Source of the DNA: Halomonas elongata DSM 2581
GTDB taxonomy: Bacteria > Pseudomonadota > Gammaproteobacteria > Pseudomonadales > Halomonadaceae
DNA: 64,000 nt
NCBI RefSeq assembly: GCF_000196875.2
Contig: NC_014532.2
Coordinates: forward strand, 1,984,001-2,048,000
Direction of reading: 5' to 3'
The notes beneath the pieces were generated by a model, which saw nothing but the letters and a program-made list of their open reading frames with translations, did no database searches and was not told the origin of the DNA. The translations under genes and the position numbers were made by a program. Below are positions 1 to 64,000 of the stretch, in pieces (the first letter of the stretch is position 1; each line of letters starts with the position of its first letter).

Positions 1-69
1 CTGGCCGGCTGGATAATGCTGCTGGCCGGGGAGCCGCTGATGGCCCTGTACCTCCAATGGATCGCATGA
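1..69 (+). CDS. pilD: Prepilin peptidase PilD, C-terminal fragment
   Basis: The first 69 bases are an open frame that ends in TGA and gives a 22-residue hydrophobic tail, read as LAGWIMLLAGEPL then MALYLQWIA. Type IV prepilin leader peptidases typically end in a last membrane helix with an AGW...YLQ pattern, and pilD commonly lies just before coaE in gammaproteobacteria. The rest of the gene is outside the window, so the call rests on this short tail and on position. The stop is one base before the coaE start. Confidence 0.55.
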   Translation: MAGWIMLLAGEPLMALYLQWIA

Positions 70-70
70 C

Positions 71-703
71 ATGACCGCAAGACAACCTCTGATCATCGGC
101 GTCACCGGCGGCATCGCCTCGGGCAAGTCTACGGTGGCGCGTGCCTTCGCCCAGCACGGCATTCCCTGGGTGGATGCCGACGACGTCGCCCGGGAAGTGG
201 TCGCGCCGGGCGAGCCGGCGCTGGCCGAGATCCGCCGGCGCTACGGCCCCCGGGTACTGCTCGAGGATGGCCACCTAGATCGCCGCGCCCTGCGCGACAT
301 CGTCTTTGCCGACACGGCCGAACGCCGCTGGCTGGAATCCGTCACCCATCCTCGTATCCGACAAAGACTCGGCGAACACCTGGAGGACTTTCGTCGGCGC
401 GACGTGCCCTATGTGCTGCTGGTTTCCCCGCTGCTGTTCGAATCCGGTCAGTACGAGCTGGTCGATCGCGCCCTGGTCATCGATGTCCCCGAATCGCTGC
501 AGATCGAGCGCACCGCACGCCGCGACGGAGTCGACGAAGCCCAGGCACGTGCTATCGTCGCGGCCCAGATGCCCCGCGACGAGCGGCTGTCCCGAGCCGA
601 CGACGTCCTGGTCAACGAAGGTGACGAACGACGCCTGGCCGACCAGGTTGCCGAACTCGATCGGCAATATCGCGCCCTTGGTGGATTGCCCCCGGCACGC
701 TGA
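71..703 (+). CDS. coaE: Dephospho-CoA kinase
   Basis: Phosphorylates the ribose 3'-OH of dephospho-CoA with ATP, the last cytosolic step of coenzyme A synthesis. The 210-residue length is normal for the family. A P-loop, GVTGGIASGKST, lies at residues 10-21, followed by the DADDVAREVV segment near residue 36 that matches the CoaE substrate region. The ATG follows the upstream stop by one base, so it is probably translated with the pilin peptidase gene. yacG follows on the same strand after 51 bases. Identification is firm. Confidence 0.95.
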   Translation: MTARQPLIIGVTGGIASGKSTVARAFAQHGIPWVDADDVAREVVAPGEPALAEIRRRYGPRVLLEDGHLDRRALRDIVFADTAERRWLESVTHPRIRQRLGEHLEDFRRRDVPYVLLVSPLLFESGQYELVDRALVIDVPESLQIERTARRDGVDEAQARAIVAAQMPRDERLSRADDVLVNEGDERRLADQVAELDRQYRALGGLPPAR

Positions 704-754
704 TTCGTCATCCTTGTCATCAAGCCGTCACTGCAACCCGCGACGAGACCCCTT

Positions 755-988
755 ATGTCCGAGCCCCATGCTGATCGACCTCTGGAAGTCGCCTGCCCTC
801 AATGCCGCAAGAAAGTCCTGTGGTCGGAGGACAATCCCTATCGCCCCTTCTGCAGCAAGCGCTGCCGACTGCTGGACCTGGGCGCCTGGGCCGATGAATC
901 CCATCGTATCGCCGGTGAGCCATCCATGGATGAAGCCGATATCGACGCCATGCTGGCCCGCGCCGACCGCGATGACTCGATGACGTGA
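755..988 (+). CDS. yacG: DNA gyrase inhibitor YacG (zinc protein)
   Basis: Small zinc-finger protein that binds DNA gyrase and inhibits its supercoiling activity in the family's studied members. The 77-residue product has four cysteines in the expected CxxC...CxxxC layout at residues 14, 17, 33 and 37, followed by the conserved LDLGAWADE stretch. Linkage to coaE is the usual arrangement. Its stop overlaps the possible GTG start of the next gene, implying coupled translation. Confidence 0.93.
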
Positions 989-1866
989 CGCTGATGACGC
1001 AAGCTCAGGAGTACCGGCTGCTGGCAAGACTGGAGGCCGCTTTCGACTGCCTGATCGAGCACACCGAAGCGCTGGTCGAGACCTGGCGCCTTTCCAACGC
1101 CGAAAGCTGGTCTCTCGATACGCCCCAGGCGGATGCCGCCTGGCTGCACCGTGCACTGCTCGATTTCTGGTATCAGGACGGGCAGGACGGCCGCAGCACG
1201 CGCAGCTACATCGGCCTGGTCGCCGCCAACGAGGCGGTCATGGAAAAGCTGGGAAGGGTCAACGCCGCCAAACGGGATTTCGCCGATCTGCTTGCCGAGA
1301 TACGCCGGGAGGTGCCGAACCTGGTCCCCGAGATCAAGGCGGTGCTGCCCTTCCGCCATCCGGCCCTGCACGATCATCTGCGGGGTGTCGGCCTGGCGCG
1401 GCTCCACCTCAAGCAATGCTGGCGGGCCATCCCTGCGGCCCGGGCGGAAGTCGCGCGCATCCGACTGGCCTGGTACACCAGCGGGCGTTCGATCAAGCGG
1501 CTGAGTGTTCGGGATGCCGAGCGCATGTTGCTGGCGCTGGATAACGAGGCGGATCATATCCGGATCCAGTTGCGCACCCTTGCCGGACTGCCCGACGGCG
1601 AGCCTCTCGCCCAGGTTCAGCCCCAGGCGCCTCTGATGCGCGCCAACCTGTTCTATCGAGAGCCACTCGCTGACGGCCATTCACGGCAGGCGATGAACGT
1701 CGCCCTGCCCCTGTTCGTGCCGACGACCAATGGCCGACTCCCGGATATCAATCAGCCACCATCCCATCCTCCCGAGCGCCGCACCAGAGCGAAACGCAGC
1801 GACACACGCCTCGAGGAGACCCCGCTACTGCCCAGCCTGCGGGTTTATCGATATCGAGACGAATAG
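985..1866 (+). CDS. tus: Tus-like DNA replication terminus site-binding protein
   Basis: Predicted to bind Ter sites and arrest replication forks from one side. The 293-residue product is colinear with E. coli Tus (309 residues). Shared landmarks are a central stretch ending in N...K..F, a segment [16 protein letters not shown] near residue 160 that parallels TLRFGWANKHIIKNL in Tus, a NLFYREPL segment parallel to RVWYKGD, a [15 protein letters not shown] segment, and a short beta-strand C-terminus (LRVYRYRDE). The comparison is from memory, not from an alignment. Start may be GTG 985, overlapping yacG, or ATG 994. The gene is convergent with the next one, with 2 bases between stops. Confidence 0.75.
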
Positions 1867-1868
1867 GA

Positions 1869-2168
1869 TCAGGCGATCTTGCCCAGGGACTTCAAGGTCG
1901 CCAGAAGGTGGCTGACGCTTTCCGCAGGCTGGGCATAGTCCTGCATCAGCGCCTGGAGCCGCTGCTCGAACAAGGCTTCACGCTCGCGTTGGCGCTCTTC
2001 TTCGTCCAACGTCTCTAGGGAACGCACCGGAGGACCGGTGGGGATGTCCAGGGCATTGTCGGGCTGCTCGAGCTCACGCAATGCCTCAGCAAAAGCATCA
2101 TCAAGTTCACGGAACTTGCGCAACTTCTCGCGCTCATCCATGGGTTTTCGTGAATTCTGGTATTTCAT
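1869..2168 (-). CDS. Small charged protein resembling the MvaT oligomerisation region
   Basis: A 99-residue protein rich in Glu, Arg and Leu and largely helical. Residues 67-89 (FEQRLQALMQDY, then ...SVSHLL) line up with residues 37-59 of the MvaT-like protein encoded 545 bases away (FKNKLQELMDEF, then ...DVIDLL), which is part of that protein's coiled-coil/dimer region. No DNA-binding C-terminus follows: the protein ends at LKSLGKIA. It may be a truncated partner that mixes with MvaT, as short H-NS-like proteins do elsewhere; this is inference. Neither ATG 2168 nor ATG 2141 has a clear ribosome-binding site. Confidence 0.6.
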   Translation of the reverse strand: MKYQNSRKPMDEREKLRKFRELDDAFAEALRELEQPDNALDIPTGPPVRSLETLDEEERQREREALFEQRLQALMQDYAQPAESVSHLLATLKSLGKIA

Positions 2169-2713
2169 TCGCTACCGGTCGGTTTCTGGTAACACGGCGA
2201 AAGGAAGACAGCACGGACCACTGCCCGGCCTGGCAAGGCATGAGGCGCCAGTATACCCACTCGGACAACAACTATCATCTATTGTTGCCTGGCACCGCCA
2301 TCCGAAAATGCCGAGTCACTATCGGCGAGAAAGGCGACCCGATCCCACCTCCAACGGCAAGGCCAGCTTCGCCCGTCGTATCGTCTCGACGGCTCCACGA
2401 CGCGCACCGGCCCCTGAAGACTCGGAACGATATCTCGCGGCCGCTCGTTCAGCAGCCTCGGAGCAACTTCCATGGTTTATACTGCAAGTCGCTGCTATCG
2501 GGCAATATACCCTGGGTTCGATAACGCCACGGCTCGAAGACGAAAATATACAATCCGGCGTTTCAACCGCCCTTTCGGCACATGCCGCATCATCGAGAAG
2601 CTTTAAACTTATAACGAAAACAGCACTGTCACACATTGGCGACAGTGCTGCCAAAAGATCAATCTGCGCGACTCGCCCGATACCCAAAGGCAACACAGGC
2701 AAGCCGAGCACGA
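2169..2713. other. 545-base non-coding, AT-richer gap between mvaT and the small gene
   Basis: No convincing gene is seen here; the open frames have unlikely composition and no ribosome-binding sites. It holds the mvaT terminator at its right end and presumably the promoter of the gene at 1869-2168. A TATACT box on the minus strand near 2250 is a possible -10 element, but no good -35 accompanies it. The lower GC than in the flanking genes is typical of sequence bound by MvaT/H-NS proteins. Confidence 0.5.
2616..2650 (-). terminator. Rho-independent terminator of mvaT
   Basis: Perfect 10-base inverted repeat, CAGCACTGTC and GACAGTGCTG (2621-2630, 2641-2650), with a 10-base loop. Read on the minus strand it is followed by TTTTCG. 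It lies about 64 bases past the mvaT stop. Confidence 0.8.
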
Positions 2714-3097
2714 TCACTCTTCTACGCGAACCAGCCAGGACTCGACGGTGTCGGCACCAAACTCATCCTTCCAGCTCTTGAGCGTCTTCTGGTTGCCGCC
2801 GCGAGTCTCGACGACTTCACCGGTATTGGGGTTCTTGTAGATCTTCAGCTTGCGCTTGCGCCGTCCGCCGCTGGCCGCGCTGCTCTTGGAAGCAGTACCG
2901 GCGCTACTTGTCTTGGGGCTGAGCAGATCGATCACGTCTGCGGCACTCTTGCCGAATTCATCCATGAGTTCCTGCAGCTTGTTCTTGAACTCGAGCTCCG
3001 CCTTGAGGCGTTCGTCGTTCTCGAGTTTTTCCAGCTCGGCCTGGAGCTGCTTGAGCTGTTCTTCCTTCTGCATGTAATTGCTGAGCAGTGAGGACAT
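2714..3097 (-). CDS. mvaT: MvaT/MvaU-family nucleoid-associated H-NS-like protein
   Basis: Xenogeneic silencer that coats AT-rich DNA. The 127-residue length matches MvaT of Pseudomonas (124). Residues 8-60 form a charged coiled coil for oligomerisation, residues 62-82 a Ser/Ala/Lys/Arg linker, and residues 83-127 the DNA-binding domain with YKNPNTGEVVETRGGN and then KTLKSWKDEFG. RGGN at 99-102 corresponds to the loop that enters the minor groove in MvaT. The AT-rich upstream region suggests autoregulation. A candidate promoter and a strong terminator flank it, so it is probably monocistronic. Confidence 0.92.
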   Translation of the reverse strand: MSSLLSNYMQKEEQLKQLQAELEKLENDERLKAELEFKNKLQELMDEFGKSAADVIDLLSPKTSSAGTASKSSAASGGRRKRKLKIYKNPNTGEVVETRGGNQKTLKSWKDEFGADTVESWLVRVEE

Positions 3098-3348
3098 CTA
3101 GATATTCCTTGATTTTACGGGATGGGACACTTTGGAACGGTTGTTATTATCGCGTTTAACAACTCGACAAGCAACGCCTGTCATCGAGTTGTCATTCAAC
3201 ACTATATAGGCTTTTGGCCAATTTATCAGTTCCCGATCGTCAACATAAGTAAAGCTTGAGATATAGAAGCCTTTTGAACCACGGAAAATCACCAGTCTTC
3301 ATTGGAGATAACTATCGACCTTATCATTCCTGCCCTTTCGTGAAACAC
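3098..3348. other. AT-rich mvaT upstream region, no gene
   Basis: About 250 bases with several A/T runs and visibly lower GC than the surrounding genes. No plausible coding region is seen: the 64-codon frame at 3098-3292 on the minus strand reads straight into mvaT without its own ribosome-binding site. It is best read as the regulatory region of mvaT, probably bound by MvaT itself. Confidence 0.5.
3146..3174 (-). promoter_or_regulatory. Possible sigma-70 promoter of mvaT
   Basis: On the minus strand TTGCTT (3174-3169) and GATAAT (3151-3146) are separated by exactly 17 bases. The -10 box matches five of six consensus positions but the -35 only three. Position about 50 bases before the mvaT ATG is reasonable. 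Confidence 0.35.
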
Positions 3349-3380
3349 AAAAAAACACCGCCCTTTCGGGCGGTGTTTTC
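3349..3380 (-). terminator. Rho-independent terminator after rpsA
   Basis: A 12-base perfect stem, AAAACACCGCCC and GGGCGGTGTTTT (3352-3363, 3368-3379), with a TTTC loop on the plus strand. On the minus strand the U-tract follows, so it closes the long serC-to-rpsA transcript 34 bases past the rpsA stop. Confidence 0.92.
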
Positions 3381-3413
3381 GAGATGGGACTCGTCGACGC
3401 TAGCGTCGAAGGA

Positions 3414-5093
3414 TCAGTCCTGACCCATCTGCTGCTTGATCAGATCACCGATGGTGGTCGGACCATCACCAGTTTCGGCATCCTGGTCGCGCAGCTTGCT
3501 CATGTTGCGACGCGTATCTTCCTGATCCTTGGCCTTGACGGACAGGTTGATCTGACGGTTCTTGCGATCGACACCGACGATGCGGGCCTCGACGCTGTCA
3601 CCCTCGTTGAGCACGTTGCGAGCATCCTCGACGCGATCGGCGCTGATCTCGGAAGCCTTCAGCACGGCGACGACATCGGTAGCGAGCTCGACATGAGCTT
3701 CCTTGGCGTCCACCTCGACCACACGGCCGGTAACGATGGAACCCTTGTCATTGACGGCCAGGAACTCGGCAACCGGATCGGTATCGAGCTGCTTGATGCC
3801 CAGCGAGATGCGCTCACGCTCGGGATCGATGGACAGAATGACGGCTTCGGCCTCGTCGCCCTTCTTGAACTGGCGAACGGCTTCCTCGCCACCTTCGGTC
3901 CAGGAGATGTCGGACAGGTGCACCAGACCGTCGATACCGCCTTCCAGGCCGATGAAGATACCGAAATCGGTGATCGACTTGATGGTGCCGGAGACACGGT
4001 CGCCCTTGTTGTACTGGGCGTTGAAGGTCTCCCAGGGATTCGCGGTGCACTGCTTGATGCCCAGCGAGATACGACGACGCTCTTCGTCGATGTCCAGCAC
4101 CATGACGTCCACATCGTCGCCGACCTGAACGACCTTGGACGGATGGATGTTCTTGTTGGTCCAGTCCATTTCGGAGACGTGGACCAGACCCTCGACACCC
4201 TCTTCCAGCTCGGCGAAGCAGCCGTAGTCGGTGAGGTTGGTGACGGTGGCATGCACCTTGGTGCCTTCCGGGTAACGATCCTTGATGTTGACCCACGGAT
4301 CTTCGCCCAGCTGCTTCAGGCCCAGAGACACGCGGTTACGCTCGCGGTCGAATTTGAGGACCTTGACGTTGACTTCGTCGCCGACGGCCACGATCTCGCT
4401 GGGATGCTTGATGCGCTTCCAGGCCATGTCGGTGATGTGCAGCAGGCCATCGACCCCGCCCAGATCAACGAAGGCACCGTAGTCGGTGAGGTTCTTGACG
4501 ATACCGATGATCTGCTGGCCTTCCTGCAGCGTGGCGAGCAGAGCTTCGCGCTCGGCGCTGTTCTCGGCCTCGAGCACGGCGCGGCGGGAAACCACCACGT
4601 TGTTGCGCTTCGGATCGAGCTTGATGACCTTGAAGTCGAGTTCCTTGTTCTCGAGATGCGTGGTGTCACGCACCGGACGCACATCGACCAGAGAACCCGG
4701 CAGGAAGGCGCGGATGGAATCCACGTCGACGGTGAAGCCACCTTTGACCTTGCCGTTGATCACGCCCTTGACGATCTCTTCCTTCTCGAAGGCAGCTTCC
4801 AGAACCTTCCATGCCTCGGCGCGCTTGGCTTTTTCGCGAGACAGACGGGTCTCGCCGAAACCGTCTTCAACGGCTTCCAGAGCGACGTGCACTTCGTCGC
4901 CGACGGCGATGGTCAGCTCGCCGTTGTCGTCGCGGAACTGGGCCGCGGGAATCTGACCTTCGGACTTCAGGCCGGCATTGACGGTGACCCAGTCACCTTC
5001 GATGTCGACGACGGTAGCCGCGACGATGGCGCCCGGCTCCATGTTGATGTCTTGGAGAGACTGTTCAAACAGTTCAGCAAAGCTTTCGCTCAT
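3414..5093 (-). CDS. rpsA: 30S ribosomal protein S1
   Basis: Binds mRNA on the small ribosomal subunit and helps start translation. The 559-residue length equals the gammaproteobacterial norm (557). The sequence opens with [13 protein letters not shown] and carries six S1/OB repeats, recognisable by recurring units such as [21 protein letters not shown] and [12 protein letters not shown]. It is the last gene of the minus-strand superoperon, and the strong hairpin 34 bases downstream ends transcription. The 179-base gap upstream, after cmk, probably holds its own promoter and leader, although I could not define boxes there. Confidence 0.97.
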
Positions 5094-5272
5094 GATGTTC
5101 CTACGTGATCAACGTGAGTGCGACCGAAGTCGCTTTCCTCCGCACCACCAGCAAGTGCGGGCCATTTCAGACTACCCTCGGGGATGTTGGCGCTGGTTCG
5201 ACCTGGACAGGCTCACGGAAATCAAATGCCCATCCACGTCATCACATCTTGCCGAAGGCGCCGCAAGGGAGC

Positions 5273-5962
5273 TCAGGCATCCGGTATCAGGCCCTCCCGG
5301 GCCAGCAATGCCGTCAGCCGATCCACCACTTCCGGTATCGTCAGGCTCGTGGTATCCAGTGTGACGGCATCATCGGCCGGCACGAGTGGTGCCACGCTGC
5401 GCTGCATATCCCGTGCATCGCGTGCCTGAATCTCCTTTAGAAGACTCGATAGACTAGCATCCACCCCCGCCTCTCGCAACTGCAAGTGGCGTCGTCTGGC
5501 GCGCTCCTCCGCCGAAGCGGTGAGAAATATCTTGAGCGGGGCATCCCGGAAGACCACCGTTCCCATGTCACGCCCATCGGCCACCAGGCCGGGGGCCTGG
5601 CGAAAATCCCGCTGGCGCTGCAGCAAGGCGGCACGCACCTCGGGCAACGAGGCCACCCGTGACGCGGCATCACCGACGTGCTCGGTGCGGATCTCCCCGG
5701 TCGCCTCCTGCCCTTCGAGCAACACCCGGCCTTCCCCGCCCTCGGCGAGGAAGACCACGTCGAGCTCGCCGGCAAGCCGCGCCAGGGCCGACTCGTCATC
5801 CAGGGCGACGCCATGGCGGATGGCAGCCAGGGCAGTGAGCCGATAGAGCGCACCGCTATCCAGCAAATGCCAGCCCAGGCGCTCGGCGACGAGCCGGCTG
5901 ATCGTGCCCTTGCCGGCACCGCCCGGCCCGTCGATGGTCAGCACCGCTGCCTGTTCTGTCAT
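5273..5962 (-). CDS. cmk: Cytidylate kinase
   Basis: Transfers phosphate from ATP to CMP or dCMP in the cytosol. The 229-residue protein is of usual length, with a P-loop [12 protein letters not shown] at residues 12-23 and the Cmk-typical [13 protein letters not shown] segment near residues 129-141 that precedes the NMP-binding region. Its ATG overlaps the last bases of the tyrA-aroA fusion gene (4 bases), so translation is coupled. The order aroA-cmk-rpsA is widely conserved in gammaproteobacteria. Confidence 0.96.
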
Positions 5963-8229
5963 GCGTCCTCCTGTTGCGCCTCGATGCTCAGCCCGACACG
6001 GCGCGCCAGCTCGATGAACCCCGGGAAGGACGTCGCCACATTGGCACAGTCATCGACGACGACCGCCTCGCTGGCCCGCAATGCCGCCACGGCGAAGGCC
6101 ATGGCGATACGGTGATCGCCCAGGCTGTCGACCCGACCGCCCCCGTAACTCGGCCCTTCGTCGCTCTGCCCTTCGTGACGGCCGACGATATCGATGCCGT
6201 CTTCATAAAGCCGGTGCTCGATGCCCAGTACCGCGAAACCGTCGGCCATCGCCTGGAGCCGATCGGACTCCTTGACCCGCAGCTCGGCGGCATCACGCAA
6301 GCGGGTCACGCCTTCGGCGTTGGCCGCGGCGACGAACAGTGCCGGGAATTCGTCGATGGCCAACGGCACCTGATCGACCGGGATGTCGATGCCCTTGAGC
6401 GGCGCATGACGGATGTGCAGATCGGCCACCGGCTCGCCGCCCACTTCGCGTTCGTTCTCCAGGCGCAGATCGGCGCCCATCAGCTTCAGGATATTGATCA
6501 CTCCGATGCGCGTCGGATTGACGCCGACATGCTCGAGCACCAGATCGGCGCCCGGCGTGATCGCTGCCGCCACCAGAAAGAAGGTCGCCGAGGAAATATC
6601 GGACGGCACATCGATGGGCGCCGCGGTGAGCTTGCCGCCGCCTTCGAGCCAGCAGGTATCGCCCTCGCGCTCCACCCGGTAACCGAAGCCACCGAGCATG
6701 CGCTCGGTATGATCGCGCGTCGGCGCCGGCTCACGCACCCGCGTCTCGCCCTCGGCATAAAGGCCGGCCAGCAACAGGCAGGACTTGACCTGGGCACTGG
6801 CCATCGGCATGTCGTAGGTGATGCCCTTGAGCGCCTGTCCGCCCCGCAGCTTGAGTGGCGGACGCCCGCCCTCGGCAGTCTCGATCACCGCTCCCATCTC
6901 GCGCAGCGGATCGGCGACCCGCCCCATGGGCCGCTTGGTCAGGGACACATCGCCGGTCAGTTCGGTATCGAATGCCTGGCCGGCCAGCAGACCGGCGAAG
7001 AGCCGCATGGCGGTCCCCGCATTGCCGACATACAGCGGCCCGGCTGGCGCCTTCAGGCCATGCAGGCCGACCCCGTGGATCGTCACCCGCCCCTGATGCG
7101 GCCCCTCGATGGCGACCCCCATCTCGCGAAACGCCTGCAGGGTAGCCAGACTGTCCTCGCCCTCGAGAAAGCCCGACACCTCGGTGATGCCTTCCGCCAG
7201 GGCACCGAGCATGATGGCACGGTGGGAGACCGACTTGTCGCCGGGCACGCGGATACGCCCCCGCACCTCGCCGCCGGGACCGGCCCGGTAGCGCAATGTC
7301 GCTTGTTCTTGCATCTGGTACTCCGCCTGATAACTGCTCTGGTTCAGTAGAGAATCGAAGTAGCGCCGGGCATGGCTGGCGCGATCGAAGGTCGACAGCA
7401 TGGCGTCGGCATCGCCGTCGGCGACGGCTTTCCGCAAGCGGGCGAGCCCCGCCTCGAAATCGTCGAGGGCGGCCAATACCGCTTGCTGATTGGCAGCAAA
7501 GATATCGCGCCACATCACGGGATCGCTGCCGGCGATACGGGTGAAGTCGCGAAAGCCGCCGGCGGCGTAACGGAATATCTCGAGCCGATCGTCCTGGCGC
7601 GCCAGGGTATCCACCAGCGAGAAGGCCAGCAGGTGCGGCAGATGACTGGTACGGGCCAGTACCTGGTCGTGGCGCTCCACCTCCATCTCCAGTACCTCGG
7701 CGCCGGTCGCCTGCCACAGGGCCCTTACCCGGTCCACGGCACTCTGGGCGGTGGTTGCCGCCGGCGTCAGGATCACCTTGTGCTGCGCATAGAGGTGCGG
7801 GTCGGACGACGCCACTCCGCTCTTCTCGGAGCCCGCAATGGGATGCCCCAGCACCAGGTTGGACGGCAGGCGACCGAAGGCAGCCTCGGCCGCCTCGCGG
7901 ATAGCCCCCTTGGTACTGCCGACATCGGTGATCACCAGCGACGGATCCTCGGCCACGCCCTGCTCCGCCAGCGTCTCGAGCACCTCGCGCATGGCCAGGA
8001 CCGGCACCGCCAGCACGATCATGCTGACCCCATCGAGCAGCCTTTCCAGGTGCGTATCGCCCCGCTCGATCAATCCCATCTCGACGCCCCGGGCGATCTC
8101 GTCGGCATCCGGATCGCAGGCCAGGATTTCCCCTTCGAAGCCAGCGTTACGCAAGGCGGCCGCCAGGGAGCCGCCGATCAAGCCAAGACCGACAATCAGC
8201 AGTCGGGACTCGTGAACCTCGTGCGCCAT
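5959..8229 (-). CDS. tyrA-aroA: Fused prephenate dehydrogenase / EPSP synthase (TyrA-AroA)
   Basis: Two enzymes of aromatic amino acid synthesis in one 756-residue chain. Residues 1-300 are the arogenate/prephenate dehydrogenase half, with the NAD-binding [17 protein letters not shown] motif at residues 14-30. Residues 315-756 are 3-phosphoshikimate 1-carboxyvinyltransferase, with [17 protein letters not shown] near residue 328 and the LVGNAGT-like and [15 protein letters not shown] signatures. The same fusion is known in Pseudomonas and relatives. It lies 2 bases after pheA and overlaps cmk by 4, placing the tyrosine, phenylalanine and common-pathway steps on one transcript. Confidence 0.95.
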
Positions 8230-8231
8230 GT

Positions 8232-9323
8232 CTAGAGCACGCCCATCGGGAAGGAACCGAGCACCTTGAGCTCGGCGGCCCGTACCTGGACTTCCTCGAG
8301 CACCGCGGCGACACGCGGCTCATCGCGATGCCCCCTGAAGTCGATGAAGAAGACATAATTCCAGACACCGCTGCGCGACGGCCGGGTTTCCAGGCGCGTC
8401 AGATCGATCTGGTGGCGATGGAAGGGCTCCAGCAGATCATGCAGCGCCCCCGGCTGGTTGCGCATGGCCACCACGATCGAGGTCTTGTCGTCGCCGGACA
8501 TCGGCACGTCCTGATTGCCGATGATCAGGAAGCGCGTGGAGTTGTCGGGGCGATCCTCGATCTTCTCGGCGACACGCGTCAGGCCGTAAAGCTTGGCGGC
8601 CATATCGCCGGCGATGGCGGCACTGTGCCACTCGGTCTTGACCAGCCTGGCTGCTTCGGCGTTGGACGACACCGGCACGCGCTCGGCCTGCGGATAGTGG
8701 GCATCCAGCCACTTGCGGCACTGCGCGAAGGACTGGGGATGCGAATAGATCCGCGAGACCTTGTCGCGCCGCGTATTGTCGGACACCAGCAGGTGATGAT
8801 GGATGCGCAGCACGACTTCGCCGCAGATGCGCATGCTCGAGTCCATGAAGGAATCCAGGGTGTGGTTGATCACCCCTTCGGTGGAATTCTCCACCGGCAC
8901 CACGCCGTAATTGACGGCACCGGCCTCCACCTCGCGGAAGACCTCGTCGATGGCCGCCATCGGCAGGCTGATTGCGCTTTCGCCGAAGTGCTTGAGTGCT
9001 GCCTGCTGGGTGAAGGTGCCCTCCGGGCCCAGATAGGCCACCTTGACCGGCTGCTCCAGCGCCAGGCAGGCCGACATGATCTCACGGAACAGCCGTGCCA
9101 TTTCCTCGCTGTCCAGCGGACCGTCGTTGAGCTCCATGATGCGACGCAGCACCTGAGCCTCTCGCTCGGGACGATAGAACACCGCCTGGGGATCGTCCTT
9201 CGTCTTGGTCTCGGCCACGCTACGGGCACATTCGGCACGCTCGCTGATCAAGCGCATGATGTCGGAGTCGAGCTGGTCGATGCGCTGACGCAGCCCCTCA
9301 AGGTCCTTGGGGGTATCGCTCAT
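8232..9323 (-). CDS. pheA: Chorismate mutase / prephenate dehydratase (P-protein)
   Basis: Converts chorismate to prephenate and then to phenylpyruvate. The 363-residue protein has an AroQ-type mutase domain (residues 1-90, starting with LEGLRQRIDQLDSDIMRLI), a dehydratase domain (about 95-275, with YLGPEGTFTQQAA and the NSTEGVINHTLD active-site segment), and a C-terminal ACT domain (about 285-363) for feedback control by phenylalanine. It belongs to the minus-strand superoperon, 220 bases after serC; that gap is full of short repeats. Confidence 0.95.
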   Translation of the reverse strand: MSDTPKDLEGLRQRIDQLDSDIMRLISERAECARSVAETKTKDDPQAVFYRPEREAQVLRRIMELNDGPLDSEEMARLFREIMSACLALEQPVKVAYLGPEGTFTQQAALKHFGESAISLPMAAIDEVFREVEAGAVNYGVVPVENSTEGVINHTLDSFMDSSMRICGEVVLRIHHHLLVSDNTRRDKVSRIYSHPQSFAQCRKWLDAHYPQAERVPVSSNAEAARLVKTEWHSAAIAGDMAAKLYGLTRVAEKIEDRPDNSTRFLIIGNQDVPMSGDDKTSIVVAMRNQPGALHDLLEPFHRHQIDLTRLETRPSRSGVWNYVFFIDFRGHRDEPRVAAVLEEVQVRAAELKVLGSFPMGVL

Positions 9324-9366
9324 CGGTTTCCCCTGATTATCGAATTCTTGCCTATACCGGCCTTAT

Positions 9367-9399
<33 letters not shown>

Positions 9400-9447
9400 A
9401 CCAGAAAATACTCCCGAAACTCCCGGGAACAAGACTTTTTGTTTTTT

Positions 9448-9513
9448 CTTACAGCTTATAGCTTACAGCTCCCGAACGAAGTTCGGACACTTACAGCTCC
9501 GGGCGGAGCCCGG
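9448..9513 (-). repeat. AGCTGTAAG repeats with two small hairpins after serC
   Basis: In the minus (serC) direction two units occur, each a 6-bp stem with a 3-base loop followed by GAGCTGTAAG. The stems are at 9472-9486 (CCGAAC/GTTCGG) and 9499-9513 (CCGGGC/GCCCGG). A third unit of the same plan lies after grxD at 38041-38080 with yet another stem sequence. The stem bases differ but pairing is kept. Confidence 0.75.
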
Positions 9514-9543
9514 TTATGGCTCCCGGTGCGGCCGGCTCGGGTT

Positions 9544-10659
9544 TCAGCCCCGACGTTTCTCGAAGTCGGCCATGAAGTCCACCAGGGCGTCCACGGCCGC
9601 TTCCGGCACTGCATTGTAGAGACTCGCGCGCATGCCACCGACGCTGCGATGCCCCTTGAGATTGAGCAGCCCCGCTTCCTCGCTCTCGGCCAGGAAGGCC
9701 TCGTCCAGGCGCGAGTCGGCCAGCACGAAGGGCACGTTCATGCGCGAACGATTGCCAGGCGCGATCGGATTGGAATAGAACCCGCTGGCGTCGATAGCCG
9801 CATAGAGCTTGGCCGCCTTGCGATCGTTGATCGCGCCCATGGCGTCCAGACCGCCGATGTCATTCTTCAGCCACTCAAACACCAGCCCCGCCAGGTACCA
9901 GCTGTAGGTGGCCGGCGTATTGATCATCGAGCCCGCCTCGGCCAGGGCCCGGTAACTGAACAGGCTGGGCATGTCGGCGCGCGCCCGGTCGAGCAGGTCA
10001 TCGCGCACGATGGCCACCACCAGACCGGCCGGCCCGATGTTCTTCTGGGCGCCGGCATAGATGACTCCGAAGCGGGACACATCCAGCGGCCCGGAAAGGA
10101 TGCTGGACGACATGTCACAGGCCAGCGGCACCTCGGCGCCATCGCGGCGGCGCAACCCTTCCGCAGCCCCGGGAATGTAATCGAACTCGAGGCCCCCGAT
10201 AGTCTCGTTGGCGGTGTAATGGAGGTAGGCAGCATCCTCGGACAGCTCGATGTCCGACTGCCGGGGCACGGCCGTATGACCATTGGCTTCGCTGGAAGCG
10301 GCCACCACCGCATGGCCGAACAGGTGGCGCGCCTCCTTGATGGCCTTGGCACCCCAGATGCCCGTCTGCACGAAGTTGGCGGTACCGCCGGCGCCCAGCA
10401 GGTTATAGGGCAAGGCGGCGAACTGCTGGGTCGCCCCGCCCTGGGTGAACAGCACCCGATAGTTGTCGGGGATGGCCAGCAGCTCTCGCAGGTCGCGCTC
10501 GGCCCGCTCGGCGATGGCCTCATAGTCGCTGGAGCGATGGCTCATCTCCATGACCGAGAGACCGAGCCCCCGGTAGTCCAGCAGTTCGTCGCGGGCTCGT
10601 GCCAGCACCGCTTCGGGCAGCGCCGCCGGTCCGGCGCAGAAATTGAAATGGCGTGTCAT
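9544..10659 (-). CDS. serC: Phosphoserine aminotransferase
   Basis: PLP enzyme that makes 3-phosphoserine from 3-phosphohydroxypyruvate and glutamate, and also acts in pyridoxal phosphate synthesis. The product is 371 residues and begins MTRHFNFCAGPAALPEAV. I chose ATG 10659 over the upstream GTG 10680 because family members start at this point and a GAGAGGA site precedes it. The PLP lysine lies in YAGAQKNIGPAG. The gene follows the gyrA stop by 17 bases and is probably co-transcribed with it. Confidence 0.95.
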   Translation of the reverse strand: MTRHFNFCAGPAALPEAVLARARDELLDYRGLGLSVMEMSHRSSDYEAIAERAERDLRELLAIPDNYRVLFTQGGATQQFAALPYNLLGAGGTANFVQTGIWGAKAIKEARHLFGHAVVAASSEANGHTAVPRQSDIELSEDAAYLHYTANETIGGLEFDYIPGAAEGLRRRDGAEVPLACDMSSSILSGPLDVSRFGVIYAGAQKNIGPAGLVVAIVRDDLLDRARADMPSLFSYRALAEAGSMINTPATYSWYLAGLVFEWLKNDIGGLDAMGAINDRKAAKLYAAIDASGFYSNPIAPGNRSRMNVPFVLADSRLDEAFLAESEEAGLLNLKGHRSVGGMRASLYNAVPEAAVDALVDFMADFEKRRG

Positions 10660-10676
10660 CAGCGTCGTGTGTCCTC

Positions 10677-13376
10677 TCACTCATCCGAGGGCTGGGTCGT
10701 ATCGCCCTCGCCTTCCTCGCTCTGGCCTGACTCGACCGCTGCGTCTTCCGGGTCGACCTCCGCGGCGTCCACTTCCTCCGGCTCGTCGATGCGCACCGTC
10801 TTGACCAGCGACTCGCTCTCGCCCAGGCGAATCAGCATCACGCCCTGGGTGTTGCGCGAGGAGATGGAAACTTCATCGACCCGGGTACGCACCAGGGTGC
10901 CCTTGTCGGTGATCAGCATCATCTCGTCGGAGGCGTAGACCTGCATGGCAGCCACCAGGGAGCCGTTACGCTCGCTGGTCTGCATGGCGATCACGCCCTG
11001 GCCGCCACGACCGCGCAGCGGGAATTCCTCGAGTCGGGTCCGCTTGCCATAGCCATTCTCCGAGGCCGTGAGGATATAGATCTGACCGGCATCGAGCGGC
11101 TCGGCGCTGTCCGCCGCCGCATCGTCCTGATCCTCGGCGTCGATGAGCTGACTGCGCGGGATGATCAGGCTGATCACCTCGGCACCATCGAGCAGGCGCA
11201 TGCCACGCACGCCGCGCGCCGTACGGCCCATGGCGCGAACGTTGGATTCATCGAAGCGGATGGCCTTGCCATTGGAAGAGAGCAGCATGGCGTGATCCGA
11301 GCCACTGGTGATGGCCGCCCCTACCAGGCGGTCGCCCTCTTCCAGGTCGATGGCGATCAGGCCCACGCTGCGCGGACGCGAGAACTGCGCCAGGCTGGTG
11401 CGCTTGACCGTGCCCTTGGCGGTGGCGAAGAAGATGTAGCTGTCCGGATCGTAATCGTGCACCGGCAGGATGGCGTTGATCGCCTCGTCCTCTTCCAGCG
11501 GCAGCAGGTTGACCAGCGGCTTGCCACGCGAGCCGCGGCTCGCCGCCGGCATCTCGTAGACCTTCAGCCAGTAGACCTTGCCGCGATTGGAGAACAACAG
11601 CACGGTATCGTGGGTCGAGGCCACCAGCAGGTGCTCGATGACGTCTTCGTCCTTCATGGACGTGGCCGACTTGCCCCGACCGCCGCGCCGCTGGGCCTGG
11701 TAATCGGAAAGCGGCTGGGTCTTGGCATAGCCCGAGCGCGACACCGTGACCACCATGTCCTCCTCGGCGATCAGGTCCTCGATGGACAGATCGAGATGAC
11801 TGGCCTGGATCTCGGTACGGCGCGTCTCGCCGAACTGGTCGCGCACGGCCGTCAATTCCTCGCGGATCACTTCCAGCAGGCGGTCGGCGGAGGCCAGGAT
11901 CGCGGTGAGCTCGGCGATCTTCTCCAGGATGCCGAGGTACTCGTCGAGCAGCTTCTCGGTTTCCAGGCCGGTCAGGCGATGCAGGCGCAACTCGAGGATC
12001 GCCTGGGCCTGGGCCGGCGAAAGCCGGTACTCCTTGCCCGCCGTGTCCAGGCCGAAACCTTCCTCCAGGTCCTCGGGCTTGCAGGAGGTGGCACCGGCGC
12101 GCTCCAGCATGCCGGTCACCTGACCGGGCGCCCAGTTCCTCTCGAGCAGCTTCTCCTTGGCCTCGTTGGCCGAGGGTGAAGCCTTGATCAGCTCGATCAC
12201 CTCGTCGATGTTGGAGATCGCGACCGTCAGGCCCTCGAGGATATGGCCACGCTCGCGGGCCTTCTTGAGCTCGAACAGGGTCCGGCGGGTCACCACCTCG
12301 CGACGGTGGCGAATGAAGGCCTCTAGCACCTCCTTGATGTTGAGCGTGCGCGGCTCACCGCCGTCCAGGGCCACCATGTTGATGCCGAAGACGTTCTGCA
12401 GTTGCGTCTGGGCGAACAGGTTGTTGACCACGACTTCGCCGGACTCGCCTCGCTTGACCTCGATGACGACCCGCAGCCCTTCCTTGTCGGACTCGTCACG
12501 CAGCTCGGCGATGCCCTCGATGCGCTTATCCTTGACCAGCTCGGCGATCTTCTCGATCAGGCGAGCCTTGTTCACCTGATAAGGCAGCTCGGTGACGATG
12601 ATGTGGTCGCGGCCGGTCTTCTCGTCATGCTCGATGGTGTGGCGGGCACGTACATAGATGCGGCCACGCCCGGTACGGTAGGCCTCGAGAATCCCGGCCC
12701 GACCGTTGATGATGCCTCCGGTGGGGAAATCCGGCCCGGGGATGTATTCCATGAGGTCATCGACGGAGAGCGTGTAGTCGTCGATCAGGGCCAGGCAACC
12801 GTCGATCACCTCCACCATGTTGTGGGGCGGAATGTTGGTCGCCATGCCCACGGCGATGCCCGAGGAGCCATTGACCAGCAGGTTGGGCAGCTTGGTCGGC
12901 AGCACATCCGGGATGCGCTCGGTGCCATCGTAGTTGTCGACCCAGTCGACGGTATCCTTTTCCAGATCCGCCAGCAGCTCGTGGGCCAGGCGCGCCATGC
13001 GCACCTCGGTATAACGCATGGCGGCCGCATTGTCGCCGTCGATGGAGCCGAAGTTGCCCTGGCCGTCGACCAGCACGTGGCGCATCGAGAAGTCCTGGGC
13101 CATGCGTACGATGGTGTCGTAGACGGCGCTGTCACCGTGGGGGTGATACTTACCGATCACATCGCCGACGACACGCGCCGACTTCTTGTAGGCCTTGTTC
13201 CAGTCATTGCCGAGCTCGTGCATGGCGTAAAGCACGCGCCGGTGCACGGGCTTCAGGCCATCGCGCACGTCGGGCAGCGCACGGCCGATGATCACACTCA
13301 TCGCGTAATCGAGGTACGACTGTTTGAGCTCGTCCTCGATGTTGACTGGCAGAATCTCTCTGGCGATGTCACCCAT
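10677..13376 (-). CDS. gyrA: DNA gyrase subunit A
   Basis: Breakage-rejoining subunit of gyrase, 899 residues from the start [18 protein letters not shown] prefer ATG 13376, which has AAGGA 12 bases before it, to the longer frame beginning at 13418. The quinolone-resistance region reads [17 protein letters not shown], with the sensitive-type Ser and Asp (positions 83 and 87 in E. coli numbering). The catalytic Tyr is in [15 protein letters not shown]. The C-terminal beta-pinwheel has a GQGVIAM GyrA-box-type segment, and the protein ends in a very acidic tail of about 40 residues, as in halophilic relatives. Confidence 0.97.
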
Positions 13377-13592
13377 GGGTCGTCGAATCCTTTGCACTGC
13401 GACAGGTAAACGCGTCACGAGGCCGTGACACAGGGAGCGCTACCGTCGAACGACGACATGGAACAAGACAAGGCGACCGCGGGCTAACCCATCGACGTCC
13501 TCTGCCTCACCCTTCCGTCAGGTCTTCGGCGACTCCCTGGCGCGTCATATCAGCGCCACAGCATACCATTCCGGGCGAGGCAAAGCAGCGGG

Positions 13593-14015
13593 CTATTGCG
13601 TGATTACCAGCGGCGCCATGAGATCGCGCAACTCGCCCTCGATGGCGACGGCCTTGTTGCTCTTCACATCGAGCAGCACGAAGGTCAGATCGGCACTAGC
13701 GACCAGCTTGTCATCCCGCTCGCGACGCACCTCCTGATGCATACGCGCGCTGCGCGTGCCGAGTTCGGCCAGCCCCGTGACCACCTTCAGGTCATCGCCG
13801 GCCAGCGCCGCACGCCGATAGTCGATGTTCAGATTGACGGCCACGAACGCCACGTCGCCGCGCCCGATGATGCCGGCCAGGTCGGTGCGCTCGTCGAAAT
13901 AGGCCCAGCGCCCCTCTTCCAGGAACTCCAGATAGCGGGCATTGTTGACGTGGCCATAGCCATCCAGGTGATAGCCCCGAACACGCAAGCGGGTGGTGGA
14001 GAAACGCGAATCCAT
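13593..14015 (-). CDS. Acyl-CoA thioesterase, hot-dog fold (YbgC/FadM type)
   Basis: A 140-residue single hot-dog domain. The start at ATG 14015 is set by a near-perfect AGGAGGTG site. It reads MDSRFSTTRLRVRGYHLDGYGHVNNARYLEFLEEGRW; the GYGHVNNARYLEF helix start is the 4-hydroxybenzoyl-CoA thioesterase-type motif, with the usual Asp replaced by Gly-Tyr before the helix. It should hydrolyse acyl-CoA in the cytosol, but the chain length cannot be told. It stands alone, divergent from rdgC and downstream of the gyrA promoter region. Confidence 0.8.
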   Translation of the reverse strand: MDSRFSTTRLRVRGYHLDGYGHVNNARYLEFLEEGRWAYFDERTDLAGIIGRGDVAFVAVNLNIDYRRAALAGDDLKVVTGLAELGTRSARMHQEVRRERDDKLVASADLTFVLLDVKSNKAVAIEGELRDLMAPLVITQ

Positions 14016-14167
14016 GGATGACACCTCCTGTCGGGAAAGGCCCGATTCTAGCCATGGCCTCGCCACATATTCAAACTCTCGTTTGAATCAGCAATCCCTC
14101 GAGCGCCGCTGGCACCGTCGCCTCCCTTTCGCCATAATGTGCGTCCTTTGCATGCAGGAAAGGCTCC

Positions 14168-15100
14168 ATGTGGTTCAAGCACTTGCATCTCTATCGCCTG
14201 CACGGCGCCCCCGAACTCGACCCGACCGATCTGGAGTCGGCCCTGGAAGCGCAGGCCTTCCGCCCGCTGGGGGGCAGCGAAGCGCGCCGCCTCGGCTGGA
14301 CCATGCCTGCCGGACGTGCCGGCACCCAGCGGCTCCACGAACTCCAGGGCCAGCGACTGCTGACGGCACTGCGCCAGGAACGCCTGCTGCCGGCCGCCGT
14401 GGTGCGCGAGGAACTCGAGGAGCGCGTCGATGCCCTCGAGACCGCCGAGGGCCGCAAGCTGCGTCGCCAGGAAAAGCTCACCCTCAAGGAGCAGATCTAC
14501 GAGGAATTGCTGCCGCGCGCCTTCGTGCGCAGCCAAAAGGTCGATCTCTGGTGGGACACTCGCCGCAACCTGATCGCCGTCAACACCAGCAGCCGCAAGC
14601 GGGCCGAGGAAATTCTCGACCTGCTGCGCGAGACGCTGGGCTCGCTCAAGGTCACGCCGCTGGCCACCCAGACATTGCCGATGCGCGCCATGACCACCTG
14701 GCTCGGCGACCCGGCCTCGCGCCCCGCCGATCTGCAACTCGGCGACCAGGTGGAGCTCAAGGCCAAGGGCGATGACGGCGTGCTCCGGGCCCGTCAGGTG
14801 GACCTGGACAGCGACGAGATCCAGCAACTGCTGGAGAACGGCCGACAGGCCAGCAAGCTGGCACTGGCCATCGAGGGTCGCCTGAGCTTCGTGCTGCACG
14901 ACGATCTGGCCGTGAAGAGCCTGAATTTCGACGACGCCTTGATCGACGAAGCCTCCCAGGCGGATGACGGCGACGACGCCGTGGTTCGTCTGGAGACCGA
15001 CTTCCTGCTGATGACTCAGGCACTGGCCGAGAGCATCGAGCGACTGATCGTCTGGCTGGGTGGCGAATCCAGCCCGGCGGACGACGCCCCATCCGCATGA
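14168..15100 (+). CDS. rdgC: Recombination-associated protein RdgC
   Basis: DNA-binding ring protein that restrains RecA and is concentrated with the nucleoid. The 310-residue length is close to E. coli RdgC (303), and the start MWFKHLHLYRLH is typical. The internal motifs GWTMPAGR and RLLTALRQERLLPAAVV match the family. An RdgC gene close to a Tus-like gene and an MvaT gene groups several chromosome-maintenance functions in the first 15 kb, although no operon joins them. Confidence 0.93.
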   Translation: MWFKHLHLYRLHGAPELDPTDLESALEAQAFRPLGGSEARRLGWTMPAGRAGTQRLHELQGQRLLTALRQERLLPAAVVREELEERVDALETAEGRKLRRQEKLTLKEQIYEELLPRAFVRSQKVDLWWDTRRNLIAVNTSSRKRAEEILDLLRETLGSLKVTPLATQTLPMRAMTTWLGDPASRPADLQLGDQVELKAKGDDGVLRARQVDLDSDEIQQLLENGRQASKLALAIEGRLSFVLHDDLAVKSLNFDDALIDEASQADDGDDAVVRLETDFLLMTQALAESIERLIVWLGGESSPADDAPSA

Positions 15101-15125
15101 CCGATACCGACCACGGCCGCATCCA

Positions 15126-16289
15126 ATGAACAACACGCAAGCGACACTCTCCGACGACCCCTGGGCCGAGATTCGCCCCTATCAGGACGAGGAGGTGGCC
15201 GATGTCCTCGCGCGACTGGCCCGGGATCCGGAACTGCTGGACGCACTCACCCGCTTCCGGCTGCCGCGCCTGGCCCGGCTGATGCCACGCCTCTCCCGCA
15301 CCATCGCCAGCTTCGCCATTCGCCGCGAGGTACGCGGCGTCAGCGACATCAGCGCCTTTCAGGATCGCATCGCCGAGTACATGCAGCGCATGATCCGCAA
15401 CTCGACCACCGACTTCCGAGTCGATGGCCTCGATCAACTGGATCCCAATACCGCCTATCTGTTCATCGGCAACCATCGCGATATCTCGCTCGACCCGGCC
15501 TTCGTCAATTACGCCCTCTATCTCGCCGGGCGTAACACGGTGCGCATCGCCATTGGCGACAACCTGCTCCAGAAGCCGTACGTCAATGACCTGATGCGCC
15601 TCAACAAGAGCTTCATCGTGCCGCGCAGCGCGCGCGGCAAGCGCGCCATGCTGGCCGCCTACCAGAAGCTCTCCGCCTATATTCGCCACTCCATCACCGA
15701 GGACAACCACTCGATCTGGATGGCCCAGCGCGAGGGGCGCGCCAAGGACGGCATCGACCGTACCGACCCGGCCATCATCAAGATGCTGACCATGGCGCGG
15801 CGCGGCGCCGAACGCCAGGCGGGCACCGGCGATGCCATCGCCGAGCTGCGCCTGGTACCGGTGTCGATCAGCTACGAGTACGATCCCTGCGACATCCAGA
15901 AGGCGCGGGAACTGCATGCCATCAAGACCTGCGGCAACTACGAGAAGAGCGAGTTCGAAGACATCCGCTCCATCGTCGCCGGCATCACTGGCCAGAAGGG
16001 GCGCGTCCATCTGCGTTTCGGCACGCCGCTGAGTGCCGACTTCGACAGCCCCGAAGCTGTCGCCGAGGAGATCGACCGTCAGGTACTCGCGGGCTATCAT
16101 CTGTTCCCCAGCCACTATCTGGCACTCGAGGCGCTGGGCGATGCGCCGCACCTGCTCGATCTGAGCGAGGTCACCGATGCCGATCGCGCCCGCTTCCAGA
16201 GTCGCCTGGCCGAAGTCCCCGAAGAACTGCGCGACTGGTGGCTGACCCAATACGCCAACCCGGTCCGCAACTGCGCCACCAGGGAGTGA
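15126..16289 (+). CDS. PlsC-type 1-acylglycerol-3-phosphate acyltransferase family protein
   Basis: A 387-residue protein with a central acyltransferase domain: FIGNHRDISLDPAF (NHxxxxD catalytic motif, about residues 113-126), the substrate segment FIVPRSARGKRAM, and WMAQREGRAKDG, corresponding to the FPEGTRS-like motif. The N-terminal 90 residues are helical and outside the domain. It probably acylates a glycerophosphate lipid precursor at the inner membrane; the exact substrate is unknown. The ATG at 15126 is preferred over an upstream in-frame ATG because the extra residues are low-complexity. The CDF transporter follows after 7 bases. Confidence 0.8.
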   Translation: MNNTQATLSDDPWAEIRPYQDEEVADVLARLARDPELLDALTRFRLPRLARLMPRLSRTIASFAIRREVRGVSDISAFQDRIAEYMQRMIRNSTTDFRVDGLDQLDPNTAYLFIGNHRDISLDPAFVNYALYLAGRNTVRIAIGDNLLQKPYVNDLMRLNKSFIVPRSARGKRAMLAAYQKLSAYIRHSITEDNHSIWMAQREGRAKDGIDRTDPAIIKMLTMARRGAERQAGTGDAIAELRLVPVSISYEYDPCDIQKARELHAIKTCGNYEKSEFEDIRSIVAGITGQKGRVHLRFGTPLSADFDSPEAVAEEIDRQVLAGYHLFPSHYLALEALGDAPHLLDLSEVTDADRARFQSRLAEVPEELRDWWLTQYANPVRNCATRE

Positions 16290-16296
16290 CCACCCC

Positions 16297-17460
16297 ATGA
16301 GCACCGTCCAGCAGCGTTCGGCACAGGCGCGTGAAGCCCACAAGGTCACACTGGTCGGCGCCGCTGTCGACCTGGTGGTAGGACTGGCCAAGCTGATCGC
16401 CGGCTGGCTGGTCGGCTCGGCCGCCCTGATCGCCGACGGCATCCACTCCTTCTCGGATATCGTCACCGACATCTTCGTGATCGCGGCCACCCACTTCGGC
16501 CGCCAGGCACCGGACCACGATCACCCCTATGGCCATGGCCGCATCGAGACCCTGGCCACCCTCTGGCTCGGCGGCATGCTGATCTTCGTCGCCGGCGGCA
16601 TCGCCTGGGCCAGCCTGACCCGCCTGCTGGCCGGCGATGTCGCCACGGCCCCGGGGCTATGGGCCATCGGTGTTGCGGTCATCGCACTGCTGGCCAAGGA
16701 ATGGATATTTCGTTACACCCTGCGCATCGCCCAGCGCATCGATTCCCGCTTGCTCGAAGCCAATGCCTGGCATTCGCGCTCCGACGCGCTCTCGACACTG
16801 GTCGTGTTGATCGGCCTGCTGGCAGCACAGATCGGCATCGGCTGGATGGATGCCGCGGCGGCCATCGTGGTCGGCGTGATGGTCGGCCAGGTCGGCGGAC
16901 GCCTGCTGTGGGAATCCGGCCAGGAACTGGTCGACACCGCCCTGCCCGAGCAGGACCAGGCCACCCTCTACGATGCCGCCATGGCCGTTCCCGGCGTCGA
17001 AGGGGTGCATGACCTGCGTACCCGGCGAATCGGCGGCGAGGTACTGCTCGACCTGCACATCGTGGTCTTCCCCAGGGTGACGGTCTCGGAGGCCCACGAG
17101 ATCGGCAACGAAGTCAGCCGTCGGCTGCGTGACGTCTATCCCAACCTGTTCGACGTCACCTTCCACATCGATCCCCAGGACGATGCCGGCGAAACCGAAC
17201 ACAGCCTGCGACCCGGCCTGCCCCTGCGCGCCGACATCGAAGGCATCCTCAACGAGGCCTGGCACGGCCTGTCGGTCTGGCACGACCGAGTGGCACTGGA
17301 CCTGCACTACATCGACGATCACGTCGATGTCTCGATCTATGTCCACTCCCTGCCCGAAGGCCAGGACCTCGACGATGCCGCCCAGAGCCTGCGCGAGGCC
17401 TCGCACTCACTGGCCTGGGTGGGCCGCCTGCGGGTCTGGCAGGGGCCGGGCAAGAGCTGA
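16297..17460 (+). CDS. Cation diffusion facilitator (CDF) metal exporter
   Basis: Proton-coupled efflux of divalent metal across the inner membrane. The 387-residue protein has six membrane segments in the first 200 residues. The metal site is built from HSFSDIVTD in helix 2 and HSRSDALST in helix 5 (HxxxD in both), which fits Zn/Fe/Mn-type transporters. The C-terminal cytosolic domain begins near residue 210, and the extra 90 residues beyond a standard CDF look like a second metallochaperone-like domain. It is probably co-transcribed with the acyltransferase gene. Confidence 0.88.
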   Translation: MSTVQQRSAQAREAHKVTLVGAAVDLVVGLAKLIAGWLVGSAALIADGIHSFSDIVTDIFVIAATHFGRQAPDHDHPYGHGRIETLATLWLGGMLIFVAGGIAWASLTRLLAGDVATAPGLWAIGVAVIALLAKEWIFRYTLRIAQRIDSRLLEANAWHSRSDALSTLVVLIGLLAAQIGIGWMDAAAAIVVGVMVGQVGGRLLWESGQELVDTALPEQDQATLYDAAMAVPGVEGVHDLRTRRIGGEVLLDLHIVVFPRVTVSEAHEIGNEVSRRLRDVYPNLFDVTFHIDPQDDAGETEHSLRPGLPLRADIEGILNEAWHGLSVWHDRVALDLHYIDDHVDVSIYVHSLPEGQDLDDAAQSLREASHSLAWVGRLRVWQGPGKS

Positions 17461-17596
17461 CCACGGTACAGAGCCGTGCCGCCACATCAGAACATCCGGG
17501 AACGGCGAACAGCCTTGCCATCCCGGATGTCCCATGCCGAGAAACATCATGCTATCGTACCGGCAGCCAATGACCGTCGCGTACAAGGAGAACGCC

Positions 17597-17878
17597 ATGT
17601 CCTCATCGGAGATTCAAAAGACCCGTGTCATCAATGAGCTACGCGGCTTCATCAAGAAACTGCTGCAGGATCCACGGATCATGGAGCAGTCCCTGGAGAT
17701 CACCCGCCAGGAGCTCTCCGGCGACGACCAGAGCGACGCCATGGTGCGTATCGCCAACCGGATCTCGGACACCACCAGCGTGCACATTCCGGACGATCCC
17801 GCCGAACACTCCGAAGCGGACAAGCTGTTTCTGGAACTGCTCAAGGAAGTCGTGAACGAGGAACAGGCCCTGTATTAG
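17597..17878 (+). CDS. Conserved small acidic protein of unknown function
   Basis: A 93-residue protein starting MSSSEIQKTRVINELRGF, with an AAGGAG site 7 bases before the ATG. It has no membrane segment, signal peptide or recognised motif, and is predicted to be all-helical with an acidic C-terminal half (ELLKEVVNEEQALY). Good ribosome-binding site, codon use like its neighbours and a strong hairpin downstream support a real gene. I do not recognise the family. Confidence 0.7.
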   Translation: MSSSEIQKTRVINELRGFIKKLLQDPRIMEQSLEITRQELSGDDQSDAMVRIANRISDTTSVHIPDDPAEHSEADKLFLELLKEVVNEEQALY

Positions 17879-17903
17879 GCAGATGCCAGCAACATGCCAC
17901 GCT

Positions 17904-17938
17904 GCACCATAGCCGCCATCACTTGGCGGCTATGGTGC
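17904..17938 (+). terminator. Strong hairpin after the small acidic gene
   Basis: Perfect 14-base stem GCACCATAGCCGCC / GGCGGCTATGGTGC with a 7-base loop, 25 bases past the stop. No U-tract follows in either direction, so it may act as an mRNA 3'-end stabiliser rather than a textbook terminator. Confidence 0.6.
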
Positions 17939-18031
17939 GGACCTATCCAGGGACCTTCACCCAGCGAAGGACCTGCGCTGCGGCGGCTCGGCTGGTAGAA
18001 TGCTGCGACACTTCTCTTCCTGCATCGCCGC

Positions 18032-19510
18032 ATGACCTACCTGATCAAGCTCTATCCCGAGATCACCATCAAGTCCCGTTCCGTTCGTCAGCAGATGACC
18101 CGCTGCCTGACGTCCAACATCCGCAATACGCTGAAACGCCATGACGAGGGCGTGCGCGTCCGTGGTCGCTGGGATGCCATTCAGGTACACCTCTCGCCCG
18201 ATCTGGATCCCGCACGGGCACGGGACGCCGAAAGCGCGCTGACGCGGATCTCCGGCATCCACGAGATACTGGCCGCCGAGGAAATCCAGGTCGACGACCT
18301 GGCCAGCATCGCCGAGCATGTCGTGCCGCTCTGGAGTCCGGAGATCGCCGGCCGCCACTTTCGCGTCAAGGCCAAGCGGCGTGGCCAGCACGACTTCAGC
18401 TCGATGGATCTCGAGCGCTACCTGGGCGCGCGCCTGCTCGAGGCAGCGCCGGACGCCCAGGTGGACCTGACCGCCCCAAACGTCGTCGTGCCGGTCGAGA
18501 TCACCCACAATCGCCTGCAGTTGATCCGTGCCAAGTGGCCAGGGCTCGGCGGCTTTCCCATGGGCATCCAGGGCCAGGTCCTGAGCCTGATTTCCGGCGG
18601 CTTCGACTCTCCGGTGGCGGCCTGGCGCATGATGCGCCGCGGCGTCAAATCGCACTTTGTCTTCTTCAATCTCGGCGGCCCCGCCCACGAGGCCGGCGTT
18701 CGCGAAGTGACGCATCATCTCTGGCAGCGTTACAGCGCCTCGCATAACGTTCACTTCATCTCGGTGCCTTTCGAAGGCGTGATCGGCGAGATTCTCAAGA
18801 CCATTCCCGACGGCCTGATGGGTGTGGTGCTCAAGCGCATGATGGTCCGCGCCGCCAGCCGGATCGCCGAACGCGCCGGCATCCCCGCGCTGGTCACCGG
18901 CGACGCCATCGCTCAGGTCTCCAGCCAGACGCTATCCAACCTGGCGCTGATCGACGACGCCAGCCCGATGCCGATACTTCGCCCGCTGCTCACCGAAGAC
19001 AAGCAGGCGATCATCGATCAGGCGCGACAGATCGATACCGCCCGTCACGCCGAAGTGATGCCGGAATACTGCGGCGTGATCTCCAAGCGCCCGCACGTCA
19101 AGGCTGACCCGGCCAAGGTCGCCGAGGCCGAGGCAGACTTCGATTTCGGCGTTCTCGATGCCGCCATCGAAGAAGCCGTCACCACGCGCAGTAACCGCCT
19201 GCTGGAGCGCCCGGCCCCGGTGTCCGACGACGCCCTGCTGGTCATCGACTCCCCGGAAGCGCTGGGTAGCGTCGAGGCCCCCTGCGTGATCGACATCCGC
19301 GCGCCGCACGAACGCGAGGACGCCCCGCTGGAACTCGACCGGATACCGCAACTGCAGATCCCGTTCTACGAGCTTCAGGAACGCGCCCCGGCGCTCGACA
19401 CGGACCACCACTACCTGCTGTTCTGCGACCAGGGCGTGATGAGCCGCATGCAGGCCCTGCATCTCATGGACCGGGGATTGAGGCACTTCGGCATCTACCG
19501 CCACCCCTGA
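18032..19510 (+). CDS. thiI: tRNA 4-thiouridine synthase / thiazole sulfurtransferase
   Basis: Activates U8 of tRNA with ATP and delivers sulfur; also supplies sulfur for thiamine thiazole. The 492-residue protein has ferredoxin-like and THUMP domains (1-170), a PP-loop ATPase domain with SGGFDSPVAAW near residue 189, and a C-terminal rhodanese domain whose active-site cysteine is in FCDQGVMSRMQ. The rhodanese extension is the E. coli-type form. ATG 18032 is close to the end of a GC-rich leader. Confidence 0.95.
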   Translation: MTYLIKLYPEITIKSRSVRQQMTRCLTSNIRNTLKRHDEGVRVRGRWDAIQVHLSPDLDPARARDAESALTRISGIHEILAAEEIQVDDLASIAEHVVPLWSPEIAGRHFRVKAKRRGQHDFSSMDLERYLGARLLEAAPDAQVDLTAPNVVVPVEITHNRLQLIRAKWPGLGGFPMGIQGQVLSLISGGFDSPVAAWRMMRRGVKSHFVFFNLGGPAHEAGVREVTHHLWQRYSASHNVHFISVPFEGVIGEILKTIPDGLMGVVLKRMMVRAASRIAERAGIPALVTGDAIAQVSSQTLSNLALIDDASPMPILRPLLTEDKQAIIDQARQIDTARHAEVMPEYCGVISKRPHVKADPAKVAEAEADFDFGVLDAAIEEAVTTRSNRLLERPAPVSDDALLVIDSPEALGSVEAPCVIDIRAPHEREDAPLELDRIPQLQIPFYELQERAPALDTDHHYLLFCDQGVMSRMQALHLMDRGLRHFGIYRHP

Positions 19511-19542
19511 AACGTCTCGGGTGCAGCACCCCCGCAAGATGC

Positions 19543-19638
19543 TACAATCCCTGATTTCACGGACATTTCTCGTGGCGACTCCGGCTCCTGGAGACATCGA
19601 GTCGCCACGTCACGCTTCACGGGAAACCCAACGTCGCC
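19543..19638 (+). promoter_or_regulatory. metG leader with an 11-bp hairpin
   Basis: A TACAAT box at 19543-19548 could be the -10 element, but its -35 is weak. The leader carries a perfect inverted repeat CGTGGCGACTC / GAGTCGCCACG (19571-19581, 19599-19609) about 30 bases before the metG ATG. No U-tract follows, so it is not a terminator. Confidence 0.45.
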
Positions 19639-21675
19639 ATGTCGAATACCGCTCCGCGCAAGATTCTGGTCACCAGCGCCCTGCCCTACGCCAACGGCGC
19701 CATTCACCTGGGCCATCTCCTGGAATACATCCAGACCGACATCTGGGTGCGCTTCCAGAAGAGTCGTGGTCACGACTGCCACTATGTGTGCGCCGACGAT
19801 GCCCATGGCACCGCCATCATGTTGCGCGCCGAGCAGGAAGGCATCACCTCCGAGGCACTGATCGACCGGGTCTCCCGCGAGCATCAGGCGGATTTCGCCC
19901 GTTTCGGCGTGGGCTTCGACAACTATCACTCGACCCACTCCGAGGAAAACCGCTATTTCAGCGAGTTGATCTACACCCGGCTGCGTGAAAAAGGGCATAT
20001 CGCCACCCGCGATATCGAGCAGATGTACGATCCGGCAAAGGGACTCTTCCTCGCCGACCGCTTCATCAAGGGCACCTGCCCCAAGTGCCGGACCGAGGAT
20101 CAGTACGGCGACAACTGCGAGGCCTGCGGCGCCACCTACACGCCGGCAGAGCTGATCGATCCCGTCTCGGCGATCTCCGGGGCCACGCCCGAAGTACGCA
20201 GCTCGACCCACTACTTCTTCAAGCTGCCCGACTTCGCCGACTTCATGCATGAGTGGATCAATGACGGCCACGTACAGCCCCAGATCCGCAACAAGCTGCT
20301 GGAGTGGTTCGAATCCGGCTTCAACGAATGGGACATCTCCCGGGATGCGCCCTACTTCGGCTTCGAGATTCCCGACGCGCCGGGCAAGTACTTCTATGTC
20401 TGGCTCGACGCGCCGATCGGCTACCTGGCGAGCTTCAAGAACCTCTGCGACCGCGAAGGCATCGACTTCGACGCCTACTGGAACAGCGATTCCGAGGCCG
20501 AGGTCTACCACTTCATCGGCAAGGACATCGTCTACTTCCACGCCCTGTTCTGGCCGGCCATGCTGCACGGTGCCGGAATGCGCACGCCCACCGCGGTGAA
20601 CTGCCATGGTTTCGTGACCGTCAACGGCGCCAAGATGTCCAAGTCGCGCGGCACCTTCATCAAGGCCGCCACCTACGCCGAACACCTGAACCCGGAGTAC
20701 CTGCGCTACTACTTCGCCGCCAAGCTCACCGCCGGCGTCGACGACCTGGACCTCAACCTCGAGGACTTCGCCCAGCGCGTCAATTCGGACCTGGTCGGCA
20801 AGGTCGTCAACATCGCCAGCCGCTGTGCCGGCTTCATCAAGAAACTCGGCGGCGGCAAGCTCTCCGCCCATTGTGCCGAGCCCCAGCGCCTGGCGCGCTT
20901 CATCGCCGCCGGCGACGAGATCGCCGAGCACTACGAGGCCCGGGAATTCGGCCGCGCCATGCGCCGTATCATGGAGCTCGCCGACGAGGCCAACACCTAC
21001 ATCGCCGAGGCTGAGCCCTGGGTGCTGGCCAAGCAGGAAGGACGCGAGCAGGAAGTGCTGGACATCTGCTCGGTGGGCATCAACCTGTTCCGACAGTTGA
21101 TGGTCTACCTGGCACCCGTGGTGCCGAGCATGGCCGAGGACGCCCGGCAATTCATGAAACTCGAGACCCTGGACTGGGACAGCCGCCAGGATCTGCTGCT
21201 GGATCACGAGATCGCCAAGTTCAAGCCCCTGATGACGCGTGTCGAGACCGACCGCATCGACGCCATGATCGAGGCGTCGAAGGAGGATCTGGTGGAAGAA
21301 CAGAAACTCAAGGAAACCCCCAAGGGCCCGCTGGCCGACGAGCCCATCGCCCCGCAGATCGCCTTCGACGACTTCGCCAAGGTCGACCTCCGCATCGCGC
21401 GGATCGCCAAGGCCGAGTACGTCGAGGGTGCCGACAAGCTGCTGCGCCTGACCCTGGATATCGGCGGCGAGACCCGCAACGTCTTCGCCGGCATCCGCTC
21501 CGCCTACGCACCCGAGGCGCTGGAAGGCCGGCTGACCGTGATGGTCGCCAACCTGGCGCCCCGCAAGATGCGTTTCGGTGTGTCCGAGGGCATGGTGCTG
21601 GCCGCCGGCGACGACGACGGCATCTACCTGCTCGAGCCCCACTCCGGCGCGCAACCCGGCCAGCGGGTGAGGTAA
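19639..21675 (+). CDS. metG: Methionyl-tRNA synthetase
   Basis: Charges tRNA-Met. The 678-residue length matches the E. coli enzyme (677). It has the class I HIGH-type motif in [10 protein letters not shown] (residues 24-33), a zinc knuckle [18 protein letters not shown] near residue 146, the KMSKSRG loop, and a C-terminal tRNA-binding OB domain from about residue 575 ([14 protein letters not shown]). It is followed after 9 bases by the ferredoxin gene, an arrangement seen also in pseudomonads. Confidence 0.97.
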
Positions 21676-21684
21676 GCGAACACG

Positions 21685-22662
21685 GTGACCGACCAGCCGA
21701 CCCTGATCGAGGCCATCGACGCCACACTGCCGCAGACTCAATGCGGCAAGTGTGGCCATGATGGCTGTCGTCCCTACGCCGAAGCCATCGCCGAAGGCGA
21801 GCCGATCAACCGCTGCCCGCCCGGCGGCGACGAGACCGTCGTGCGCCTCGCCGAGTTGACCGGCCGCTCGACTCTGCCTCTCGAACAGCCCGCCCAGTCG
21901 CCGCTGGTCGCCCGGATTCGCGAGGACGAATGCATCGGCTGCACCAAGTGCATCCAGGCCTGTCCGGTGGACGCCATCCTGGGCGCCGCCAAACAGATGC
22001 ACACGGTGATCGAGAGCGAATGCACCGGCTGCGAACTCTGCGTGGCGCCCTGCCCGGTCGACTGCATCGACCTGCTGCCGCATCCCGAATGGCAGGCGGC
22101 CAGCGACGAACGAGCGCAGCGCGACTACCTGGCCAAGCGCGCCACGCTGGGCCGGCAACGCCACGACGCCCGCAATCGGCGACTCGCTCGCCAGGCCGAG
22201 GAAAAGCGACGCCGCCGCGCCGAACGCCAGGCACAACGCGCCGCCCCCGCCAATAAACCGGCCGAGGCGGCGACGACATCTTCGGCCAGCCTGCGTACCA
22301 CCCGGGTCAGCCTGCTCGCCAGCCTCAAGCGCGTCGATCGGCAACGCCAGGATGCCAGTCTCGCCGATGCCGATCGCCGTGATCTGGAACGCCGCGCCGA
22401 AGAACTGCGCTCACGCCTTGCCGATATCGACCGTCAGTTGGCAGAAGGCACGGAACACACGGCGCGGCCCGCGTCGTCCGATCGCCAGCGGCGCTTCGCG
22501 GTCAACGCCGCCGAACAGGCCCGGCGCCGCGCCCGCCAGCAACTGGCCCACGCCCAGCGGCAGGGAGACGACAAGACCATCGAGGCCGCCCGTGACCAGC
22601 TCGCACGCGCCGAACGCATGCTCGAACAGGCCCGCGAGGCCCTGGCCCCTCCTTCTCACTGA
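21685..22662 (+). CDS. RnfB-like iron-sulfur protein without membrane anchor, coiled-coil tail
   Basis: A 325-residue electron carrier starting at GTG. Residues 10-45 form the RnfB-type 4Fe-4S knot (CGKCGHDGC...NRCPPGG), and residues 80-130 hold two ferredoxin clusters, [12 protein letters not shown] and [12 protein letters not shown]. The N-terminal membrane helix of true RnfB is absent. From about residue 140 to the end the chain is a long Arg/Ala/Glu/Gln-rich coiled coil with no known domain. No other rnf genes are nearby; nth follows by 21 bases. It may deliver electrons or clusters to an unknown partner. Confidence 0.8.
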
Positions 22663-22683
22663 TCACCCCGGAACCGATCTGTC

Positions 22684-23319
22684 ATGAACGCTCAGAAACG
22701 CCACGAGATCTTCGTCAGATTGCGCGAGCACAACCCCGAGCCGACCACCGAGCTCAACTGGGACACGCCTTTCGAGCTGCTCACCGCCGTGCTGCTGTCC
22801 GCCCAGGCCACCGATGTGGGCGTCAACAAGGCCACCGCACGGCTGTTTCCGGTCGCCAACACGCCCGCCGACATCCTCGAGCTGGGCCTGGATGGCCTGA
22901 AAGAGCACATCAAGACCATCGGCCTCTACAACACCAAGGCCGAGAACCTGATGAAGACCTGCCGCATCCTGGAAGACAAGCACGGCGGCGAAGTGCCCCG
23001 CTCGCGCGCCGCCCTCGAGGCCCTGCCCGGCGTGGGTCGCAAGACCGCCAACGTGATTCTCAACACCGCCTTCGGCGAACCCACCATTGCCGTGGATACC
23101 CACATCTTCCGGGTTTCCAACCGCACCGGCCTGGCCAAGGGCAAGAACGTCAACGAAGTGGAGCAGAAATTACTGCGTTACGTGCCCAAGGATTTCCGCA
23201 AGGACGCGCACCACTGGCTGATTCTGCATGGCCGCTATACCTGCGTGGCACGCAAGCCGCGCTGCGGGAGCTGCGTGATCGAGGACCTGTGCGAGTACCC
23301 GGACAAGGTCGACATCTAG
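22684..23319 (+). CDS. nth: Endonuclease III
   Basis: Base-excision repair glycosylase/AP lyase for oxidised pyrimidines. The 211-residue length is exactly that of E. coli Nth. The helix-hairpin-helix with the catalytic lysine reads LPGVGRKTANVIL, the catalytic Asp lies in IAVDTHIFRVSNR, and the C-terminal [4Fe-4S] ligands are in CVARKPRCGSCVIEDLC. It is the last gene of the metG-ferredoxin-nth group. Confidence 0.97.
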   Translation: MNAQKRHEIFVRLREHNPEPTTELNWDTPFELLTAVLLSAQATDVGVNKATARLFPVANTPADILELGLDGLKEHIKTIGLYNTKAENLMKTCRILEDKHGGEVPRSRAALEALPGVGRKTANVILNTAFGEPTIAVDTHIFRVSNRTGLAKGKNVNEVEQKLLRYVPKDFRKDAHHWLILHGRYTCVARKPRCGSCVIEDLCEYPDKVDI

Positions 23320-23353
23320 GCAAGCGCATCAATACCCGCGCGAGCAGGGCCAA

Positions 23354-23548
23354 CTACTCGCGCGTCGACGGACAGGGCGCACCGCAGGGAGCACAGGCAC
23401 TGGCGTCCCGCTGCATCAACGTGGTCTTGGCACGCCCATCGCCCATGTTGAAGGCGAAGGTGGGACTGTTCAGGTGATCGACGAGGATCAGCACCAGAAT
23501 GGCCAACAGGATCCCGACGATACGGTGACGCTTATAGGCATCCGACAT
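23354..23548 (-). CDS. Small single-span membrane protein with a Cys-rich tail
   Basis: A 64-residue protein: a basic start (MSDAYKRHR), one membrane helix (residues 10-24), then an exposed tail with three cysteines in ACAPCGAPCPS. A CGAGGAGAG ribosome-binding site precedes the ATG, and it begins 18 bases after the YedE-type transporter stop on the same strand. Orientation and the CxxC-type motif suggest a periplasmic thiol partner that hands sulfur to or from the transporter; that role is inference. I do not recognise a named family. Confidence 0.65.
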   Translation of the reverse strand: MSDAYKRHRIVGILLAILVLILVDHLNSPTFAFNMGDGRAKTTLMQRDASACAPCGAPCPSTRE

Positions 23549-23566
23549 GGTCGTCTCTCCTCGCGA

Positions 23567-24775
23567 TCAATTGGCCAGACGGAACCAGGGCCGCAGGCGG
23601 ATGCCCACCAACGAACCGGCGAAAGCACAGGCAAACCACACCCAGGCGTGTACGCTGGCCGAGGCCAGCCCGGAGAACAGCGCACCGATATTGCAACCGA
23701 AGCCCAGGCGAGCGCCATAGCCGAGCAGCAGACCTCCCACCACCGCAGCGAGGAAGGGGCGCCCCTGTGGCTTCTGTCGGCTGGCCTCGTTGAAGCGGCT
23801 CGCCATCCCGGCCGCCAGCATCGCTCCCAGCAGCAGGCCGAAATTCATGACCGACGGAATATTGACGAGCACCGAGTCGGACAGCGCCTGGGCAGGATAG
23901 GCCCAGCTCCAGAACTCGAACTGGCCCATGTCGACACCGACCGCCTGCAGCGCCTTGGCGCCCCACAGGTTGAAAGCAAAGGTAATCCCCCAGGGCGAGC
24001 CGCCGATGACCAGCGTCAGGGCATTGCCGACGGCCAGCACCAGGATGGCCCAGAGAAAGGGCCAGCGCCCCGTGAACAGGGCGCGCCACGCCCGTCCCTC
24101 GGTCGGGAGAAGGCGTAGCTCGCCGTGCTCGATTTCACCATGGGCGCGGCGTTCGATGCGGTTGACCCAGAGCGCCACCGCGCCCAGCCCCAGCCATTGA
24201 ATGGCGATGGCGCCGGTCACGCCGACACTGTCGATAAGGCTGATCGGGTCCACCGCCGGCAGGTCGAGCCACCAGGGCAGATGAAGAGAGCCGACCACCG
24301 CCCCGATGATGAAGAACAGCAACGTGACCAGCATCCGCAGATTGCCGGCCCCCACCGTGAACAGGGTCCCCGAGCCGCAGCCACCACCGAGCTGCATGCC
24401 GATGCCGAACAAGAAGGAGCCGACGACCAGCGAGGTGCCCACCGGGGCCACGGCACCGACCATGCCTTCGCGACCACTCCCCAGAAGAGGCACCATGATC
24501 AGGGCTGTCAGGGCGAACAGCAGTAGCTGAGCCCGCATGCCTGCCCCACGCTTCTTGGTCACCAGGTTGCGCCAGCCCGCCGTGAAACCGAAGGCGCCAT
24601 GGTAGAGCGCCACTCCCAGCAACCCGCCGATGGCGAACAACGCCAGCAGAAAAGGCGCGGTCTCCAGGTAGATCAGGCCTCCCAGGACCACCATGCCGAT
24701 CAGCGCCAGGCCCACCACGAAACGATCCACGCCCGCCTCACGCACCGGCGGCGCAGCACTTGCCACTTGACTCAT
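23567..24775 (-). CDS. YeeE/YedE-family sulfur-compound transporter
   Basis: Inner-membrane protein of 402 residues with about nine to ten hydrophobic segments. It has the conserved cysteine motifs of the YeeE/YedE (TsuA-like) family, one in QLGGGCGSGTLFTVGAG and one in LGFGCNIGALFSGL, each in an inner pore helix. Members import thiosulfate or related sulfur compounds through thiol relay. It is followed by the small Cys-rich membrane protein, and a secreted rhodanese gene lies 71 bases upstream on the same strand, which supports a sulfur-handling module. Confidence 0.85.
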   Translation of the reverse strand: MSQVASAAPPVREAGVDRFVVGLALIGMVVLGGLIYLETAPFLLALFAIGGLLGVALYHGAFGFTAGWRNLVTKKRGAGMRAQLLLFALTALIMVPLLGSGREGMVGAVAPVGTSLVVGSFLFGIGMQLGGGCGSGTLFTVGAGNLRMLVTLLFFIIGAVVGSLHLPWWLDLPAVDPISLIDSVGVTGAIAIQWLGLGAVALWVNRIERRAHGEIEHGELRLLPTEGRAWRALFTGRWPFLWAILVLAVGNALTLVIGGSPWGITFAFNLWGAKALQAVGVDMGQFEFWSWAYPAQALSDSVLVNIPSVMNFGLLLGAMLAAGMASRFNEASRQKPQGRPFLAAVVGGLLLGYGARLGFGCNIGALFSGLASASVHAWVWFACAFAGSLVGIRLRPWFRLAN

Positions 24776-24846
24776 GCGCTTCTCACCTTGATGAACTCCA
24801 TTGCGATGACACAGGCGAAAGGGATTGAAGGACTTCTGGCCATCGC

Positions 24847-25812
24847 TCAGCTACCCAGCCCGAAGAACTCGAGCACCTTGCCGAGGCCACGCTTGGCAAC
24901 GGCCAGGGGACGCTCCTCGTCCTGCGTCCACTCGGCCATCGAGCCATCGTAGAGGGATACATCGTCGAACCCGGCGATCTCACTCAGCACGAACCAGTCC
25001 GTCGCCGCCCAGTGCCCGGTATTGCAAAAGGATACCGTGGGCCTGTCGCCCTGAAGCCCGGCCTCACGAATGCGCGACTGGATCACGTCCTGACCCAGGT
25101 ACCAGGCCTGCTGGTTTTCCCCCAGCAGGGTCTGGTGCGGCAAATTGCGCGAACCGGGAATGGTGCCCGGCGCCGTAGCGGCCGGTGACTGGTTTTCACC
25201 GCGGAAGTAATCGGCCGGCCGGGCATCCACCAATTGGGAGCCCCGTTCACGCGCCGACGTCACTTCATCGGCCGTGGCCAGCAAGTCCTCGCGCAGTTGC
25301 CCCTGGAAGTCCGCGAATTCCGGACGCTCTGAGGTGCCGCTCGCCACCTCGTGTCCTTGCGCCTTCCAGCCGGCGAAGCCGCCATCGAGAATGGCCACCT
25401 CATCATGGCTCAGCACCTTGAACGTCCAGTAGACACGCGCCGCGCTGCCGAAATCCGTCGGTCCGGTACCTGCCGGCACGATGACGACGGTATCGTCGTT
25501 GCCGATGCCCAGGCCGCCAATCAGCCGTTCCAGGCTGGAGATCGGCGGCAGGAGGCCGGACACGCCATCCCGGGTCTCCCGCCAGCCATCATCGGTATAA
25601 CTGCTGTAGAGACTGCCGGGAATATGAGCCGCCTCGAAGCTGCCGCGATCGCCACCCTCATCGATACCGGACCGTACGTCCAGCACCACCAGGTTATCGT
25701 CGCCGAGCCGCTGAGCCAGCCAGTCGGCCGTCACCAGAGGCGGAACATCGGCCGCCAGGGCCGGTGACATGCCGAGCATCAGCAATGCCGTCGTCAACAT
25801 GGACCGCCACAT
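24847..25812 (-). CDS. Secreted tandem-rhodanese sulfurtransferase
   Basis: A 321-residue protein with a signal peptide (MWRSMLTTALLMLGMSPALA, cleavage after ALA). The first rhodanese domain (about 25-150) lacks an active cysteine; the second (about 170-300) has FCNTGHWAATDW with the catalytic Cys. It should move sulfane sulfur from a donor such as thiosulfate in the periplasm. ATG 25812 was chosen over an upstream GTG 25827 because GGAG lies 9 bases before it and the signal peptide starts there. The YedE-type transporter is encoded next on the same strand. Confidence 0.87.
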   Translation of the reverse strand: MWRSMLTTALLMLGMSPALAADVPPLVTADWLAQRLGDDNLVVLDVRSGIDEGGDRGSFEAAHIPGSLYSSYTDDGWRETRDGVSGLLPPISSLERLIGGLGIGNDDTVVIVPAGTGPTDFGSAARVYWTFKVLSHDEVAILDGGFAGWKAQGHEVASGTSERPEFADFQGQLREDLLATADEVTSARERGSQLVDARPADYFRGENQSPAATAPGTIPGSRNLPHQTLLGENQQAWYLGQDVIQSRIREAGLQGDRPTVSFCNTGHWAATDWFVLSEIAGFDDVSLYDGSMAEWTQDEERPLAVAKRGLGKVLEFFGLGS

Positions 25813-25951
25813 AATACTTGACTCCACTACTGGGGTTTAGGAGCGTCCATTATCCGACTCATGATCTCGACTTCAATATGTTTCAAGAGAATAAATTGTC
25901 AGACTCTCGGAAGGCATCGGCATAAGGAAAAGGTGGGATACTTCGCCGAGA

Positions 25952-26974
25952 TCACAACCCCTCGGCTTCCAGATGGTCGGCCAGGGTCTCGAGTATCGGC
26001 AGTCCCTGCACATCCGAGGGCAGCCAGGGTAGGTGCGGCCGCGGCAGGTGGGAGAATTCCTCGTCGATGCGCGCCAGGTAGCTCGCCTCCTGACGGCGCC
26101 GGGCGGCCAGAAATTCGCCATCGGCGTCCGCCGGCAACACCCGATTGACCAGCGCCGCCGCCACCGGAATGCCCGCCTGCTCGAGCGAACTCACCGCACG
26201 AGCGGTCTCGAGAATCGGCAAGCGTTCCGGGGTCAGCACGAACAGGAAGGCATTGGCCTCGGCATCCTCGATCTGCCGTCGCGCCCGATGAAAAAGACGA
26301 CGACGCGCCAGCAGCGTCTCGGCGATGTCCCGGGTGCGCGTATCCAGGCTGTCGCGCTTGCCTTCGGCGCCCTCGTCGAATGGCGAATCCAGGTCTCTGC
26401 CGGAGCCGGGCGTCAGGTGATCGAGCACCTTGCCCAACTGCTCGGACTTGCGATTGTGGGCCAGCAGGCCATCGGTCCAGGCCGCCATGGCCTCAGGCAG
26501 GCTCAGCAGACGCAGGGTGTGTCCGGTGGGTGCGGTATCGAAGATGATCAGGTCGTAGGGAGCTTCATCGTCGGTCATCAACCGTGAAAGACGCTCCAGC
26601 AAGGCCGCTTCCTGGGTGCCCGGCGATTGCCGCGACAGCCGCATCTGGCGCTCCAGTTCGTCCATCATGCCCGGCGCGGCATACCGGCGCATCTGCGCGG
26701 TCACCCGGGAGAGATGGGCCTCGACCTCGACATCCGGGTCGATCTCCATGGCGTCCAGACCCGGTCGAACACGGCGCGGCGTATCGCCCAGCGCGATATC
26801 GAAGACATCACCCAGGCTGTGAGCGGGATCCGTCGATGCCACCAGAACGCGACGACCACGACGCGCCGCCAGCACGCCAAGCGCGGCGGCGACCGACGTC
26901 TTGCCGACGCCGCCCTTGCCGCCCACCCACAGCAGGCGACGTTCGAGCAGTTCCCTCATCGACTCTTCAGGCAT
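25952..26974 (-). CDS. ArsA/GET3-like ATPase linked to CstA
   Basis: A 340-residue deviant-Walker ATPase: the P-loop GKGGVGKTSVAAALG is at residues 18-32, with DTAPTGHTLRLLSLPE (switch II) near residue 146. Family members are arsenite pump ATPases or carriers of membrane proteins. No arsenic genes are nearby. Instead the gene lies 9 bases after the Cys-Cys-ending small protein gene and is the third gene of the cstA operon. It probably serves assembly or regulation of the transporter; this is inference. Confidence 0.85.
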   Translation of the reverse strand: MPEESMRELLERRLLWVGGKGGVGKTSVAAALGVLAARRGRRVLVASTDPAHSLGDVFDIALGDTPRRVRPGLDAMEIDPDVEVEAHLSRVTAQMRRYAAPGMMDELERQMRLSRQSPGTQEAALLERLSRLMTDDEAPYDLIIFDTAPTGHTLRLLSLPEAMAAWTDGLLAHNRKSEQLGKVLDHLTPGSGRDLDSPFDEGAEGKRDSLDTRTRDIAETLLARRRLFHRARRQIEDAEANAFLFVLTPERLPILETARAVSSLEQAGIPVAAALVNRVLPADADGEFLAARRRQEASYLARIDEEFSHLPRPHLPWLPSDVQGLPILETLADHLEAEGL

Positions 26975-26983
26975 GATCGGCTC

Positions 26984-27277
26984 TCAGCAACAGCGGAAAT
27001 CGTCCAGCGGCGAGCGCTCCATACCCATCCGCTGGTGCCAGTCGTGGAAGCGCTCCATCAGCAATGGCTGCAGCTCCAGGGTGTAGTAGCCAACCGGATT
27101 CGGCATGCCCATCAATTCCGAGAAGACCAGCAGCATGAACAGGTCGTCTTCATCGCGACGTGCCCGGGCGATGGCGCCCCGATATGGCGCCGAATAGGCT
27201 TCCTCGGCGAAGTGACGGGCCCGCCCCAGCCAGCGCCGCCAGCGCTGGGCCAAGGCATCATCCCGAGCATCGCGCAT
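26984..27277 (-). CDS. Cory-CC-star-type small protein (ends Cys-Cys-stop)
   Basis: A 97-residue soluble protein. ATG 27277 has a strong GGGAGGAG site that sits at the very end of cstA. It contains an Arg/Trp-rich helix, a hydrophobic DLFMLLVFSELMGMPNP segment, then GYYTLELQPLLMERF, and ends DDFRCC followed by TGA. That ending and the neighbourhood fit the family named cory-CC-star. YbdD/YjiX, the usual CstA companion, also ends in Cys-Cys and has a GMP..Y segment, so the two may be functionally equivalent. Biochemical role unknown. Confidence 0.75.
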   Translation of the reverse strand: MRDARDDALAQRWRRWLGRARHFAEEAYSAPYRGAIARARRDEDDLFMLLVFSELMGMPNPVGYYTLELQPLLMERFHDWHQRMGMERSPLDDFRCC

Positions 27278-27291
27278 CGTCTCCTCCCGCC

Positions 27292-28962
27292 TTATTTGGC
27301 TGCCTGGGCTTCGCCGCGCAGACGCTTGAGTGCCGCGGCGCATTCCATGGCCACCAGCACCGAGGCAATCAGCACCACGATATCCAGCCCCAGCAGGAAA
27401 TAGTTGCCTGCCTCGTAGAAGCTTCTCAACTGGGCCAGCAGCGCCAGCACCGTCACGATGACCAAAAAGACCAGAGGCACCAGGGTATAGCCGACGGGGC
27501 GCCCCTTGCGCACCAGCATCACCGAGACGACCAGCAGCGTAAGCCCCGCCAGCAGCTGGTTGGTGGTGCCGAACAGCGGCCAGATGATCAGCCCGCCCGA
27601 ACCATCGGCGCCGGCCCCGAAGGCCAGGATCAGGCAGGAGCCCACCGCCAGCAGCGTCGCGACCGCCGGTTTCTTCATCCAGGCCAGGTCATAGATCTCG
27701 CCCCACTCCTGGAAGATATAGCGCTGCAGCCGCAGGCCGGTGTCCATGGTGGTACCGGCGAACAGCGCCGCCATCACCGTCAGCAGCGTGGCCGCCGTGG
27801 CTTCCGGAATGCCGATGCCATTGTGGATGATGAAGGCGCCACCCTCGACGAAGGCATTCACGCCGCCCTGGCCGAAGGCATCGTACATCGCCTGCCAGTC
27901 ACCGAGGCTGGCGAAACCGGCGGTCGCCGCCAGGATCGCGCCCAGCGCCAGCATGCCCTCGCCCACGGCACCGAAGTAGCCGACGAAGCGCACATCCTTC
28001 TCGCTGTTGAGCTGCTTGGAGGTGGTGCCCGAGGCGACCAGGCCATGGAACCCCGAAATGGCGCCGCAGGCGATGGTCACGAACAACAGCGGGAACAGCG
28101 AGGGCGTCCCGGCCGGCACATTGCTGTTGATGCCGGGTGCGACGATCTCGGGGTTGAGCACCGCAATGGCGCCGTAAAGGATGATCAGGCCGATGAACAA
28201 CTGCAGGCCATTGATGTAGTCGCGAGGCTGCAAAAGCATCCAGACCGGCAGCAGCGAAGCGATGGCGGCATAGCCGAACAGGATCAGAATCCATATCGCA
28301 TTGCCCGGCATGAACCCAACCTCGGCAGGCATCTGCACGGGCACCGACGGCCCGATGCCGATCAGCGCATAGAGCGCCAGCACACCCAGCAGCGAGACCA
28401 GGCCAAGCCCGATGATGCGCCGGTAGATCAACTGGCCGATGATCAGCGCCACGACAATGGCCCCCCACACGGGTACCACGGCCGAGGGAAAGTCCATCAT
28501 CAAGCCGGCGATCACCACCGCGAAGACCGCGTTGACCATCAGCAGCAGCAGAAAGATGACGATCATGAAGATGCTTCGCGCCCGCGCGCCGACCACCTCA
28601 CCGGTGAGCGCCCCCACGGAACGCGCCCGATTGCGCACACTGGCCCAGACCGCACCGGCATCGTGAATCCCGGCGAAGAAGATGGTCCCCAGTACGACCC
28701 AGAGAAAGGCCGGCAGCCAGCCCCAGATCACCGCGATGGCCGGCCCCACGATGGGCGCCGCCCCGGCGACCGAGGTGAAATGGTGTCCCCAGAGCACATA
28801 GCGATTGGTGGGGACAAAATCGACGCCGTCCTCGAACTCGTGGGCAGGCGTCTGGAAATCAGCGGTCAGGCGGAAGACCTTCTCGGCGATGAACTTCGAG
28901 TAGACGAGATACCCGAGTCCCATCGCGCCAAGGCCCACGACCAGAAGCAGCACGGCACTCAT
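27292..28962 (-). CDS. cstA: CstA-family carbon starvation / pyruvate-peptide transporter
   Basis: Large inner-membrane carrier of 556 residues with some fifteen or more hydrophobic segments. The family signatures are visible: NRYVLWGHHFTSVAGAAPIVGPAIAVIWGWLP (positions about 58-89) and the GTMDTGLRLQRYIFQEWGE region. E. coli relatives take up pyruvate or peptides in starvation. It is the first gene of a three-gene minus-strand operon with a CC-terminal protein and an ArsA-like ATPase. A palindrome at 29044-29060 upstream may be an operator. Confidence 0.92.
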   Translation of the reverse strand: MSAVLLLVVGLGAMGLGYLVYSKFIAEKVFRLTADFQTPAHEFEDGVDFVPTNRYVLWGHHFTSVAGAAPIVGPAIAVIWGWLPAFLWVVLGTIFFAGIHDAGAVWASVRNRARSVGALTGEVVGARARSIFMIVIFLLLLMVNAVFAVVIAGLMMDFPSAVVPVWGAIVVALIIGQLIYRRIIGLGLVSLLGVLALYALIGIGPSVPVQMPAEVGFMPGNAIWILILFGYAAIASLLPVWMLLQPRDYINGLQLFIGLIILYGAIAVLNPEIVAPGINSNVPAGTPSLFPLLFVTIACGAISGFHGLVASGTTSKQLNSEKDVRFVGYFGAVGEGMLALGAILAATAGFASLGDWQAMYDAFGQGGVNAFVEGGAFIIHNGIGIPEATAATLLTVMAALFAGTTMDTGLRLQRYIFQEWGEIYDLAWMKKPAVATLLAVGSCLILAFGAGADGSGGLIIWPLFGTTNQLLAGLTLLVVSVMLVRKGRPVGYTLVPLVFLVIVTVLALLAQLRSFYEAGNYFLLGLDIVVLIASVLVAMECAAALKRLRGEAQAAK

Positions 28963-29043
28963 GCGCTGTTGTCTCCTTGGAGCAGGGGGCGAGGATGTGA
29001 AGAGGACTTAATTAGCAAGCTTTGCATTATGCGACGAATTGGC

Positions 29044-29060
29044 GCGCAAATCCATTGCGC
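29044..29060. promoter_or_regulatory. Palindrome upstream of cstA (possible operator)
   Basis: Perfect inverted repeat GCGCAA-ATCCA-TTGCGC, 82 bases before the cstA start and just upstream of a CATAAT box (minus strand) that could be a -10 element. No binding protein is known. Confidence 0.35.
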
Positions 29061-29136
29061 CGACTCCCCGGAATGGAGCCAACGCACGGATTTTCGCGGC
29101 ATATTAGACCAAAGTTGCAGAAATTGATGATACCGC

Positions 29137-29814
29137 TCACACCACCGAGAACTCGCCTCCCCGCTCCATGGCCCGACGATACGCCTCGCGCTCCCGGCAG
29201 CGCGACAGGAAATCCGCCAGGTTCGGTGAACTGGCGAGACCGCCCCGGCTCTCCAGCGCCAGGATCGGAAAGCTCATCTGGATATCGGCCGCCGAGAAGT
29301 CCTCACCCGCGAACCAGGGCGACTCGGCCAGGGCGCCGTCCCAGAAGCTCGCCAGCTCGCGCAGCCGTGGCCCCAGGAAACGTTGCTCGACGCCCTTGGC
29401 GAATTGCCGCCCCAGCGGGCGCATCAGGGCCGGTACCGGCGGCTTGCCCAGTCGCGAGAAGACCAGGCGCATCACCAGCGGAGGCATCGCCGAGCCCTCG
29501 GCGTGATGCAGCCAGAAACGATAACGCTCGCGTTCGTCACTGCCCGCAGGCGGCGCCAGTTGCCCCGCCTCGTCGTAACGCTCCAGCAGGTACTCGAGGA
29601 TGGCCCCCGACTCGGCCACCGCCCGGCCATCACGCCCCTCATCGGTGATCACCGGCGCCTTGCCCAATGGATGCACCGACTTGAGCGATTCCGGGGCCAG
29701 CATAGTCACGGGGTCGCGTCGATAGGTCACGAGCTCGTAGTCGATGCCGAGCTCCTCGAGGCACCAGATCACCCGCTGCGAACGCGAATTTTCCAGATGA
29801 TGAACATGAATCAT
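29137..29814 (-). CDS. Glutathione S-transferase family protein
   Basis: A 225-residue cytosolic protein with an N-terminal thioredoxin-like domain (residues 1-80, MIHVHHLENSRSQRVIWCLEEL, then the ESGAILEYLLERY glutathione-binding turn) and a C-terminal helical domain. The Ser in the SRSQR turn is the likely catalytic residue, as in beta/theta-type enzymes. An AGGGAGA site precedes ATG 29814. It is a single gene, divergent from the response regulator gene. Substrate unknown. Confidence 0.88.
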   Translation of the reverse strand: MIHVHHLENSRSQRVIWCLEELGIDYELVTYRRDPVTMLAPESLKSVHPLGKAPVITDEGRDGRAVAESGAILEYLLERYDEAGQLAPPAGSDERERYRFWLHHAEGSAMPPLVMRLVFSRLGKPPVPALMRPLGRQFAKGVEQRFLGPRLRELASFWDGALAESPWFAGEDFSAADIQMSFPILALESRGGLASSPNLADFLSRCREREAYRRAMERGGEFSVV

Positions 29815-29975
29815 GCAATTTCTCCCTGTCGAATGACAGCCGCCAGTCTAGGCGTTGTCGGCAATGTCGACGAGCACCGGGCTTGGCCCAAGGTCGTCTT
29901 TGCCGCCCATGACAAGGCCACTAGACTGGCCGGAAAAGGCCCCGCCAATCACAACGAACGCAAGAGGGAACGCGC

Positions 29976-30347
29976 ATGGCCCGTGTGCTGGTGGTCGACG
30001 ATGAGCCCAACATAGTGTTGTCGCTGGAATTTCTGATGGAACAGGCCGGCTTCGAGGTTACCACCGCCGAGGACGGCGAGACCGCACTGCGTCTCATCGA
30101 CGAAGGCGCTCCCGACCTGGTGCTGCTCGACATCAGCCTGCCCGGCATCGGAGGCTTCGAGGTACTCGAACGTCTGCGCAGCGATCCCGCTCACCGGCAT
30201 CTTTCGATCATCATGCTCACCGCCCACGGCCGTGAAGTGGAACGCGAAAAGGGGCTGGCACTGGGCGCTGACGACTATATCACCAAGCCCTTCTCGACCC
30301 GGACTCTGGTCGAAAAGGTCCGAGCCCTGCTCGATGGGGGCACCTGA
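29976..30347 (+). CDS. Stand-alone response-regulator receiver protein
   Basis: A 123-residue CheY-like receiver with no output domain. The acidic pocket is in VVDDE (residues 7-10), the phospho-acceptor is D52 (LLDISLP), and the switch residues are T82 and K104 (TKPF). The stop overlaps the start of the next gene (TGATG), so it is translated together with the PAS-exonuclease protein, and the SSS-type kinase is the last gene of the same operon. Because it lacks a DNA-binding part, it must signal through protein contact or act as a phosphate sink. Confidence 0.9.
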
Positions 30348-32395
30348 TGTCCTGGCGCGCGTCAGGACTCCCCCGCCGCCAGCGCCTGGTGGGCCTATGG
30401 CTGCTGTTGAGCGGCATCGGCCTGCTCGGCGGCGCACTGTTCGCCGCCTGGCTGGACAACCTCTACCAGCCCCAGGGCCTGGCCCGGCTGATCCTGTGGC
30501 TCGGCTGCTTCTCGGGTGGCATCACCCTGTTCGCCGCCGGCCTGGTCCTCGAGCGCTGGCTGTTCACCCCCTTGCGCCACCTGCAAGGCCAACTGGCCCG
30601 ACTGGCCGCCAATCCCGATGTCCCGGATGTCTCGCCACCGGAAGGCTGGCTGCGGGGCCTGGGCCCCGACCTGGAGCGTGTTCACGCCGCCTGGCGAGAT
30701 GACCGGCAACGGCTGGCACATGCCCACGCCGATGGCGCACGAGAAGCGACGCGGGTTCGCCAGCGGCTCGAGGTCCTGCTGCAGACCCTGGATACGCCGC
30801 TGCTGCTCTGCGATCGCCATCACCGCCTGCTGCTCTACAACCAGGCTGCCGAGCGACTCTTCGCCGCCCATCCCGGCCTGGGACTGGGCAAGGAACTCGG
30901 CAACCTGCTGCCGGCGAAGGGGCTGGTCGATGTCATGGCCTGCCTGCCCGACGACGGCAGCGGTCGCGAGGTGCTGATTCCCCACGATGACCACTGGCTG
31001 CACGTCGGACTGCGTCGGGTCTCCGGCGATGAGACGCTGCTGACGTTGAGCGACGCCACCCTGACCTGGGCCCGCGAAGTCGGCCCGCAGGCCGAACTCG
31101 ACAACCTTCTGCCGGCATTGCGCCGCCATGGCGCCGGCCTGATCAGCTCCGCCGACGCCCTGGCCCATCTCCGCGGCGACGATTCGCCTGAGCTGCGCCG
31201 GCGCCTGGAAGCCGTCATCGACGAAGAAGGCGATGCCCTGGGCTCCAGCCTGGAACGGCTGGGGACAACGCATGATGCCTTGCGACGCCAGGGCGAGCGT
31301 CTGGTGCCGCTCTGGTCCAACGATCTCTGGGCGGCGCTCGGCGAGCGACTGGCCACGCCGAGCGTCACGCCCGTGGGCATGCCCGCCTGGCTCAAGGGCG
31401 ACGCCCCGGTACTGCTCGAAGTCCTCGCCAGCCTGCTCGAGACGCTCGCCGAGCATACCGGCCTAGACGCCTTCGACGGCGAGCTGTGCCTCGGCAACCG
31501 CCGGGTCTATCTGGATCTCTGCTGGCACGGCGAAGCGCTTGCCCAGCGTCACCTCGACACCTGGCGGCATCGCCGCCTCGAGCGCCTTCCCCACTCGCCC
31601 AGCGCCGAGGACGTGCTGCGCCAGCACGCCAGCGATGTCTGGAGCCTCAGTGACGGCGACTGGGCCAGGCTGCGCCTGCCCTTGCCGGCCTTGTCCCGCA
31701 CTGCCGCCCCGCGTCCCGAGAACCCGCCACGCCCGGAATTTCATGACTTCGATATCGCCAAGCTGCCGGCTCCGGACACCGACCTTGCCAGCCGTGCCCT
31801 GCACGACCTGGAAATCGTCGCCTTCGACACCGAGACCACCGGCCTGGCCCTGCGTGAGGGAGACCGACTGATCAGCCTGGGCGCCTGCCGTATCGTCAAT
31901 GGGCGCCTCCTGGCCGACGAAACCTTCGAGCAGCACGTCAATCCGCAACGACCGATTCCCTCGGCCAGCACCGCCATCCACGGCCTTGGCGATCAGGATG
32001 TCGAAAACGCGCCGACGGCCGAACAGGTCCTGCCGCGTTTTCGCGACTATGTCGGCAGCGCCGTGCTGCTGGCCCACAACGCCGCCTTTGACATGCTGGC
32101 CATCCGGCCCGGCCCCGGGACCGATGCCTTCGACATGCCGGTGCTCGATACGCTCTTGCTGTCACGCGCCCTCGACCCGGGCCTGGAGGGTCACGACCTC
32201 GACAGCCTGGCAAAGCGTTACGGCCTGCGCTTTCCTCCCGGTACCCGTCACACGGCGCTGGGCGATGCCAGGGTCACCGCCCGACTGTGGCTGGCCCTGC
32301 GGCGGCGACTCGAGGCCAGGGGTATCGAGCGCCTGTCGGATGCCCTGGTCTTCCAGGCCGGCGCCCTCGACCGGGAGGATGCCTGCGCCCCATGA
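30347..32395 (+). CDS. Membrane PAS / degenerate-kinase protein fused to a DEDDh 3'-5' exonuclease
   Basis: A 682-residue fusion. Two membrane helices (about 12-35 and 47-68) are followed by a helical linker, a PAS-like domain (about 145-240), and a region (about 250-450) that looks like a worn histidine-kinase core with no H-box or nucleotide-binding motifs. The C-terminal DnaQ-like exonuclease (487-665) has complete catalytic motifs: FDTETTG with D494 and E496, HNAAFD with D582, and HTALGD with H635 and D640. The nuclease is therefore probably active and held at the membrane. It is coupled by overlap to the genes on both sides. Confidence 0.82.
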   Translation: MSWRASGLPRRQRLVGLWLLLSGIGLLGGALFAAWLDNLYQPQGLARLILWLGCFSGGITLFAAGLVLERWLFTPLRHLQGQLARLAANPDVPDVSPPEGWLRGLGPDLERVHAAWRDDRQRLAHAHADGAREATRVRQRLEVLLQTLDTPLLLCDRHHRLLLYNQAAERLFAAHPGLGLGKELGNLLPAKGLVDVMACLPDDGSGREVLIPHDDHWLHVGLRRVSGDETLLTLSDATLTWAREVGPQAELDNLLPALRRHGAGLISSADALAHLRGDDSPELRRRLEAVIDEEGDALGSSLERLGTTHDALRRQGERLVPLWSNDLWAALGERLATPSVTPVGMPAWLKGDAPVLLEVLASLLETLAEHTGLDAFDGELCLGNRRVYLDLCWHGEALAQRHLDTWRHRRLERLPHSPSAEDVLRQHASDVWSLSDGDWARLRLPLPALSRTAAPRPENPPRPEFHDFDIAKLPAPDTDLASRALHDLEIVAFDTETTGLALREGDRLISLGACRIVNGRLLADETFEQHVNPQRPIPSASTAIHGLGDQDVENAPTAEQVLPRFRDYVGSAVLLAHNAAFDMLAIRPGPGTDAFDMPVLDTLLLSRALDPGLEGHDLDSLAKRYGLRFPPGTRHTALGDARVTARLWLALRRRLEARGIERLSDALVFQAGALDREDACAP

Positions 32396-32577
32396 ATGCC
32401 CCGCACCGCAAGGAGCGCCTCGTCGCCCTGATCGCCCTGGCCACGGCACTGTTCACGCCGCCGCTGCTGCTGATCGCCGACCGGCTCGACGGTGGCCTGC
32501 CGCTCTACCTGTTCCTGGCCTGGGGTGTCGTCATCGCCCTGATGGCCTGGCTGATGGAAGACCGTCGCGGGGAGTGA
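32392..32577 (+). CDS. Small two-helix membrane protein of the SSS-kinase operon
   Basis: A 61-residue protein that starts inside the stop of the exonuclease fusion (ATGA overlap) and ends 6 bases before the kinase gene. It has a basic start (MNAPHRKERL), two membrane helices (about 10-27 and 34-52) and a charged end (MEDRRGE). Similar tiny membrane proteins often precede sodium-solute symporters (the YjcH/DUF4212 setting), so it may assist the symporter-like half of the kinase. No family assignment is possible from sequence alone. Confidence 0.75.
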   Translation: MNAPHRKERLVALIALATALFTPPLLLIADRLDGGLPLYLFLAWGVVIALMAWLMEDRRGE

Positions 32578-32583
32578 AGGCCC

Positions 32584-35337
32584 ATGAGAGACGATGTCGT
32601 GGTCCTGGCGATCGCCTTCGGTTACCTGGCGCTGCTCTTCGTCATCGCTGCCTGGGGGGATCGCCGCGCCGAGCAGGGACGCTCGGTGATCGGTTCCCCT
32701 ACCGTCTATGCCCTGTCCATTGCCGTCTACTGCACCGCCTGGACCTTTTATGGCAGTGTCGGCCGCGCCGCCGAGGCCGGACCGGGTTTCCTGCTGATCT
32801 ACCTGGGGCCGACCCTGGCGATGCTCATGGCGCCGCTGGTGATCCGCAAGATGGTGCGCATCGCCGCCACTCACCGCATCACCTCCATCGCCGACTTCAT
32901 CAGCGCCCGCTATGGCAAGAGTGCCGGACTCGGCGCTCTGGTCGCCGTGATCGCCCTGATCGGCACCACGCCCTATATCGCCCTGCAGCTCAAGGCCATC
33001 ACCCTGAGCCACGCCGTGCTGGTCGACTACGCGCCCGAAAGCCCCATGGCCACCGCCGAAGCGAGCTTCTGGGCCGACCGCTCCTTCTGGGTGGCGCTGG
33101 TGCTGGCCGTGTTCATCATTCTCTTCGGCACCCGCCACCTGGACGCCAGCGAGCGCCATGAGGGCATGGTGGCCGCCATCGCCTTCGAATCGCTGGTCAA
33201 GCTCGCCGCCTTCCTGGCGGTGGGCATCTTCACCGTTTTCGTGCTCTATCAGGGGCCCGGCGATCTTTTCCGGCAGGTCGCCGCCACCCCGGCACTCACC
33301 GATGCCCTGAGTCTTGAGTCGGTTCCCGGTGGCGCCCTTGGCTGGGTCGGCATGCTGGTACTGGCCTTCCTGGCCTTTCTCGGCCTGCCCCGCCAGTTCC
33401 AGGTGCTGGTGGTGGAAAATGTCGACGAGCGGCACATCCAGCGCGCCGCCTGGCTGTTCCCGCTCTACCTGCTGGTCATCAACCTCTTCGTGATTCCCAT
33501 CGCCATGGCCGGGCTGCTCGGGGGCACCGGCGAGGACCCGGACAGCTTCGTGCTGACCCTGCCCATGGCGGCAGGCGTCGATGGCCTGCCGGTACTGGTC
33601 TTCATCGGTGGCCTATCGGCCGCCACCGGCATGATGATCGTCGAGACCATCGCCCTGTCGACCATGGTCAGCAACCAGCTGGTGATGCCCCTGCTGCTGC
33701 GTTCGCGTCATCTGCACCGAGGCCAGTCGGGCTCCCTGGCCAGCCGCATCTTGGGCATCCGGCGCATCGCCATCCTCGGCATCCTGCTGCTGGGCTATAG
33801 CTATCACGCCCTGATCGGCGACGCCTACAGCCTGGTCACCATCGGCCTGGTGTCCTTCGCCGCTGTCGCCCAGTTCACTCCCGCCCTGCTGATCGGGCTC
33901 TACTGGCGCAGCGCCAACCGGCTCGGCGCAGGACTGGGCATGACCACCGGCATTCTCATCTGGGCCTGGACCCTGTTGATCCCCGGCTTCGCCCAATCGG
34001 GCTGGCTGAACGCCGACCTGCTCACCCAAGGCCCCTTCGGCATCGACTGGCTGCGTCCCTACGCACTGTTCGGCCTGGAAGGCTGGGATATCTACACTCA
34101 CTCGCTGTTCTGGAGTCTCAGCGCCAACATCGGCCTGCTGGTCGGCGCGTCGCTGTTCAGCCGAGCCTCACCGCTGGAACAGACCCAGGCGGCACTGTTC
34201 ACCGAAGCCCTGCATCCTCGCCTCGACCAGAGCTCGCTATGGCGCGGCCATACCCTGCGGGGCGAATTGCGTGCCCTGCTCGATCGTTACCTCGGCACCG
34301 CCGCCACCCAGCGCGTCTTCGCCGACCACTCCCCCGACGACGCCGACGATCAGTCGGCCTCCACGGCCCTGGTCGCCCGGGCAGAACAGGCCCTGGCCGG
34401 CGCCCTGGGCAACGCCTCGGCCCGGGTGCTGATCGATTCGGTGGTTCGCGGCGAGGCACTGGATCTGGACTCGATCCTGCGCATCCTCGACACCACCTCA
34501 GAGACGCTGGAAATGAACCGGCGCCTCGAACAGAAATCCCGTGAACTGGCGCGTATCGGACAGGAGCTGCGCGAGGCCAATGACCGACTGCGCGAACTCG
34601 ATCGCCTCAAGGACGAGTTCGTGGCCATGGTCAGCCATGAGCTGCGCACGCCCCTGACCTCGATCCGCGCCTTCGCCGAGATTCTGCGCGACAACCGCGA
34701 ACTGCCCGAACAGCGACGCGAACACTTCCTGGATGTGGTGGTGAGAGAGAGCCAGCGACTCTCGCGCTTGATCGAGGAAATCCTCGATCTGGCACGCCTG
34801 GAAAGCGGTCGCCTGACGCTGGAACCACAGCGTCTCGACCTGGTGCCCCTGACCCATCAGGCCCTGGAAGCCATACATCGCCTTCAGGAGGAACGCGGCA
34901 TCGCCCTGGAAACCGCCTTCGAGGTCGATACCGCCGAAGTGATCGGCGACCCGGACCGCTTGGAGCAGGTCATCATCAATCTGATCGACAATGCCGGCAA
35001 GTTCGCCGATGCCGAGACTCCCCGGATCTCGCTGCACCTGACACGCCACAAGCACGGTTTCCGTCTCGCCGTGGCCGACAACGGCCCGGGCATCGACGAA
35101 GCGGAGCGTGAACGGGTCTTCGAGAAATTCCACCAGCTTCCCCACGCCGACGTCGGCACCATGCGAAGCCGACCGCGCGGCAGCGGACTCGGCCTGCCCA
35201 TCAGCCGGGGCATCGTCGCCCATCTCGGCGGCCGGCTATGGATCGAGGATGCCGCCGAACTCGGCGGCGCCTGCCTGGTGATGGAACTGCCCGAGGCACC
35301 GAGCGAGGACCGGAATAAGAACGAGACGGAGGCGTGA
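32584..35337 (+). CDS. Sodium-solute-symporter-type sensor histidine kinase (CrbS-like)
   Basis: A 917-residue hybrid of transporter and kinase. Residues 1-500 carry about thirteen membrane helices of the SSS fold, followed by a STAC-type domain (about 560-640), a short coiled coil, the phospho-acceptor H-box MVSHELRTPLTSIRAFAEIL (about 680), and an ATPase domain with the N-box IINLIDNAG, DNGPGID and a GSGLGLPIS G-box. CrbS-type kinases respond to acetate. The expected CrbR regulator with a DNA-binding domain is absent; only the single-domain receiver is present in the operon. Confidence 0.9.
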   Translation: MRDDVVVLAIAFGYLALLFVIAAWGDRRAEQGRSVIGSPTVYALSIAVYCTAWTFYGSVGRAAEAGPGFLLIYLGPTLAMLMAPLVIRKMVRIAATHRITSIADFISARYGKSAGLGALVAVIALIGTTPYIALQLKAITLSHAVLVDYAPESPMATAEASFWADRSFWVALVLAVFIILFGTRHLDASERHEGMVAAIAFESLVKLAAFLAVGIFTVFVLYQGPGDLFRQVAATPALTDALSLESVPGGALGWVGMLVLAFLAFLGLPRQFQVLVVENVDERHIQRAAWLFPLYLLVINLFVIPIAMAGLLGGTGEDPDSFVLTLPMAAGVDGLPVLVFIGGLSAATGMMIVETIALSTMVSNQLVMPLLLRSRHLHRGQSGSLASRILGIRRIAILGILLLGYSYHALIGDAYSLVTIGLVSFAAVAQFTPALLIGLYWRSANRLGAGLGMTTGILIWAWTLLIPGFAQSGWLNADLLTQGPFGIDWLRPYALFGLEGWDIYTHSLFWSLSANIGLLVGASLFSRASPLEQTQAALFTEALHPRLDQSSLWRGHTLRGELRALLDRYLGTAATQRVFADHSPDDADDQSASTALVARAEQALAGALGNASARVLIDSVVRGEALDLDSILRILDTTSETLEMNRRLEQKSRELARIGQELREANDRLRELDRLKDEFVAMVSHELRTPLTSIRAFAEILRDNRELPEQRREHFLDVVVRESQRLSRLIEEILDLARLESGRLTLEPQRLDLVPLTHQALEAIHRLQEERGIALETAFEVDTAEVIGDPDRLEQVIINLIDNAGKFADAETPRISLHLTRHKHGFRLAVADNGPGIDEAERERVFEKFHQLPHADVGTMRSRPRGSGLGLPISRGIVAHLGGRLWIEDAAELGGACLVMELPEAPSEDRNKNETEA

Positions 35338-35376
35338 CCGGCCCCGCTTGATTTCGCCAGCGACCGGCAGAACGAC

Positions 35377-35402
35377 GAACGGCGCCGCTGTGGGCGCCGT
35401 TC
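35377..35402 (+). terminator. Hairpin after the SSS-type kinase gene
   Basis: Perfect 10-base stem GAACGGCGCC / GGCGCCGTTC with a 6-base loop, 39 bases past the stop. No clear U-tract follows, so its strength as a terminator is uncertain. Confidence 0.55.
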
Positions 35403-35439
35403 GCATCATGGCGAGAAGCGAAGAAGAGGTGGCAGCAGG

Positions 35440-35754
35440 CTAGCGCGCATCCTCGAACAGGGCATCACCCAGCTCGTCGATCAAGCGTTCCGCCTTGCTG
35501 ACCATCAGCGCATCGCAGGCTTCCCGGCCGGGGACCACGTCGGAGCGCTCGAAGCGATGCTCCAGTGGTTCGCCGCCCTCCGGGTCAGGCTTGCGAATCC
35601 AGCCGCTGACGCGGAACTGACCGCCCATGTCCTCGGCCTGGGGAACGATCACGTAGCCCTGATATTCCACCGGCTCGCCCTCGACGGACTTCGAGCCGGA
35701 GCGGGACTCGCCCGCCCCCTGGCCGAACAGGCCGGATAACAGTTTCTTCAACAT
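35440..35754 (-). CDS. HlyU-family protein
   Basis: A 104-residue protein. After a short amphipathic start (MLKKLLSGLFGQG) it carries the HlyU-type domain: VEYQGYVIVPQAEDMGGQFRV, then RFERSDVVPGREACDALM and a C-terminal helix (KAERLIDELGD). The family is named as transcriptional activators, but this domain has no visible helix-turn-helix, and the name may not reflect its job here. It follows argG on the same strand, separated by a palindromic repeat at 35815-35855. Confidence 0.75.
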   Translation of the reverse strand: MLKKLLSGLFGQGAGESRSGSKSVEGEPVEYQGYVIVPQAEDMGGQFRVSGWIRKPDPEGGEPLEHRFERSDVVPGREACDALMVSKAERLIDELGDALFEDAR

Positions 35755-35814
35755 TGAAGCCTCCCGGGACGATGGCGCCGATCAAACTGACACCAACTCT
35801 TCCAGATGTCAGGG

Positions 35815-35855
35815 AACAACTGATTGATGTTGCGAGCGCAGCAATAAATCAGCGT
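35815..35855 (-). repeat. Dispersed palindromic repeat, simple copy
   Basis: Plus-strand core CTGATTGATGTTGCGAGCG (35820-35838) runs directly into CAGCAATAAATCAG (35839-35852). The ends CTGATT/AATCAG and the TTGC/GCAA words pair imperfectly. A second copy in the same orientation lies at 55652-55788, split by an inserted hairpin. The element sits 5 bases past the argG stop. Confidence 0.8.
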
Positions 35856-35859
35856 TTCC

Positions 35860-37080
35860 TTAGTCCTGCTGGCGCCCCTTGCCCGCTGCAATCCGCAAGC
35901 GCAGAGCGTTGAGCTTGATGAAACCTTCGGCATCCTTCTGGTCATAGGCACCGGCATCGTCCTCGAAGGTCGCGATGGACTCATCGAACAGCGAGGCGTC
36001 GGAACGACGACCGGCCACAGTGGCATTGCCCTTGTAGAGCTTCATGCGCACCACCCCGGACACGTGCTTCTGGGTCTCGTCGATGGCGGCCTGCAGGGCG
36101 CGACGCTCCGGGCTCCACCAGTAGCCGTTGTAGATCACCTTGGCGTACTTGGGCATCAGCTCATCCTTGAGGTGCGCTTCCTCGCGGTCGAGGGTGAGCG
36201 ACTCGATGGCGCGATGCGCCTTGAGCATGATGGTGCCACCCGGAGTCTCGTAGCAGCCGCGCGACTTCATGCCGACATAACGGTTCTCGACGATATCGAG
36301 ACGGCCGATGCCGTTGTCGCCGCCCAGTTGATTGAGCTTGGAGAGCACATCGTGCGGGCGCATCGGCACGCCGTCGATGGCCACGATGTCGCCACGCTCG
36401 TAGGTCAGCTCCACATAGGTCGGCTCGTCCGGCGCGGCCTCGGGAGAAACGCTCCAGCGCCACATGTCTTCCTCGGCCTCGACCCAGGGATCCTCGAGGT
36501 TGCCGCCCTCATAGGAAATGTGCAGCAGGTTGGCATCCATCGAGTACGGCGACTTCTTCTTCTGGCTGGAGAAGTCCACCGGGATGTCGTGCTGCTGGCA
36601 GTAGGCCATCAGTTTCTCGCGGGAATTGAGATCCCACTCTCGCCACGGCGCGATCACCTTGACGCCGGGCTTGAGCGCATAGGCCCCGAGCTCGAAGCGC
36701 ACCTGGTCATTGCCCTTGCCGGTGGCGCCGTGGGAAATGGCATCGGCGCCGGTCTGGTTGGCGATCTCGACCAGTCGCTTGGTGATCAGCGGACGGGCGA
36801 TGGAAGTCCCCAGCAGATATTCGCCTTCATAGATGGTGTTGGCGCGGAACATCGGGTAGACATAGTCACGCACGAATTCCTCGCGCAGATCCTCGATGTA
36901 GATTTCCTTGACGCCCAGCGCCTCGGCCTTGGCACGCGCCGGTTCGACTTCCTCGCCCTGGCCGATGTCGGCAGTGAAGGTCACCACCTCGCAGTCGTAG
37001 GTCTCCTGCAACCACTTGACGATGACGGATGTGTCCAGGCCGCCGGAATAGGCGAGCACGACCTTCTTGACATCGGACAT
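35860..37080 (-). CDS. argG: Argininosuccinate synthase
   Basis: Joins citrulline and aspartate with ATP in arginine synthesis. It has 406 residues from ATG 37080 ([19 protein letters not shown]); the longer frame beginning at 37110 is not needed. The PP-loop AYSGGLDTS is at residues 10-18, and the [16 protein letters not shown] and [12 protein letters not shown] segments are characteristic. argF lies 1.5 kb away on the other strand, so two arginine steps are close but not in one operon. Confidence 0.97.
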
Positions 37081-37248
37081 GCTGGGGGCTCCTCTAGGTG
37101 AACGGTACATATCGTGAAAGCTCGATTATAGCGCGCCACACCACCTGCGAATACCGGCGACGGGACGACGCGCCACCGAAATGCTAGACTCTCGCGTTTC
37201 GGGACTTTCGTCCCCGGCTTTTCTCGTGCCCAGGACAAGGAGAGGTGC

Positions 37249-37914
37249 ATGACCGAGGCGGTCACCCGCGAACTCATGGCGCAGCGCTTTCGCAGCTTCC
37301 TGCCCGTGGTGGTGGACCTGGAAACCGGCGGTTTCAACGCGAAGGGCGACGCGATCCTGGAGATCGCTGCCGTCACCCTGACGATGGACCCCGAGGGCAA
37401 CCTGATGCCCGACGCCACCTACGCCTACCATGTCACCCCTTTCGAGGGCGCCAATGTCGAGCAATCGGCACTGGATTTCACCGGCATCCGCCTCGACGAC
37501 CCCCTGCGCCGGCAGGTGGCGGTCAGCGAGGCCGAGGCGCTGGGCGAAATCTTCCGGCCGGTGCGCAAGGCCATCAAGGCCCATGGCTGTACCCGTGCCA
37601 TCCTGGTCGGGCACAATGCCGCCTTCGATCACGGCTTCCTCAACGCCGCCGTGGAGCGTTGCGCCATCAAGCGCAACCCCTTCCACCCCTTTTCCAGCTT
37701 CGACACGGCCTCACTGGCCGGCCTGATATACGGCCAGACCGTGCTCGCCCGCGCCTGCCGCGCCGCCGGCATCGAGTTCGACAACGGCGCCGCCCACTCG
37801 GCCCGCTACGACACCGAGCGTACCGCCGAACTCTTCTGCGCCATGATCAACCGCTACAAGGATCTCGGCGGCTGGCGACTGGCGCAACGCGAGCAAGGGG
37901 TCGAGGAGCCGTAA
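37249..37914 (+). CDS. rnt: Ribonuclease T
   Basis: DEDDh 3'-5' exoribonuclease that trims tRNA and other stable RNA ends. The 221-residue length is typical. The catalytic motifs are VVDLETGGF (D and E near residues 23-25), HNAAFDHGF, and [13 protein letters not shown] with the final His and Asp. A CAAGGAGAGG site precedes the ATG. It is divergent from argG and convergent with grxD, with a shared terminator and AGCTGTAAG repeats between them. Confidence 0.95.
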
Positions 37915-37940
37915 GCTTCAAGCTGTAAGCCGCGAGCATC
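37915..37940 (+). repeat. AGCTGTAAGCC repeat copy after rnt
   Basis: Just past the rnt stop the sequence reads AAGCTTCAAGCTGTAAGCC, sharing the AGCTGTAAG word with the units near serC and grxD. This copy lacks the paired hairpin. Confidence 0.6.
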
Positions 37941-38005
37941 GAGTCACGAGATGCGAAGAACAACCCCGAAGCTCAGTATGCCGAACCTCGCGCCTAAAAC
38001 GTCAA

Positions 38006-38040
38006 ACCCTCCGCGGCATCGCCACGGAGGGTTTTCTTAA
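38006..38040 (+). terminator. Terminator between rnt and grxD
   Basis: Stem ACCCTCCG / CGGAGGGT (38006-38013, 38025-38032) followed by TTTTCTT on the plus strand. An AAA run before it may allow weaker use in the opposite direction for grxD. Confidence 0.75.
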
Positions 38041-38080
38041 AGCTTGGCGCTTACGGCTTACAGCTTCGGACGAAGTCCGA
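38041..38080 (-). repeat. AGCTGTAAG repeat with hairpin after grxD
   Basis: On the minus strand, right after the grxD stop, the stem TCGGAC/GTCCGA with loop TTC is followed by AGCTGTAAGCCGTAAGC. It is the same layout as the two units after serC at 9472-9513, with different but still paired stem bases. Confidence 0.75.
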
Positions 38081-38428
38081 TCAGCCTTCAGGCTGCTCGT
38101 CGTCCTGATGCTTGGCGGCGGTTTCCTTGATCAAGGTCTCGAGCTCGCCGTTCTCATACATCTCGACGACGATGTCGCAGCCGCCGACCAGCTCGCCTTC
38201 CACCCACAGTTGCGGGAAGGTCGGCCAGTTGGCCACCTTGGGCAGCTCGGCGCGGATGTCCGGGTTGTCCAGCACGTTGACGAAGGCGAAGCGCTCGCCG
38301 CAGGCCATCAGGGCCTGAACGGTCTGGGCGGAGAAACCGCATTGTGGCAACTGGGGCGTGCCCTTCATGTAGATCAGGATCGGGTTTTCGCTGATCTGCC
38401 GCTGGATGTTCTCGACAGTGGTGCTCAT
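38081..38428 (-). CDS. grxD: Monothiol glutaredoxin Grx4
   Basis: Monothiol glutaredoxin that binds and transfers [2Fe-2S] clusters, usually with BolA partners. It has 115 residues from ATG 38428 (MSTTVENIQRQISENPILIY). The active site is CGFS in LPQCGFSAQTVQALM near residue 30, with the WPTFPQLWVEGELVGGCDI cis-Pro and glutathione-binding segment later. It is a single gene, convergent with rnt. Confidence 0.95.
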   Translation of the reverse strand: MSTTVENIQRQISENPILIYMKGTPQLPQCGFSAQTVQALMACGERFAFVNVLDNPDIRAELPKVANWPTFPQLWVEGELVGGCDIVVEMYENGELETLIKETAAKHQDDEQPEG

Positions 38429-38586
38429 TTGCTTTCCCTCTGGATCACGGTGTTGACCAATGGCGCCAGGGCAATACCCGAGCACGCCGGTCGGCCTTAT
38501 GATGAAGCCATTCTACTGATGCAAGGCGCATTGCGCATCCCCCGAGGGCTGGCTAGGATGGTCGTTTTTTCCCGCGGAGCGATGCC

Positions 38587-39507
38587 ATGGCCACTCGCCA
38601 TTTCCTGACCCTGCTCGATCTGAGTCCGGAGGAATCTCGTTACCTGGTCCAGCGTGCCATCTCGATCAAGAACGGCCTGAAGACTCATGGTCCGACCTAC
38701 ACGCCGTTCGCCAATCGAACCCTGGCGATGATCTTCGAGAAGTCCTCGACCCGCACCCGGGTCTCCTTCGAGACGGCCATGGCCCAGTTCGGCGGCCACG
38801 CGCTCTTCCTGTCCCCGCGCGATACCCAGCTCGGGCGCGGCGAACCCATCGGCGACACCGCCAGGGTACTCGCCGAAATGGTCGACATCGTGATGATTCG
38901 TACCTTTTCCCACCAGGGACTCGAGGAATACGCCGCGGCCAGTGACGTCCCGGTGATCAATGCCCTCACCGACGACTACCATCCCTGCCAGTTGCTCGCC
39001 GATGTCATGACCTGGACCGAGCTGCGCGGCAGTGTCCGGGGCCGTACCGCCGTGTGGATCGGCGATGGCAACAACATGTGCCATTCCTGGATCAACGCGG
39101 CACGACAGTTCGACTTCCAGCTGCGCATCTGCTGCCCGGAAGGCTACGAACCGCACCAGGACATCCTCGACGCCGCCGGCGACCGCGTGACCATCCATCG
39201 CGATCCGATGTCTGCCGTGGAAGGCGCCGACCTGGTGACGACCGACGTCTGGGCCTCCATGGGCCAGGAAGAGGAACAGGCCAAGCGCGAGGCCGATTTC
39301 GCCGGCTTCCAGGTCAGCGAGGCGATGCTGGACCGCGCCGCCAGCGACGTGCTCTTCCTGCACTGCCTGCCCGCCCACCGCGGCGAGGAAATCAGCGAAA
39401 CCCTGCTCGACGACCCGCGTGCCGTGGTATGGCAGGAAGCCGGCAACCGCCTGCATGCCCAGAAGGCGTTGATCGAGTTCCTGCTGCTGGGGCGTGTCGA
39501 GTCCTGA
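38587..39507 (+). CDS. argF: Ornithine carbamoyltransferase
   Basis: Makes citrulline from ornithine and carbamoyl phosphate. The 306-residue length is normal for anabolic enzymes. The carbamoyl-phosphate motif [10 protein letters not shown] is near residue 48, the ornithine motif is in [11 protein letters not shown], and [11 protein letters not shown] carries the catalytic Cys. A clear terminator follows 43 bases after the stop, so the gene is probably alone on its transcript. Confidence 0.96.
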
Positions 39508-39550
39508 GCACCTGCCTGGCAATGACGACCAGATAACTCTCCCTCTCCTC

Positions 39551-39588
39551 CATCGCCCCGGCTTCAGACCGGGGCGATGCGTTTCTTC
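39551..39588 (+). terminator. Terminator of argF
   Basis: Perfect 11-base stem CATCGCCCCGG / CCGGGGCGATG with a 7-base loop, followed by CGTTTCTT. Confidence 0.85.
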
Positions 39589-39628
39589 CCGCAAGCTATC
39601 GACATTTCGACGTGTGGCATCAAGTCGA

Positions 39629-39655
39629 TGTCGCCTTTTGCATATTCGGTGCCGC
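39629..39655 (+). promoter_or_regulatory. Candidate AraC-type operator of the carnitine operon
   Basis: Two TGYCGC half-sites, TGTCGC at 39629 and TGCCGC at 39650, are exactly 21 bases apart, the spacing expected for direct repeats bound by AraC-family activators. The first half-site is part of GTCGCCTTTTGCA (39630-39642), which recurs with one change before the binding-protein gene at 48587. The ATG of the operon is 57 bases downstream. Confidence 0.55.
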
Positions 39656-39699
39656 CATCTTCGCGGACACTCCTCTCAGGCTCACAGAGGAGGTCCATC

Positions 39700-40608
39700 A
39701 TGAACCGCAACGTCATCCTGACCTGCGCCGTCACCGGCGCCGGCGACACCACCGGCAAGAACCCCAACGTGCCGGTGACCCCCAAGCAGATCGCCGACAA
39801 CTGCATCGAGGCCGCACGCGCCGGGGCCAGTGTGGCGCACATCCATGTTCGCGATCCGGAAACCGGTGGCATCAGCCACTCCCTGGATCACTTCCGCGAA
39901 GTGATGGAACGCGTCCGCGAGGCGGACACCGATATCGTCATGAACATCACCGCCGGTGGCGGCGGCGACTGGATTCCCGACGCCGAGGACCCGACACGCG
40001 GCGGTCCAGGCACCGACATCCAGACACCGGCCCAGCGTCACGAGCCGGTGGGTGAACTGCTGCCGGAACTCTGCACCCTGGACTGCGGCAGCCTGAACTT
40101 CGGCGACATGGTCTACATCAACACTGCCGACTGGCTGCGCGAACACGCTCGTCTGGTACAGGCCGCCGGCGTCAAACCCGAGCTCGAGTGCTTCGATCTC
40201 GGCCATGTCTGGTTCGCCCGCCAGCTCCAGCAGGAAGGGCTGCTCGACGGCGACCCGCTGTACCAGCTCTGCCTGGGCATTCCCTGGGGCGCCGAGGCCG
40301 ATACCGAAACCATGCTGGCCATGCGCAACAAGCTGCCGGAAAACGCCAACTGGGCGGCCTTCGGCATCGGGCGCCATCAGATGCCGATGGTCGCCCAGGC
40401 AGCACTGCTCGGCGGCCACGCCCGGGTCGGTCTGGAGGACAACCTCATGCTGGAGAAAGGCGTGCTGGCCACCAACGGCCAACTCGTCGAGAAGGCCTCC
40501 GGCATCATCGAGAATCTCGGTGGTCGCATCATGACACCGGCCGAAACCCGTGCTCACCTGGCGCTGCGCGATCCCGGCACCGGCCAGATCGTCGGAGGTG
40601 CAGCATGA
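39700..40608 (+). CDS. Dehydrocarnitine cleavage enzyme (BKACE family)
   Basis: Beta-keto acid cleavage enzyme (DUF849 family): a metal-dependent TIM barrel that condenses a beta-keto acid with acetyl-CoA. Here it should split 3-dehydrocarnitine into betainyl-CoA and acetoacetate. It has 302 residues from ATG 39700, with an AGAGGAGG site 5 bases before it. Family motifs are the ITCAVTGAG start, [11 protein letters not shown] (metal His residues) and the IGRHQMPM and VGLEDNLM segments. It overlaps the carnitine dehydrogenase gene by 4 bases, which fixes the substrate with good confidence. Confidence 0.88.
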
Positions 40609-41561
40609 GCTACCAACTGAGCGTCATCGGTACCGGCGTCATCGGCAATGGCTGGATCGCCCGGGCTCTCGCCCAGGGCTGGGATGTGGTGGCCTTCGAC
40701 CCGGCTCCCGAGGCCGCTGAACGTACCCACGCCTTCGTCGCCAATGCCTGGCCCTCGCTTGAGGCACTGGGTCTCGCCGAAGGGTCGAGCCCTTCCCGGC
40801 TGCGCTTCGTCGACAGCCTGGAGGCCGCCATCGAGGGCGCTGACTTGATCCAGGAGAACGTGCCGGAACGGCTCGAACTCAAGCGCGAGATCCTCGCCGC
40901 CCTGGACGCCGCCGCCGCACCGGGCGCGATCATCGGCTCCTCTACATCCGGCTTCAAGCCCAGCGACCTGCAACGCGACTGCACCAGGGCACCGGGACGC
41001 GTGATCGTCGCCCACCCCTTCAACCCGGTCTATCTGCTGCCGCTGGTGGAGTTGGTGGGCGGCGAGGCGACGGTGCCCGCACAGCTCGACACCGCCCGTA
41101 CGCTCTATCAGGCACTGGACATGCGCCCGCTGGTGGTTCGCCGCGAGATCGAGGGCCACATCGCCGACCGGCTGATGGAAGCGCTGTGGCGCGAGGCGTT
41201 GCACCTGGTCAACGACGGCGTGGCAACCACCGAGGAAATCGACGCCGCCGTGGTCTATGGCTGCGGCCTGCGCTGGTCGCTGATGGGCACCTTCCTGACC
41301 TTCCATCTGGCGGGAGGCGACCAGGGCATGCGCCACATGCTCGAACAGTTCGGCCCCGCCCTGAAACTGCCGTGGACCAAGCTCGAGGCGCCGGAGTTGA
41401 CCGGTGAGCTGATCGACAAGGTCGTCGAGGGCTGCGAGCACCAGGCAGCGGGCCGTCCGGTGGACGAACTCGACCGTCGCCGCGACGACTTCCTCGTCGA
41501 GCTGCTCGGCCTGGTGAAGAAGTACTGGCCCGAAGCGGAAGGCCTGGAGGGCAGGATCTGA
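40605..41561 (+). CDS. L-carnitine 3-dehydrogenase
   Basis: Oxidises L-carnitine to 3-dehydrocarnitine with NAD+. The 318-residue protein belongs to the 3-hydroxyacyl-CoA dehydrogenase fold: a Rossmann motif [16 protein letters not shown] at residues 6-21, [25 protein letters not shown] and [16 protein letters not shown], followed by a helical C-terminal domain. Length and motifs fit carnitine dehydrogenase (CdhA/LcdH). It overlaps the genes on both sides (ATGA and TGATG). Confidence 0.92.
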
Positions 41562-42025
41562 TGGCTCTGCTCGAGACCCGTGTCGACCCGCAGTGGGTCG
41601 ACTACAACGGCCACATGAACGATGCCGAGTACGCCCGAGCCTTTTCCCTGGCGGTGGAAGCGCTGATGGACCGGCTCGGCCTCGACGAGAGCGGCCGGGC
41701 ACGCCATGGCTACACCCTCTACACCCTGGAGACGCATCTGTGCTATCGCCGCGAGGCTCACGAGGGCCAGGCACTGCACCTCGAGGTGACACTGCTCGAG
41801 CGTGACGCCAAGCGCCTGCATGTCTTCTTCGAAATGCGGGACGACGAGCACAACCTGCTGGCCACCAGCGAGCAGATGCTGATGGGGATCGACAGCCAGG
41901 CCGGGCGGCCAGCCCCCTTCCCGGCCGAGGTGGACGCGGCCGTCGAGATACTGCCCCGGGCCGAGCCCGATGCCTGGCCGGAGCTTGCCGGCCGACGCAT
42001 CGGCCTGCCCCCGGCCAAGCGCTGA
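41561..42025 (+). CDS. Hot-dog thioesterase, probable betainyl-CoA thioesterase
   Basis: A 154-residue hot-dog protein beginning ETRVDPQWVDYNGHMNDAEY, where DYNGHMND is the catalytic Asp-containing motif. In carnitine operons this protein hydrolyses betainyl-CoA to glycine betaine and CoA (CdhB type). It is coupled to the dehydrogenase gene by a one-base overlap. A hairpin 20 bases downstream separates it from the BCCT carrier gene. Confidence 0.88.
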   Translation: MALLETRVDPQWVDYNGHMNDAEYARAFSLAVEALMDRLGLDESGRARHGYTLYTLETHLCYRREAHEGQALHLEVTLLERDAKRLHVFFEMRDDEHNLLATSEQMLMGIDSQAGRPAPFPAEVDAAVEILPRAEPDAWPELAGRRIGLPPAKR

Positions 42026-42045
42026 ACGACACCTTCATCGAGATG

Positions 42046-42067
42046 CCGCCCGGTCGAGGCCGGGCGG
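42046..42067 (+). terminator. Hairpin between the enzyme genes and the BCCT gene
   Basis: Stem CCGCCCGG / CCGGGCGG with a 6-base loop in the 150-base gap. Without a U-tract it is more likely an attenuator or RNA-stability element than a full stop. Confidence 0.5.
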
Positions 42068-42175
42068 AAACGGGATTCCCGGCCCGAGGTCCGGACCAAG
42101 AGGATATCGCTTATCGCTACTTCAACGCCTCCCACTCCGCCCGATGCACCGCAAGGCGACACCGCCTCGAGCAGC

Positions 42176-43795
42176 ATGACATCGACGGACTACATGGTGA
42201 CCGAACTGTCGCAGAAAGGTCTTTTCCAGGGAATGCACAAGGGAATGACCCTGACCTCCGCCGCCCTGGTCCTGGCCTTCGTGCTGTTCACCGGCCTCGG
42301 TCCTCAACTGGCTGGCGAGATATTCGGCACAGCACGCACCTGGATCGAAAGCACCTTCAGCGGCTACTACCTGGTGACCGTCATGCTGTTGATGGCGGTC
42401 TGCGCTTTCATCGTTGTCAGCCGCTTCGGCAGTATCCGACTGGGCAGCGACGACAGCCGCCCCGAGTTCAGTAATTTCGCCTGGTTCTCGATGCTGTTCT
42501 CCGCCGGCATCGGGATCGGCATTCTCTTCTTCGGTGTCGCCGAACCGGTCTTCTACCTGGACGACAGCGGCGCCTTCGGCTATCCCAACAATCCCCACGC
42601 CGACATGGCCGGCGCCACCGCCATCGGCCACGAGCGCGCCATCGACGCCCTGCGCGTCTCGGTGTTTCACTGGGGACTGCACGGCTGGGCCATCTACGTC
42701 ATCGTCGGCATGTCACTGGCCTATTTCGCCTATCGGCGTGGCCTGCCCCTTGCCTTGCGATCGGCCCTGTACCCCTTCATCGGCGAGCGCATCTACGGTC
42801 CCATCGGCCACCTGGTCGACATTCTCGGCGTGCTCGGCTGCGTATTCGGCGTCGCCACCTCCCTGGGGCTCGGCGTCAGCCAGATGGCCGTCGGCCTGCA
42901 GCGCCTGGTGGGAATCAGCGACGGTCTGGATACTCAGCTCATCCTGATCGCCGGCATCTCACTCATCTCCATCCTCTCAGCAGTGTCCGGCGTGCAGAAG
43001 GGCATCAAGATCATCTCCGAACTCAACATCTGGGTCTCGGTGCTGGTGGTCGGCGCCTTCCTGCTGGGCGGCCCCACCCTGTGGCTGGTCCAGGCTTTCG
43101 GCGCGACCCTGCTCGACTACGCCGCCAACTTCATCCCCATGGGCCTTTGGTATGCCGACGAGCCCGGGCCGGCCGCCTGGCAGCAGGCCTGGACCATCTT
43201 CTACTGGGGCTGGTGGCTGGCCTGGGCCCCCTTCGTCGGCCTGTTCATCGCGCGCATCTCGCGAGGCCGCACCCTGCGCGAATTCGTGCTCGGCGTGCTG
43301 CTGGTGCCGACCCTGATCATCTTCGTCTGGCTGGTGATCTTCGGCGGCAACGCACTCTATCAGGAACTTCATGCCGCAGGCGGACCCGGCAGCGCCGGCA
43401 TCATCGAGCTGGTCAATGCCTGGAACCTGCCGGCCGCACTCTTCGCCAGCGCCGACGGCATCGCCGGCACCGGCACTTTGGGCTGGACTCTGTCGGCACT
43501 GATGGTGTTTCTGCTGATGAGCTGGTTCGTCACCTCGTCGGATTCCGGCACCCTGGTACTGACCACCATCCTGTCGCTCGGCAACGACCATCCTCCGCGG
43601 CGCTTTCGGGTCTTCTGGGGCGTGGTGATCGGCCTGGTGGCCGCCGTACTGCTGGTTGCCGGCGGCCTCAAGGCACTGCAGACGGCCCTGATCGCTGCCG
43701 CTCTGCCGTTGAGCGTGGTCATTCTGGTCATGACCGCCGGCGTGCTGGTTTCGTTGCTGCAGGAATCTCGCCGGCCGCGCGTGGTGAGAGAGTGA
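42176..43795 (+). CDS. BCCT-family betaine/carnitine transporter
   Basis: Twelve-helix secondary carrier of 539 residues for quaternary amines. The first helices contain SAGIGIGILFFGVAEP, the Gly-rich unwound helix of the family, and the signature FYWGWWLAWAPFVGLFIARI lies around residue 342, providing the Trp residues of the substrate box. Position between carnitine enzymes and an esterase suggests carnitine or an acylcarnitine as substrate, though glycine betaine cannot be excluded. The start has no strong ribosome-binding site; an alternative ATG is at 42194. Confidence 0.88.
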   Translation: MTSTDYMVTELSQKGLFQGMHKGMTLTSAALVLAFVLFTGLGPQLAGEIFGTARTWIESTFSGYYLVTVMLLMAVCAFIVVSRFGSIRLGSDDSRPEFSNFAWFSMLFSAGIGIGILFFGVAEPVFYLDDSGAFGYPNNPHADMAGATAIGHERAIDALRVSVFHWGLHGWAIYVIVGMSLAYFAYRRGLPLALRSALYPFIGERIYGPIGHLVDILGVLGCVFGVATSLGLGVSQMAVGLQRLVGISDGLDTQLILIAGISLISILSAVSGVQKGIKIISELNIWVSVLVVGAFLLGGPTLWLVQAFGATLLDYAANFIPMGLWYADEPGPAAWQQAWTIFYWGWWLAWAPFVGLFIARISRGRTLREFVLGVLLVPTLIIFVWLVIFGGNALYQELHAAGGPGSAGIIELVNAWNLPAALFASADGIAGTGTLGWTLSALMVFLLMSWFVTSSDSGTLVLTTILSLGNDHPPRRFRVFWGVVIGLVAAVLLVAGGLKALQTALIAAALPLSVVILVMTAGVLVSLLQESRRPRVVRE

Positions 43796-44613
43796 TGCAG
43801 ATCGATGCCTTTCGTCGCCGCTTCGAGCGCGGCCTCGACGCCCTCGCCGGACTGCCCATCGAGGCGGCCCGGCGGCGGTACGACACGCTTTGCACCGGCT
43901 TCGCTCCCGCCGACCCCGCCGGCATGGCCATCACCGACGAGCGCATCGCCGGCATTGAGGTACGACGCTTCCAGCCAGCCGCCGCCGGCAGAGGTCCGGT
44001 TCTCTATGCCCACGGCGGTGGCTGGAACCTCGGCTCGGTGCGCAGTCATCACGGCATCGCCGCCGACCTTGCCGAACGACTGGGCTGCGACGTGATCAGC
44101 GTCGACTATCGACTGCTCCCGGAGGCCTCCTACGCCGAGGCCCTCGACGACTGTCGACGGGTGACCGAGGCCTGTGCCCCCACGGCCCTGGTCGGCGACA
44201 GTGCCGGCGGACGGCTGGTCATGGATGTCGCTCGGCTGTCGCCCTGGCGCGGCGTACTGGGGCTGATCTACCCACCGGTGGGCCGGCCGACTCTGCAGAC
44301 TTTAGGACCGGACGCACCGCTGCTCTCGCGGGACGACATCCTGACCCTGTGGCGCGCCATCGTCGACGACGTGCCGATGCCGGACGACGACTCACCACCG
44401 GCCGCGTCCCTCGAAGTGCTGACGGTGGAACACGACCCGCTCACACGACCGCTCGAGTCGGCCATCTCCGCCTGGCGTCGCACCGGCACCGACATCGGTT
44501 ATCGGTGTGCCCCAGGCATGCTGCATGGAGCCCTGCACGCCCATGCAAGCCTCGACGCCATGCATGCAGCCTGGCATGACTTCTGCCTGGCGCTGGGTCG
44601 ACGAGTGGAATGA
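43795..44613 (+). CDS. Alpha/beta hydrolase, HSL type (candidate acylcarnitine esterase)
   Basis: A 272-residue esterase. The oxyanion motif HGGGWN lies near residue 83, the nucleophile is in GDSAGG, the acid is the Asp in VEHDPLTRP and the base the His in GMLHGAL. Its ATG overlaps the BCCT stop (TGATG), so it is part of the carnitine operon. A plausible job is to release carnitine from short-chain acylcarnitines brought in by the carrier; this is inference from context. Confidence 0.8.
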   Translation: MQIDAFRRRFERGLDALAGLPIEAARRRYDTLCTGFAPADPAGMAITDERIAGIEVRRFQPAAAGRGPVLYAHGGGWNLGSVRSHHGIAADLAERLGCDVISVDYRLLPEASYAEALDDCRRVTEACAPTALVGDSAGGRLVMDVARLSPWRGVLGLIYPPVGRPTLQTLGPDAPLLSRDDILTLWRAIVDDVPMPDDDSPPAASLEVLTVEHDPLTRPLESAISAWRRTGTDIGYRCAPGMLHGALHAHASLDAMHAAWHDFCLALGRRVE

Positions 44614-44643
44614 AAAAGGCCGCCCCGTCACGCGGGCCGGCCT
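44613..44643 (-). terminator. Terminator of the Gly/Glu/His-repeat gene
   Basis: An 11-base stem with one mismatch (44617-44627 and 44633-44643, AGGCCGCCCCG and CGGGCCGGCCT), loop TCACG, followed on the minus strand by TTTTT. Confidence 0.7.
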
Positions 44644-44675
44644 GAGGCGACGGATGGAAAATCGTCGTGACCTCT

Positions 44676-45770
44676 TCAGTATTCGCCGAGCAGCGCTTCC
44701 AGCTTGAAGGTGCTGGCCGACAGTTCTCCCGAGCTCATGGCCGGCGTTTCCGGCACCTCGACGGTAGGCCATGCTTCCATGGCCGTATCATAGGCCGCCA
44801 TCAATTCATCGTAGCTTTCATCGCCTGACGCCCGGTACAAGTCAGCATGCTGCTCGAGCAGTCCGCGGGCGGCACGCATATGGCCGAGTCCCGATCGATA
44901 CTCGGCCGTATCCACGAAAGCACCGTCTTCGACGGCCTCATCGTACTCGCCCACCGCCTGGCGCAGCAGGGCGAGCTGGACCCGGCTCTGGAAAGCCACG
45001 TCGTCGCGCAATGACGCATCCACTCCCTGCATGGCCGACTGGATAGCGCCTTGTGCCTCGTCATGAGATGACTGTAGCTCACCCCATTCATCTCCATTCC
45101 GAGCCTTGGTGGACAAGGATCCCAGGGAGTCCTCGAAGGGCTCTACACCACGGTTCTCGAAGGCCGGTTCCAATGTTTCGTAACGCTGCGTCGAGCGAGC
45201 GAAGAGAGAACGGGAATCCTCGGCTTCTCCATCGCGATATAACTCGCTGGCTACCGAAAGCTGACCCTGCATCATGGCGAGGCTGGTGTAGTAGACGCCG
45301 GGATTGCTGGCATCAGTGTGGAAGCCGCCTTCACCGCCTTCGCCACCTTCACCGCCTTCGCCACCTTCGCCACCTTCGCCACCGGCAGAAGTATCCAGAT
45401 AAGCGAAAACCGCGAAGGGAGACGGTCCTTCGGCGTGGTGACCGGCTTCGCCGCCCTCGCCACCTTCACCGCCTTCTCCTCCTTCAGCGTGGTGACCGGC
45501 TTCGCCGCCCTCGCCACCTTCACCGCCTTCTGCTCCTTCAGCATGGTGACCGACTTCGCCGCCCTCGCCACCTTCACCGCCTTCGCCTCCTTCGGCATGG
45601 TGACCGGCTTCGCCGCCCTCGTGGCTTGCGGCATCCGCAGGCTTCTGATGCTCAATCCGTGAATCTGCCCCGTCGATGGCCTGGTCGTCTGCCCAGGCGG
45701 CCGTGCTGGCACCCAGCAGCATGGAAGCCCCGACCCCTACCCAGATTCTTGTTCGTGTATTGTTTGACAT
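44676..45770 (-). CDS. Secreted Gly/Glu/His-repeat protein, possible metal binder
   Basis: A 364-residue exported protein. ATG 45770 gives a signal peptide (basic NNTRTR, hydrophobic core, AAWA cleavage near residue 27). Residues 51-115 are tandem 18-residue units containing GHHAEG and runs of GGE, with His-His pairs at 57, 75, 93 and 111, exactly 18 apart. Residues 130-149 are a pure GGE run. Residues 155-364 form a helical domain (MMQGQLSVASELYRDGEAED). His-rich acidic repeats suggest binding of Fe, Zn or Ca in the periplasm. I do not recognise the family. It is divergent from a PiuC-type dioxygenase gene. Confidence 0.75.
   Translation of the reverse strand: MSNNTRTRIWVGVGASMLLGASTAAWADDQAIDGADSRIEHQKPADAASHEGGEAGHHAEGGEGGEGGEGGEVGHHAEGAEGGEGGEGGEAGHHAEGGEGGEGGEGGEAGHHAEGPSPFAVFAYLDTSAGGEGGEGGEGGEGGEGGEGGFHTDASNPGVYYTSLAMMQGQLSVASELYRDGEAEDSRSLFARSTQRYETLEPAFENRGVEPFEDSLGSLSTKARNGDEWGELQSSHDEAQGAIQSAMQGVDASLRDDVAFQSRVQLALLRQAVGEYDEAVEDGAFVDTAEYRSGLGHMRAARGLLEQHADLYRASGDESYDELMAAYDTAMEAWPTVEVPETPAMSSGELSASTFKLEALLGEY
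45324..45620 (-). repeat. 54-base tandem coding repeats with nested 9-base units
   Basis: At 45426-45620 about three and a half 54-base units encode the 18-residue His-His repeats, each containing 9-base GGE units. At 45324-45383 only the 9-base units remain. The low complexity opens long false reading frames on both strands. Confidence 0.85.
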
Positions 45771-45921
45771 ACGGTCTCCTGATTTCACGGTGTCACCATG
45801 CCGCGGACCTGCCCATGATGGCGAGTCCACGGGTTCCTAGTGTAGATTGCCGGGACCACCCAGGTAACACAAATCATTCACATTCATTGCCAGTCAACGG
45901 TTTCAGCGAGGAGACGGCCCC

Positions 45922-46596
45922 ATGATCCTGTGCATCGATCAAGTCATCCCGACGGAGCTGCTCCGGCAGACACGTGCCGCCCTGGCCGATACCGATTTTC
46001 ACGATGGACGCGAAACCGCCGGCTGGCATGCCAGAACCGTCAAGAACAACCAGCAGGCCAATGGCCATCATCCCGAGATCGCCAGGCTACGACAGGCCAT
46101 CACCGAGGAACTGAACCGCCATCTCCTCTTCCGGATGGCGGCCCGTCCCAAGCGCATGAAACCGCTGATGTTCAGCCGCTATGAACCCGGCATGGACTAT
46201 GGCAACCATGTCGACGATGCCATCATGCCGACCCCCGAGGGCGCCATGCGCACCGACCTGTCCTTCACGCTCTTCCTCGAAGAACCGGAACACTACGAAG
46301 GCGGCGAATTGCTGATCGACAACACGGCCGGCGAGCAGACCTACAAGCTGCCTGCCGGTGCACTGGTTCTCTATCCTTCCTCGACCCTGCATCGAGTCGA
46401 GCCCGTCACTGAAGGACGCCGTCTCGCGGCGGTGGGTTGGGTCCAGAGCCAGGTACGCGATCCGCAACAGCGCGAGATCCTGTTCGACCTGGACACCACA
46501 CGGCGCCAGATATTCGAGCAGAGCGGCAAGACCCGGCATTTCGACCTGATCTCGAAGAGCCTGACCAACCTGCTGCGCATGTGGGCGGACATCTAA
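45922..46596 (+). CDS. PKHD-type Fe(II)/2-oxoglutarate hydroxylase (PiuC/YbiX family)
   Basis: A 224-residue prolyl-4-hydroxylase-fold dioxygenase. The iron ligands are in GNHVDDAIMP (HxD near residues 94-96) and STLHRVEPV (distal His), with an Arg two turns later for 2-oxoglutarate. Family genes often lie next to iron-uptake genes. Here the only neighbour of interest is the divergent His-rich secreted protein. CGAGGAGA precedes the ATG. The protein or small-molecule substrate is unknown. Confidence 0.88.
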   Translation: MILCIDQVIPTELLRQTRAALADTDFHDGRETAGWHARTVKNNQQANGHHPEIARLRQAITEELNRHLLFRMAARPKRMKPLMFSRYEPGMDYGNHVDDAIMPTPEGAMRTDLSFTLFLEEPEHYEGGELLIDNTAGEQTYKLPAGALVLYPSSTLHRVEPVTEGRRLAAVGWVQSQVRDPQQREILFDLDTTRRQIFEQSGKTRHFDLISKSLTNLLRMWADI

Positions 46597-46614
46597 TCGC
46601 GAGGCGCCGGCGTT

Positions 46615-47577
46615 TCAGCCTTTCCGGGTCTCCCGGGGAGACCGGCCATACTGGCTGCGAAACGCCCGGGCAAAACTCGAACTCGAGCTGAAGCCGCAAG
46701 CCAGCCCCACGGCCAGGACATCCAGGTCGGTCTCCTCGAGCAGATAACGGGCCCGCTCCAGTCTCAGGCCCAGATACCAGTCGCGTGGCGACTGCCCGAG
46801 TTCACGTTCGAAGAGTCGCTGCAAATGGCGCAGCGAGATGCCGCTGCGCCGTGCCACTTCCGCCAGGGGCAATGGAACCTCCAGATGCTGCTCCATCAGG
46901 TCGACGGCTTCCACCAGACGGCGGCGATGCGTTCCCAGGCGGCGCGCCAGCGTCATGCGCTGCTGGTCGCGGCGTGTACGGATGCGCTCGTGCACCAGTT
47001 GCTCCGAGACATCGATGGCCAGCTGGTTGCCATGGCGCCGGGCAATCACGTCCAGCGCCATGTCCATGGCCGCCGCGCCCCCGGCGCAGGAAAAACGCCT
47101 GCGGCCAAGTTCGAACAGTTCGTCGGAGGTCGCAATGGCCGGAAAGCGTTCCTGAAAGGCCGGCAGGCTCTCCCAGTGGAGGGTGACTCGCTCGCCTTCC
47201 AGCAGGCCGGCGGCGGCGAGCAGGAAGCAACCGGTATCGAGACCGCCCAGCACGCACCCCGCCTCATCGAGGCGATGCAACCAGCGCATCAGGGCACGAC
47301 TCAGATAGGCTTCCGGATCGAAACCGCTACAGACGGCGAGCGACGGGAGGTGATGCACCTCCTCGATGGACTGGTCGGCGAGCAGCGTCATGCCGTTGGA
47401 GGCGGTCACCGGCTCGCCGTCCTGGCTGAGCAGCGTCCAGTCGAACAGCGGTCGGCCGCTGATGCGGTTGGCGATGCGCAGCGGCTCGACGGCCGAGAAG
47501 AAGGCCATCATCGAGAAGCGCGGCAATAGCAGAAAGCCGACAAGCTCCGGCGTGGGTCCAGTGTAATCGAGGCGCAT
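46615..47577 (-). CDS. GlxA-family AraC-type regulator (CdhR/GbdR-like), copy 1
   Basis: A 320-residue regulator. Residues 1-190 form a DJ-1/PfpI (class I amidotransferase-like) sensing domain with GGLDTGCFLLAAAG, and residues 215-320 hold two helix-turn-helix motifs of the AraC family (ERARYLLEETDLDVLAVGLACGFSS). Family members sense carnitine (CdhR), glycine betaine (GbdR) or arginine. It lies downstream of the betaine-type binding-protein gene on the same strand, but a terminator ends just 18 bases before its ATG and there is no clear ribosome-binding site. Confidence 0.88.
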   Translation of the reverse strand: MRLDYTGPTPELVGFLLLPRFSMMAFFSAVEPLRIANRISGRPLFDWTLLSQDGEPVTASNGMTLLADQSIEEVHHLPSLAVCSGFDPEAYLSRALMRWLHRLDEAGCVLGGLDTGCFLLAAAGLLEGERVTLHWESLPAFQERFPAIATSDELFELGRRRFSCAGGAAAMDMALDVIARRHGNQLAIDVSEQLVHERIRTRRDQQRMTLARRLGTHRRRLVEAVDLMEQHLEVPLPLAEVARRSGISLRHLQRLFERELGQSPRDWYLGLRLERARYLLEETDLDVLAVGLACGFSSSSSFARAFRSQYGRSPRETRKG

Positions 47578-47594
47578 GACGGCAGGCCAAGAGA

Positions 47595-47626
47595 TAAAAA
47601 AACGGGCCGGTCATGATGACCGGCCC
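47595..47626 (-). terminator. Terminator of the first binding-protein gene
   Basis: Palindrome GGGCCGGTCAT-G-ATGACCGGCCC (47604-47626) followed on the minus strand by a run of seven T. It lies 23 bases past the stop and directly before the regulator gene at 47577. Confidence 0.9.
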
Positions 47627-47648
47627 ATGCCTGTCGAGCAAGCTGACC

Positions 47649-48587
47649 TCAGTCGAAGTGCGCCTTGACCGCCTCGATGGCGGGTCGGCCATCACGCGCC
47701 TCGACACCCTCGAGCCAGGTCGCCACGGTATCGTAGTGCGCCGGGATCCATTCGCTGGCCACCTCGTCGGCGGGCCGCTCCTCGTAGCTATAGGCATGCA
47801 CCCAGTCGTTCTGGTCGGCAGTATCCACCACGTACTGGGTCATGAAGCGATGGACATCGCCATCCCGCTCCTTCAGATCGCTCGGCACCACGGTCCAGAC
47901 CGTGCTCTCGATCTGGGCCACGCCAGCATCATCGGCGTCTTCGAGATAGACGAGATCGAAGCTGACATTCATCCAGTGCGGCTCCCAGCCGACGAAGGTC
48001 ACCCATTGGCCATCGCGCATCTTCTGCTCGGCCTGGGCGAGCATCGCCGCCGTGGAACTCTCGCGCAGCTTCCAGTCGCCGAGATCGGCCAGATTCTCAT
48101 CGATGGCCGCATTGAGTGCGGTATTGATGCCAGTGCCCGCCTCGATGCCCAGGATGGTAGCGTCGAAGCGCTCGCGATAGGCATTCAAGTCCGCCACCGA
48201 CTCGACACCGGCTTCGTAGACATAGCGCGGCACCACCAGCCCGGAAACCGCCCCCTGGATATTGGCGACGGCCTTTTCCACCTTGCCGTCGGCCACCAGG
48301 GGTTCGACCATGTCGGTCTGCACTGGATACCAGCCGCCCAGGTAGGCGTCCAGGTCGCCCTCGGCAACGCCATTGAGGATCACGCTCACCGCCAGTTCTT
48401 CCTGGCGGGTCTCATAGCCCATGGCCTCCAGTAGCTGGGCGGCGACTTCGGACTTGACGGTCACTCCCGGCCAGGGCGGCACACCGAAGCGCACTTCCTC
48501 GAGGTCGGCCTGGGCCAGGGGGGCGGCCAGGGACGTCAGCGCCAGGGTGGCGCCCAGCAGGTGGCGACGACAGTGCGAAATCGGCAT
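47649..48587 (-). CDS. Betaine/carnitine-type ABC substrate-binding protein (CaiX-like), orphan 1
   Basis: Periplasmic binding protein of 312 residues with a Tat/Sec-like leader (MPISHCRRHLLGATLALTSL). The mature part opens EVRFGVPPWPGVTVKSEV and contains the EPHWMN segment that provides aromatic-cage Trp residues in OpuAC-type betaine binders. AGGAG lies 7 bases before ATG 48587. No permease or ATPase gene accompanies it; in Pseudomonas such orphans (CaiX, BetX, CbcX) share one core transporter. The promoter carries a motif shared with the carnitine operon, so carnitine is the likely ligand. Confidence 0.85.
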   Translation of the reverse strand: MPISHCRRHLLGATLALTSLAAPLAQADLEEVRFGVPPWPGVTVKSEVAAQLLEAMGYETRQEELAVSVILNGVAEGDLDAYLGGWYPVQTDMVEPLVADGKVEKAVANIQGAVSGLVVPRYVYEAGVESVADLNAYRERFDATILGIEAGTGINTALNAAIDENLADLGDWKLRESSTAAMLAQAEQKMRDGQWVTFVGWEPHWMNVSFDLVYLEDADDAGVAQIESTVWTVVPSDLKERDGDVHRFMTQYVVDTADQNDWVHAYSYEERPADEVASEWIPAHYDTVATWLEGVEARDGRPAIEAVKAHFD

Positions 48588-48646
48588 GGAGAACTCCTGT
48601 TGCATGGGGAATGTCTCCAGTCTGACGCCTTTCGTCGGGGTAACTT

Positions 48647-48681
48647 TGCAAAAGTCGACCCATAAGCGACACCATGCGACA
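48647..48681 (-). promoter_or_regulatory. Candidate operator with shared 13-base motif
   Basis: Minus-strand GTCGACTTTTGCA (48659-48647) matches the motif at 39630-39642 in 12 of 13 bases. Just upstream are two TGTCGC words 10 bases apart (48681 and 48671). The motif lies about 60 bases before the ATG, nearly the same distance as in the carnitine operon. The region is also the upstream region of the divergent regulator gene. Confidence 0.55.
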
Positions 48682-48772
48682 TTCTCGGTGCATCTCGCTT
48701 CCATTGCAACGGCTCCGAAGCCCTCTACAATCGTCTTCCCGATTCAACGCCCAACGGCCAGGTCCGACTGCC

Positions 48773-49732
48773 ATGCGTCTACAGCCCCAGGTTCCCGAAC
48801 CGGAATCCATCGGCTTTCTGCTGCTGCCGCGTTTCGCCATGGTGGCCTTCTTCTCGGCCATCGAGCCGCTGCGCATCGCCAACCGCATCAGCGGTCGCAC
48901 GCTGTTCCACTGGGATGTCATCAGTCGTGACGGCGGCCCCGTCACCGCCTCCAACGGCATGCCCCTCGCCGCCACCTGGTCGTTGCAGGATGCCCCCGAA
49001 ACGCCGAGCCTGGCGGTCTGCGCGAGCTTCGCCCCGGAACAGGCCCTCGATGGCGAGCTGCTGGAATGGCTGCGCTCGCGTGCCCGGGCCGGCTGCGTGC
49101 TGGGCGGCATGGATACCGGCTGTTTTGCGCTCGCCGCCGCCGGCCTGCTCGACGACCAGACCGTGACCCTGCACTGGGAGTCGCTGCCCGAATTCCGCGC
49201 GCGATTTCCCGGGATCGAGGCGGTCGAATCGCTCTACGAAGTCTCGGCCGAAGGCTTCTCCTGCGCCGGCGGTAGTTCGGCCATCGACATGAGCCTGGAC
49301 CTGATCGCCCGTCGACACGGCAACGAGCTGGCCGCTCTGGTGCGCGAACAGCTCGTCCACGACCAGGGGCGTCTGCCCGCCAGCCGGCAGCGCCACATCG
49401 CACGGCCGACCGGAGATGCCGACCCGATGCTCGACCGGGCCATCGCGCTGATGGAGACTCACCTGGAAGCCCCCCTGGGTATCCAGGCGCTGGCCGATGA
49501 ACTCGGCCTCTCCTGGCGCCGCCTCGAGCGCCTCTTCGAGCGTCACCTGGGCCAGACACCGCGGCATTTCTACCTGGAGCGCCGCCTGGCCCATGCCCAC
49601 CAGCTATTGATCGACACCCGCCACAGCGTCATGGACATCGCCCTGGCCAGCGGTTTTGCCTCGGCCTCCAGCTTCACGCGGGCCTTCCGTCGTCGCTACG
49701 GGCTGACGCCCAGCCAACTGCGGCAGCGTTGA
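48773..49732 (+). CDS. GlxA-family AraC-type regulator, copy 2
   Basis: A 319-residue paralogue of the regulator at 46615-47577, sharing near-identical openings (GFLLLPRF, then MVAFFSAIEPLRIANRISGR). Sensor domain 1-190 keeps GGMDTGCFALAAAG; AraC helices occupy about 215-319. ATG 48773 was chosen because family similarity starts there. It is divergent from the first binding-protein gene and 112 bases upstream of the gamma-butyrobetaine-dioxygenase-like gene on the same strand, so it may control either or both. Confidence 0.87.
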   Translation: MRLQPQVPEPESIGFLLLPRFAMVAFFSAIEPLRIANRISGRTLFHWDVISRDGGPVTASNGMPLAATWSLQDAPETPSLAVCASFAPEQALDGELLEWLRSRARAGCVLGGMDTGCFALAAAGLLDDQTVTLHWESLPEFRARFPGIEAVESLYEVSAEGFSCAGGSSAIDMSLDLIARRHGNELAALVREQLVHDQGRLPASRQRHIARPTGDADPMLDRAIALMETHLEAPLGIQALADELGLSWRRLERLFERHLGQTPRHFYLERRLAHAHQLLIDTRHSVMDIALASGFASASSFTRAFRRRYGLTPSQLRQR

Positions 49733-49742
49733 CCAAACGCCT

Positions 49743-49783
49743 CGACTGTCGAGTCGTGCACAGTCGATGTCGAATCGGGTCGC
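49743..49783 (+). promoter_or_regulatory. Inverted repeat and half-sites before the dioxygenase gene
   Basis: CGACTGT (49743-49749) pairs with ACAGTCG (49760-49766). It is followed by TGTCGA and GGTCGC words 10 bases apart (49768, 49778), resembling the half-sites in the other quaternary-amine promoters. The gene starts at 49845. Confidence 0.35.
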
Positions 49784-49844
49784 TTTCGATCGCACGGCGG
49801 CTGGCACTCTGGGCGCCACTCGACACCGCAGCCCAGGAGGTTCC

Positions 49845-51077
49845 ATGACGACCGACACCGCCCTTCCGCCGACGCCGGATTACGATGCCTGGCCGATCGA
49901 GGCCCGTCTCCAGGCCGTGGAAAGCTCCCCGCGCCAGGTCTCGGTGCGCTGGAGCGACGGCCGTGTCAGCCGTTATCACAGCATCTGGCTGCGCGAGAAT
50001 GCCGCCGACGACACCACCGTCAATCCGGCGACCCGCGAGCGCATCCTCGACCTCTCCACCCTGCCTGCCTGGCCGGAGATCGCGAATGCCGAAATCGACG
50101 GCAGCGGCGCACTGTGCATCGACTTCGTGCCCGAAGAGCGTCGCCTGCGCTTTCACCCCGGCTGGTTGCGTGCCCACGACTATGACAATGCCGCCGACGA
50201 TGAGGCGCCGCTGGTCCCGGTGACCACCTGGCGTGGCGGCCCCGGCGAGCGGCCCGACAGCCTGGACGCCAGCGGCCTGCTCGACAGCGAACCCGGCGAC
50301 GACGCCGAGGAAGCGATCCTCGCTCCGGCGCTGGAGGCCATTCTCGGCAAGGGGCTGGCCCGCCTGCGCAACCTGCCCACCGAGCCCGGCTCGCTGGAAG
50401 CCATTGCCCGGCGCATCGGCCCCGTGCGTCCCACCAATTTCGGGCAGTTGTTCGACGTCCGCGCCAAGCCGGAACCGGACTCCAACGCCTATACCTCCAT
50501 CGCCCTGCCGCCTCACGTGGACCTGCCGACCCGCGAGTATCATCCCGGGCTCCAGTGCCTGCACTGCCTCGAGAACAGCGTGGCCGGCGGCGAAGCGGTG
50601 ATGCTCGACGGCTTCGCCGTGGCCGAGGCCCTGCGCGAACGCGACCCGCAGGCCTACGCCACCCTGACCCGCGTGCGCTGGCGCTTCGCCAATACGGCCC
50701 GCACCACCGATCATGTCTGGCACGCGCCGATGATTCGCCTGGATGCCCGGGGCGAACTGCTCGAAGTGCGCATCGCCGATTTCCTGCGCGGCCCCCTGCA
50801 GACCGATTTCGCGGAGGTCGAGCCGGCCTACGAAGCCCTGATGGCCCTGCAACGCCTGCTGCGCGAACCCGAGTTCGCCATTCGCTTCACCTACCAGCCC
50901 GGCGATCTGGTGATCTTCGACAACCGGCGTCTGCTCCATGCCCGGGATGCCTTCGAAGGCGACAGCGGACACCGCTGGCTGCAGGGATGCTACCTGGAAC
51001 GCGACGAGATCCGCTCGCGCTATCGCATGATCCAGCGCGCCCGGCGTCAGCGACGGATCGGCGCCGAGGAGCGCTGA
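49845..51077 (+). CDS. Gamma-butyrobetaine dioxygenase-like enzyme (TauD/BBOX family)
   Basis: A 410-residue Fe(II)/2-oxoglutarate oxygenase, predicted to hydroxylate gamma-butyrobetaine to L-carnitine or a close analogue. The N-terminal small domain (residues 25-115) has SIWLRENAADDT where family members have WLRDNC with zinc-binding Cys; those Cys are missing here. The catalytic core has H224 and D226 (PPHVDLP), H365 (RRLLHARDAF), R377 and the conserved NAYT tyrosine of the cation cage. CAGGAGG precedes ATG 49845. The product would feed the carnitine operon. Confidence 0.82.
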   Translation: MTTDTALPPTPDYDAWPIEARLQAVESSPRQVSVRWSDGRVSRYHSIWLRENAADDTTVNPATRERILDLSTLPAWPEIANAEIDGSGALCIDFVPEERRLRFHPGWLRAHDYDNAADDEAPLVPVTTWRGGPGERPDSLDASGLLDSEPGDDAEEAILAPALEAILGKGLARLRNLPTEPGSLEAIARRIGPVRPTNFGQLFDVRAKPEPDSNAYTSIALPPHVDLPTREYHPGLQCLHCLENSVAGGEAVMLDGFAVAEALRERDPQAYATLTRVRWRFANTARTTDHVWHAPMIRLDARGELLEVRIADFLRGPLQTDFAEVEPAYEALMALQRLLREPEFAIRFTYQPGDLVIFDNRRLLHARDAFEGDSGHRWLQGCYLERDEIRSRYRMIQRARRQRRIGAEER

Positions 51078-51127
51078 GCTGATGTCCAGCGCCGCATGGT
51101 CGAACCTGGACAGCTTTCAGAGGATGC

Positions 51128-52126
51128 CTAGCCCCGTTCGGCGGTCACGCTGGGCGCCTCCCCGAAGCGCGCCCGGTAGGCCCGGGAAAAGTGCGCCAGG
51201 TGCGCGAAGCCGGTGGCCAGCGCCGCCTCGGTGACCCGGCAGCGGCTGGCGGCGAGCAGACGTTGGGCCTGGTCCAACCGCATGCCCAGATAGCACTGTT
51301 TGGGCGTCTCGCCGAAATGCGCCATGAAACGGCGCGTCAATTGGCGCTGCGACTGTCCCACCAGCCGACAGATCTCGGGAATGGGCAGCGCCTGGGCCAG
51401 GTTCGCCTCCATCACCGCCAGGGCCCGCAGCACGCTGCGCGGCAAGTGCGCATAGCGCTCGTCCCGGCTCGGCGAGGGATCGTCATTGCCGCGCTGGTGT
51501 ACCAGTTGACGACCCACGGCATTGGCCAGCGCCGGGCCATAGAGCCGCTCCATCCAGGCCAGCATCATGTCGATGCTCGCCGAACCGCCCGACCCGGTCA
51601 GCCGCGACGCATCCAGCTCGAAACGCGCCGGGCTGATCCTGAGATGCGGGAACTCGCGGCGAAACGCCGGCACGCTTTCCCAGTGCATCGCCACCCGATG
51701 CCCTTCCAGCACCCCCGCCCGCGCGAGGATGAAGGGTGCCGTGTCCAGCCCGCCCAACCAGCCACCGTGCGCCGCCACCCGCCTCAGCACGGCGAGATCC
51801 TGCCCCCGGATGGTGGCCTCTGCCTCATAGGAAGACACCACCATCAGGTGCGCGGCATCGGCCACGTCATCGAGCTCGCCGTCCACATCGATCCGCACGC
51901 CGTTGCTGGCCACCAGTCCTTCCCCATCGGCGGACAAGAGTCGCCAGGCGAACAGGTCCCGACCGAAGCGGTTGGCCACGCGCAGTGGCTCCAGCAGGCA
52001 GAACAGGCTCAGCATCGAGAACTTGGGAACCAGCCAGACATCGAGGGTGTACTCGGCCTGTTCGGGCGCCAGCAAGGGCGGTGAATCCGGCCGCGGATAG
52101 GGCCAGGTATCGGCAAACTCACTCAT
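51128..52126 (-). CDS. GlxA-family AraC-type regulator, copy 3
   Basis: A 332-residue member of the same family, more distant from the other two: its sensor domain reads WLVPKFSMLSLFCLLEPLRVANRF and has GGLDTAPFILARAG, without the Cys found in copies 1 and 2. The C-terminal AraC domain ends FAHLAHFSRAYRARFGEAP. It is transcribed away from the tmpA-like gene at 52265 and is the natural candidate to control it. ATG 52126 is the likely start, but it lacks a clear ribosome-binding site and an upstream ATG at 52165 is possible. Confidence 0.85.
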   Translation of the reverse strand: MSEFADTWPYPRPDSPPLLAPEQAEYTLDVWLVPKFSMLSLFCLLEPLRVANRFGRDLFAWRLLSADGEGLVASNGVRIDVDGELDDVADAAHLMVVSSYEAEATIRGQDLAVLRRVAAHGGWLGGLDTAPFILARAGVLEGHRVAMHWESVPAFRREFPHLRISPARFELDASRLTGSGGSASIDMMLAWMERLYGPALANAVGRQLVHQRGNDDPSPSRDERYAHLPRSVLRALAVMEANLAQALPIPEICRLVGQSQRQLTRRFMAHFGETPKQCYLGMRLDQAQRLLAASRCRVTEAALATGFAHLAHFSRAYRARFGEAPSVTAERG

Positions 52127-52199
52127 GATGGCCAAAAAAATCAAATAAAGGGCGAATTTATGCAAATACTAGCGGCAAGGTAGCGTTAGGGTAAAGCCA

Positions 52200-52225
52200 G
52201 TCGCGCATCGGCGCCGGTGGCGACA
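52200..52225. promoter_or_regulatory. Inverted GTCGC/GCGAC sites between regulator 3 and tmpA
   Basis: GTCGC (52200-52204) and GCGAC (52220-52224) flank a GC-rich palindromic centre (GGCGCC) in the divergent promoter region, 41 bases before the tmpA-like ATG. The half-sites resemble the TGTCGC words of the other GlxA-linked promoters but are inverted. Confidence 0.35.
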
Positions 52226-52264
52226 CTTCGTCACGGTCCACGCAATACCCGGAGATAGATCGTC

Positions 52265-53404
52265 ATGACCGCAAGCGGCAAGCTGTGGCTGTCCTCGGCC
52301 GGACAGCGCCTGAACCTCGAAACCCAGGGCCTGACCCGCGAATTCGCCGCCCTCTGGCTGCGCGAGCGAGCGCCCGATCCCGAAACTCTGGACCCTCGCA
52401 CCGGCCAGCGCCTGATCGAGGCCGCCGAGCTGCCACTCGACCTGGCCCTGGAAAGCGCCAAACTGAACGGCGAGCGGGTAGCGCTGCGTTTCAGCGACGG
52501 CCACGTCACCGACTTTCCACTCGCCGAGCTGATCGAGGCCGGCGCCGAAATCGACTCCAGCGTGCCCGGCCGCAGCCTCTGGGATGCCAGCCTGGCCGAG
52601 CCACCCCGGGCGGATTTCGCGGCCGCCCGTCAGGACGATGCCGCCCTGCTCGACATGCTCGAGAACCTGCATCGCTTCGGCTTCGTGCTGGTCTCTGGCG
52701 TGCCCACCGAGGAAGACGGCATGCAGGCGTTGATCGACCGCATCGGCCCCCTGCGTCGCACCAACTGGGGTGGCATCGCCGACGTCAAGTCGGTGGCCAA
52801 TGCCTATGACCTGACCATGACCCAGCGGGGGCTCGAGCCGCACACCGACAACCCCTATCGCGACCCCATCCCCGGCTACATCTGGCTGCACTGCCTGACC
52901 AATGCCGCCGATGGCGGCGACAACACCCTGGTCGACGGCTACCAGGCCGCGCTGACCCTCAAGGCCCGCGACCCCGAGGCCTTCGAATGCCTGACCCGCG
53001 TCGCCCCGGGCTTTCGCTACCACGACGACACCACTCGGCTGGAGGGCGAAGGCCCCCTGATCGAGCTCGACAGCCACGGTCGCCTGGCACGCGTGCGCTT
53101 TTCCAATCGCACCGAACGCGTCGACGCCCTGCCCGCCGATGAGCTCGAGCGCTACTATGCCGCGCGACGCGCCTTCTATCGCCTGATCACCTCGGACGAG
53201 CTGACCGTTCACCTCAAGCTCGATCCCGGCCAGATGCTGATCATGGACAACTATCGCCTGTTGCACGGACGTCGCGCCTACCAACTCGCCGGCGGCGTGC
53301 GCCATCTGCGCCAGGGCTATGTCGACCGCGACAGCACCGCCAGCCGCCGCCTGGTGCTGCGTCGCCAGCTATCCAGCCAACCGTCCCAGGAGGCCAGCGC
53401 ATGA
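52265..53404 (+). CDS. TmpA-like 2-trimethylaminoethylphosphonate dioxygenase
   Basis: A 379-residue TauD/BBOX-family oxygenase. Iron ligands are H193 and D195 (PHTDNPY) and H334 (LLHGRRAY), the 2-oxoglutarate Arg is R346, and Y181 (ANAYD) fits the quaternary-ammonium cage. The zinc cysteines of the small domain are absent (LWLRERAPDP). On fold alone it could be a gamma-butyrobetaine hydroxylase. The 4-base overlap with a PhnZ/TmpB-type HD oxygenase gene makes alpha-hydroxylation of 2-trimethylaminoethylphosphonate the better guess. Confidence 0.78.
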   Translation: MTASGKLWLSSAGQRLNLETQGLTREFAALWLRERAPDPETLDPRTGQRLIEAAELPLDLALESAKLNGERVALRFSDGHVTDFPLAELIEAGAEIDSSVPGRSLWDASLAEPPRADFAAARQDDAALLDMLENLHRFGFVLVSGVPTEEDGMQALIDRIGPLRRTNWGGIADVKSVANAYDLTMTQRGLEPHTDNPYRDPIPGYIWLHCLTNAADGGDNTLVDGYQAALTLKARDPEAFECLTRVAPGFRYHDDTTRLEGEGPLIELDSHGRLARVRFSNRTERVDALPADELERYYAARRAFYRLITSDELTVHLKLDPGQMLIMDNYRLLHGRRAYQLAGGVRHLRQGYVDRDSTASRRLVLRRQLSSQPSQEASA

Positions 53405-53988
53405 ACCAGGCCAGTTTCCGCCGTTTCGACGAAAGCCGGCTCGACGAGTGGCAATTGATCGATGCCCGCTTCCGCGACTACCAGGCCGACGCCCCGCGCC
53501 GCGTGCTCGAACACCTCCACCGCCTGGCCGGCGACCATCACGGCTATCCCGTGGATCGCTTCGAGCACTGCCTGCAGACCGCCACCCGAGCGCTGCGCGA
53601 CGGTGCCGACGAGGAAATGGTCGTGTGCGCCCTGCTGCATGACATCGGCGACGACCTGGCACCGGCCAATCATGCCGAGATCGCCGCGGGCATTCTCGAG
53701 CCGTTCATCGACCCCTTGAACGCCTGGATGATCCGCCATCACGAGCTCTTCCAGGGTTACCATTACCGCCATTTCTTCGGCCAGGACCGCCACGCCCGGG
53801 AGCAGTTCCGCGACCACCCGGCCTACGCCCGCACAGTGCGCTTCTGCGACCACTGGGACCAGGCGAGTTTCGATCCCGGCTACGACACCCTGCCGCTCGA
53901 GCATTTCGTGCCCATGGTCGAGCGCGTCCTGAGCCGTCCGCCCTTCGGCGGCCTGCCCGACCCGATCGAGGAGAACGAGCCCCGATGA
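53401..53988 (+). CDS. TmpB/PhnZ-like HD-domain mixed-valent diiron oxygenase
   Basis: A 195-residue HD-domain protein close in plan to PhnZ: residues 54-83 read FEHCLQTATRALRDGADEEM and then ALLHDIG. The six metal ligands of PhnZ can be traced as H56, H80, D81, H91, H114 and D153. Such enzymes use O2 to cleave the C-P bond of an alpha-hydroxyphosphonate. With a TmpA-like partner the products would be glycine betaine and phosphate. The gene overlaps those on both sides by 4 bases, so three proteins are made from one coupled unit. Confidence 0.82.
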   Translation: MNQASFRRFDESRLDEWQLIDARFRDYQADAPRRVLEHLHRLAGDHHGYPVDRFEHCLQTATRALRDGADEEMVVCALLHDIGDDLAPANHAEIAAGILEPFIDPLNAWMIRHHELFQGYHYRHFFGQDRHAREQFRDHPAYARTVRFCDHWDQASFDPGYDTLPLEHFVPMVERVLSRPPFGGLPDPIEENEPR

Positions 53989-55580
53989 CTTGTGCCCAGC
54001 GACTGATCCAGCTCCTCGAGGCCTACGGCGTCGACACCGCCTTCGGCATCCCCGGCGTGCATACCATCGAACTGTACCGCGCCCTGGGCGAGAGCCGGCT
54101 GCGCCATGTCACGCCGCGTCACGAACAGGGAGCCGGCTTCATGGCCGACGGCCATGCCCGGGCGAGCGGCAAGCCCGCCGCCTGCTTCATCATCACCGGC
54201 CCCGGCATGACCAACATCGCCACCGCCATGGGTCAGGCCCTGGCCGACTCGGTACCCATGCTGGTGATCTCCAGCGTCAACCAGCGCGCCAGCCTGGGGC
54301 GCGGCCAGGGGCGCTTGCACGAGATGCCCCACCAGCGCGAGACACTGGCCGGCGTCAGCGTGTTCAGCCACACCCTGCACGACCCCGAGGCACTGCCCGA
54401 GGTGCTGGCCCGCGCCTTCTCGATATTCGACAGCGCCCGTCCCGGCCCCGTGCATATCGAGATCCCCCTGGACGTGATGGGCGCCCCGGTATCCGATGCC
54501 CCCGTCACACCGACCCGCACCTACCCGCCGGCACCGGCTCCCGAGGCATTGACCAAGGCCGCCGAATGGCTCGGCGCCGCAGCTCGTCCGCTGGTGCTGC
54601 TCGGTGGCGGCACCGCCGATGCCCCGGACGCCGCCCGCGCCCTGGTCGAACGACTCGACGCCCCGGCGTTCACCACCATCAACGCCAAGGGCGTACTGGG
54701 ACTCGACCATCCGCTGGATCTGGGCGCCACCGCCAGCCTGCCCGCCGCCCGCCGGCTGGCCCGCGAAGCCGACGTGGTACTGGCCATCGGCACGGAGCTC
54801 GGCGAGACCGACTATGACCTGGTCTTCGACGGCGGCTTCGTCCTCGACGGCCGCCTGATCCGGGTCGATATCGATCCCCAGCAGCTCGGTCGCAACCAGG
54901 CCGCCGACCTGGCCCTGCTCGCCGAAGCCGGCCAGGCCATGACGGCCCTGACCGAACGACTGCCCGAATCAGCAGGACGCGACGGCGCCGCTCGCGCCGA
55001 GGCCGTGCATCGGGAACTGGCTCTCGCCGAGGATCCCGAGCTCGTCCCCTACGCACCGCTCTTCACCACCTTGCGCCAGGCCCTGCCCGAGGCCATTGTC
55101 GTCGGCGACTCCACCGGCCCCGTCTATGCCGGCAACTTCCTGGCTTCACTGCCGGCACCGCGTCGCTGGTTCAACGCCGCCACCGGCTTCGGCACCCTCG
55201 GCTACGGCCTGCCCGCCGCCCTCGGTGCGGCGCTGGCCTGTCCCGATCGGCCGGTGGTCGCCCTGGTCGGTGACGGCGGGTTGCAGTTCGTGCTCGGCGA
55301 ACTGGGCACCGCCCGCGACCTGGGCCGCCCCGTCGCGGTAGTGATCTGGAACAACGACGGCTATGACGAGATACGCCGCTACATGGCCGCAAGCGAGATA
55401 CCCAAGCTCGGTGTCGACCTGGCCGCCCCCGACTTCCAGGCCCTGGCACAGGCTTTCGCCTGCCGCTACCGCCGCATCGCCGACCCGGCCACGCTTGGCG
55501 AGGCCCTGTCCAGCCTCAACGACACCACATCGCCACTGATCGTCGAGGTCGACGCCGCCGGCTGGGCCGACTCACTTTAG
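53985..55580 (+). CDS. ThDP-dependent 2-oxoacid decarboxylase, AruI-like
   Basis: A 531-residue enzyme of the acetolactate-synthase fold, closest in my recall to AruI (5-guanidino-2-oxopentanoate decarboxylase) of P. aeruginosa: it shares AYGVDTAFGIPGVHTIELYR at the N-terminus and RHEQGAGFMADG with catalytic E47. The ThDP motif is GDGGLQFVLGELGTAR followed by NNDGY. It should decarboxylate a 2-oxoacid with a cationic side chain to the aldehyde. It is coupled to the TmpB-like gene by overlap, an unusual pairing. The AruH-like transaminase lies 1.9 kb downstream on the same strand. Confidence 0.82.
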   Translation: MTCAQRLIQLLEAYGVDTAFGIPGVHTIELYRALGESRLRHVTPRHEQGAGFMADGHARASGKPAACFIITGPGMTNIATAMGQALADSVPMLVISSVNQRASLGRGQGRLHEMPHQRETLAGVSVFSHTLHDPEALPEVLARAFSIFDSARPGPVHIEIPLDVMGAPVSDAPVTPTRTYPPAPAPEALTKAAEWLGAAARPLVLLGGGTADAPDAARALVERLDAPAFTTINAKGVLGLDHPLDLGATASLPAARRLAREADVVLAIGTELGETDYDLVFDGGFVLDGRLIRVDIDPQQLGRNQAADLALLAEAGQAMTALTERLPESAGRDGAARAEAVHRELALAEDPELVPYAPLFTTLRQALPEAIVVGDSTGPVYAGNFLASLPAPRRWFNAATGFGTLGYGLPAALGAALACPDRPVVALVGDGGLQFVLGELGTARDLGRPVAVVIWNNDGYDEIRRYMAASEIPKLGVDLAAPDFQALAQAFACRYRRIADPATLGEALSSLNDTTSPLIVEVDAAGWADSL

Positions 55581-55614
55581 CGACCCGAACGCCCCGATCC
55601 TTTCCCTCTGAGGT

Positions 55615-55633
55615 GGAGATGGTTTTCATCTCC
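55615..55633 (+). terminator. Hairpin after the ThDP enzyme gene
   Basis: GGAGATG / CATCTCC stem with a GTTTT loop, 35 bases past the stop. It is short and has no U-tract, so termination is not certain. Confidence 0.4.
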
Positions 55634-55651
55634 TCCCGGCAATCAGGAAGG

Positions 55652-55788
55652 CGCTGATTTATGTTGCGAGCGAAGAGAGGCTGGCCGCCGCCGGAACAGA
55701 AAAACCGCAGTTTACACGGGCGTAAATGAGGATTTTGAGTACCGCCGGCGGCCAGGATATCGAGCGCAGCAATAAATCAGTGTTTTCC
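55652..55788 (-). repeat. Dispersed palindromic repeat, copy with nested hairpin insertion
   Basis: The outer parts, CTGATTTATGTTGCGAGCG (55654-55672) and CGAGCGCAGCAATAAATCAG (55761-55780), are those of the simple copy at 35815-35855. Between them about 88 bases are inserted whose ends (55681-55694 and 55742-55755) form a 13-of-14 base-pair inverted repeat rich in GCC. The whole is a candidate for a nested miniature element. It fills most of the gap before the binding-protein gene at 55806. Confidence 0.78.
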
Positions 55789-55805
55789 AAGGAGACCTCC
55801 GAGAT

Positions 55806-56744
55806 ATGACGACCAAGATCCCCATCACCCTGACGCTGCTCGCCGGCCTGACCCTGGCCGGCCCCGCCACCGCTGCCGATCGCGACGACGAACTCCGCCT
55901 GGTCGTGCCACCCTGGCCCGGCGTGACCGTCAAGAGCGAGATCTTCGCACAGCTGATCGAACCGCTGGGATACACCACCAGCAAGCAGCAGCTCAGTTCG
56001 ACGGTCGGCTACAACACCCTGCAGACCGGCGACAGCGACGCCTTTCTCGCCGGCTGGATGCCGGCCCAGCAGGAAAGCTACGACGCCGCCATGCAGGCCG
56101 GCGCCATCGTCGATCTGGGCAACAACGTCAACGGCGCCCGCATGGGCTTCGCGGTGCCGAGCTACGTCTACGAGGCGGGCATCACCAGCGCCGAACAACT
56201 GGCCGACCCCGAAGTGGCCGAGCGGTTCGACAAGACCGTCTACAGCATCGAGAGCGGCTCCACCGTCACCGACATGCTGAACAAGGCCATCGAGGCCGAC
56301 ACCTACGGGCTGGGCGACTGGAAGGCCATGTCCTCATCCACGCCCGGCATGCTCAGCGAGGTCGAAGCCGCCGTGGACGAGGATCGCTGGATCCTCTTCT
56401 ACGGCTGGACGCCCCACTGGATGGTGCCGGAGTACGACACCCGCATCCTCGACGACCCGGAAGGCGTCTACGGCCCCGACAATGGCCGCAGCGACGTCAA
56501 GACCATCGTTGCCAAGTCCTACGCCGAAGCCAATCCCAACCTGACACGACTGCTCGACCAGTTCGTGCTCAGTGCCGACGAACAGAGCGACTTCATCCGC
56601 GAATACAGCCTCGAGGAACGCGAGCTGGAGGCCGTGGCCCATGACTGGCTGGTCTCGCACCCCGAGCGGATCGCCGAATTCCTCGAAAGCGTCAAAACCC
56701 GCGACGGCGGCAATGCGCTCGACGCCGTGGAGGCCAGCCTGTGA
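55806..56744 (+). CDS. Betaine-type ABC substrate-binding protein, orphan 2
   Basis: A 312-residue exported binding protein with a clear signal peptide (MTTKIPITLTLLAGLTLA). The mature chain begins with LRLVVPPWPGVTVKSEI, almost the same as orphan 1, and keeps the TPHWM segment with a cage Trp. It is homologous to orphan 1 but well diverged, so it probably binds a different quaternary amine. No partner permease is present; the transporter downstream is of the amino-acid family. It overlaps the aldolase gene by 4 bases. Confidence 0.85.
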   Translation: MTTKIPITLTLLAGLTLAGPATAADRDDELRLVVPPWPGVTVKSEIFAQLIEPLGYTTSKQQLSSTVGYNTLQTGDSDAFLAGWMPAQQESYDAAMQAGAIVDLGNNVNGARMGFAVPSYVYEAGITSAEQLADPEVAERFDKTVYSIESGSTVTDMLNKAIEADTYGLGDWKAMSSSTPGMLSEVEAAVDEDRWILFYGWTPHWMVPEYDTRILDDPEGVYGPDNGRSDVKTIVAKSYAEANPNLTRLLDQFVLSADEQSDFIREYSLEERELEAVAHDWLVSHPERIAEFLESVKTRDGGNALDAVEASL

Positions 56745-57487
56745 CCACGCACCGCGACGAGGAAGCCATTCAGCGCCGCGACCTGGCCGCCGCCTATCGG
56801 CTGGTCGCGCTGGACGGCATGGACGACGGTATCTCGACGCATATCTCGGCGCGCCTGCCCGGCGAGCGCTTTCTGCTCAATGCCTTCGGCCTGCGCTTCG
56901 ACGAGGTACGTGCCGACAATCTGGTCACCGTCGATGCCAGCGGCGACATTCTCGACGACCCGACCGGGCTCGGCATCAATCCCGCCGGCTTCACCATCCA
57001 TAGCGCCATCCACGCGGCGCGCCCCGAGATCGATTGCGTGCTGCATACCCACACGGTGGCTGGAGTAGCCGTTTCCTGCCTCGAGGAAGGGCTGTTGCCG
57101 CTGAACCAGTGGGCGATGCAGTTCCACGAGCGCCTCGGCTATCACGACTACGAAGGCATCGCCCTGGACCTCGACGAGCGGCAACGACTGACCGCCCATC
57201 TCGGCGACCACATGGCGATGCTGCTGCGCCAGCACGGCTTGCTGAGCTGCGGTCGCAGCGTGGGCGAAGCCTTCCTGCGCATGCGCGACCTGGAGCGCAG
57301 TTGCCAGGCTCAACTGGCCGCCCAGGGCACCGGCCGCCCCCTGCGCCAGGCCAGCCCCGAGCTTTGCGAGCATGTCGCCCGCCAGTACGAGGCCTGGGCC
57401 GCCAGCCCGCAAGGCACCGACCTCGCCTGGCAGGCCGAGCTGCGCCGGCTGCCAGCCGAAGACACCCTCTCTCAGGCCATTCAGTGA
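56741..57487 (+). CDS. Class II aldolase/adducin-family protein
   Basis: A 248-residue protein of the AraD/FucA/adducin fold starting at GTG in the stop of the binding-protein gene. The zinc site is visible as HTHTVAGVAV (residues 104-113) with a later His in LRQHGLLSCG, so it should be metal-loaded. Members do retro-aldol or decarboxylation reactions on phosphosugars and oxyacids. None of those pathways is encoded here. Tight coupling to a quaternary-amine binder and an AruH-like transaminase suggests a new substrate. Confidence 0.85.
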   Translation: MTTHRDEEAIQRRDLAAAYRLVALDGMDDGISTHISARLPGERFLLNAFGLRFDEVRADNLVTVDASGDILDDPTGLGINPAGFTIHSAIHAARPEIDCVLHTHTVAGVAVSCLEEGLLPLNQWAMQFHERLGYHDYEGIALDLDERQRLTAHLGDHMAMLLRQHGLLSCGRSVGEAFLRMRDLERSCQAQLAAQGTGRPLRQASPELCEHVARQYEAWAASPQGTDLAWQAELRRLPAEDTLSQAIQ

Positions 57488-57494
57488 GACTGCC

Positions 57495-58694
57495 ATGCGT
57501 TATTCACGACTGACCGATCGCATCGCCGGCGAAGGTGCCGCCGCCTGGAACATCCACTACCGCGCCCTGGCGCGGCAGGAAGCCGGCGAGGACATCACCG
57601 TGCTGTCGGTGGGCGATCCCGATTTCGACACCCCGACGCCGATCGTCGAAAGCGCTGTGGCCAGCATGCGGGGCGGCGCGACGCACTACGCCGACGTCCA
57701 GGGCAAGCACAGCCTGCGCGAGGCCATCGTCGAGCGCTACCGCCGGCATGGCGTCGAGGCCGATCCCGAGCGTGTCATCGTCATGGCCGGGGCTCAGTGC
57801 GGCCTCTATGCCGTCGCCCAGTGCCTGCTCGATCCCGGCGACGAAGTGATCGTGCCCGAACCCTGCTACGTCACCTACGAAGCCGTACTGCGCTCCACCG
57901 ACGCGACCATGGTGCGCATCCCGCTGCGCAGCGATGCCGGCTTCCGCCTCGACGCCGCCGACATCGAGGCGGCGATCACTCCGCGCACCCGGGCGATCAT
58001 GCTCAACAGCCCGCACAACCCCACCGGGCAGCTCATCGACGCCGATACCTGGCACGCCATCGCCGAGCTGTGCCGTCGCCACGACCTGTGGCTGGTCTCC
58101 GACGAGGTCTACGCCAATCTGGTCTTCGAGGGAGAACACCAGTGCGCCGCCGCCCTGCCCGGCCTGGAAGACCGCAGCGTGGTGATCGACAGCCTCTCCA
58201 AGTCACACGCCATGACCGGCTGGCGACTGGGTTGGGTCCTCGGCCCCCGGGAACTGATCGCGCACCTCGGCAACCTGGCGCTGAGCATGCTCTACGGCTG
58301 CCCGGACTTCATCCAGGACGCCGCCCGGGATGCCCTGACCCGGGAGATCCCGGAACTCCAGGCCATGCACGAAAGCTACCGGGCCCGGCGTGACGCCGTC
58401 TGCGCGGCCCTGGCGGATTGCCCGGCCGTGGAGGTCATTCCCCCGGCGGCCGGCATGTTCCTGATGGTCGACATACGCGCCACCGGCCTGTCGTCCCAGG
58501 CCTTCGCCGACCGGCTGCTCGACGAACACGGCGTCTCGGTGCTCTCCGGAGAGGCCTTCGGCCCCTCCGCCGCCGGCTTCGTCCGGCTGAGCCTGACCGT
58601 CGATGAAGCCCGCCTGACCGACGCCTGCCGACGCCTGGCCCGCTGTGCCGAAACGGCACGCGACACGGCCGGCACCCTTTCCACCGTTCAATGA
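57495..58694 (+). CDS. AruH-like arginine:pyruvate transaminase
   Basis: A 399-residue fold-type I PLP aminotransferase. The start [17 protein letters not shown] and later [28 protein letters not shown] and [19 protein letters not shown] parallel P. aeruginosa AruH closely. K236 ([12 protein letters not shown]) carries PLP, and NSPHNPTG is the binding loop. AruH starts the arginine transaminase route by giving 5-guanidino-2-oxopentanoate, the AruI substrate. It begins 7 bases after the aldolase stop. Confidence 0.85.
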
Positions 58695-58701
58695 GTCGCC
58701 T

Positions 58702-59496
58702 ATGACATCATCGCTCGACGATCACACTCCGACCGCCACCGCCGCCCCGGCGGTGCAGGCGCGCCACCTCGTCAAACGCTACGGCGACCTCGAGGTGCTG
58801 CGCGATGTCTCCCTCGAGGTCCCCGAGGGCAGCGTCACCTCCATCATCGGCGCCAGCGGGTCCGGCAAGAGTACCCTGCTGCGCTGCCTCAACCTGCTGG
58901 AACGCCCCGACCAGGGCGACCTGGCGATTGCGGATGAGGCGATCCGTTTCGACCGCAATCCCCAGGGCGACGTCGTCGGTCTGGACCGGCGCCAGCTGCA
59001 ACGGCTGCGCGCCAAGGTCAGCATGGTCTTCCAGCAATTCAACCTGTGGCCGCACTTCAGCGTGCTCGGCAATGTCATTGAGCCCCCGATGCGGGTGCAG
59101 GGGCTCTCGCGCCGACGCGCCACCGAGGTGGCCGAGCATTATCTGGCCCGCGTCGGCATGGCCGACAAGCGCGACGCCTACCCGGCCTTCCTTTCCGGCG
59201 GCCAGCAGCAGCGCGTGGCCATTGCCCGTGCGCTCGCCATGGAGCCACGCCTGCTGTTGTTCGACGAACCGACCTCGGCCCTGGATCCGGAACGCGTCAA
59301 CGAAGTGCTCGGCGTGATCCGCGGCCTGGCCGACGAAGGCCGCACCATGGTGCTGGTCACCCACGAGATGGCCTTCGCCCGGGAAGTTTCCGATCAGGTG
59401 GTGTTTCTCGACCGCGGCGTCATCGGCGTCGCCGGCACCCCCGAAGAGGTCTTCGACGATCCGCGCTGCCAGCGCTTCGCCGCGCCGGCCGCCTGA
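58702..59496 (+). CDS. Polar amino acid ABC transporter ATPase (HisP/ArtP type)
   Basis: A 264-residue ATPase: Walker [10 protein letters not shown] near residue 52, Q-loop in [10 protein letters not shown], signature LSGGQQQR and Walker [13 protein letters not shown]. The LWPH segment after the Q-loop is typical of basic and polar amino acid importers. It starts 7 bases after the transaminase stop. The extended N-terminus (about 20 residues rich in Thr and Ala) is not part of the fold. Confidence 0.92.
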
Positions 59497-59534
59497 TCCG
59501 CCTTCCCTTTCCAACAATGAGCAAGGAGAACACC

Positions 59535-60305
59535 ATGCAACGCGCCCTCATCCCCGCCATCGCCCTTTCCATCGCCACTCTCGGCGGTGCCGCCCAGGCC
59601 GCCGAGCCGCTGCAGATCGGTATTTCCGCCGAACCCTACCCGCCCTTCACCTACACCTCGTCCGAAGGCGAATGGACCGGTTTCGAAGTGGAGCTTGGCC
59701 TGGCCATCTGCGAGGCCATGGAAGCCGAGTGCGAAATCCAGCCCACCGGCTGGAGCGGCATCATCCCCTCGCTCAAGGCCGGGCGCATCGACATGATCAT
59801 GAACTCCATGTCGATCACCGAAGCCCGCCAGAAGGTCATCGACTTCAGCGATCCCTACTACTTCACTCCCGGTGCCTATGTCGCCGCCGACGACCTGGAA
59901 CTGAGCCTGCCCGAAGGGCTGGACGGCCTGGTGCTGGGCGTGCAGAGCGCCACCACCAACGCCACCTATGCCCGACGCGCCCTGCGCGACACCGGTGTCG
60001 ACACCCGTCTCTACGACCAGGCCGAGCAGGTCAACCGTGACCTGCTCTCCGGTCGCCTGGACGTGATCCTGGCCGACGAGATCGCCATGAACGAACTGGT
60101 CGAGCGCGACGAGGCCGAAGGCTTCGAGATCAAGGGCACCGCCCCGCATCACGAGGCCTACGGCGAAGGTGTCGGCATCGGTATTCGCCAGGGCGACAGC
60201 GAGCTGAAGGCCAACCTCAACGCGGCCATCGAACGGGTCCAGCAGGACGGCACCTGCAGCTCGCTCTCCGAGGAGTACTTCGGCACCGACATCTGCACTG
60301 GCTAA
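59535..60305 (+). CDS. Basic amino acid ABC transporter binding protein
   Basis: A 256-residue periplasmic protein with signal peptide (MQRALIPAIALSIATLGGAA). The mature domain has IGISAEPYPPFTYTSSEGE, GFEVELGLAICEAM and DMIMNSMSIT, the pattern of lysine/arginine/ornithine- and histidine-binding proteins. AAGGAG before ATG 59535 excludes the upstream in-frame ATG. Ligand could be arginine or a methylated lysine. A hairpin (60331-60362) follows, typical between a highly expressed binding protein and its permease genes. Confidence 0.9.
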   Translation: MQRALIPAIALSIATLGGAAQAAEPLQIGISAEPYPPFTYTSSEGEWTGFEVELGLAICEAMEAECEIQPTGWSGIIPSLKAGRIDMIMNSMSITEARQKVIDFSDPYYFTPGAYVAADDLELSLPEGLDGLVLGVQSATTNATYARRALRDTGVDTRLYDQAEQVNRDLLSGRLDVILADEIAMNELVERDEAEGFEIKGTAPHHEAYGEGVGIGIRQGDSELKANLNAAIERVQQDGTCSSLSEEYFGTDICTG

Positions 60306-60330
60306 GCTTCGCCGCTACCCGCGCGATCCG

Positions 60331-60362
60331 AGCCGCCGGACAGCGACATCGCCCCGGCGGCT
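60331..60362 (+). terminator. Hairpin between binding protein and permease genes
   Basis: Perfect 9-base stem AGCCGCCGG / CCGGCGGCT with a 14-base loop. No U-tract; it probably protects upstream mRNA or lowers expression of the permease genes. Confidence 0.55.
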
Positions 60363-60457
60363 TCGCCATGTCATCACAAGCGAGGCACCGACCACGCCAC
60401 CGGACGGAGATCCACCGATCCGGCGTTGAGTCGGCGCCTTACAAGGTGCTTTCGACC

Positions 60458-61171
60458 ATGAACAACCATTCTCAAGAAGGATTGGCCGACTGGGCCGGCC
60501 CCATCCTCCAGGGCGCCCTGACGACCCTGGAGATCGCCGTGCTGGCCTATGCCATCGGCCTCGCACTGGGCCTGCTCGGCGCCAGCGCGCGTCTCAGTCC
60601 CTGGGCGCCGCTACGCGGCCTGGCCACGCTCTACTCCACGGCGGTGCGAGCCGTGCCCGAGCTGCTGCTGATCATCCTGCTCTACTATGCCGGCTCCCAG
60701 GCACTCACCGCCGTGACCAATGCCATGGGCTTTTCCGGCCAGGTGGCCATCAACGGCTTCGTGACCGCCGTGGGTGTGCTGGCCTTCGTTCAGGGGGCCT
60801 ACATGACCGAGGTGCTGCGCGGCGCCATCCTGGCCATTCCACGTGGCCAGCTCGAGGCTGCCGATGCCTTCGGCTTCTCGACCTGGGCGCGCTTCCGGCG
60901 CATCGTCGTGCCCGCCATGCTGCCCAATGCCCTGCCGGGCATGTCGAATCTCTGGTTGATCCTGATCAAGGATACCGCCCTGATCAGCGTCATCGGCTAC
61001 AGCGAGCTGTTCTTTACCATCCAGCAGGCAGCCTCCAGCACCCGTGCCCATTTCCTGTTCTACGCCGCCGCCGGCGTCATCTATCTGGCGATGACGTTGT
61101 CGTCCACGGCGCTGTTTGCGCGCCTGGAACGCCGCCTGCGTCGCGGCCAGCCGACCACCGAGGAGGCCTGA
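60458..61171 (+). CDS. Polar amino acid ABC permease (HisQ type)
   Basis: A 237-residue inner-membrane permease with about five helices. The ATPase-contact EAA loop reads RGAILAIPRGQLEAADAFGF, and RAVPELLLIILLYY is the usual family segment. ATG 60458 has AAGGTG before it; the longer frame starting at 60368 runs through the intergenic hairpin region and is unlikely. It pairs with the next permease to form the channel. Confidence 0.9.
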   Translation: MNNHSQEGLADWAGPILQGALTTLEIAVLAYAIGLALGLLGASARLSPWAPLRGLATLYSTAVRAVPELLLIILLYYAGSQALTAVTNAMGFSGQVAINGFVTAVGVLAFVQGAYMTEVLRGAILAIPRGQLEAADAFGFSTWARFRRIVVPAMLPNALPGMSNLWLILIKDTALISVIGYSELFFTIQQAASSTRAHFLFYAAAGVIYLAMTLSSTALFARLERRLRRGQPTTEEA

Positions 61172-61172
61172 C

Positions 61173-61928
61173 ATGGACTTTTCCTGGCTTGGCGATCCTT
61201 TCTATCAGGAATACCTGATCGAAGGCTTCATCAACACCCTGTGGCTGATCGCCGTGTCCGCGATCGGCGGCCTCGCGCTGGCCGTGCTCGTCGCCATTGC
61301 TCGTCTCAAGGGACCCCGCCCCCTGGCGCTGGCCGTTCAGGGCTTCACGATCGTGATGCGCGGCACGCCGTTGCTGGTGCAACTATTCTTCTTCTACTAC
61401 GGCGTGGGGCGATTGCTCGAGGGCATCCCCGGCATCCAGGACAGCGTCATCTGGCCGCTGCTGCGCGATCCCTTCTTCTACGGCGCCCTGACCTTCATCC
61501 TCAGCGTCGGCGCCTATTCCGGCGAGGTCCTGCGCGGCGCCCTGCTGAGCGTGCCGCCGGGCGAGCGCGAGGCCGGCCGCGCCTTCGGCCTGACGCCCCT
61601 GCAGGTCTTCACGCGCCTCTGGCTGCCCCGCGCCATCCAGCTATGCCTGCCGACCCTGACCGGCGAGATGATCCTGCTGCTCAAGTCTGTGCCGCTGGTC
61701 TCGACCATCGCCCTGATGGACCTGCTGCAGGCCGCCAACCTCATCCGCGACGAGACCTTCCTGGTATACGAGCCCCTGCTGTTGATCGGCGGCATCTACC
61801 TGGCCATGACGCTGGTGCTCACCCTGGTGCTGCGTCAGGTGGAACGTCACTTCCCCGGCATGCAGCCCGAGCGTGGCCGGGGATGGCTGCCTCGACGCCT
61901 CCCGCACAGTCAGAGAGAAGCCTCATGA
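61173..61928 (+). CDS. Polar amino acid ABC permease (HisM type)
   Basis: A 251-residue partner permease with about five membrane helices. RGTPLLVQLFFFYYGV is characteristic, and the EAA loop is RGALLSVPPGEREAGRAFGL. It starts one base after the first permease ends, with GAGGAGG as ribosome-binding site inside that gene's end, and overlaps the aldehyde dehydrogenase gene by 4 bases. This links transport directly to the oxidation step. Confidence 0.92.
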   Translation: MDFSWLGDPFYQEYLIEGFINTLWLIAVSAIGGLALAVLVAIARLKGPRPLALAVQGFTIVMRGTPLLVQLFFFYYGVGRLLEGIPGIQDSVIWPLLRDPFFYGALTFILSVGAYSGEVLRGALLSVPPGEREAGRAFGLTPLQVFTRLWLPRAIQLCLPTLTGEMILLLKSVPLVSTIALMDLLQAANLIRDETFLVYEPLLLIGGIYLAMTLVLTLVLRQVERHFPGMQPERGRGWLPRRLPHSQREAS

Positions 61929-63367
61929 ATAAACTGACACGCCACTTCATCGACAACGCCTGGGTGGCAAGCCGTGCCACGCAATGCCTGGACGTCATCG
62001 ATCCCTACCGCGAGACGCGCATCGCCGAGGTCACCGCCGGCGATCCCGCGGACGTGGATGACGCCGTGGCCGCCGCCCGTCGCGCCTTGCCCGGCTGGCG
62101 CGACCTCTCGGGCGAGCATCGTGGTGCCTTCATCGACGCCATCGCCGAGGCGCTCGAGGCGCGCCGTACCTCGCTGGTCGAGCTTTCCAGCCGCAACAAC
62201 GGCAAGCCGCGAGCCGAAGCCGATCAGGATCTGGCCGACGCCATCGCCTGCTACCGTTACTACGCTGGCCAGGCACGGGCACTGGACGCGCGCCAGGGCG
62301 AGACAGTCGACACCGGCGAAACGGGGCTGGTGTCGCGTCGCTACCAGGACCCGGTCGGCGTGGCCGGCTTGATCACGCCCTGGAACTTTCCGCTGGTCAG
62401 CAGCGCCTGGAAGCTCGCCCCGGCGCTCGCCGCCGGCTGCACGGTGGTCTTCAAGCCCTCCGAAGTCACCCCGCTGCCCGAGCAGGCACTGGCCGAGATC
62501 GCCCTCGAGATAGGACTGCCGTCCGGCGTCTTCAATCTGCTCCACGGCGATGGACGCGGTGTCGGCGCAGCGCTGACCGCCCATCCCGGAGTCGACAAGC
62601 TGTCCTTCACCGGCAGCAACCCGGTGGGCGAGGCGGTGATGGCCGCTGCCGCCCGGGGAACGCGCAACGTCTCCCTGGAACTCGGCGGCAAGTCACCGAT
62701 CCTGGTCACCGAGGATGCCGATCCGGCTCTGGCCACCGAGCTGGTATTGGCGGGGTTTGCCTACAACGCCGGCCAGATGTGCTCGGCCACCTCGCGGCTG
62801 CTGGTCCACGAAAGCGTGGCCGACGAACTGCACGCCCGACTGGACGCCGCCATCGCCGGGCTCGTCGCCGGCGATCCGCACGCCCCGTCCACTACCCTGG
62901 GCCCGCTGGTCAACGCCGCTCAGCGCGAGCGGGTGGAGGAATACCTGGCAACGGCCGAAGCCGAAGGGCTCGACCCCACCGCAAGGGCCCCGATCGCCCT
63001 GCCCGAGCACGGGCATTTCGTCGCCCCCAGGGTGTATCGGGACGTACCGGTCACCAGCCGCCTGTGGCAGGAAGAGATCTTCGGCCCGGTGCTGTGCACC
63101 CGTACCGTCAAGAACGACGACGAGGCGGTGACACTGGCCAACGACAGCGCCTTCGGCCTGGCCGCCACCGTGGTCGCCGGCACCACCGAGCGCGCCGAAG
63201 CGCTGGCCGGGCGACTCACCTCCGGCAACGTCTGGTGCAACACCCATCAGGTGGCCCCGCCGGGACTCGGCTGGGGCGGCATGAAGGGCAGCGGCATCGG
63301 CCGCGAACTGGGTCGAGCGGGGCTCGACGCCTACCTGGAGACCCGCTACGTCACCCGGCCTAGCTGA
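61925..63367 (+). CDS. NAD(P)-dependent aldehyde dehydrogenase (omega-amino/guanidino aldehyde type)
   Basis: A 480-residue enzyme with the ALDH core: TPWNFPLVSSAWKLAPALAAG (nucleotide and active-site Asn), the general base E252 (LELGGKSP) and nucleophile C286 (NAGQMCSATS). Betaine-aldehyde and aminobutyraldehyde dehydrogenases are its nearest relatives by pattern. In an AruH/AruI route it would oxidise 4-guanidinobutyraldehyde; with a trimethylated substrate, a trimethylamino-aldehyde. It is the last gene of the operon, ended by a hairpin. Confidence 0.88.
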   Translation: MNKLTRHFIDNAWVASRATQCLDVIDPYRETRIAEVTAGDPADVDDAVAAARRALPGWRDLSGEHRGAFIDAIAEALEARRTSLVELSSRNNGKPRAEADQDLADAIACYRYYAGQARALDARQGETVDTGETGLVSRRYQDPVGVAGLITPWNFPLVSSAWKLAPALAAGCTVVFKPSEVTPLPEQALAEIALEIGLPSGVFNLLHGDGRGVGAALTAHPGVDKLSFTGSNPVGEAVMAAAARGTRNVSLELGGKSPILVTEDADPALATELVLAGFAYNAGQMCSATSRLLVHESVADELHARLDAAIAGLVAGDPHAPSTTLGPLVNAAQRERVEEYLATAEAEGLDPTARAPIALPEHGHFVAPRVYRDVPVTSRLWQEEIFGPVLCTRTVKNDDEAVTLANDSAFGLAATVVAGTTERAEALAGRLTSGNVWCNTHQVAPPGLGWGGMKGSGIGRELGRAGLDAYLETRYVTRPS

Positions 63368-63389
63368 GAGCAGCGGCGCTTCGCCCGCT

Positions 63390-63418
63390 GAACGGACCGT
63401 CATGACGGCGGTCCGTTC
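63390..63418 (+). terminator. Hairpin after the aldehyde dehydrogenase gene
   Basis: Perfect 10-base stem GAACGGACCG / CGGTCCGTTC with a 9-base loop, 22 bases past the stop. It lies between convergent genes and may serve both. Confidence 0.65.
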
Positions 63419-63496
63419 ATGGCGGACACGGCCTCCGGCGAGACCGGAATCGTCGGACCGGCCTTCAGCTCCTCAATGCCATCCATCCTGCTGCGA

Positions 63497-63898
63497 TCAC
63501 ACGGGACGCTCCGCAAATTGCGGTAGATCATCATGAATCTCATCCCAGTTCGCCTTGCTGCCCACGAAGATATGGGCCACTTTTTCCAGGTCCGCATCAT
63601 CATCCAGAGTTCCCACCCTAAGCCGCAGGACATCAGGCATCGACGAGCGCTGGCTATAGATCGGAGAGCCGCAATTCGAGCAGAAATACCGCCTGGCATC
63701 CTCTGAAGACGCGTGGCTCTTCAGTAGCTCGCTGCCCGCCTTCAACGTGAAGTCCGAGGCCTGGATTGCGGCATTGAGCGCAAAGGCGGTTCCATTCGAT
63801 TTACGACATTTCTGGCAGTGGCAATACATCGCTTGGCCGAGAGGCCCCATCACTTCGTATTGAATCCCCCCGCACAAGCAACTTCCCTTTAGTCCCAT
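63497..63898 (-). CDS. GFA-family zinc protein (glutathione-dependent formaldehyde-activating-like)
   Basis: A 133-residue protein. ATG 63898 is set by AAGGAGAGGAG upstream; the longer frame beginning at 63982 is not needed. Zinc ligands follow the GFA/CENP-V pattern: CLCGGIQYEV, YCHCQKCRKSNGTAF and YFCSNCGSPIY. Members bind small thiols or aldehydes, but most have no proven reaction. It is convergent with the aldehyde dehydrogenase gene, and a role in formaldehyde handling from demethylation of quaternary amines is only a guess. Confidence 0.88.
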   Translation of the reverse strand: MGLKGSCLCGGIQYEVMGPLGQAMYCHCQKCRKSNGTAFALNAAIQASDFTLKAGSELLKSHASSEDARRYFCSNCGSPIYSQRSSMPDVLRLRVGTLDDDADLEKVAHIFVGSKANWDEIHDDLPQFAERPV

Positions 63899-64000
63899 TG
63901 CTCCTCTCCTTGAATGAAAAAACAAGCCGACAACATTACTCTCGCTTCCCACCTGCACCAACAGTCTCTCCGGTAGAGACATCCTGATGCCTCATCCGCG
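63899..64000. other. Upstream region of the GFA-family gene, window end
   Basis: About 100 bases with a short A-run (near 63917-63924). It should contain the promoter of the GFA gene. I see no further gene start before the window ends. Confidence 0.4.

Follow-up and report, generated by a model that had tools for sequence, protein, structure and literature searches.

The closest described counterparts of the locus considered here are the CstA-CstX-ArsA operons of Castillo & Saier (2010; PMC2963123), where 26 CstA proteins occur with ArsA and 24 with CstX. In the accessible parts of that study, co-evolution of the components is argued for and ArsA is proposed to energise CstA through CstX; Chromohalobacter, Alkalilimnicola and Idiomarina appear in its clusters 17 and 18, and the words YbdD, YjiX and selenoprotein are absent from the accessible text.

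A second relative is the CstA-YbdD pair of Escherichia coli, in which a CstA-family transporter likewise has a small companion, encoded beside cstA and with two terminal cysteines, but the transporter is of the long type and the predicted helix layout of the small protein differs. We know of no ATPase partner of this pair. According to the accessible text of one study, pyruvate uptake in E. coli stands at 13% without cstA and at 20% without ybdD, indirect effects being allowed for by the study itself (PMC5847655). The arsenite-pump ATPase ArsA, finally, shares with the ATPase of the locus its membership of the P-loop family and the DTAPTGHT motif, whereas the latter is a single-domain protein, falls outside the ars clade (100/98) and lacks the metal cysteines of ArsA.

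The open-licence PMC literature yielded no experiment on the joint working of the three genes, and nothing under the name ‘cory-CC-star’, on YjiX with BtsT or on Get3/ArsA with CstA. Work on such loci would show whether ATPases of the ArsA/Get3 type are able to regulate or power secondary transporters, and why small partners ending in Cys-Cys are kept by CstA transporters. This kind of operon is already published, and the window (i.e. the whole stretch of 64,000 nucleotides of Halomonas elongata that was analysed) contains an intact copy of it; what is new here is the pattern of separation and loss of the genes, the pairing of small-protein family with CstA type, and a cysteine test that bears on metal hand-over.

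Layout of the locus

Inspection of the open reading frames confirmed a set of three minus-strand genes, coding for a short CstA, a small protein ending in Cys-Cys and an ATPase (table 1). The tight packing described in an earlier, sequence-only reading of the window is borne out, with intergenic gaps of 14 and 9 bases and a ribosome-binding-like stretch between the TAA of cstA and the ATG of the small gene; for the latter, a start at 27277 is better than that of the ORF list at 27343, which falls inside cstA. The FRCC end and the internal GMPNPVGYY of the small protein, noted in the same reading, are also present, and its remark that no arsenic genes lie nearby agrees with the absence of arsenic-resistance families from the family lists returned for the nine window proteins scanned, the ATPase itself aside.

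Table 1. Features of the three-gene locus, with positions in the window
Feature	Positions	Strand	Basis or remark
cstA, short type, 556 aa	27292..28962	-	PF02554 3.3e-136, two stretches
Gap between cstA and small gene, 14 bases, with GGGAGGAG ribosome-binding-like stretch	27278..27291	-	Sequence reading
cory-CC-star / CstX small protein, 97 aa, ends RCC	26984..27277	-	NF041419 8.4e-40
Cys-Cys-stop codons of small gene	26984..26992	-	ATPase start not inside here, gap +9
Single-domain ArsA/GET3-type ATPase, 340 aa, no cysteine	25952..26974	-	TIGR00345 4.1e-79; tree

The H. elongata genome (4.06 Mb, one contig) contains a single CstA gene, which the profile matches in two pieces within one frame. 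ArsA-type genes of full length also number one, the matches at five other places covering 33-42 profile positions only; a profile search gave no YbdD-family match in the genome. As in the operons of Castillo & Saier, in so far as their text is accessible, the three genes stand together, the ArsA protein is a single domain of approximately 330 residues, the small protein has approximately 90, and the scanned neighbours include no ars genes (PMC2963123). At the Alkalilimnicola and Idiomarina loci retrieved here a cory-type gene occupies the place of CstX, and we infer that CstX and cory-CC-star are the same protein. One difference is that the CstX of the archaeal cluster 14 is called a single-TM protein in the accessible text (PMC2963123), whereas the cory proteins studied here have no TM helix by hydropathy or in the structural model.

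The three proteins

The window CstA matches PF02554 above the cut-off (455.7 bits; profile positions 2-352 and 408-560 in the genome search), and its score with NF011590, the equivalog for the pyruvate/proton symporter CstA of the E. coli type, is 226.3 bits against a cut-off of 1188. Short and long CstAs, the latter of about 700 aa, are 32-34% identical and, in a tree of 47 chosen rows, are set apart at 100/100; cysteine 299 is invariant in both (35/35 short and 10/10 long rows). No match was returned when the PDB was searched with the CstA sequence. At the Natronospirillum locus (L084) a second short CstA follows directly after the ATPase (9391-11094), giving the order cstA-cory-ATPase-cstA. 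A genome of the window's own family (G400, locus L170) has a diverged triad, and the CstA of this triad is placed with that of Cytobacillus at 100/100, which suggests horizontal transfer.

The small protein scores 134.7 bits with the NCBIfam family cory-CC-star (NF041419), for which the curated cut-off is 80. Every one of the 126 cory rows found, duplicates included, ends in Cys-Cys, while none of the 772 ORFs of at least 200 aa from 80 loci and the window does so. In the 33 of these 126 rows that passed an 80% identity filter and were aligned, D45, G57, P61, E68, L69, P71, H78, W80, H81, R83, G85, P90, C96 and C97 are invariant. The AlphaFold2 model (mean pLDDT 83.2, pTM 0.52) consists of a helix at 2-55, a loop, a helix at 63-83 and a free tail. 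Because of this predicted helical hairpin and of a 19-residue hydropathy maximum of 1.15 (1.51 among all 126 rows), the small protein is read as probably soluble or peripheral, without a TM helix. Searches of the PDB with the cory sequence and with the model fold returned no match, and a search of viral contigs gave no relative. Among the 90 longer loci with a measured gap, 14 have the ATPase start codon within the Cys-Cys-stop codons, which suggests translational coupling; the starts were chosen by script, and for the two of these 14 loci that were viewed the RefSeq annotation is in agreement.

The sequence-only reading had seen in the small protein an echo of YbdD. The analogy stands as regards the Cys-Cys end, which is found in 27 of the 30 YbdD-family proteins aligned (from 32 loci), CPC being found in the other three (L112, L113 and L197), and as regards the place beside cstA. 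The supposed common GMP..Y segment is mostly missing, G-x-P-D-Y occurring in only 8/30. Homology of the two families is likewise unsupported: Pfam gave no PF04328 (Sel_put/YbdD) hit to the small protein, and profile comparison by hhalign gave a probability of 1.1%, from alignments that are shallow (Neff 2.5 and 4.4) and might hide a distant relationship. The YbdD model has three helices (pLDDT 74.4, pTM 0.51), and its sequence retrieved one PDB row, at E 2.9.

The ATPase belongs to the GET3/ArsA/TRC40 family (TIGR00345, 266.2 bits against a cut-off of 135; PF02374 also matches), and with the arsenical pump-driving ArsA model TIGR04291 it scores 146.9 bits against a cut-off of 650. In a tree of 48 chosen rows, 32 of them operon-linked ATPases, one group consists of the ars-type ArsA halves (100/98) and a second of the archaeal rows (100/98), whereas the linked ATPases make up one side of a modestly supported branch (72/89; 74% of 200 bootstrap trees). 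Before this tree was built, two rows of great length (L208, L209) and the duplicates L003, L006 and L007 had been removed; in an earlier tree with the two long distant rows the linked ATPases did not form one group, three changes being needed. An arsenite role is rejected on the score far under the cut-off and the position in the tree; the grouping with arsenite-pump proteins that would have spoken against the sequence-only reading is not what the tree gives.

Conservation and co-occurrence

When species genomes were scanned, 314 relatives were obtained, the best 80 of which, and therefore near kin, were kept. In all 80 loci the order and orientation cstA-cory-ATPase is maintained, which speaks against a chance arrangement, one gene being split over frames in each of L011 and L064; the range extends from Halomonadaceae to Idiomarina, Pseudomonas, Rheinheimera and Marinomonas. 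The triad is likewise present in all 69 of these loci that have full 8-kb flanks, but since farther neighbours also recur in them (nth in 47, a response regulator in 42, an exonuclease in 42, a kinase in 40, an rnfB-like gene in 37, metG in 27 and a GST gene in 26), the synteny is in part due to near kinship. The cory gene also occurs on six plasmid records, and the three viewed (Pseudochrobactrum, Paracoccus and Cytobacillus) carry the full triad; in that of Cytobacillus (L150) an extra gene of 95 aa, annotated as hypothetical, separates cstA and cory (7633-7920).

Genome sampling was carried out at the level of the order (174 genomes), the class (274) and the phylum (398), some genomes being common to the samples, and CstA matches were sorted by pattern. 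In the order sample, cory is found in 16 genomes, YbdD in 13 and a CstA-family gene in 42, i.e. the long type (about 700 aa) in 13, the short type (about 560-600 aa) in 19, with both in G431, and only more distant matches (482-528 aa) in 11. The 13 genomes with long CstA, one of which (G362) was assigned from pieces at contig edges, are the same 13 that have YbdD, and in 12 of them YbdD lies near the long cstA on one contig by coordinates. Short CstA is found in all 16 cory genomes, and cory in 16 of the 19 genomes with short CstA. Small-protein family is in this way paired with CstA type, YbdD with long (13/13) and cory with short (16/19). Mutual exclusion of cory and YbdD at the genome level is not shown by these data: the overlap, 1/174 (G431), is near the chance estimate of 1.2, and the split is by CstA type.

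When the window ATPase was used as query, matches at E 1e-45 or better fell in exactly the 16 cory genomes and in none of the other 158 of the order sample; the match in G424 has a stop inside the matched stretch, and the matches that follow, none better than 5e-29, belong to G330, G426, G340 and G303. In the class sample cory is found in six genomes, and a strong ATPase match in five of these and in none of the other 268; in the phylum sample cory is found in 7/398. In all but one of the sampled genomes that have the small protein the ATPase accompanies it, and in the order sample the two are found only with short CstA. The exception is G171 (100% complete), which has CstA and cory and gave no ATPase match at E 0.001 in a single-protein search, which a diverged ATPase could escape.

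By coordinates, cstA and the cory-ATPase pair are neighbours in 11 of the 16 cory genomes of the order sample. The other five, which are all the cory genomes sampled from family f212, keep cory and the ATPase as an intact pair, with cstA on another contig, so that the closest tie of the ATPase is to the small protein. Three further genomes have short CstA without cory or a strong ATPase match: G325 and G436 gave no ATPase match at E 0.001, and G340 (86% complete) weak matches only. In the CstA tree these three and the five f212 CstAs form one clade (100/100) inside the operon-linked CstAs, with a weakly supported fork within it (85/50), and the simplest history is one separation followed by joint loss of cory and ATPase. 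The proposal that the three genes act as one functional unit therefore needs qualifying. It agrees with the 80 intact loci and with the coincidence of the genes in the same 16 genomes, but f212, the genomes G325, G436 and G340, and G171 speak against a strict unit; the separation of genes that had been named as evidence against it does occur, though in one lineage of the order sample (5/16 genomes, one family).

A possible mechanism and its rivals

The reading that we favour, with about as much confidence as doubt, is that a secondary transporter of the CstA family has a cytosolic partner of its own, made up of two parts, and that ATP controls the assembly or activity of the transporter rather than each step of transport. 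The small protein, with its predicted helical hairpin and invariant HxWH...CC end, would bind the cytosolic side of CstA and be required by it, as YbdD seems to be by CstA in E. coli. The ATPase, working by means of its P-loop and switch motifs, would form a dimer and would bind the small protein rather than CstA, loading it onto the transporter or releasing it. ATP would in this way govern assembly or activity, while the transport steps themselves would not be ATP-driven.

The published alternative, that CstA becomes an ATP-driven importer by virtue of the ATPase, with CstX as the link between them, as ArsA acts for ArsB (Castillo & Saier, 2010), appears unlikely. Apart from the argument from co-evolution and operon structure in the accessible text (PMC2963123), the co-occurrence of cory, ATPase and short CstA fits it equally well. 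However, related short CstAs persist without the ATPase, and in one genome (G171) the small protein does so too. E. coli CstA and BtsT are not known to need such an ATPase. BtsT is called an H+/pyruvate symporter in the accessible text of PMC7730263. Given the separation in f212, the CstAs without both genes and G171 without the ATPase, an assembly or activity factor acting through the small protein is, by inference, more likely than an obligatory energiser. The apparent dispensability of the ATPase comes, at the level of sequence, from one distant genome and one nested clade, in which a diverged ATPase could be missed, and the CstAs concerned may work differently. These natural losses make the 2010 proposal directly testable.

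A metal or redox switch, in which the Cys-Cys tail and HxWH bind metal or form a disulphide that the ATPase inserts or reads, is improbable. The invariance of the tail with H78, H81, C96 and C97, the absence of such an end from the larger ORFs and the invariant CstA cysteine speak for it, but the linked ATPases have no conserved cysteine. At the columns which we take to be the ArsA metal cysteines, Cys occurs in 10/10 ars rows at one and in 5/10 at another, and in 0/32 linked ATPases; the archaeal CxxC pair, presumably the Get3 zinc site, is present in 6/6 archaeal rows and in 0/32 linked ones. At a further column Cys is found in 5/10 ars rows and 1/32 linked rows; the most Cys-rich column of the linked ATPases reaches 5/32, and 67 of 124 ATPase rows are entirely free of cysteine, as is the window ATPase. 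The accessible text of PMC2963123 likewise states that single-domain ArsA proteins do not conserve the ArsA cysteines. A thiol hand-over to the ATPase like that from ArsD to ArsA is therefore unlikely, and the metal- or redox-gated assembly through the ATPase suggested by the sequence-only reading is not supported by these proteins; the tail itself might have a role with metal or in redox, though hardly one shared with ATPase thiols.

A Get3-like insertion factor, whose hydrophobic client for delivery to the membrane would be CstA or the small protein, is very improbable, for although the best solved relatives of the ATPase are the single-domain 3zq6 and 3ug6 (entered as arsenical pump ATPases, and which we take to be archaeal Get3), ahead of the two-domain arsenite ArsA 1f48, the linked ATPases lack the archaeal CxxC, and neither the window protein nor any of the 126 cory rows shows a tail anchor by 19-residue hydropathy.

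A wider and rather doubtful generalisation would be that CstA transporters as a rule use a small cytosolic partner ending in Cys-Cys, drawn from two families that are unrelated or unrecognisably diverged (YbdD alone for long, cory for short), and that an ArsA-type ATPase was recruited for cory to give an ATP-controlled secondary transporter. This mode of control was not met in the accessible text of the literature surveyed.

Neighbouring genes

Between the triad and nth, on the minus strand (23567-25827), lie genes for a rhodanese/sulfurtransferase-like protein and a YedE-like sulphur transporter. They were left out of the proposed unit, since rhodanese-like and YedE-like neighbours are each found in only 1 of the 69 full-flank loci. 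Sulphur genes lie near the triad in two of the three annotated plasmid loci: the Paracoccus plasmid has sulphate transport genes upstream, and downstream of the triad of Cytobacillus (L150, 10783-14526) are genes for a metal-sensitive regulator, TusA, DsrE, an MBL-fold protein and a TauE-type protein, which possibly hint at a sulphur link.

On the plus strand of the window (29976-35337) are genes for a response regulator that consists of a receiver only, for a protein containing a DnaQ-type exonuclease domain, and for a sensor kinase whose N-terminal part is long and hydrophobic. Relatives stand no more than 8 kb from the triad in 40-42 of the 69 loci; these genes might, as a guess, represent a regulator of carbon status. 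Farther away, at 44676-45830 on the minus strand, is an ORF with long GGEGGEGGE repeats.
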